Source of the DNA: Thermofilum sp.
Lineage (GTDB): Archaea > Thermoproteota > Thermoprotei > Thermofilales > Thermofilaceae
NCBI GenBank assembly: GCA_020833575.1
Contig: JAJHRT010000003.1
Span: 1-32,368, forward strand
Length of the DNA stretch: 32,368 bases
Direction: 5' to 3'
Shown: positions 1-32,368 of the stretch, in pieces
Position numbering within the stretch: the stretch's first letter is position 1
How the letters are laid out: each line of letters starts with the position of its first letter
Program-made: the position numbers and the translations under genes
Notes under the pieces: model-generated
What the model saw: the letters and a program-made list of their open reading frames with translations, nothing else
Databases searched by the model: none
What the model was told of the DNA's origin: nothing

Positions 1-2018
1 AGAAGGTTAAGAAGTGCTGGTCCAGCTTGTTCACCCCGAGGGCCATATTCTACAGGGAGAGCAAGGGCTTCGCGCACGAGAAGGTGCTGATAAGCGTTGC
101 CGTCCAGAAGATGGTGAACTCCCGCTCCGCCGGAGTGATGTTCACAATACACCCTGTGACCGGCGAGGAGGACAAGATAGTGATCGAGGGAGCGTGGGGT
201 CTGGGGGAGGCTGTGGTCGCCGGCAAGGTGACGCCCGACGAGTGGGTTGTCGACAAGAAGACGCTCTCGATAATCGAGAGGAGGATATCCGAGAAGGCCT
301 TCGAGATCGTGAGGGACCCGGGGACTGGGAGGAACGTGGAGAGGGAGGTGGAGCCCGAAAGGAGGGCTGCGCCGTGCCTCAGCGACGAGGAGGTGAGGAG
401 GCTGGCGGAGCTCGCTGTGGCTATTGAGAAGCACTACGGCAGAGCCATGGACATAGAGTGGGCCATTGATAGGGACCTGCCCTTCCCGCAGAGCGTCTTC
501 ATCGTCCAAGCGAGGCCCGAGACCGTGTGGAGCTCCCGCAAGGCGGAGGCCAAGCCAGCGGAAGTCAAGGCCGCGCGGCTCGCAGAGGCAAAGGCTGTTG
601 TTAAGGGCCTGCCCGCGAGCCCCGGCGTGGCCTACGGCAAGGCGAAGGTCTGCCTGACGCTGGAAGACGCGAAGCAATTAATGCAGAAAGGCGACATTCT
701 AGTTACTAAGATGACAGATCCAGATTGGGTCCCGTACATGAGACTTGCTTCAGCAATCGTTACGGATGAAGGTGGAATGACCGCGCATGCCGCCATTGTC
801 AGCAGGGAGCTGGGCATACCCTGCATTGTGGGCACTAGGGAGGCCACCAAGGTCATGAAGACTGGGGAGTACTACACCGTGGATGCTAGAGCAGGGGTTG
901 TCTACGAGGGCTACGTTGAGGAGCTCGTGGGTAGGAAGGAGGAGAAGCCCGCAGCCGCAGCCGCCGCAGCTGCACCCATCGAGATCGTGCTGAAACCCGT
1001 GACCGCCACAAAGATCTACATGAACCTGGGCGTGCCCGAGAAGATCCACGAGTACAAGAACCTGCCCTTTGACGGCATTGGTCTCATGCGCATCGAGTTC
1101 ATCATGGCCAGCTACGTCGGCGACCACCCACTCTACCTGCTCGAGACTGGGAGGGGCGACGTCCTCGTGAACAAGCTGGCTGAGGGCATTGCGATGGTCG
1201 CGAGAGAGATCTACCCGAGGCCTGTTGTGGTCAGGTTCAGCGACTTCAAGACCAACGAGTACAGGCAGCTCAGGGGTGGGGAGAAGTACGAGCCGCACGA
1301 GGACAACCCAATGCTCGGCTGGCGGGGTGTCAGCAGGTACATTAGCCCGCAGTACGAGAAGGCATTCAGGCTGGAGGTCAAGGCGATTAAGAAGGTCAGG
1401 GACGAGATGGGCCTTAGCAACGTGTGGGTGATGGCGCCCTTCGTGAGGACCCTCTGGGAGGCGGAGAGGTTCATCAGGCTCCTGGCTGAGGAGGGCCTGG
1501 AGAGCAGCCGCGACTTCAAGATATGGGCTATGGCGGAGGTGCCAAGCATAATCTTCCTCGCCGAGGAGTTCTCCAGGTACTTCGATGGCTTCAGCATAGG
1601 TTCAAACGACCTAACCCAGCTCACACTCGGCACGGACAGGGACAGCGCTATCCTGCCTAAGATAGACCCGAGGTACTTCGACGAGAGAGACCCAGCGGTC
1701 AAGACAGCGATAGCCATGCTCATCGAGAAGGCTCACAACTCGCCCTACGGCTACAGGACTGTGAGCATCTGTGGCCAGGCGCCGAGCGTCTACCCAGAGT
1801 TCACGGAGTTCCTGGTGAGGCACGGTATCGATAGTGTCAGCGTGAACCCTGACGTCGTGGTGAGTACACGCGAGCTCGTAAGCTCCATCGAGCGCAGGAT
1901 ACTGCTTGAGAGGAGCCTCGGCATCGAGAGGTACGACGAGGAGCTGGGCTGGCCAATGAAGAGGCAGAGGAGAGGGTTGCCGAACGTCTGGGCGCGCAGG
2001 GTCGACGACATATTCTAA
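1..2018 (+). CDS. ppsA: Phosphoenolpyruvate synthase, 5'-truncated by the window edge
   Basis: Frame is open from the left edge ([19 protein letters not shown]). Contains the phospho-His motif [21 protein letters not shown] and the C-terminal PEP-utilizing barrel ([32 protein letters not shown]). Confidence 0.96.
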
Positions 2019-2038
2019 CCTACCTAATACCTGAATCC

Positions 2039-2557
2039 TTAAGGTTGCACGAGGGGTCGCGAGAGTTTTTCTCTGAACCTATTCCCGGCGCAGCTGCAAT
2101 CTATACGAAGCTCAGGTAGCAGCCTACAGATCAGCTCGCAGACCTCATGGAAGCTATCCGCGGTTCTCTGGGACACCGGGGACAGGAACTCCACGTTGTC
2201 GCTCACAACGCCTACTATCCAGGCCTTACCTTTGAAAGCTCCAACCCCCCAGGCCGTCGCGAGCAGCTGGACCGGTGTGATTCTGTGAGCCCAGAGGTTT
2301 CTAAGGACCTCCACGTCTACATTCTCAAGCTGTACTTCCAGGGCGACGACCTCGCCTGGCTTGCCCCACTCTGTCCCTAGAGCGTCCACGATAACGGCCT
2401 TATCTGCGTCGCGGAGTAGCTCTACAGCCTCGAAGACGTCGAGCTCCACGGACGCCGCGGGAGCCCCGCACTCCTGCAGGGCTTCCGCTGCTAGCACGCC
2501 AAAGGCGTCATCCCCAGCCAGCCTGTTGCCCAGGCCGAGGATTACTGCCTTAGGCAC
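2039..2557 (-). CDS. Hydrogenase maturation protease (HycI/HyaD/HybD family)
   Basis: GLGNRLAGDDAFG N-terminal motif, VIVDALG and AHR positions consistent with the Ni-sensing residues of the HybD family; next to hydrogenase structural genes. Confidence 0.88.
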   Translation of the reverse strand: MPKAVILGLGNRLAGDDAFGVLAAEALQECGAPAASVELDVFEAVELLRDADKAVIVDALGTEWGKPGEVVALEVQLENVDVEVLRNLWAHRITPVQLLATAWGVGAFKGKAWIVGVVSDNVEFLSPVSQRTADSFHEVCELICRLLPELRIDCSCAGNRFREKLSRPLVQP

Positions 2558-3224
2558 AGACAGATGCCACCTCGCGCGCTGCGTGCTCTCTTATCAGCTC
2601 CTTGCAGAGCCCTTTGTCCTCGGAGGGCTCGCACTCAACCACAGTCACGGTTTGCTGAACTCCCAGCGCGGCGAGCCCCCCGAGGAGGTCATCAATGTCC
2701 AGAGAGCCTCTGAGGCTAGCGCCGAGCCTTTCCAGAGAGGGCTCACTGCCCCCCTCAGAGGCCTTGAACTCCCTTGTGTAAAGCCCGGGAGCGCGCCCCC
2801 GCCGCTTTAGGGTGTATATGACGATCTGGCTCGGCGAGTGCCTCTCGATTATGTACTTCACGGTGAGGCTGTCAGCCGACATGTCCTCTACTGCCACGTT
2901 GCCGCAGTCTGAGTACTCCGAGGCGAGGGTGCTCATAACCTTTATGAGCTCCTCGCACTCAGGGCTTACGCCGCAGACGAACCCCAGCAGCTTCCTCTGC
3001 ACGCCTACGAGCTGTCGCAGCGGCAAGGAGGGTCCGTGTTTCTCGACGAACTCCAGAAGCGTCTCCAGGTTACCCCCTTCAGCTGGGGGTTTGAGCTTCA
3101 GCACCCTGTCTCTCAGGGAGGCTAGGTATGCCTCTCTGATTACGGCTGTAGGGTCAAGCAGCCTCTTCAGAGTAAAGTACACTGCTGCTATCTTGCGAAC
3201 AGCGGCCTCTAGTTCTTCATCCAT
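2550..3224 (-). CDS. Hydrogenase-locus protein; possible degenerate HycI-fold paralogue with an N-terminal extension
   Basis: 224-aa ORF overlapping the start of the maturation protease by 8 nt. Its C-terminal ~140 aa can be aligned by eye with the neighbouring protease but lacks the catalytic motif residues. Confidence 0.6.
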   Translation of the reverse strand: MDEELEAAVRKIAAVYFTLKRLLDPTAVIREAYLASLRDRVLKLKPPAEGGNLETLLEFVEKHGPSLPLRQLVGVQRKLLGFVCGVSPECEELIKVMSTLASEYSDCGNVAVEDMSADSLTVKYIIERHSPSQIVIYTLKRRGRAPGLYTREFKASEGGSEPSLERLGASLRGSLDIDDLLGGLAALGVQQTVTVVECEPSEDKGLCKELIREHAAREVASVCA

Positions 3225-3292
3225 GGGTATCGGCCTCTGCCTTCACTATGCGCTGGGGGACAGCACTTAAAATCGTTTTTGAACCTCCTTCT

Positions 3293-3301
3293 ACTTATAT
3301 A
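3293..3301 (-). promoter_or_regulatory. Candidate TATA element for the maturation-gene pair
   Basis: Minus strand reads GATATATAAG in an AT-rich intergenic region upstream of the 3224 start. An alternative element lies closer, near 3267-3273. Confidence 0.4.
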
Positions 3302-3468
3302 TCAAAATTTCTACATAATCATATCGCTTTTGCATTTTTCCAAAGCCTCCCGGCAAAACTATGATGAATTTTCTACATTGGTGCTACTTATAACGTGAAA
3401 GTCCGGGAAAGCTATGTTAAATAGAAAGGAAAAGAATAATAATAGGCAATTGCAATAGCCTCCCCGCT

Positions 3469-4737
3469 ATGAGGGCTGATCTCGACGGGAAGTTACAGCT
3501 GTCGAGAAGGGATTTCCTGAGAGCTGTAGGATCGACAGCGCTTCTAGCATCCCTGAATTGGCCAGAGCTCTACAAGGTAGCGTTCTCGCAAGTAGCTTCT
3601 GGCGCGATAAACATTGTCTGGTTTGAAGCTCAGGACTGCGCGGGCAACACTACAGCGCTGATTCAGGCTACCTCCCCGGACCTCATAGACATTCTGGGTG
3701 GGAGCTTCCACCTGGTGGGGCCTGGCAGGGTGAAGCTGGCGTTTCACGAGACGGTAATGCCCGAGTGGGGTGAGAGCGCTCTCGACATAGCTAGGGCTGC
3801 GGCAGAGGGGAAGCTTGACCCCTTCGTTCTCGTGCTTGAGGGAAGCTTCCCGCAGGATGAGAAGGCTGGGGGGCCGCCCGGCAGCGACTACTACTGCTAC
3901 ATAGGGGAGGAGGGAGGGAAGCCCATCTCGTGCGTGGAGTGGATGCGGCGGCTGCTTCGCAGGGCCGTCGCCGTGGTATCGGTGGGCAACTGCGCCTCAT
4001 ACGGCGGCCTTGTTGCCAACAAGGTCATAGAGAGGGTTCCCGGCCTGCCCTCCTCCACATGGTCCGACAGCCCCACCGGAGCGGTAGGCTTCTTCGACGA
4101 CCCCATACGCGGCATAAAGGGTCTCGTCAGCCTGCTGCCGGAGGCAGAGCCCTTCAGGCGCTTCATAAGGGGTGAGTGCTCCCTGAAGCCCGGGGAGATA
4201 AGGTCTGACTGCAGGCCGGCGATGGCGGTTCCAGGCTGCCCGGCGAACGGTGACGGGCAGCTGAGGGCCCTCGCGAGCCTGGTTCTCTGGGCTCTGGGGG
4301 TGCTCCCGCTACCGGAGCTTGACGAGTACTGGCGCCCCAAGTTCATCTATGGTCGGACAGTTCACGAGCAGTGCCCGCGCGCGGGCTCCTACGCTGCGGG
4401 CGACTTCAGGCAGCGTCCCGGGGACAACGACTTCAGGTGTCTCTACGCTGTCGGCTGCAAGGGACCGATCTCCAACTGCCCGTGGAACAAGGTCGGCTGG
4501 GTTAACGGCGTCGGCGGACCCACGAGGACGGGTGGTGTGTGCATTGGCTGCACAATGCCAGGGTTCACGGACGCCTACGAGCCCTTCTACAAACCTCTCC
4601 AAGCCCCGCGGGTGCCCACAGGCCTTGAGGGCGCAGCAGCGGTCGCAGCGCTCCTCGCGGGCCTTGGCCTCGGCTACCTGACCTCTCGGGGCGTTGAGAA
4701 GGCTAAGGCTGAGGCCGAGAAGGGTGAGAAGGCATGA
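3469..4737 (+). CDS. hynS: [NiFe] hydrogenase small subunit, Tat-exported, C-terminal membrane anchor
   Basis: Twin-arginine signal SRRDFLRAVG; SVGNCASYGG, VPGCPANG, HEQCPR, CLYAVGCKGP, NCPW, CIGCTMPGF cluster-binding motifs; hydrophobic C-terminal segment AAAVAALLAGLGLGYL. Confidence 0.95.
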   Translation: MRADLDGKLQLSRRDFLRAVGSTALLASLNWPELYKVAFSQVASGAINIVWFEAQDCAGNTTALIQATSPDLIDILGGSFHLVGPGRVKLAFHETVMPEWGESALDIARAAAEGKLDPFVLVLEGSFPQDEKAGGPPGSDYYCYIGEEGGKPISCVEWMRRLLRRAVAVVSVGNCASYGGLVANKVIERVPGLPSSTWSDSPTGAVGFFDDPIRGIKGLVSLLPEAEPFRRFIRGECSLKPGEIRSDCRPAMAVPGCPANGDGQLRALASLVLWALGVLPLPELDEYWRPKFIYGRTVHEQCPRAGSYAAGDFRQRPGDNDFRCLYAVGCKGPISNCPWNKVGWVNGVGGPTRTGGVCIGCTMPGFTDAYEPFYKPLQAPRVPTGLEGAAAVAALLAGLGLGYLTSRGVEKAKAEAEKGEKA

Positions 4738-6524
4738 GCGTGAAGGAGCTGTTTATCGACCCGATCACGAGGATTGAGGGCCACCTAGCCCTTCGAGCTC
4801 TCGTCGACGTGAATACGCGCAAGCCTACTGACGTCTGGGTCTTCGCGACGATGTTCCGCGGCTTCGAGGTATTCCTGAGGGGCAGGCCGCCCGAGGACGC
4901 CATCCACATAACCTCGAGGATATGCGGTGTCTGCGGCGCTAGCCACGCTAACGCGGCCATGCACGCCGTGGACATGGCCTACGGCGTGGCGCCGGAGCCC
5001 CTGGGGGTCGCGCTCAGGAACATGGCCTTCGCGATGACTGACCACCTCTACGATCACCCGCTCATACTCAACATGCTGGGAGGCCCCGACTACAGCGAGG
5101 CCATTGTGAAGAAGCTCACCCCGAAGGTCTGGGCTGACGCGCAGAGGGTTGACGCGCCTCACAGGGACATACACGGCTTCGCGAAGATCGCGGACATAAT
5201 GAGGGCCCTGAACCCCATTGAGGGCAAGCTCTGGCAGCTCACGGTGAAGTACCAGAGGATAGCCAGGGAGGCCGGTGTCCTCATCTACGGGAGGCACAGC
5301 CACCCGTCAACGATCATCCCGGGAGGCATCTCGACGGACCTGTCCAACGCCGAGTACCTCCTCGTCGGCTACACGTACAGGCTCGTCAAGCTGACCGCCT
5401 GGGCCAAGTTCCTCTACGCCGTCTGGCAGGATCTCGTCTGGTTCTACGAGGAGCACGAGAACTACAGGGACCAGGGCACAACGTATAGAAGGCACAACAT
5501 GGTAAGCAGCGGCATATTCGACGACCCCGAGGAGTACTCCGCGCTCGACGGCTCCCCGGAGGACTTCTACAAGAACATCGACGAGGCTGCGGCGAAGAGA
5601 GTGGTCAAGCCCGGGGCCTTCGTGAACGGCGAGCTCGTCACCAAGAGCTACAAGGAGATCAACGTGAGCATAATGGAGTACGTGGGCGCGTCCTTCTACG
5701 AGGACTGGGCTGGGAAGTTCCCGCCCTACGCGGAGAACGACCCCGAGGGCAACAAGCTGCTATGGGGCAAGCAGGACCCAGCCTACCACCCGTGGAACAA
5801 GGTGACCATTCCGAAGCCCGGCGCTAGGGACTGGAACGGGAAGTACAACTGGGCGGCCACAGTGCGCTTCGTCTGGAAGGACGGGACGGTGGTGCCCTTC
5901 GAGGTGGGCCCAATCGCGCGCCTCACCGTCACGGCGTACCAGCCCAGCGACTTCGGCCCAGGCAACGGCGTGCTCAGAGTGACCCTGCCGAGGAGTGGCG
6001 GCGCCGAGGACCTCCCGCCCGCCGTGGTCGAGGAAATGACCCTGGAGTGGAAGGCTCCACCTTACTCAACCACGCTCCAGCGCGTGCTGGCCAGAGCCTT
6101 CAACGTGGCTATCGACGTGGCCGCCGCGTGGAAGAACCTGCTCGCGGCCATCGAGCTCGTGCGCGCTGGCAAGACCAAGACGTCGAGGCCCTGGAACCCG
6201 CCGGCGCGCAGAACCTTCGGCGTGGGCTTCACCGAGGCGTCCAGGGGCACTGTGAGGCACTGGGTCGTGCAGGAGGGAGGAAGGATTGTCAACTACCAGA
6301 TCCACGCGCCTACGACGGGCAACGTGTCCCCGAAGGACAAGTGGGGCATGTCGCCCTTCGAGCAGAGTGTTGCGAACAGCGTGATCACCGAGGAGGCTGG
6401 ACCTGACCACTGGGAGGGCCTCGACTTCGTCAGAGCGATTAGGTCCTTCGACCCATGCCTCGCGTGCGCTGTCCACATACAGTTTGGAGACGTGAAGACC
6501 GTGAAGAAGCTGATATACAGGTGA
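4734..6524 (+). CDS. hynL: [NiFe] hydrogenase large subunit
   Basis: RICGVCGASH (L1) and DPCLACAVH (L2) Ni-binding motifs; ATGA overlap with the small-subunit stop; 15-residue tail IQFGDVKTVKKLIYR after the predicted processing His. Confidence 0.97.
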   Translation: MSVKELFIDPITRIEGHLALRALVDVNTRKPTDVWVFATMFRGFEVFLRGRPPEDAIHITSRICGVCGASHANAAMHAVDMAYGVAPEPLGVALRNMAFAMTDHLYDHPLILNMLGGPDYSEAIVKKLTPKVWADAQRVDAPHRDIHGFAKIADIMRALNPIEGKLWQLTVKYQRIAREAGVLIYGRHSHPSTIIPGGISTDLSNAEYLLVGYTYRLVKLTAWAKFLYAVWQDLVWFYEEHENYRDQGTTYRRHNMVSSGIFDDPEEYSALDGSPEDFYKNIDEAAAKRVVKPGAFVNGELVTKSYKEINVSIMEYVGASFYEDWAGKFPPYAENDPEGNKLLWGKQDPAYHPWNKVTIPKPGARDWNGKYNWAATVRFVWKDGTVVPFEVGPIARLTVTAYQPSDFGPGNGVLRVTLPRSGGAEDLPPAVVEEMTLEWKAPPYSTTLQRVLARAFNVAIDVAAAWKNLLAAIELVRAGKTKTSRPWNPPARRTFGVGFTEASRGTVRHWVVQEGGRIVNYQIHAPTTGNVSPKDKWGMSPFEQSVANSVITEEAGPDHWEGLDFVRAIRSFDPCLACAVHIQFGDVKTVKKLIYR

Positions 6525-6530
6525 AAGAAA

Positions 6531-7319
6531 ATGGATATTTTTGAGCTTGCTATTTACATTTTACCGCCCTACGTAGTGGCGCTCTTCGCCTTCGGGGTAG
6601 CCTACAGGGTCTCAAGGTACATCTTCATGTTCAGAAGAGTCCCGGTGAGAAGGAGGCAGAGGCCAGCGTCAAAGCTCCTGGCAGGGCTAGTTAAAACCTT
6701 CCTAGACCCCCTCATCATCGATGCGCGTATGAGGAAGTCGGACTTCATAGGCGGCCTTATACTACTGCATATCCTTGGAGTGATACCGCTCATATTCCTC
6801 CTGGGGCAGCACGTTGCCATGTTCTCGTACTGGTTCCCGCCTTACTCCGTGCTGCGCCCCCTCTCCATACCCTCCTCTGCAACCTCTCCGGCGCTAACGC
6901 TCACAGCCCCCCTTAAGCCGGCGAGCGAGATGTCCTGGACGTTCGTTGAGAGCGTGTGGGGACCTCTCACGGTGATCCTCAACGGCGACCTACTTGCAGT
7001 CCTCGCCATGCTCGGCGTGTCGTATAAGATCGGCGATAAGCTGTGGAGAGCTTACAGGAGAGTGGGCCACGTCAGACTGGGGGATTTCGCAGCTCTGCTG
7101 CTGCTCCTAGCGATCCTCGTCACGGGATTCCTCGCCACCCACCACCTGCCCTCGGGAGACATCGTTACTTACAGGTTCGTGCTGGGCACGCACATCCTGC
7201 TGGCGGAGGTGCTGGTTGCGGTGCTACCCTTCACGAAGTTCTGGCACTTCGTTTTCGGCTACTGGTACGGCAAGCTCCACGAGTGGTATGACCTGAAGTA
7301 CAGGAGGGGTGCCCTATGA
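6531..7319 (+). CDS. isp1: Membrane cytochrome-b-like hydrogenase subunit (Isp1/NarI-like)
   Basis: Several hydrophobic helices with His residues (LLHILGVIPLIFLLGQH, FLATHHLPSGD, GTHILLAEVL); located between the hydrogenase large subunit and the HdrD-like gene; 4-nt overlap with the next gene. Confidence 0.78.
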   Translation: MDIFELAIYILPPYVVALFAFGVAYRVSRYIFMFRRVPVRRRQRPASKLLAGLVKTFLDPLIIDARMRKSDFIGGLILLHILGVIPLIFLLGQHVAMFSYWFPPYSVLRPLSIPSSATSPALTLTAPLKPASEMSWTFVESVWGPLTVILNGDLLAVLAMLGVSYKIGDKLWRAYRRVGHVRLGDFAALLLLLAILVTGFLATHHLPSGDIVTYRFVLGTHILLAEVLVAVLPFTKFWHFVFGYWYGKLHEWYDLKYRRGAL

Positions 7320-8659
7320 GCGGCTGGGAGGCTTTCAGCCCTGATACCCTCAGAAGCGAGGCTAAAGCCATAGCAGGCAGGCTCAACCCAGTGCTCCTCC
7401 ACTTCGTAGAGGACTGTGTCGGCTGTGCGCTCTGCGAGGTAAACTGCCCGTACACCCCGGCTGGGGAGGAATACGGGCCTGTAGAGAAGGCCGAGCCCCT
7501 CAGGAGGATCGTGAGAGGCCAGGTCTTCCTGGCGGCGAAGGTCCTGCCGTGGCTCTTCGGCGCGAGGTTGCCGCGCAGCGCGGAGGAGCTCGACAGGTGG
7601 GCTGAGCTCGCGTACCGCTGCACCAACTGCGGGCTGTGCTACATAACATGCCCCTTCGGGATACACAGCGGCACCATGATACAGCACCTGAGGTACTCCC
7701 TCGCGAGGACTGGCCGCATCCCCACGCTGCTCAAGATGATGATGGACCTGGAGGCCTCTGGAAACGTACTGTCAGTCGAGGGCTTCAGCAAGGTGTGGTC
7801 CGAGCTCCTGGGGAAGCTAGAAGGGCTGGGCGTGTCCTTCGACAGAAAGGGTGCGAAGTACGTCTACCTGCCATCCCTGGCAGAAGCCCTGATAACGCCC
7901 GGCGCGCTGGTTGGCACGGCGAAGATTCTGAACAAGCTGGGTCTCGACTGGACTATGCCCAGCAAGCCCTTATCCGTGCGGGCGCCTATCGCGAACCTGG
8001 CGGGCGACAGCGGGGCCGCGCTAGAGGTCACGAGGAGGATAGTCGACTACGTCGCCGGGATCGGCGCTTCCACCGTGGTATTGAGCGACGGAGGCTACCC
8101 GTACCGGTTCCTCAGGTTCGACGCCCCCGCCTTACTCGGGAAGCCCCTAGGCTTCGAGGTGGTCCACATCGTTGAGCTGCTGCACGAGGCCCTGAGAAAG
8201 GGCTCGCTCAAGCTGAGGGAGGTCGACCAGAAGATCACCTGGCACAGCCCCTGCCAGCTGGGGAGGATGGGAGGCCTTATCGAGGAGCCCGCAGAGGTGC
8301 TGAGCTCGACCTCTAAGAACTTCGTAAAGCTGGAGAGCCACGGCCTCCTTAGCAAGTGCTGCGGCGGAGGCAACGCTATAGCTTGCGTGGTTCCACCGAC
8401 CATCGAGATGTTCGAAGGCCTGCTGGGAGGCAAGATCCCCATCTCGGAGAAGGAGAAGGTCTTCCTCGACAAGCTCTACAAGGACATGCTGATAGCCAGC
8501 AAGGCTAAGGTCGACGAGATTAGGAAGAGTGGCGCATCGACTGTTATCACGGCCTGCGTGGGCTGCGTCCACACGCTGCAGCTGGCGAGCAAAGCCCACG
8601 GGCTAGGAGTGGAGATAAAGACGCTCCCCGAGTACATAGCAGAACTGCTTCCAGAGTAG
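7316..8659 (+). CDS. isp2: HdrD/DsrK-like iron-sulfur subunit (Isp2) with two ferredoxin-type clusters and a CCG domain
   Basis: CVGCALCEVNCPY and CTNCGLCYITCPFG 4Fe-4S motifs; HSPCQLGR...SKCCGGGN...ACVGCVHTL cysteine-rich CCG domain. Confidence 0.88.
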   Translation: MSGWEAFSPDTLRSEAKAIAGRLNPVLLHFVEDCVGCALCEVNCPYTPAGEEYGPVEKAEPLRRIVRGQVFLAAKVLPWLFGARLPRSAEELDRWAELAYRCTNCGLCYITCPFGIHSGTMIQHLRYSLARTGRIPTLLKMMMDLEASGNVLSVEGFSKVWSELLGKLEGLGVSFDRKGAKYVYLPSLAEALITPGALVGTAKILNKLGLDWTMPSKPLSVRAPIANLAGDSGAALEVTRRIVDYVAGIGASTVVLSDGGYPYRFLRFDAPALLGKPLGFEVVHIVELLHEALRKGSLKLREVDQKITWHSPCQLGRMGGLIEEPAEVLSSTSKNFVKLESHGLLSKCCGGGNAIACVVPPTIEMFEGLLGGKIPISEKEKVFLDKLYKDMLIASKAKVDEIRKSGASTVITACVGCVHTLQLASKAHGLGVEIKTLPEYIAELLPE

Positions 8660-8688
8660 TAGCGAAATTAGAAAATAAAAATCAAAAG

Positions 8689-8731
8689 AATTTTTCTTCT
8701 TCTGAAAAGCTTTCAGGGTACGCTTTTTTAC
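8689..8731 (+). terminator. Candidate transcription terminator of the hydrogenase operon
   Basis: T-rich tract AATTTTTCTTCTTCT, then the inverted repeat CTGAAA-AGC-TTTCAG (8702-8716), then GGTACGCTTTTTTA. Confidence 0.5.
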
Positions 8732-8740
8732 ATTGTAGGT

Positions 8741-8811
8741 TCTCAAGATGGATCAGAGGTACTCCTGCTCATCATTTCTCAGCAAGGCTATGTTACATCA
8801 TCTCCTTGAGA
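8741..8811 (-). ncRNA. C/D box sRNA (dual 2'-O-methylation guide)
   Basis: Minus strand: TCTCAAGGAG-ATGATGT(C)-AACATAGCCTTG(12 nt)-CTGA(D')-GAA-ATGATGA(C')-GCAGGAGTACCT(12 nt)-CTGA(D)-TCCATCTTGAGA. Terminal TCTCAAG/CTTGAGA stem. Intergenic, just 3' of hel308. Confidence 0.88.
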
Positions 8812-8823
8812 TAGTTCTCGCAG

Positions 8824-11043
8824 TTAGTGCGGATAAAGGTATTCGTCGAGCTGGGACTGTCCTGAAGCCTCCTCCAGCACTTCGCGCTCCTCACCGGCCT
8901 CCGCTCCGCCCTGAAGCTGTGCTTTGATCGCTCTCGCGAGTGAGGGTCCTATGCCGGGAACTCTGGCGAGGTCCCGCTCGCTGGCGGTCACCAGGTCGTA
9001 GAGCGACTTGAAGCCGTGGTTGAAGAGGCTCCTCGCCCTCACCCTGCCTATGCCGCGCAGGGACACGAGCTCGAGGAGCTCCTCCCTCACTCCGTGCTTT
9101 ATGCGCTTGCTCAGTATGCTGAGGTTGGCCGAGTGCTCGGGGAAGCCGGCGACCTCTGCCACCTGGGATAGCGAGTAAGCAACCCACTCGGCGGTCTGCG
9201 TTAAGGAGTAGATGTCCCCCGGGCCCACGTCGTAGCGCTCGACTATGACGTCCTCCCTGACCTCGTTTATCCAGTCCTCCAGCAACAGAGCTGTCTTCAG
9301 GCGTGAAAGGTACCACTCGTACTCAACCTCGTCCTCGGGCGGGCTGGGCAGCTCCTCCCCGCGGCTCTGCAGCAGCTCTTCAAGCTTGTCGATGTCCTCC
9401 TTTCTGACGCTGACGGTTGTCATGTCTGGCGTGGAAGCCAGCAGGAAGAGGTAGGAGAGAGTGCTGCAGCGCTTCTTGCTCTTGAAGAACTCCAGGCCCA
9501 TATGCGCCGTCATAGGGTCTATGTAAAGCTCGGCTACACGCTTGCCCACGGCCGTCGCCCTGATTCTCGCCCCCGTCCTCTCTAGGAAACCCGTGCTCAG
9601 TAGCCACCTGGTAACCTTCTCGACGGCGGCTTCGGCGGCGAGGGGGCTAAACTGGGCTGAGAAGAGGGTCCTCGAGAACACGCTTTTCAGGCTTTTCTCG
9701 TCCTTGATGCTGTCCTCTGTTGCCACCAGCGAGAGCACTTGCGACCTGAGCACCTGCTCGGAGCCCAGCTGGGAGAATATTCTCTCAGGCGAGGCGGCCA
9801 CGTACTCTTTCATGAGAAACTCCACCTCTCTGGCCGTCCTGGCGATGAGAACGGCTTCCCCCTCTAAGTCGTACTTCGGCCTCCCGGCGCGCCCAGCCAT
9901 CTGCTTGTACTCCATCACGGAGATTCTCTCATGGTAGCCCAGCTCGACGTTGTACCTGCGGTAGTCGGTTATGACTACACGCTTGGCGGGGAGGTTCACC
10001 CCAGCCGAGAGGGTTGGTGTGGCCACCACGACTTTGAGGACGCGCTCCCTGAAGAGCTGCTCGACTATGCTTCTCGAGGTGGAGGAGAGCCCTGCGTGGT
10101 GAAAGGCGACACCGCTTTTCACGAGGTTTGCCAGCTCCTCAGACACCTTATCGCTGTGGCTCTGGAGTATTCTTGCGGCAGCTGCTGCCAAGAGCCTGTG
10201 CTCGCGCTCGCTCAGGAACTTGCGAGCTGCTGCAGAAACCCTCCGCGCGTCACTGACAGCTGCTCTCCGAGTTGGGGAGAACACCAGCGCCTGACCCCCC
10301 TCCTCGAGCGTGTCCAGAACGAGGTCCACGAGAGCCCCCTCCCTAGGCTCCACTTCCTTAACTCCGCCGTCGTGGAAGTATATCGCTCCGTCGTAGTAGA
10401 CTCCCTCGCGGAGCTTCACCGGCCGCCAGTCGACCCTCACGGGCTTTGCTCCCAGCCAGCTCGCTATCTCCTCCAGGTTCCTGACTGTGGCGCTGAGCCC
10501 CAGGAGCTGCACGTTGGGGAAGGAGCTCCTTATCCGCGTCAGAAGCATCTCTAGCACAGCCCCTCTCTTCTCAAGCCCCACCACGTGAATCTCATCGGCG
10601 ACAACCAGCGATATGCTGCTGAACCACGGCGCTTTGTGCCTAAGCAGGCTGTCAGCTTTCTCATTGGTAGTGATGATCACGTCGTACTTCCCCAGCTCCG
10701 GGTCCGAGGAGTCGTAGTCACCTGTACTGAGGGCCACTTTGTAGCCAAGGGGGCTGAAGACCTCCCTAAACTCCTGGTACTTCTCCGCCGCAAGCGCCCT
10801 GAGAGGTGCCAGGTAGAGCGCCTTACCCCCGCTTACGAGGTGGCGTAGTGCCGCGAGAACGGCGATGAGGGTTTTTCCAGAAGCCGTGGGGGCTGCCAGA
10901 ACTATGCTCTCTCCATCCAGCACGCCGCTCTTAATCGCCGCTTCCTGGGTTGGGTAGAGCTTCTCAATCTTCAGCACGTCGAGCAGCTTCCTCGCAACCT
11001 CCTCGCCGAAGTACTTTGAGAGCACATCGAGTACTTCTGTCAT
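8824..11043 (-). CDS. hel308: Hel308/Hjm-type superfamily 2 DNA helicase
   Basis: Walker A APTASGKT, DEIH box, AGRAGRPKYD motif VI, C-terminal helix-hairpin-helix (GIGRVRARSLFNHGF, VPGIGPSLARAI). Confidence 0.95.
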   Translation of the reverse strand: MTEVLDVLSKYFGEEVARKLLDVLKIEKLYPTQEAAIKSGVLDGESIVLAAPTASGKTLIAVLAALRHLVSGGKALYLAPLRALAAEKYQEFREVFSPLGYKVALSTGDYDSSDPELGKYDVIITTNEKADSLLRHKAPWFSSISLVVADEIHVVGLEKRGAVLEMLLTRIRSSFPNVQLLGLSATVRNLEEIASWLGAKPVRVDWRPVKLREGVYYDGAIYFHDGGVKEVEPREGALVDLVLDTLEEGGQALVFSPTRRAAVSDARRVSAAARKFLSEREHRLLAAAAARILQSHSDKVSEELANLVKSGVAFHHAGLSSTSRSIVEQLFRERVLKVVVATPTLSAGVNLPAKRVVITDYRRYNVELGYHERISVMEYKQMAGRAGRPKYDLEGEAVLIARTAREVEFLMKEYVAASPERIFSQLGSEQVLRSQVLSLVATEDSIKDEKSLKSVFSRTLFSAQFSPLAAEAAVEKVTRWLLSTGFLERTGARIRATAVGKRVAELYIDPMTAHMGLEFFKSKKRCSTLSYLFLLASTPDMTTVSVRKEDIDKLEELLQSRGEELPSPPEDEVEYEWYLSRLKTALLLEDWINEVREDVIVERYDVGPGDIYSLTQTAEWVAYSLSQVAEVAGFPEHSANLSILSKRIKHGVREELLELVSLRGIGRVRARSLFNHGFKSLYDLVTASERDLARVPGIGPSLARAIKAQLQGGAEAGEEREVLEEASGQSQLDEYLYPH

Positions 11044-11062
11044 TTAGCGCCTTCCCTTCCCC

Positions 11063-13147
11063 CTACACGGTCGTTATTATGTAGCCTTGCCTCGGCATCA
11101 TGATCTCGCCGCTCTCGTAGAGCTTCTCCAGAACCTTCCGGACGAAGGCCTCGTCGAGCCCCCTCGCCTGCGCCTCCTTGACCACGTCCTCGACCTTGAC
11201 GGGGTTGCCGTTGCTGCTCCTAACTAGCTCCTTAATGATGTCGAGGAGGAGGATTATCTTCTCGCGCTGGGACTTGGGCTGCCCTGTCATCACTGTGTCT
11301 ATGTCCACCGTCTTTGTTGCGATGTCTATACCGACGTTTCTGAGGAAGTGCTCCATGAGCCGTATGGCGACCTCGGCATCCTTCTCGGTGACCACGCTCC
11401 TCAGGTGCATCCTCGCGTGCGCCTCGGAGAGCCTGATCAAAGCCTCCAGCTGCCTGGGGGTGATCGTGATAGGGGATTCGGGCTCCTCGCTCCTGGCACG
11501 CATGCTGACGTAGAAGTCCACGATCTTGGCCTTGGCTTCCTCCGAGAGACGCGGCCTGACGTGTTTTCTCGCGTAGGCGATGTACTTCTTAAGCAGCTGA
11601 GGCGGTATCAGGTTCTCCAGCTCCTGCGGGTACGCCTCGCGGTGAAAGTCTATCACGTACTGCGCGAGCTCCCGGTCCTTCTCCCTGTTGGGCGTGTCGC
11701 GGAGTATGAATATTAGGTCAAACCTGGACAGGATCGTCACTGGGAGGTCTATATTCTCGGCGATGTTCCTGTTGGGTAGGTAGCGCCCGAAAGCGGGGTT
11801 CGCCGCCGCGAGTATAGAGGCCCTGGCGTTGAGCGTGGCGACGATGCCAGCCTTCGCTATGCTCACCGTCTGCTGCTCCATGGCCTCATGTATGCTCACG
11901 CGGTCCCTGGCCTCCATCTTGTCAAACTCGTCAATGCACGCTATACCCCCGTCCGCTAGCACGAGCGCTCCTGCTTCCAGGTAAAACTCTCCGCTGCTTT
12001 TCTCCTTCACTACAGCCGCGGTGAGACCGGCGGCCGTAGCCCCCTTGCCGGAGGTGTATATTCCTCTGGGGGCGATGAAGCTTACATAGCGCAGGAGCTG
12101 GCTCTTCGCGGTGCCGGGATCCCCTATCAGCAGTATGTGAATATCACCTCTCACCCTGATGCCATCGGGGTACACCTTCGGCACCCCGCCGAACAGGAGG
12201 AGGGCTATCGCGAGCTTCACCTCCCTGTACCCGTATATCGAGGGGGCGATGGAGTTCACGATCAGCTCCTCCAAGTCCCCCCTCCTGGAGAGCTCCAGTA
12301 TCCTCTTCTCGTCCTCAGGCGTTATCTCCACGTCCAGCGTCTCCTTGGCAGCCACCTCCACGTAGTTCGCCTCCATGTAGGGGTGGTAGACGGGGGGAGC
12401 GTTCTTCAGGAACTTCTTATCCTCTTCCACCCTCAGGAAACCGACCACGGTAACTCTATCGCCAGGCCGCACGGTGTCCACCAGGTCATCCCTGACGACG
12501 ACCTCGATGGACCTGGGAAGCTGCCCGGGCGGCAGCTCCTCGGGCTTCTCCTGGAGCACAAACTTCTGCACGTCGACGAACCGGCTTTTCTCAGCCACGA
12601 GAACAAAGCCCTGGGATTTCCTACCCTCCCTGCTGCACTCAGGGCACTGCGTCGGCTTGACGAGGCTGCCTTCCTCCTGCCTCACCACCTCCTCGTGCCC
12701 GCACGTCTTGCACCTGAATACAGCCTCGACAAGCTCCTGCTTCACAGGTGATATCTTCGTGACTATGCCCTCGACAGCTATAAGCTTCCCAAGGTGTCTG
12801 GCGCGTATTTCCCGTATCTTGACGTGGAAGCTCTCGGGAAGCCTCCTTATCCTTGCGTGGAAGGTCTTAACCTTCTGCGCGTACTCGGGGTCTTCCACCA
12901 TCATTACCTGCTGGATGGCCTTGGAAGCGCTCTCCAGGAAGACCGAGGGGGATTCGACAAGGATGTCCGCCAGGACCCTGTCGTAGCTGAGGAGGTCGTC
13001 GAAGTCTATCACGAGGGAGACGCCGTTCTCTGCGCTCATCCTGCGGAGGGCTTCCCTGTACTTCTCCCTGCCGCCCACCCTGTAGTCCTTTATGAAGTCC
13101 ATTATGCGCTCCACGAGGGCGAGCGCCTCGAGAACTGCCTGCGTCAC
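11063..13147 (-). CDS. mcm: Replicative helicase MCM
   Basis: C4 zinc motif CKTCGH...CPEC, Walker A GDPGTAKSQLL, IDEFDKM Walker B, arginine-finger region LSRFDLIF, C-terminal winged-helix-like tail. Confidence 0.97.
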   Translation of the reverse strand: MTQAVLEALALVERIMDFIKDYRVGGREKYREALRRMSAENGVSLVIDFDDLLSYDRVLADILVESPSVFLESASKAIQQVMMVEDPEYAQKVKTFHARIRRLPESFHVKIREIRARHLGKLIAVEGIVTKISPVKQELVEAVFRCKTCGHEEVVRQEEGSLVKPTQCPECSREGRKSQGFVLVAEKSRFVDVQKFVLQEKPEELPPGQLPRSIEVVVRDDLVDTVRPGDRVTVVGFLRVEEDKKFLKNAPPVYHPYMEANYVEVAAKETLDVEITPEDEKRILELSRRGDLEELIVNSIAPSIYGYREVKLAIALLLFGGVPKVYPDGIRVRGDIHILLIGDPGTAKSQLLRYVSFIAPRGIYTSGKGATAAGLTAAVVKEKSSGEFYLEAGALVLADGGIACIDEFDKMEARDRVSIHEAMEQQTVSIAKAGIVATLNARASILAAANPAFGRYLPNRNIAENIDLPVTILSRFDLIFILRDTPNREKDRELAQYVIDFHREAYPQELENLIPPQLLKKYIAYARKHVRPRLSEEAKAKIVDFYVSMRARSEEPESPITITPRQLEALIRLSEAHARMHLRSVVTEKDAEVAIRLMEHFLRNVGIDIATKTVDIDTVMTGQPKSQREKIILLLDIIKELVRSSNGNPVKVEDVVKEAQARGLDEAFVRKVLEKLYESGEIMMPRQGYIITTV

Positions 13148-13704
13148 ACCTTCTCACCCCCTGCTACCAGGCTCACTAGGGACTTGGTCCATCCAGAGAG
13201 GAGCTCGCACAGGGTCACGTAGAGAATCTGCTCCTCAAGAGTCATGTTCTTCATCTTATCCTTGCTAGGTGTCGGGTTCTTCGACGCAAGCTGCGCTATC
13301 TTGAGGGAGCGTAGTCTAACCAGATCCGCGAATGCTATCCTCACCCTTCTCAAGTTCTCTTCCGCGCTCTCATCGCCCTTCCGCGCCCTCTCCCTCAAGC
13401 TGTTGGCGAGCAGCATAACTTTTAGGTAGAACCCCTCTTCGAGCGGCTGAAGATCCTCGGTTTTCTCCTCCGCCCAGGATAGCTTTTTGAGGGTTGAGTA
13501 GCTAGGTAACCCCTCCAGGTCAAGCTCCGCATACCCCTCCCTGAGCAGAGCCAGTGCGTAGGGGTAAGGGAGCTTTACCTTCTGTCCGGCTCTCAGCTTT
13601 AGTATTTGCAGGGGGGTTTTCCACGAGGTATCCTTTACTATCACGAGTGGGACGTCCACATCCATGTACACGGCGGTGGTATGCAGCGTTCCGCAGAGGC
13701 TCAT
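13144..13704 (-). CDS. gins23: GINS complex subunit, Gins23 type
   Basis: N-terminal small beta domain (VPLVIVKDTSW...LRAGQKVKLPYPYALALLREGYAEL) followed by an alpha-helical A domain; 4-nt overlap with mcm, a known archaeal arrangement. Confidence 0.8.
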   Translation of the reverse strand: MSLCGTLHTTAVYMDVDVPLVIVKDTSWKTPLQILKLRAGQKVKLPYPYALALLREGYAELDLEGLPSYSTLKKLSWAEEKTEDLQPLEEGFYLKVMLLANSLRERARKGDESAEENLRRVRIAFADLVRLRSLKIAQLASKNPTPSKDKMKNMTLEEQILYVTLCELLSGWTKSLVSLVAGGEKV

Positions 13705-13830
13705 CTCGTGCTTTATTCTCCGATCATGGGTCTAAACCTGCACTGTGAGATAACTCCGAAAGTAAAACTTAGCAAGCTCGTCATACGTACGTTTAACGGA
13801 GGAGGCTAAGGAGAGCAGCCCCCGCGCGAT

Positions 13831-13840
13831 GCATATATCC
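13831..13840 (+). promoter_or_regulatory. Candidate TATA box of ahcY
   Basis: GCATATATCC about 25-30 nt upstream of the GTG/ATG start; consistent with a leaderless transcript. Confidence 0.55.
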
Positions 13841-13860
13841 AAGAGACGCCTCCCTGCTGC

Positions 13861-15165
13861 GTGATGGGCGAGTACAAGGTCCGCGACGTCAGCCTCGCCG
13901 ACAAGGGGAAGATTGCTGTGGAGTGGGCACAGGCACAGATGCACGTCCTATCTCGCCTCCGCGCTCGCCTATCAAAGGAGAAGCCCCTGAGGGGGGTTAG
14001 GGTTGCAGCCTGCATGCATGTTACAAAGGAGACCGCCGTCCTCATGCTCACGCTCAGGGATGCGGGCGCGGAGGTTGCCCTCGCAGCCTCCAACCCCCTC
14101 TCGACGCAGGACCACGTGGCGGCTTACCTAGCGACGGAGGGGATACATGTTTATGCGTGGCGGGGGATGAGCCCTCAGGAGTACTTCACCGCCATCGCGA
14201 CAGCTGCTAGCATCTCGCCCACGATAACCATGGATGATGGGGGGGATCTCACGGTCATGCTGCACAAGATTGCTCACGGAGTCCAGGAGGGTCTCGACTA
14301 CGAAATAGGCAGTAAGCTGTTGTCACCCGAAGTGGTCAAGGGGGTCAGGGGAGGTACCGAGGAGACGACTACGGGTGTCATAAGGCTGAAGGCTCTCGAG
14401 AGGGAGGGCAGGCTGCTTTACCCTGTCATCGCGGTTAACGACTCGAGAACTAAGTACCTGTTCGATAACAGGTTCGGGACGGGGCAGTCCACAATAGACG
14501 GCATCATGAGAGCCACGAACATCCTGCTAGCCGGGAAGACGGTTGTGGTCGCTGGCTACGGCTGGGTTGGCCGAGGGATTGCCTGGAGAGCCCGTGGGAT
14601 GGGTGCCCGCGTGGTAGTCGTGGAGACAGACCCGGTGAAGGCGCTTGAGGCTTACTACGAGGGCTTCTACGTAACAGACATGATTTCCGCTGCGGCAATG
14701 GGGGACGTGTTCATCACAGCTACCGGCAACGTGAACGTCATCAGGAGGGAGCATATGGAGAGGATGAAGGACGGTGCCATTTTGGCTAACTCGGGGCATT
14801 TCAATGTGGAGATATCCCTAAAGGACCTGGAGGACCTAGCAATCGGCAAGCGCAGGATAAACGAGGTTGTCGAGGAGTATACGCTGCGGGACGGCAGGCG
14901 GCTCTACCTGCTGGCTGAGGGGCGCTTAGTCAACCTGGTAGCAGCAGAGGGCCATCCCAGCGAGGTCATGGACCTCTCCTTTGCGAACCAGGCTCTAGCA
15001 GTCCTTCTCCTTGCTAGGAAGGCTGAGAAGCTGCGCGCAAAAGTGTACAGGCTGCCCAGGAGCATAGACGATAAGGTCGCCAGGCTCAAGCTGGAGGCCC
15101 TGGGCGTGCGTATAGAGAAGCTCACGGAGGAGCAGAAGAAGTACCTGATGTCTTGGAGTATTTAG
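13861..15165 (+). CDS. ahcY: Adenosylhomocysteinase
   Basis: VAACMHVTKETAVLMLTLRDAGAEV, NDSRTKYLFDNRFGTGQSTIDGIMRATN, NAD-binding VVAGYGWVGRGIAWRARGMGA. Confidence 0.97.
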   Translation: MMGEYKVRDVSLADKGKIAVEWAQAQMHVLSRLRARLSKEKPLRGVRVAACMHVTKETAVLMLTLRDAGAEVALAASNPLSTQDHVAAYLATEGIHVYAWRGMSPQEYFTAIATAASISPTITMDDGGDLTVMLHKIAHGVQEGLDYEIGSKLLSPEVVKGVRGGTEETTTGVIRLKALEREGRLLYPVIAVNDSRTKYLFDNRFGTGQSTIDGIMRATNILLAGKTVVVAGYGWVGRGIAWRARGMGARVVVVETDPVKALEAYYEGFYVTDMISAAAMGDVFITATGNVNVIRREHMERMKDGAILANSGHFNVEISLKDLEDLAIGKRRINEVVEEYTLRDGRRLYLLAEGRLVNLVAAEGHPSEVMDLSFANQALAVLLLARKAEKLRAKVYRLPRSIDDKVARLKLEALGVRIEKLTEEQKKYLMSWSI

Positions 15166-15213
15166 ACTGCGCGGCACGTGCACCGCATTACCGCGACTCA
15201 TGGGAGGCTATCC

Positions 15214-15222
15214 TTTATATTA
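15214..15222 (+). promoter_or_regulatory. Candidate TATA box of MetRS
   Basis: TTTATATTA about 30-38 nt upstream of the in-frame GTG at 15252. Confidence 0.5.
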
Positions 15223-15251
15223 TCTCCCCACTTTCACTCGAATCCGACGAG

Positions 15252-16943
15252 GTGTTGGGCTTGCCGGGTAAGGAGGAGAAGTGGCTGGTACTCGCAGCTT
15301 GGCCCTACGTCCACGGCGCCCCCCACCTCGGGAACCTGATAGGCTCGGTTCTCTCTGCGGATATTGCTGCGCGTTTTCTGAGGATGAGAGGTGCCCAGGT
15401 AGTATTCGTGAGCGGCTCCGACATGCACGGCACACCCATAGAGGTAGAAGCTCTGAAGCGGGGTGTTAAGCCGGAGGAGTTCGCGGAACAGAACCACGAG
15501 TATATAAAAGCGCTATTCGAGAGATGGGAGATAAGCTTCGACAACTACTCGAAAACCGAGAGCGAGACGCACAAGAGGTTTGTGAGAGAGTTTTACACCA
15601 GGGTGTACGAGAACGGCTTCGTCTTCGAGGACACGGTGCAGCTGTACTACTGCGAGAGGGACAAGATGTTCCTCCCGGACCGCTTCATAGTGGGCACCTG
15701 TCCCTACTGCGGCTATGAGAAGGCCTACGGCGACCAGTGCGAGAACTGCGGAAGATTGCTTGAGCCTACACTGCTCATAAACCCCAGGTGCGCGATATGC
15801 GGTAGTCCTCCGGTGCTCAGGACCACGAAGCACTGGTTCTTCGACCTCCCCAAGCTGCAGGGCGACCTCGAGAAGTACATCGAGTCGAACAAGCAGCTCC
15901 CACCCAACGCGCGCAATATGAGCCTGCAGATACTGAGGGACGGCCTCAAGCCTCGGGCTTTAACGAGGGATAACAAGTGGGGGATTCCTGCGCCCTTCCC
16001 CGGAGCAGAGGGGAAGACTATCTACGTGTGGATGGAGGCCGTCCTTGGGTATATTTCGGCGACAATCGAGTACTTTGAGAAGAGGGGTGAGCCGGACCGC
16101 TGGAAAGACTTCTGGCTTGACCCCGCTACCAAAAGTGTGTACTTCATCGGGAAGGACAACATACCATTCCACACGCTAATCCTGCCGGCACTCCTACTCG
16201 CAAGCAAAGGAGGCTATGTGCTCCCGTGGACCGTCGCATCCACCGAGTACCTCCTTTTCCGGGGCCTGAAGTTCTCGAAAAGCAAGAGGATAGGCATCTG
16301 GGCGGACGAGGCCCTCGAGGTGTTTCCTGTGGACTACTGGCGCTTCGCGCTGGTAGCGCTGCGCCCGGAGGTCAGGGATACGAACTTCACCTGGGAGGAG
16401 TTCCAGAGGATTATAAACAACGACCTAAACGACAACATAGGCAACTTCGTCCACAGGGTCCTCGTTCTCGCTCAGAGGAAGTTTGGCGGGGAGGTTCCGG
16501 AGCCGAGAAGTCCCCGCGGGGAGCATTTCCGGGAGGAGATCAAGAGACGATACGAGCAGGTTACGCAATCGATGGAATCCTTCAGGTTCAAGGAGGCTCT
16601 CCAGGAGATCCTGATGCTCTCGTCCTCGGGCAACTCGCTGCTCAACAACGAGAGACCGTGGGAGCTTCCAGCCGATGAGGCATCTGGCGTCGTCTTCGTC
16701 GCTCTGCACGCAGTGAAGGCCATCGCGATAATGCTTCACCCCATAATACCCAGCAGTTCCCAGAGGATGTGGGAACTGCTGGGGTACCAGGACAGGATAT
16801 CGGAGCACTCGTGGGAAGAAGCACTCAGCCCAGTACCCCCTGGCCAGAAGCTACCCGAACCTAAGCCTCTTTTCACGAAGATCTCTGATGAAGACATCAA
16901 GCGTGCTGTGGAGCGGATAGAAGAGCTGCGCGCGCAGGGCTAG
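15252..16943 (+). CDS. metG: Methionyl-tRNA synthetase (start revised from the ORF-track 15153)
   Basis: LVLAAWPYVHGAPHLGNLIGS HIGH-type motif, FSKSKR KMSKS-type motif, Zn knuckles CPYCGY...CENC and CAIC. The revised GTG start lies just downstream of a TATA element. Confidence 0.9.
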   Translation: MLGLPGKEEKWLVLAAWPYVHGAPHLGNLIGSVLSADIAARFLRMRGAQVVFVSGSDMHGTPIEVEALKRGVKPEEFAEQNHEYIKALFERWEISFDNYSKTESETHKRFVREFYTRVYENGFVFEDTVQLYYCERDKMFLPDRFIVGTCPYCGYEKAYGDQCENCGRLLEPTLLINPRCAICGSPPVLRTTKHWFFDLPKLQGDLEKYIESNKQLPPNARNMSLQILRDGLKPRALTRDNKWGIPAPFPGAEGKTIYVWMEAVLGYISATIEYFEKRGEPDRWKDFWLDPATKSVYFIGKDNIPFHTLILPALLLASKGGYVLPWTVASTEYLLFRGLKFSKSKRIGIWADEALEVFPVDYWRFALVALRPEVRDTNFTWEEFQRIINNDLNDNIGNFVHRVLVLAQRKFGGEVPEPRSPRGEHFREEIKRRYEQVTQSMESFRFKEALQEILMLSSSGNSLLNNERPWELPADEASGVVFVALHAVKAIAIMLHPIIPSSSQRMWELLGYQDRISEHSWEEALSPVPPGQKLPEPKPLFTKISDEDIKRAVERIEELRAQG

Positions 16944-18223
16944 TCTACAACTTCGCCTTCCAGGTGGAGCGGGGTAGATTTTGTTATCCTTACCTTCACG
17001 AAGTCACCAGCCCTTAACTCGTAACCCTTCATTATCACGAGCTTGTACTCAGGTGTCCTGCCGGCAGCATCCCCTCTGAACGAAGTACCATTTACGAGGA
17101 CTTCCGTCAGCTTACCCTCGTACTTCCTGTTCACCTCGCCGGAGATCCTCAGCGCGAGCTCTGAGGCTAGGCGGCTACGCCTCTTCTTCACCGGCTCAGG
17201 AACCCCGGGTAGCAGGTAGCCCTTGGTGAACGGTCGCAGTGTGTATCTGGCAACGTGGACTTTGTCGAACATAATTTCCTCCAGCAGCTTCAGCGTGCTC
17301 TGGAAGGCCTCTTCCGTCTCACCCGGGAACCCTACTATAATGTCCGTGACCAGGCTGCTCAGCCCGACCCCCTCCCGTACTCTCTCAACCAGGGACTTGT
17401 ACTCGCCCACGGTGTACTTCCTGTTCATCAGCGAGAGAACTCGGTCATCGCCGTGCTGCACGGGAATGTGGAAGTACTTGTACAGCCTAGGGTCTTTGAA
17501 GAGGGGTACCAGCTCCTCGACAATCTTGCTCAGCATGCTCGGCTCCATCATGCCAATTCTCACCCTGTAGTTCCCTGGGACCTCCTCGAGTAGGGTTTCC
17601 AGAAGCTTTGGCAGGGAGGTTCCTATGTCCAAGCCATAGCTGGCTACGTCCTGGCCGGTCAAGTACACTTCCTTTGCCCCCTTGCTCACAGCCTCCTTTA
17701 CGGCGTCCACTATAAGTCTCACAGGGTAACTCTTGACCCTCCTACCCCTGGCTACCCACTCGACGCAAAAACTGCACGAGCCCGTGCATCCGCTCTGGAT
17801 GGGTATCACATAGGTAGGTCCCTCGCGGTACTTCGGCAGGAGGCTGAGGTCCCTCTCGTACTTTCTAAGGATGTAGACAGGCTTATCCTCCTCCAGCACG
17901 TCTCCTATCTTAGTCACTGCGTCGGGCTCCAGCAGAGATGCGTCAGGCAGGATCTCGAGTATGCTCTTCGGCCTCACATTGACCAGGCAGCCGGTGACAA
18001 TAAACCTCGCCTGGGGGGCGATCTTCTTCAGCTCCTCCAACCTCATCAGCATGTTTCTCTCCGTGTCTCCCCGCACGGCACACGTATTCACAACCACTAT
18101 GTCAGCAGAGCCTGGCGTGCTCACTATCTCGTAACCTTTCTCGCGCAGGATGGTCTTTGCTACCTCGCTCTCCCCCCTGTTCAGCCAGCAGCCGTAAGTT
18201 TCTATGTAGACCTTCTTCCCCAC
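16940..18223 (-). CDS. MiaB/MtaB-family radical-SAM methylthiotransferase (archaeal t6A37 methylthiotransferase type)
   Basis: UPF0004 cysteines (TYGCWLN, VNTCAV, TGCLVN), radical SAM CTGSCSFC, TRAM-like C-terminus. Confidence 0.9.
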   Translation of the reverse strand: MGKKVYIETYGCWLNRGESEVAKTILREKGYEIVSTPGSADIVVVNTCAVRGDTERNMLMRLEELKKIAPQARFIVTGCLVNVRPKSILEILPDASLLEPDAVTKIGDVLEEDKPVYILRKYERDLSLLPKYREGPTYVIPIQSGCTGSCSFCVEWVARGRRVKSYPVRLIVDAVKEAVSKGAKEVYLTGQDVASYGLDIGTSLPKLLETLLEEVPGNYRVRIGMMEPSMLSKIVEELVPLFKDPRLYKYFHIPVQHGDDRVLSLMNRKYTVGEYKSLVERVREGVGLSSLVTDIIVGFPGETEEAFQSTLKLLEEIMFDKVHVARYTLRPFTKGYLLPGVPEPVKKRRSRLASELALRISGEVNRKYEGKLTEVLVNGTSFRGDAAGRTPEYKLVIMKGYELRAGDFVKVRITKSTPLHLEGEVVD

Positions 18224-18262
18224 GGGAAACCACGCTCGAGAACAAGAGTGCGGGGGATCGGG

Positions 18263-19909
18263 TTATATCGCGCGCGCTATCCTCCCTAGCTCGCCGGCCA
18301 ATTTTGAGATCTTGCTCTCAAGAGCTTCCACGCGCCTCTTGTACTCCTGCTTGTCTATCCTGCCTCGCCTGAACATGCGCTCGGCCTCCAGGAGCTCTCT
18401 GAAGGTTGCTGCTATCTCATCGCTAACACTCTGAACTTTCGCGAAGATCTCGCTTCCCCGCGGGCCTAGCGATGACAGCACCTTGGAAACCTCGCTCTGT
18501 AGCTCAGCATCCCGCCTAGCATAGCTCTGCACAAGGTCGATAATCCTGACGACACCCGCACCTCTCGAGCGGTGCTCTCTCAGCTGGTCCAGCATAGCCA
18601 TCAGGTTTTCTCTTCTCTTTTCAAGTAGCTCTCTGGCCTTTGCCTCGCTCTCCCTTCTCAGGATGAGCTCGGCCCTGCTTTCTGCAGGAGCACCCCCTCT
18701 CCGCCTAGTGATGGCTGCGTAACCAGCCACTGCAGCCAGGAAGCCTACCGCTAGGAGGGCAGCTAGTGCTCCGACAGGCATGGCCTGCGTTGGGGCGAAG
18801 CTGGTGCTCACTCTCACCGCGGGGTAGGTGTCGGGCCGGAAGATGGGGCCTGGCTTAGCGATTTCATAACAGCGCGTAGAGTCTAGGACTTCCTCACCAG
18901 CTACTAGGCTGCTTGGCAGCTGGGCGACACCCTGAATGCACAACCTCACGCTGTAATGCTTCACGAAGACTCCCAGCCCTGTGAAGGCATTGAGAGTCCC
19001 GTTGAAGTCTGTGGAGTACCTGACCTGCACCCTTGTCTCCTGACCAGGGGCCTGTAGGGATGTCAGCAGGTGTATGAGCACAAGGGTGGAGTTGCCAGAG
19101 GAGTACTTGCTGATGTACCTCTCTGGGTACTGGAAGAGGTCACCGCTGACGCCCTCCAGCTTATACCCCGCCGGTAGGGTTAAGCTGAGGGAGCTCACGG
19201 GGAGTCCACCCTCCGACCTCAGAGTGTACGTGTCGACGAACGTTGCGCGCCCTGGTGAAAGGTGAATCGTCCTGTTAAGGTAGGTGACCCTGGCAAGCTG
19301 AACATTTGATAAGAGTGCTGTGGATGTCACCACGTCTAGAGAGCCTGGAGGTACTGTCAGGTTGTACCTGACTACTCCGCCGGAGAAGTTTCCATAGAAA
19401 GCCTCGGCCGAGAACGTGGTTCCCAGGGTGATGCTACCCTCCACCTTGCTGACCCAGCCCAGAGGAGATAGCGGGACGGGCGTTTTCAGGATCACGTGTG
19501 TCGAGTTCTTCGAGACGGCGTCGACAACGAGGATCACGTAGAAGGAGGAGTCTTCACGCTCGACATCGAACCTAAGGCTACCGTTGTAGACCTTTCCCAG
19601 CGCGCTACCATAGCTGGTTTTAGCCCATGCGAAAGCGATCTCATCTCCCAGCCGGCTTACGTTGAACTCCAGAGTCTTCGTTGGGGCTGGCAGGCTAATG
19701 TTGAGAAATAGCACAACATAGCCATTCTCGACTCTCCCGGTGATTCCAACATGTGCCGTGTAGCCCGTCTCCGCGCGTACGGGGTGTGCAAGTACTAGAA
19801 GCACTGCCACAAGGACGGCTGTCAAAGAACGTGAGCCTCTCCTTCCACGCATCGGTAAGCGACCCCCGCGACCCCACTTATAAAGGTGCGCGTGCTCAGA
19901 GAGATACAA
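18263..19909 (-). CDS. Exported single-pass membrane protein with sequon-rich ectodomain and cytoplasmic coiled coil
   Basis: Signal peptide (SLTAVLVAVLLVLAHPVRA), ectodomain with nine N-x-S/T sequons, one TM segment (GALAALLAVGFLAAVAGYAAI), charged helical C-terminus. Confidence 0.75.
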   Translation of the reverse strand: MYLSEHAHLYKWGRGGRLPMRGRRGSRSLTAVLVAVLLVLAHPVRAETGYTAHVGITGRVENGYVVLFLNISLPAPTKTLEFNVSRLGDEIAFAWAKTSYGSALGKVYNGSLRFDVEREDSSFYVILVVDAVSKNSTHVILKTPVPLSPLGWVSKVEGSITLGTTFSAEAFYGNFSGGVVRYNLTVPPGSLDVVTSTALLSNVQLARVTYLNRTIHLSPGRATFVDTYTLRSEGGLPVSSLSLTLPAGYKLEGVSGDLFQYPERYISKYSSGNSTLVLIHLLTSLQAPGQETRVQVRYSTDFNGTLNAFTGLGVFVKHYSVRLCIQGVAQLPSSLVAGEEVLDSTRCYEIAKPGPIFRPDTYPAVRVSTSFAPTQAMPVGALAALLAVGFLAAVAGYAAITRRRGGAPAESRAELILRRESEAKARELLEKRRENLMAMLDQLREHRSRGAGVVRIIDLVQSYARRDAELQSEVSKVLSSLGPRGSEIFAKVQSVSDEIAATFRELLEAERMFRRGRIDKQEYKRRVEALESKISKLAGELGRIARAI

Positions 19910-22100
19910 AGTCCTCGATCCTCGGCAGTTTCTTTGGGAGACCCTTCCTCTCCCTGATGGAAAGCACGAGCTGCTCTAGCTGAGCGGCCGGCACAGGTGC
20001 CCACTTGAGGAACTCGTACGCGAAGAAGGCCCTGCCCTGAGTGGCTTCACGCAGCTCATCTGCGATATTGAAGCTCTCCGAGACGGGCAGCTCCGCCAGG
20101 ACCCTCATTATCAGTCCTTTCTCCTCCATCAAGATTATCTTCCCCCGGTGCCTATTGAGCACCGTTAGCACACCGCTGAGGTGTGCTGGAGGTACCTTCA
20201 CGTCCACCTTGAGGATGGGCTCGAGGAGGGTCGGCTTTGCGGATAGTATAGACGCCATTATGCTGTTCTTCGTTGCCGGCATTATCTGCGCAGGACCCCT
20301 GTGTGCGGGGTCTTCGTGCAGTACGGCATCGACGAGGACTACCTTCACACCTCGCACCGGTTCCTGAGCCAGGGGTCCCGCCTCCATGGTCCAGCGGAAG
20401 CCCTGCACTATGGTGTCCCTAACCTCCCTAAGGTACTGTACTCCCGACGTCTTGTTTACGAAGATGTTGAAGTTCTCATCTATATCCCATATATTGCGCG
20501 CCTCGTCAGTATCCCATCCTGCATACTCGCGCAGGATGTTCGCGCGCTCGCGCCAGTCCTGATCCGCGTACACCTTGCCCTCCTGCATTAGCTTGATCGT
20601 CTCCTCGTTAAGCGGCTCCACGTAGAGGTAGAGCTTGTTATGCTTGTTGGGAGACTTCCCCTCGAAGACCTCGCCCTTGTCTCTCACAGTCTCCCTGTAC
20701 CTCACTATTGGCGGGGAGGTTACAACCTCCAGTCCCGTCCTCTGCTTAAGGTCCCACAGCACGATCTCAAGGTGAAGCGTACCAACACCGCTTATCAGGT
20801 ACTCGCCAGTCTCCTGGTTTATGTAGACCTTTAGGGTTGGATCCTCGATGGCGAGCTTCCTAAGGGCGTCAACAAGCTTCGGCAGGTCGCTGCTCCGCTT
20901 CGGCTCTATGGCTATCGTCACCACAGGCTCCGCGACGTATACCAGGTGCTCGAAGGGCACCATCTGGTCCTTATACTTGATATCCACAACTGTCTCGCCC
21001 GCACGGGCTTTATCCAGGCCTAGCATCGCGACTATGTTCCCCGCAGAGACCTGGTCTATCTTCTCCCTGTACGGTCCCATGTAGAGACCTACCTGCAGTA
21101 TCTTCCCGCTATCTCGCGCGTTGAGGAGGTAAACCTCCTCGCCCTCTACAACAGTACCGCTGAAGACCCTGCCTGTGGCAACTTGCCCGGCGTGAGGGTC
21201 TACCGTTATCTTGCTCACCGCCACGACCGTGGGGCCATCCGGGTCGCACTCGAGCATAGCCTTGCCGATCTCGCTGTTGAGGTCGCCGCGCCAGAGGCGC
21301 GGTACCCTGTACTTCTGAGCTTCACGCGGGTTAGGGATGTGCTCCACCACCATATCCAGGAGGGCTACGTACAGTGGGAACTCCTTTGCGAGCGTCTCTA
21401 CATCGTCGTGCGCGTAGGCGTCAATGATGTAATCGAACTTGACCCCCTTCTCGACGGCTATGGGCACGGTTAAGCCCCACTTGTGCAGTGCACTGCCGAA
21501 GGCTACCTGGCCCTTGGCAATATCTACCTTCCACTTGTCACGGAACTCCTTGTCAGCGTAGAGCTCGATAAGCCCGTTGAACTCTTTCACTATTTCCACA
21601 AACCTCTGCTGTATCTCCCGCGGCCCGAGGCGCAGCTCCTTAATGAGTCTATCCACCTTGTTAATGTAGAGCAGGGGTCTCACGTACTCCTGGAGAGCCT
21701 GTCTCACCACGGTCTCTGTCTGCGTCATTACACCTTCCACAGCATCAACGACCACTATGCCCCCGTCCATCATTCTGAGGCTTCTCGTCACGTGCCCTGT
21801 GAAGTCGACGTGCCCTGGCGTGTCGACCAGGTTGATCACATAGGGTTTACCCTCCCACTCGTGGTACAGCGAGACGTTGGCCGCCTTCACGGTCATCTGT
21901 CTTAACTGCTCGATCTCTACGTAGTCGAGTGCGAGAGCCTGCCCTGCGACCTTGGGGCTGAGGATGCCCGCGCCCATTAGCAGCGAGTCTGAGGTCGTGG
22001 TCTTGCCGTGGTCCACGTGCGCGAGTGTGCCTATGTTCCTCACCTGCTCGACATTCCTCATTATCTTGGCTATTTCCTCAACCTGCTTGTACCTCGGCAT
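19896..22100 (-). CDS. fusA: Translation elongation factor 2
   Basis: GTLAHVDHGKTT, VDTPGHVDF, NKVD, and the diphthamide-site region HEDPAHRGPAQIMPA. Confidence 0.98.
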   Translation of the reverse strand: MPRYKQVEEIAKIMRNVEQVRNIGTLAHVDHGKTTTSDSLLMGAGILSPKVAGQALALDYVEIEQLRQMTVKAANVSLYHEWEGKPYVINLVDTPGHVDFTGHVTRSLRMMDGGIVVVDAVEGVMTQTETVVRQALQEYVRPLLYINKVDRLIKELRLGPREIQQRFVEIVKEFNGLIELYADKEFRDKWKVDIAKGQVAFGSALHKWGLTVPIAVEKGVKFDYIIDAYAHDDVETLAKEFPLYVALLDMVVEHIPNPREAQKYRVPRLWRGDLNSEIGKAMLECDPDGPTVVAVSKITVDPHAGQVATGRVFSGTVVEGEEVYLLNARDSGKILQVGLYMGPYREKIDQVSAGNIVAMLGLDKARAGETVVDIKYKDQMVPFEHLVYVAEPVVTIAIEPKRSSDLPKLVDALRKLAIEDPTLKVYINQETGEYLISGVGTLHLEIVLWDLKQRTGLEVVTSPPIVRYRETVRDKGEVFEGKSPNKHNKLYLYVEPLNEETIKLMQEGKVYADQDWRERANILREYAGWDTDEARNIWDIDENFNIFVNKTSGVQYLREVRDTIVQGFRWTMEAGPLAQEPVRGVKVVLVDAVLHEDPAHRGPAQIMPATKNSIMASILSAKPTLLEPILKVDVKVPPAHLSGVLTVLNRHRGKIILMEEKGLIMRVLAELPVSESFNIADELREATQGRAFFAYEFLKWAPVPAAQLEQLVLSIRERKGLPKKLPRIEDFVSL

Positions 22101-22131
22101 TAGCCACCACTTCGACTCACGCGAGTCTCCA

Positions 22132-22141
22132 CCGTTTTTTA
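22132..22141 (-). promoter_or_regulatory. Candidate TATA element of the EF-2 gene
   Basis: Minus strand reads AATAAAAAAC about 35-40 nt upstream of the ATG at 22100. Confidence 0.45.
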
Positions 22142-22193
22142 TTCATTACCACGCTGCCTCGCGCGCGAGATGCGCACTGCGGCGGAACGAGGC

Positions 22194-23492
22194 TTACCTG
22201 ATCCATTCCTCGGGGATTTCTTCCTCGGGGCTCAGGCCCAGCACCTCCCTAGGTTTAGTCAGGTGCCTGTAGGCCCTTGGGCTAGGCAGGTAGAGCCCAG
22301 GTTCTAGGTGCCTTGCATGCTCCACTCGTACCTTCTTGAGATCCAGGGATTTGAACCCACACCCAGGGCACTTGAACCCCTTCCCGCGACCGGCGGACTT
22401 CATTCTCCTCCCGCAAACCGGGCATAAGGGGTTAAGCTCGAGGGCTTCTGGGGAAGTTGAAATCACCCTCAGACTTTCAGCGTTGAGCGTAAAGCCGAAG
22501 CGGGGTACAACGCCCCCTCCAACCTCCACGAGGTCCCCGCTGCGCAGCAGCCTCGCGGCATGCCTGAGGTAGCCGGTCTCCCTGTAGAACATGACGTCAA
22601 TACATCCCGTGTGATCACACAGAGTGACCTTGATGTGCCCGCCTTTGAGGATCCGAGGAGAGCCTTTCACCCTTCCCTCGACCAGGGCTGAGTCATAGGG
22701 TTTTAGCGAGGAGATGTTCTTCTTGGTGCGCAGGTGCGCGAAGGTAGCTTGATTCGTTTTATAGAGAATCCATCGGCTCGCACCGGGGATGATGCTCAGA
22801 GCCTCCACGAGAAGGCGGGGGCTTAGGCCGCGCAAGCCGAGGACGACGGGAGCCCCGCTCCGCGGTGTGGCTAGGGTTCTCTTCTCCACGTAATCGTAGG
22901 TAGCGAAGATGTAAGGCCTGTACCTCCGGTCCACCTCCTTGAATACCTCGTCGCTGCTAGCGAGCCTTGCTCCCAGCTCTCTCGGGCCGTACACGAGCAC
23001 CTCGTAGGTAAACTCTCTGAGCTTGAAGGCTCCTATGGCAGCCGCCGAGCCGGTCAACCCCCTGCCCCTAAGACTTGTCAGGCAGACCTCCCCTCTTCGA
23101 GCAAGCTCTTCAAGAAGCTCCCGGACATAGGCCAGCGGCACGTACTCGCTGAGTGCCCTCTCGTAGACCCTGGAGAGCGCGCCCACCGCCCTGCCGCTGG
23201 CCACGACAAGCCCCGGAGAGGTTTTGCCATGGGTTTCCACCTCGTGCTCTATGACCGAGGCTAGCTCCCAGGCTACGTCGCAGAGGTCGCTGTCGTCCAG
23301 CCGCAAGTGCAGTGATACGGCACCGTTGCCCCTGGTCTTAACGGGGACGTTCGGGTTGAGCCGGACGAGGTAGGGTAGGTCGAGGAACAAGGCATTCTTG
23401 CGGCGGAGGTAGGAGGCCAGAAGGTACCCTAGGTAGGTTGTACAGCCTCCGTGCGGAGAGTCCGCATCATCCAGGCCCACGTGGATGTCCAT
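22194..23492 (-). CDS. tiaS: tRNA(Ile2) 2-agmatinylcytidine synthetase TiaS
   Basis: N-terminus HVGLDDADSPHGGCTTYLGYLLASYL, OB-fold-like region, C-terminal zinc ribbon CPVCGRRMKSAGRGKGFKCPGCG. Confidence 0.93.
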   Translation of the reverse strand: MDIHVGLDDADSPHGGCTTYLGYLLASYLRRKNALFLDLPYLVRLNPNVPVKTRGNGAVSLHLRLDDSDLCDVAWELASVIEHEVETHGKTSPGLVVASGRAVGALSRVYERALSEYVPLAYVRELLEELARRGEVCLTSLRGRGLTGSAAAIGAFKLREFTYEVLVYGPRELGARLASSDEVFKEVDRRYRPYIFATYDYVEKRTLATPRSGAPVVLGLRGLSPRLLVEALSIIPGASRWILYKTNQATFAHLRTKKNISSLKPYDSALVEGRVKGSPRILKGGHIKVTLCDHTGCIDVMFYRETGYLRHAARLLRSGDLVEVGGGVVPRFGFTLNAESLRVISTSPEALELNPLCPVCGRRMKSAGRGKGFKCPGCGFKSLDLKKVRVEHARHLEPGLYLPSPRAYRHLTKPREVLGLSPEEEIPEEWIR

Positions 23493-23494
23493 CC

Positions 23495-24070
23495 CTAGCG
23501 GATGTGCTCAACGGCGTAGAGGTAGATTCCATCCAGGATACCCGGGCCCGCCCCCTCCCTGCCGTGAGGGCTGTGAGCTCTGTCGCCCCTGAGGTGCGTA
23601 GCTAAGTGGATGTTTGCAGCCGTCTGAGCCACAGCGTCTTTGTCCACTCCTTCTACTATGACGTCCTCCTTCTCAACTCTGACCTTTACTCCTGGGAGAA
23701 TCTCCGCGTAGCGTTTACCTCTCTCACCCAGGAAGTTCTCGATGACCACCTTGTTCCCCTCCACCTTTACGGACATCGGGAAGTGCGCATAAACTATCTT
23801 CAACTTGTACCTGTAGCCCCTGGTCACCCCCTCTATCATGTTCCTAATATGGGCAGCTATTGTGCCCAGTGTGGCGTAGTCCTTCTTTGTCACGTTGAAA
23901 ACCTCCACCACCACCGCCCCGTCCTCCAGCCTGATATCGATGTTCTTGGCGTGTGAGAAATCCCTCTCCACAGTGCCCAGAGGCCCGCTCACGCGCACAC
24001 GCTTACCGCCTACTTCCACGCTCACGCCCTGGGGTATCTCCACCCTCCTGGCGCTGCTGAGTACCCTCAT
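23495..24070 (-). CDS. rpl6: 50S ribosomal protein L6 (uL6)
   Basis: IPQGVSVEVGGKRVRVSGPLG N-terminus; VTRGYRYKLKIVYAHFPMSV; FLGERGKR. Confidence 0.95.
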   Translation of the reverse strand: MRVLSSARRVEIPQGVSVEVGGKRVRVSGPLGTVERDFSHAKNIDIRLEDGAVVVEVFNVTKKDYATLGTIAAHIRNMIEGVTRGYRYKLKIVYAHFPMSVKVEGNKVVIENFLGERGKRYAEILPGVKVRVEKEDVIVEGVDKDAVAQTAANIHLATHLRGDRAHSPHGREGAGPGILDGIYLYAVEHIR

Positions 24071-24098
24071 AAGACTCCGGCACCAGGCGCAGGCATGC

Positions 24099-24108
24099 AG
24101 CTATATAT
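24099..24108 (-). promoter_or_regulatory. Candidate TATA element of rpl6
   Basis: Minus strand AATATATAGC about 30-35 nt upstream of the ATG at 24070. Confidence 0.5.
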
Positions 24109-24168
24109 TCTTCGCTCCCCTGCGCGCAGAGGAAACCCTTAAATCCTCCTTTTTCACTAGAAGGGGCG

Positions 24169-24286
24169 GCGGGGGTGCCCGAGCTAGGTCAAAGGGGGCG
24201 GACCGCGAGGGCCCACACTCAGGATGCATAAATGGGAGCTCCGCTGGCGTTGGCCTGCCCGGGTTCGAATCCCGGCCCCCGCACCA
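24169..24286 (+). tRNA. tRNA-Leu(CAG), class II, with two predicted 15-nt introns (24202-24216, 24224-24238) and encoded CCA
   Basis: Acceptor GCGGGGG/CCCCCGC, discriminator A plus CCA, T-arm CCGGG-TTCGAAT-CCCGG, D-arm CCCGAGCTAGGTCAAAGGGG, long variable arm TGGCGTTGGCCTG. Anticodon arm GCGGA-CTCAGGC-TCCGC forms only after removal of two segments, each with a bulge-helix-bulge. Confidence 0.9.
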
Positions 24287-24291
24287 CCGTT

Positions 24292-24678
24292 TCACGTTTT
24301 CGTCTGCCTTAGAGCTATCACCGAGATCTCGACGAGCGCCCCTCTCGGTATCTCCGCCTGCACAGTGACCCTAGCGGGCTTCGTCCTCGAGAAGTAGCTG
24401 CTGTATACCTCGTTGAACTCCCCGAACAGACTGAGATCCTTGAGGTACACTATTGCGTAAACCACGTCATCAAGGGTGCTCCCCGCAGCTTCGAGGATCG
24501 CCTTGATGTTCTCGAGCACCCTTTTCGTCTGTTCCCTGATACCTCCGGGTACTACCTGCCCAGTATCTGGGTCGATCGGTATCTGCCCGGACACGAAGAT
24601 GAAGGGGCCCGCGGCTACAGCTTGGCTGTAGGGGCCTATGGGCCTTGGCGCTTTTTCTGTGAAGATCTCCTCCCGCAA
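24292..24678 (-). CDS. ridA: RidA-family (YjgF/YER057c) enamine/imine deaminase
   Basis: PIGPYSQAVAAGPFIFVSGQIPIDPDTG and PARVTVQAEIPRGALVEI. Confidence 0.95.
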   Translation of the reverse strand: MREEIFTEKAPRPIGPYSQAVAAGPFIFVSGQIPIDPDTGQVVPGGIREQTKRVLENIKAILEAAGSTLDDVVYAIVYLKDLSLFGEFNEVYSSYFSRTKPARVTVQAEIPRGALVEISVIALRQTKT

Positions 24679-24680
24679 GC

Positions 24681-25973
24681 TCAGGTCACCACGGTGAAGT
24701 CGAGTCCCAGCTCTTTAAGCTTTAAGAGCAGCTTCTCCACAGCATCAGGCGAGGGCACCTCGAGACCCAGCGTCACCTGCGCCATTCCCGGGCTTATGAG
24801 GGGGTTCAGCCTTTCATGCTCTATCTCCACTATGTTGAATCCGAGCTCAGCTATGGGGTCTATAACGCGCTTGAGCTGGCCGGGCCTGTCGGGGAGAACC
24901 CCCCTAATCCTGACCTGGCGCCCCTCGAGGTAGAGAACCTGGTTGATGATCCGTGACAGCAGGGAGGGGTCAGCATTACCGCCTGAGACCACGCAGACCG
25001 CTTTCCTACCCTTCACGTCCACGCTCCCCGAGAGAACAGCGGCCACAGCAAGCGCGCCCGCGGGCTCTGCAACGGTTTTTGCCCGCTCGAGCAGCATGAA
25101 CACAGCTCTGGCTATATCCTTCTCATCCACGAGGACCATGTCGTCCACAAGATCCTGGATTATGCTGAATGTCAGCTCGCCCGGCTTCTTCACGATAACA
25201 CCGTCCGCTATGCTGAAAACCTGGGGGGTCTCCACGATTCTTCCCTGCTTGTACGACATGTACATTGCGGGTGCTCCGCGAGGCTGTACACCGATCACCT
25301 TCACCCTGCTGCTGAGCCTCTTGAGCGCCACAGCTATCCCCGAGATCAAGCCTCCACCGCCTACTGGTACCAGGACTAGGTCGGCGTCGGGCAGCTGCTC
25401 GTAGATCTCCACCCCTATCGTGCCCTGCCCAGCTATGATGTCGGGATCGTCGAATGGGTGTACGAATGGCACTGATTCCTTTTTCGCGATTTCGGAGGCG
25501 TACAAGTAAGCGTCATCGTAGGTTTCCCCGTGCAGGATCACCCGGGCTCCGTAGCCCCTAGCAGCGTTGACCTTGTAGAAGGGAGTGTACCTAGGCATAA
25601 CCACCACTGCCTCTACACCTAGCAGGGAGGCTGAGTAGGCCACGCCCTGGGCGTGGTTTCCAGAGCTTGCTGTTACAACCTTCCTTACACCTCTAGTTCT
25701 CACAAGCTTAGAGATCTTGTAGTAAGCCCCCCTTACCTTGAAGGCCCCTGTCTTTTGGAGGTTCTCCAGCTTCAGGTACACTTCGCCTCCGCTAAGGTCC
25801 GAGAATGTTTTGTTGGAGACGAGAGGAGTAACATGTATAACTCCTTGAAGCATCTCTCGCGCCTCCTTTATTTTGACGGTTAGCTCCTCTAGAACCGCTT
25901 GCGAGACCATTGCAGTAGAATGCTTAGAGCGGTAGAATATATTCTCTTGTTTCACCGCTTTATCAGCATACAC
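24681..25973 (-). CDS. ilvA: Threonine ammonia-lyase with C-terminal ACT domain; true start probably the downstream ATG at 25910
   Basis: KLENLQKTGAFKVRGA PLP-Lys motif, ASSGNHAQGVA, VGGGGLISG, C-terminal ACT-like DRPGQLKRVIDPIAELGFNIVEIEHER. Confidence 0.93.
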   Translation of the reverse strand: MYADKAVKQENIFYRSKHSTAMVSQAVLEELTVKIKEAREMLQGVIHVTPLVSNKTFSDLSGGEVYLKLENLQKTGAFKVRGAYYKISKLVRTRGVRKVVTASSGNHAQGVAYSASLLGVEAVVVMPRYTPFYKVNAARGYGARVILHGETYDDAYLYASEIAKKESVPFVHPFDDPDIIAGQGTIGVEIYEQLPDADLVLVPVGGGGLISGIAVALKRLSSRVKVIGVQPRGAPAMYMSYKQGRIVETPQVFSIADGVIVKKPGELTFSIIQDLVDDMVLVDEKDIARAVFMLLERAKTVAEPAGALAVAAVLSGSVDVKGRKAVCVVSGGNADPSLLSRIINQVLYLEGRQVRIRGVLPDRPGQLKRVIDPIAELGFNIVEIEHERLNPLISPGMAQVTLGLEVPSPDAVEKLLLKLKELGLDFTVVT

Positions 25974-26003
25974 ACAGCTCCGTTTTCACTTAGGCGCGCG
26001 CGT

Positions 26004-26909
26004 TCAAAGCTCCTTTATGCCGGCTAGGACTCTTTTTACACGGTGTGTAAGCTCCCATCTTTCTCTCAAGCCGTTTACGCCCGGCTTTTCTATGAGATAC
26101 GATACTGCGGCAGCCGCGTACGCGGCAGCCTCCCTGGCGTCGCCCGAGTTCAGGTACTCTATCGAAAAGACCACTGTGAAGACGTCGCCTGCGCCTGTTC
26201 TGTCAACAATTTTAGCCGTCTCGGCCGGAGGAACATAGTACACCTTCTGCGAGGTGGCCACGTAAGCTCCAGCACTACCCAATGTGACGAGAGCTATCCC
26301 AGCACCGTCCTTAACCATCTTCTCAGCTAGCTTCCACGGCTCAGCCTCACCGTAAACCGCTTTTGCCTCGCTCACCTCTGCGTGGACTACGTCGGAGAGG
26401 GCTATGACGAGGCGAGCCTCGGGCTTAGCCGTCAGTAGCACACGCCGTTTCTCGTCAACTGAGCGCACGTAACCCTGAAGGTCGCTTGCCGTCAGCGCAG
26501 CTCTTTCAGATACCTCCTGGACTACGTCGGGCGGAACCTCGCCTATGAGAGGCCCGACCACGACCAGGGAACCTCTCACCTTCTCGAGCGGCACATCTCC
26601 TGCGAGTATGTCCTCGCACCGCGACAGGAGGTACAGGACCCTGTTCTCGCCCTCGTACACGAGCTTGAACTTCGTGGTGGGGAGGTCTTTGGACACTGTC
26701 ACATGGCTAATGTCCACGCCGCTTCGCGACAGGAACATGAGGTACTCGTCCGGGAAGTCGAGCCCTATCTTCGAGACCACGTGGGGCCTAGCTCTGTGCT
26801 TCAGCGCGGCGAAGGACCCGTAGGTAGCCGTACCTCCTAGGCTTTTCTTCACGTTCCCCTTCACTACGATTGTGTCTACTACAAGATGCCCTAGCAAGAA
26901 CACGTCCAA
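26004..26909 (-). CDS. PfkB-family sugar/nucleoside kinase
   Basis: N-terminal GG motif SLGGTATYGSFAALKHRA; C-terminal signature VDRTGAGDVFTVVF. Confidence 0.9.
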   Translation of the reverse strand: MDVFLLGHLVVDTIVVKGNVKKSLGGTATYGSFAALKHRARPHVVSKIGLDFPDEYLMFLSRSGVDISHVTVSKDLPTTKFKLVYEGENRVLYLLSRCEDILAGDVPLEKVRGSLVVVGPLIGEVPPDVVQEVSERAALTASDLQGYVRSVDEKRRVLLTAKPEARLVIALSDVVHAEVSEAKAVYGEAEPWKLAEKMVKDGAGIALVTLGSAGAYVATSQKVYYVPPAETAKIVDRTGAGDVFTVVFSIEYLNSGDAREAAAYAAAAVSYLIEKPGVNGLRERWELTHRVKRVLAGIKEL

Positions 26910-26949
26910 GCCAAACCACCCCTGGGTTTCACATGGTCATAAGTCCTCT

Positions 26950-26958
26950 ATTAAATAT
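26950..26958 (-). promoter_or_regulatory. Candidate TATA element of the PfkB kinase gene
   Basis: Minus strand ATATTTAAT in an AT-rich patch between the ECF cluster and the kinase gene. Confidence 0.45.
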
Positions 26959-26998
26959 CGTTCCATCGCGCCACTTGATTAGGGGGTGGAACCGCACA

Positions 26999-27727
26999 CT
27001 ATAGGGCGAGGAAGAGGACTATGTACGCAGCCAGCAGGGCTATGAAGAGGTAGTCGGATGTTTTCGCACGCAACTCTCGATACCTTGAGGGCTTTCTCGG
27101 AGAGCCGAAACCCCTGGCCTCTAGGGCTTCTGCCGCCATTAGGCTCCTTCTGACCTCGTGAACTATCAGCGGTACCATCAGGTAGAGGTAGTTTTTCACG
27201 CGCCTCGTTATGCTACCTCGCTCCAACTCCAGACCGCGGCTCTGCAGAGCGTGCATGACAGCCTCCACGTCCAGGGCTAAGGTGGGCACGAACCTAAACG
27301 ACATTGTCACGAGCATGGAGTACTCCCTGGGAAGCCGCATGCTTTCGAGCAGCAACGAGAGCTCATCGGGAGACGTCGTCATGAAGAAGAGGGATAGCGA
27401 GGCTGAGAGCGCCAGGAATCTCAGAGCGAGCACGAGAGGCTGAACCAGCCCCGTCCCGGGGCCGAAGAGCCAGTTTAGGGCGAAGATCATAGCCGATAGT
27501 GGTAGTGCGGCTTTAATGACTCCAGCGAGCCTTTTGAGCCTTCGCGCAGCAGCCGCTACCGCCAGAGCTGTCAGGATGATCAGAAGCTGCTTCTCAATAC
27601 TTTGCGCGTAGAGGGAGAGCGCGGCGAGCGATACTGAGAGGAGTGCGCGTACTCTGGGGTCTGCCCTGTCTATGACCGTGTTCTCCCTCTTGAACCTAAA
27701 TGCCCGGAGAGCCTCCATCAGCACCAC
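26999..27727 (-). CDS. ecfT: ECF transporter T component
   Basis: Hydrophobic protein with EcfT-like motif pair ALQSRGLELERG and AEALEARGFGSPRK. Confidence 0.88.
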   Translation of the reverse strand: MVLMEALRAFRFKRENTVIDRADPRVRALLSVSLAALSLYAQSIEKQLLIILTALAVAAAARRLKRLAGVIKAALPLSAMIFALNWLFGPGTGLVQPLVLALRFLALSASLSLFFMTTSPDELSLLLESMRLPREYSMLVTMSFRFVPTLALDVEAVMHALQSRGLELERGSITRRVKNYLYLMVPLIVHEVRRSLMAAEALEARGFGSPRKPSRYRELRAKTSDYLFIALLAAYIVLFLAL

Positions 27728-28568
27728 TCCTCAGAACTTTGATCAGCTTCGGCGCCAGCTTATCCGCTCGCCACTCGTACTCCCCCTCGTTGAGGATGCC
27801 GTGCCTGCGCAGGATCAGCGAGAGCTTGACAAGCTGCGGCGCTACTAGACGCGCCTCCCTTAGGAGCTGTGGGTCGCATAACACCCTCTGAGGAGGACCC
27901 ACTGCTAGAATCTTGCCCCTGGCCATGACGGCTACCCTGTCCACGTGTTCTGTCACGAACTCCACGTCGTGAGTCACTATTACCACAGTCTTGCCCATCA
28001 GACGCAACAGGTGGATAATCTCGGAGATCTTCTCCTTTTGGAGGTGATCTTGACCAGCTGTGGGCTCGTCGAGAACTATTATCTCGGGGTCGTAGGCCAG
28101 GACGGACGCTATGGTCAGCCGCTTTCTTTCACCCACGCTGAGCGAGAAAGGGGACCTTGTCCTGTACTTCCAGAGGTCCATGAGGTTTAACGCCCACTTA
28201 ACTCTGCTCTCGATAACGTGCTCGGGGTAGCCGAAGTTCCTCAAGGCGAAGGCGACTTCCTCGTAAACCGTATCTGCGAAGAGCTGGTGGTCTGGGTTCT
28301 GGAAGACGAAGCCAACTATTCTCGAGAGCTCAGCAACACTAGCGTGACGCGTGTCTATGCCTTTGACAAGGACCTGTCCCCGCGTAGGCTTCAGGATTCC
28401 GTTGAAGTGCTTAACCAGGGTGGTTTTCCCAGCGCCGTTCTCACCCATTATCGCTAGTACCTCGCCCTGGTACACCTCTAGGTTAACTCCTTTCAGCGCC
28501 TCTATACCTCCAGGGTAAGTGTAGTACAGGTCTCTAACCTGGACTACCACGTTTCCTTCGTGCAGCAT
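27696..28568 (-). CDS. ecfA: ECF transporter ATPase
   Basis: Walker A GENGAGKTT, signature LSVGERKRL, Walker B IIVLDEPTAGQD; overlaps ecfT and the next ATPase gene. Confidence 0.92.
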   Translation of the reverse strand: MLHEGNVVVQVRDLYYTYPGGIEALKGVNLEVYQGEVLAIMGENGAGKTTLVKHFNGILKPTRGQVLVKGIDTRHASVAELSRIVGFVFQNPDHQLFADTVYEEVAFALRNFGYPEHVIESRVKWALNLMDLWKYRTRSPFSLSVGERKRLTIASVLAYDPEIIVLDEPTAGQDHLQKEKISEIIHLLRLMGKTVVIVTHDVEFVTEHVDRVAVMARGKILAVGPPQRVLCDPQLLREARLVAPQLVKLSLILRRHGILNEGEYEWRADKLAPKLIKVLRSGADGGSPGI

Positions 28569-29406
28569 GCTCGCCCACCTTGTATGCTCTCGCTATGCTG
28601 AGCGCTATGTGCTCGGGGGATGGCTTCTCGACTTCAAGGCTGAGACCCGCCTGGATGAGACGCTCGACGAGCTCCAGGGCCTGCGGCCTGCCCACCACGT
28701 GCTTCTGCCTGGCTATGACCTCCGCAGGGTTGCCATCGTCAACTATCTGCCCGTTGACCATCACCACCATCCTGGTGGCAAAGGGCAGGGCCACCTCCAG
28801 CCTGTGCTCTATCACGATGGCTGTTACTCCCTCCTCGATGGTTTTCCTCCTCACAAGGGCGAGTATGCGCACAGCTGTAAAGGGGTCTAGGTTTGCGGTG
28901 GGCTCGTCCAGGACTAGTATTTTGGGCTGCATTACCATCACGCTGGCTATAGCCAACCTCTGCTGCTGCCCGCCGCTGAGCTCGTATGGGCTTCTGTCCC
29001 GGAGCTCCGCAAGCTGGTACTCGCGCAGCGCCTGCTCTACCCTCCTGGAGATCTCCTCGCGGGGTAGCCCAAGGTTCTCGAGACCAAAAGCAAGCTCCCT
29101 TTCCACGCTCGTGAAGAACAGCTGGTTCTCAGGGTTTTGAAACACGAACCCGACGCACTCAGCGAACTCGTAGGTGGGATGCTCCCTGGGGTCCATCCCG
29201 CAAACCTCTATTTCCCCGACAAGCTCGCCGCCGTAGAAGTGGGGGATCAGCCCGTTGAACACTCTCGCAAAGGTGCTCTTACCGCACCCGCTTGGGCCTA
29301 CGAGCAGTACGAACTCTCCTGCATCCGCCTCAAAGTTCACGTCCTTCAGGACCCAGTCCTCCGAGCCTGGGTACCTGTAGCTTAACCTAGACATCCTGAC
29401 TATCAC
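28534..29406 (-). CDS. ecfA: ECF transporter ATPase
   Basis: Walker A GPSGCGKST, signature LSGGQQQRL, Walker B ILVLDEPTANLD. Confidence 0.92.
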   Translation of the reverse strand: MIVRMSRLSYRYPGSEDWVLKDVNFEADAGEFVLLVGPSGCGKSTFARVFNGLIPHFYGGELVGEIEVCGMDPREHPTYEFAECVGFVFQNPENQLFFTSVERELAFGLENLGLPREEISRRVEQALREYQLAELRDRSPYELSGGQQQRLAIASVMVMQPKILVLDEPTANLDPFTAVRILALVRRKTIEEGVTAIVIEHRLEVALPFATRMVVMVNGQIVDDGNPAEVIARQKHVVGRPQALELVERLIQAGLSLEVEKPSPEHIALSIARAYKVGEHAARRKRGSPG

Positions 29407-29415
29407 GCCGCGAGC

Positions 29416-30612
29416 TCACCTTGCTGTCACGATCTTGACGATCATTCTATGGGATAGCTTTTCGTCCGAGCCTAGCCTGCGCCCTGTTAAAGCGTCTATC
29501 GCGAAGGCGAATTTCTCGCCGAGCTCCGTGTGAATCTCATAGGCAAGGTCTCTCGCGGTGGAATCCCTGTGCACTAGGTACACGTCGGGAAGAACATTGC
29601 CCTTGCTGTCCGTCAGCTTCTTCTCATTCTCGACAGGGAACACCGCTATCATTCCCAGGAGCTCAAATACAGCCTTGTCCAGAGCGTCCTGAACACCGGT
29701 AGAGCCGTACCTCTTCAGCACGTTCTCTTCAATGTAGTCAAGAGCCCTTCGCTGCTCGGGGGTCAGCCTTCCGACGACCTCAAAGCTAGAAGAGCCGGGT
29801 ATGTACTTGATAAGCCCTGCCTTTGCAGCCTTTCTTAAGGCAAGCTCCGCCTCAGCAGATGTGGGGACCACCACGTACCTTCCTTTGAACTGCTCTGTGA
29901 GGCGCTTTACATTGTCGGGGGCTGTCGGGAGGTCTGCCTTGTTCGCGGCGATGAGTATGGGCTTGGAAGCACGCCTAGCCTCCCTCACAAGGCTCATCAG
30001 ATCGTCCTGAGACCACTGAGCAACTCTCTTCCCCGAGAGGCCTAGCTCTTCTACAACCTGCTGCACCACTTGGGGTTTTATCCCTAGACCTGCGAAGCGC
30101 GAGTACAGCTCGTCGAACTTCTTCGCGTACTCGATAGTCTTCGAGAGTCTCTCCCAGTCGCGGGAGATCACCTGGTACATCCACATCTCGAACTCCCTCT
30201 CGAAGAAAATCACGTCCTGCACTGGGTCGTGCGAACCGGGTTTTACAACCCGTCCCTCCTCATCTGTGGACCCTGAGGCGTCCACTACGTGGATGAGCAC
30301 TGGAGCCCTGCGTACATGGTCCAGGAACATGTTCCCCAGCCCGCGCCCCTGCCACGCACCCGGCACAAGGCCCGCCACGTCTATGAGCTCGACCGGGACA
30401 AACCTCCACCCCTCAATGCACACAGAGTTCCTAGGGTTGTCAACGACGCCCAAATCCCGGCAGACGCAGCGCACCTTGACATGTCCTACTCCCACGTTTG
30501 GCTCGATCGTAGTGAACGGGTAGGGGGCTCTCTTAACATCGAGTAGCGTTGCGGCGGCGAAAAATGTGGATTTTCCGGTGTTGGGTTTGCCCACGACGCC
30601 TACCTGTATCAC
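29416..30612 (-). CDS. ychF: YchF/Obg-family GTPase with TGS domain
   Basis: G1 GKPNTGKST, G3 DVAGLVPGA, NKAD, C-terminal TGS-like region. Confidence 0.92.
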   Translation of the reverse strand: MIQVGVVGKPNTGKSTFFAAATLLDVKRAPYPFTTIEPNVGVGHVKVRCVCRDLGVVDNPRNSVCIEGWRFVPVELIDVAGLVPGAWQGRGLGNMFLDHVRRAPVLIHVVDASGSTDEEGRVVKPGSHDPVQDVIFFEREFEMWMYQVISRDWERLSKTIEYAKKFDELYSRFAGLGIKPQVVQQVVEELGLSGKRVAQWSQDDLMSLVREARRASKPILIAANKADLPTAPDNVKRLTEQFKGRYVVVPTSAEAELALRKAAKAGLIKYIPGSSSFEVVGRLTPEQRRALDYIEENVLKRYGSTGVQDALDKAVFELLGMIAVFPVENEKKLTDSKGNVLPDVYLVHRDSTARDLAYEIHTELGEKFAFAIDALTGRRLGSDEKLSHRMIVKIVTAR

Positions 30613-30691
30613 GGGGCTCCGCCTGAGAAGCTCCCGCCTAGCTAGGCTTTATCCTTTGAGTTTCGCGAGCTTAACAGAGGTCAAAGGTTCC

Positions 30692-31393
30692 TCACTCCAC
30701 GCGGAGGAGCTTTACCTCACCTTCCCCTTTCGTTAGCTCCGCCACCTTCTCTATGAGGGAGGTTTGCATGCCCGCGGGTATCTCGAGCTCCAAGAGAAGC
30801 GAGCCGTCGGACTGGTAGTTCTCTTTGAGCACTCTGCCCATCTTAGAGACATAGGAACGCACCCTCCCGGAGTACGCAGGAGGAGCTTTCACGACTACGA
30901 GAGCCTTTGCTATCTTAAGGGGTAGAACGAGCCTGAGCTTCTTCAAGATTTCCTCGACCTGCTCCTCTACGGGGCGGAAGGGATCTACGCCGACTTTCGC
31001 CTCCTCCAGGGCGAGCTCTATGCGCTTGGGGGGTATCGGTGTGTTTGTGCGAGGATCAACCGCGTTCCTTGAGATGAACTCTATTATTTGCCTCCTTTTT
31101 GCCTCGATGAGCTCCCTCCTTTGCTCGCTGGTCAGCAGCAGCTCCCCCCTCCTGAGTATGGTCTCCGCCACCTGGTATGGATCGCTTGTGCCGAAGAACT
31201 TCTTCAAGTCAGACTCAGAGGCCTTCAGCCCCTGTTTCGCATCGTAGTAGATGAACTCCCCCTCGATGATGTCGCGAATGCTGATGTTTTCACCGCTCTT
31301 GAAGAGCCAGGCCTTCTCAACGTCAACTATTACCTCGAACCGCTTACCACCTTTCTCTAGCCTAGCTATGCTCAGCCGCTTTTTTGACGACAT
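30692..31393 (-). CDS. SBDS-family ribosome maturation protein
   Basis: [63 protein letters not shown]. Confidence 0.95.
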
Positions 31394-31420
31394 CTGCCTT
31401 CAACCTTGCTTTCAAGATTC

Positions 31421-32134
31421 TCAGATCTTCGAGATCAGCTCGCGCACCTGATCCGCGGTAAAGATTGTGAAGTTCTTGGTGTAGATATCGATTTTCGCTA
31501 GCTCGATGTTCTCCGGCGAGAACCCCTCCTCCATCGCCTCCCTGAGCCCCCTCAGCGCCAGGAGTACTGCTTCATCGATCTTGATATCGTCCCTATACTC
31601 CTTTACAAAGAGGTCAAGGGCGCGCTGCGCACCAGCGCCTATTGCCCTAGCCTTGCATCTTAGGTACGTTCCACCCGGGTCAGTCTGTATGAGGTGAACA
31701 CCCTTCCTGTCGATCCCAGCGAACAGGAAAGCAACACCGAAGGGTCTTACACCCCCGTGTTGCGTGTAAACCTGCTTTATGTCGCAGATCCTCTTCACGA
31801 GCATCTCGATCGGTATTGGCTCGCCGTACACGAGCCTGTGCGTCTGTGCGTAGATCCTGGCCTGGTCTATAAGGACTCGGGCGTCGCCGAAGAGGCCCGC
31901 GAAAGCCACACCGACGTGGTCATCTATCTTCTTTATCTTCTCAGCCCCCTCCACGAGAGGTGATGTACTCTTCTTCTCGACAGCTAGAACGACTCCGTCG
32001 ACAGCCTTCACGCCCAGAGCGGTCATCCCGCGCTTCACAGCCTCGTACGCGTACTCCACCTGGTAGAGCCTGCCCTCGGGGCTGAAGATTGTTATCGCTC
32101 TGTCATACCCTGCCATAGGTGCTGCCGGAAACAT
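31421..32134 (-). CDS. psmA: Proteasome subunit alpha
   Basis: YDRAITIFSPEGRLYQVEYAYEAVKRG and GVRPFGVAFLFAGID; adjacent to SBDS as is common in archaea. Confidence 0.97.
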   Translation of the reverse strand: MFPAAPMAGYDRAITIFSPEGRLYQVEYAYEAVKRGMTALGVKAVDGVVLAVEKKSTSPLVEGAEKIKKIDDHVGVAFAGLFGDARVLIDQARIYAQTHRLVYGEPIPIEMLVKRICDIKQVYTQHGGVRPFGVAFLFAGIDRKGVHLIQTDPGGTYLRCKARAIGAGAQRALDLFVKEYRDDIKIDEAVLLALRGLREAMEEGFSPENIELAKIDIYTKNFTIFTADQVRELISKI

Positions 32135-32228
32135 GGTGCTCCCACTTCTGCTCGCCCCTAACCCTTAATACTTTTGCGCGCTGCTGCACCAATACCTCCT
32201 TGAGCATCGAGCTCAGGGGAGGCGCGCG

Positions 32229-32368
32229 TTACCCCCTCTTCCTCAGCAGAGCCACGAAGAAGCCAGGTGTGTCGTTTGTGACGGGGTCGAAGAGCAGCCC
32301 TGGCACCCCTAGGAGTGGGCGTTTCACGCTTGGGTACCGTGTTTCTAGGACCTCGAACCCGATCTTCT
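32229..32368 (-). CDS. 3' end of a NOL1/NOP2/Sun-type RNA m5C methyltransferase (missed by the ORF track)
   Basis: Minus-strand open frame from the window edge to TAA at 32229-32231: KIGFEVLETRYPSVKRPLLGVPGLLFDPVTNDTPGFFVALLRKRG*. The xxDTPGFFVALLRK ending is typical of the family. Confidence 0.7.
   Translation of the reverse strand, partial: KIGFEVLETRYPSVKRPLLGVPGLLFDPVTNDTPGFFVALLRKRG

Follow-up and report, generated by a model that had tools for sequence, protein, structure and literature searches.

A conserved, unannotated C/D box sRNA gene in Thermofilum with a D guide predicted to target A638 of 16S rRNA

RNA-seq has been used to catalogue C/D box sRNAs, which guide 2'-O-methylation, in seven archaea (PMC4644070), and a review of these archaeal sRNAs is available (PMC7994747). 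The criterion used in the catalogue is a run of at least nine consecutive Watson-Crick pairs to rRNA across the N+5 site, and roughly a third of the archaeal C/D sRNAs match no rRNA significantly (PMC4644070). According to the summary of Tripp et al. 2017 given in PMC7994747, about 20% of the genes carry a promoter-like motif of their own, and many lie across or just beyond the 3' end of an open reading frame.

The stretch of DNA analysed here ('the window', 32,368 nucleotides) is one contig (C29) of a 1.12-Mb, 81%-complete Thermofilum assembly. An sRNA on its minus strand has the RUGAUGA/CUGA boxes, guides in the 10-12 nt range, length of 50-70 nt, N+5 rule, 16S target and location just past an open reading frame that are common to the catalogued sRNAs (PMC4644070, PMC7994747). 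It departs from them in that only one of its two guides forms nine such Watson-Crick pairs. On sequence grounds, we put at about 93% the probability that this locus is an archaeal C/D box sRNA whose D guide directs 2'-O-methylation of 16S A638. The sRNA is almost certainly real, conserved and unannotated; its class is well known, and it has one well-supported methylation target. Archaeal C/D box sRNAs are under-annotated, and this one, which escapes the curated Rfam cut-offs, yields a testable methylation prediction. A published sRNA catalogue for the source lineage was not found in the literature searched. Supplementary site lists aside, the texts of PMC4644070 and PMC7994747 name neither this sRNA nor Escherichia coli A676, the position to which A638 aligns. 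It is possible that A676 is already a listed site in Pyrobaculum or Thermoproteus; the guide sequence CCGGAGUACC would mark the same site in the Pyrobaculum calidifontis or Thermoproteus tenax catalogue.

The boxes described in the initial annotation are all present on the minus strand, in the order and at the spacing given there (Table 1). Read from 8811 to 8741, this strand is TCTCAAG GAG ATGATGT AACATAGCCTTG CTGA GAA ATGATGA GCAGGAGTACCT CTGA TCCAT CTTGAGA. The four-box block (8801-8753) thus has 12 nt from C to D', 3 nt between D' and C', and 12 nt from C' to D, which is the ordered C, D', C', D arrangement with 10-12 nt guides of an archaeal C/D sRNA. The last letter of box C does deviate, as had been pointed out; it is a U, and the same U occurs in four relatives (G002, G009, G010 and G011). 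A four-box descriptor at archaeal spacing matches once in the window and, even with relaxed boxes, not at all in 150 random sequences of equal length from a first-order Markov model.

Table 1. Coordinates of the sRNA gene, its elements and the adjoining helicase gene in the window
Feature	Position	Strand	Evidence or remark
Whole C/D box sRNA gene, including distal TCTCAAG/CTTGAGA arms	8741..8811	-	
Short terminal stem, 5' arm GGA beside box C	8803..8805	-	pairs UCC 8752-8750
Box C AUGAUGU	8795..8801	-	descriptor scan
D' guide AACAUAGCCUUG	8783..8794	-	target: candidates only
Box D' CUGA	8779..8782	-	descriptor scan
Spacer GAA between D' and C'	8778-8776	-	
Box C' AUGAUGA	8769..8775	-	descriptor scan
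D guide GCAGGAGUACCU	8757..8768	-	pairs own 16S 634-644
Box D CUGA	8753..8756	-	descriptor scan
Short terminal stem, 3' arm UCC beside box D	8750..8752	-	
hel308 helicase gene, upstream neighbour of the sRNA	8824..11043	-	NCBIfam match

The TCTCAAG/CTTGAGA arms first taken for the closing stem exist exactly, at 8811-8805 and 8747-8741, but the 7-bp stem that they form is absent from the relatives compared. What is conserved is the short stem next to the boxes, which joins C and D as in a k-turn. It reads GGA/UCC here and GGC/GCC, AGG/CCU or AUUG/CAAU in relatives (read by eye), so that the letters change on both sides. The RNA is probably closed by the short GGA/UCC stem, lengthened by an extension particular to the source genome, rather than by a 7-bp stem typical of the family. 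The minimum-energy fold of the lone strand contains no k-turn because k-turn pairs are not modelled.

A covariance search had been proposed as a check, and C/D models do match the locus, yet all of them score under their gathering cut-offs; at those thresholds no Rfam family in a scan of the window covers the sRNA. In a permissive search of 201 bases, most matches, including all of the leading ones, were to archaeal C/D sRNA families. The best were snoPyro_CD (RF00095) at 35.8 bits and sR1 (RF01152) at 32.5 bits, against a gathering threshold of 45 bits for both, and the locus thus falls short of the at least 45 bits that define snoPyro_CD. Both models align at full length over the boxes and terminal stem; however, their guides are unlike those found here, and the likeness is one of architecture and not that of a specific orthologue. 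From the match to the C/D models, the mature RNA probably extends from about 8805 to 8750, and the sequence suggests a length of about 55-70 nt.

Conservation of the boxes and guides in relatives had been named as a further check. The boxes and the D guide are conserved across genera; the flanks are not. In blastn searches with a 116-base query against 100 relatives, weak but clustered matches fall precisely over the boxes and D guide in G002, G004, G006, G009, G010 and G011. The C'-D spacing is 12 nt in all seven sequences found by blastn, independently of any pattern. A pattern derived from these homologues (TGANGANNNGRAGTACCTCTGA, one mismatch allowed) was then scanned over 400 genomes of the phylum and matched in 23: 7 of 7 in the genus, 6 others in the family, 2 in the order and 8 in the class. 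A reversed control pattern matched in 3 of the 400. The 12-nt C'-D spacing in all 23 genomes follows from the pattern definition and, because the pattern holds this spacing and most of the guide, matches found by it alone describe distribution rather than independent conservation. Homologues are present in each of the seven genomes sampled from the genus, in most of the family and in some members of the order and class. Upstream of the pattern, box C and usually box D' can be read in sequences from Thermofilaceae, the order and f13; both are degenerate in sequences from f9, a second class-level family. Matches to the pattern in bacteria (Bacillus, Brevibacterium and others) were taken as chance. 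In one genome of the same class (L010, G030:C20) the match is to another C/D-like RNA, ATGATGAGCGTTGCCCTTGCTGATAAATGATGAGCCCCTTTGGACTGA, which seems to be a distinct sRNA picked up through the common box sequence.

A search of both 12-mers against the rRNAs and tRNAs, also suggested at the outset, gave a clear 16S target for the D guide and none above chance for D'. The D guide can form a G634:U pair with its own 16S rRNA followed by ten uninterrupted Watson-Crick pairs at G635-G644; with the first letter of box D opposite G633, twelve pairs run from 633 to 644 (-19.9 kcal/mol for the guide duplex). The ten Watson-Crick pairs include the N+5 site and are more than the nine used in the catalogue. 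Shuffling the guide at constant composition gives ten contiguous pairs in 0.9% of cases, and the overall score in none of 150. The predicted N+5 nucleotide is an A, as anticipated. When scores are averaged across ten species, no rRNA position surpasses this 16S site (10.57, versus 9.01 or less in eight shuffles). In three genomes from other genera of the Thermofilaceae (G009, G012 and G016), the guide-16S duplex has one A.C mismatch at 641; in G011 it has one mismatch at 643.

In Thermofilum the guide letter opposite 16S position 643 is A and the rRNA letter U; four f9 genomes have C and G instead. The guide letter thus tracks the rRNA, such that only the 16S of its own clade lets a guide pair along its full length. 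A third state, G-C, is probable in f13, where guides were compared with 16S sequences from sister genera because the f13 assemblies themselves carry no 16S. Guide-rRNA covariation is a stronger argument for the 16S target than the shuffle statistics. Neither guide appears to be directed at tRNA: among the 30 tRNA genes of the genome, the D guide reaches at best 8 pairs and the D' guide 7, nothing better than rRNA offers.

The RNA had been described as a dual-guide sRNA. Its anatomy fits that description, but function is supported for the D guide only, since the best match of the D' guide in its own genome does not exceed chance. No D' match in the genome's rRNA attains nine pairs; the best has eight Watson-Crick pairs, and it is equalled by 23 of 150 (15%) shuffled guides. 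Nor were significant targets for both guides, usually within 100 nt of each other in double-guide sRNAs, found here. For the G predicted to be methylated through D', no site above chance emerged; there are two candidates. One is 23S 480-487, with eight Watson-Crick pairs and an N+5 nucleotide at G484 (E. coli G425). The other is 16S 865-872, with seven Watson-Crick pairs, one G:U pair and an N+5 nucleotide at G869 (E. coli G903, helix 27); adding the first letter of box D' extends it to eight Watson-Crick pairs and one G:U at 864-872. Either the D' guide has no rRNA target in this genome or its target is a weak one, with these two sites leading. An orphan D' guide would be ordinary, given the proportion of archaeal C/D sRNAs that match no rRNA significantly.

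The D' guides of relatives have a GCGCC core in common that is absent from the guide of the source genome. Over all aligned rRNA positions, these guides jointly score highest at 23S about 1819-1826 (mean 7.04, versus 5.2 or less in eight shuffles), where G016 forms 11 contiguous pairs and the source genome six. A site at 16S 690-696 was considered as the ancestral target of D' and discarded, its register to box D' being inconsistent between species. One doubtful scenario is that D' drifted in the source species from an older target near 23S 1819 to 16S helix 27 (864-872). The sRNA would then bridge helix 23 (A638) and helix 27 (G869), helping rRNA to fold, like a chaperone, in addition to guiding methylation, and the drift would be guide turnover caught inside one genus. 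Four f13 loci of genus g29 (L087-L090) carry the same D guide and a different, conserved D' guide, CAGAGGAUUAUG, which has no strong target in the rRNA of related genera.

The peak near 23S 1819 bears on the choice of D target, because it lies 22 nt from a second site with which the D guide can pair, 23S AGGUGCCCCUGG (1797-1807; one mismatch, one G:U, -15.1 kcal/mol). The RNA could thus be a classical double guide for 23S rRNA, its 16S match being secondary. This we regard as improbable. The D:23S duplex is much weaker than that with 16S, places its G:U pair at the N+5 site with a mismatch nearby, and has as its partner in the source genome only the six D' pairs noted above. Moreover, the Thermofilaceae and f9 genomes that were compared have U as the 23S letter corresponding to 16S 643. 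The guide therefore changes with 16S while 23S stays constant, which favours 16S A638 as the D target. Even less credible is the idea that the locus yields no functional RNA and that its C/D-like sequence, in a spacer at a gene end, is decayed or arose by chance. UGA and CUGA words at gene ends do make box-like sequences common, and the D' guide lacks a significant target; however, the guide and boxes are kept across genera where flanking sequence is not, the 150 random controls gave no match, and the guide covaries with rRNA.

The architecture, conservation, pairing and covariation described above are read from sequence, as are the protein genes; expression, processing, RNP assembly and methylation are proposed to follow the archaeal C/D scheme. 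Boxes C and D would fold as a k-turn and C' and D' as a k-loop, and L7Ae, Nop5 and fibrillarin would bind both motifs. With the D guide paired to 16S 633-644, fibrillarin would 2'-O-methylate A638, whose partner in the guide lies five positions upstream of box D. The genome encodes the full C/D RNP protein set: fibrillarin and Nop5 genes are adjacent on another contig (C11), and two L7Ae-family genes are also present.

The gap between the hel308 stop codon (8824-8826) and the sRNA arm is 12 nt, as originally measured. The hel308, mcm and gins23 calls are backed by NCBIfam; hel308 and gins23 score below curated cut-offs, yet these are their best matches. In the 3-kb loci examined for hel308, the sRNA adjoins this gene in all seven members of the genus and in G011, but its neighbour is a different gene in further genera of the family (G009, G010, G012, G015 and G016). 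Linkage to hel308 is thus restricted to the genus and one relative. It follows hel308 on the same strand in G000, G001, G002, G005, G006 and G011; in G003 and G004 it is on the opposite strand, facing hel308. A functional link to hel308 was rejected because of these other locations and the flipped strand in two species. In G003, a GTPase-like gene is followed by the sRNA facing hel308; in G005, hel308 is followed by the sRNA facing seemingly the same gene. The flip (L082 and L086 versus L081) would be due either to a small inversion or to transposition of the sRNA gene inside the genus. In a single sRNA, the D guide thus changes along with its rRNA target, the D' guide turns over and the orientation of the gene relative to its neighbour flips.

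Given these arrangements, the gins23-mcm-hel308 transcript put forward as the source of the RNA is only one possibility. Most likely, the sRNA would be cut from a read-through transcript of whichever gene is upstream, hel308 in this case. Because few C/D genes have a promoter-like motif of their own and many trail open reading frames, such processing is plausible, though the evidence does not require it. A TATA-like CTTTATC lies inside hel308 at 8838-8832 on the minus strand, 24-30 nt ahead of the stem. A scan for bacterial-type promoters and terminators returned nothing, as expected for an archaeal host.

Two other features of the window are worth recording. An intron-containing tRNA gene on the plus strand (24169-24283; 38.6 bits, above gathering) was overlooked by ARAGORN in bacterial mode and by the fast whole-window Rfam scan; it presumably resembles tRNA-Leu. 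Also on the plus strand, at 4734-8659, genes for a hydrogenase large subunit (NiFeSe-type match), a TmcC/HmcE-like membrane subunit and a DsrK/TmcB/HmcF-like iron-sulfur protein occur in a row, which suggests a membrane hydrogenase-heterodisulfide-type complex.
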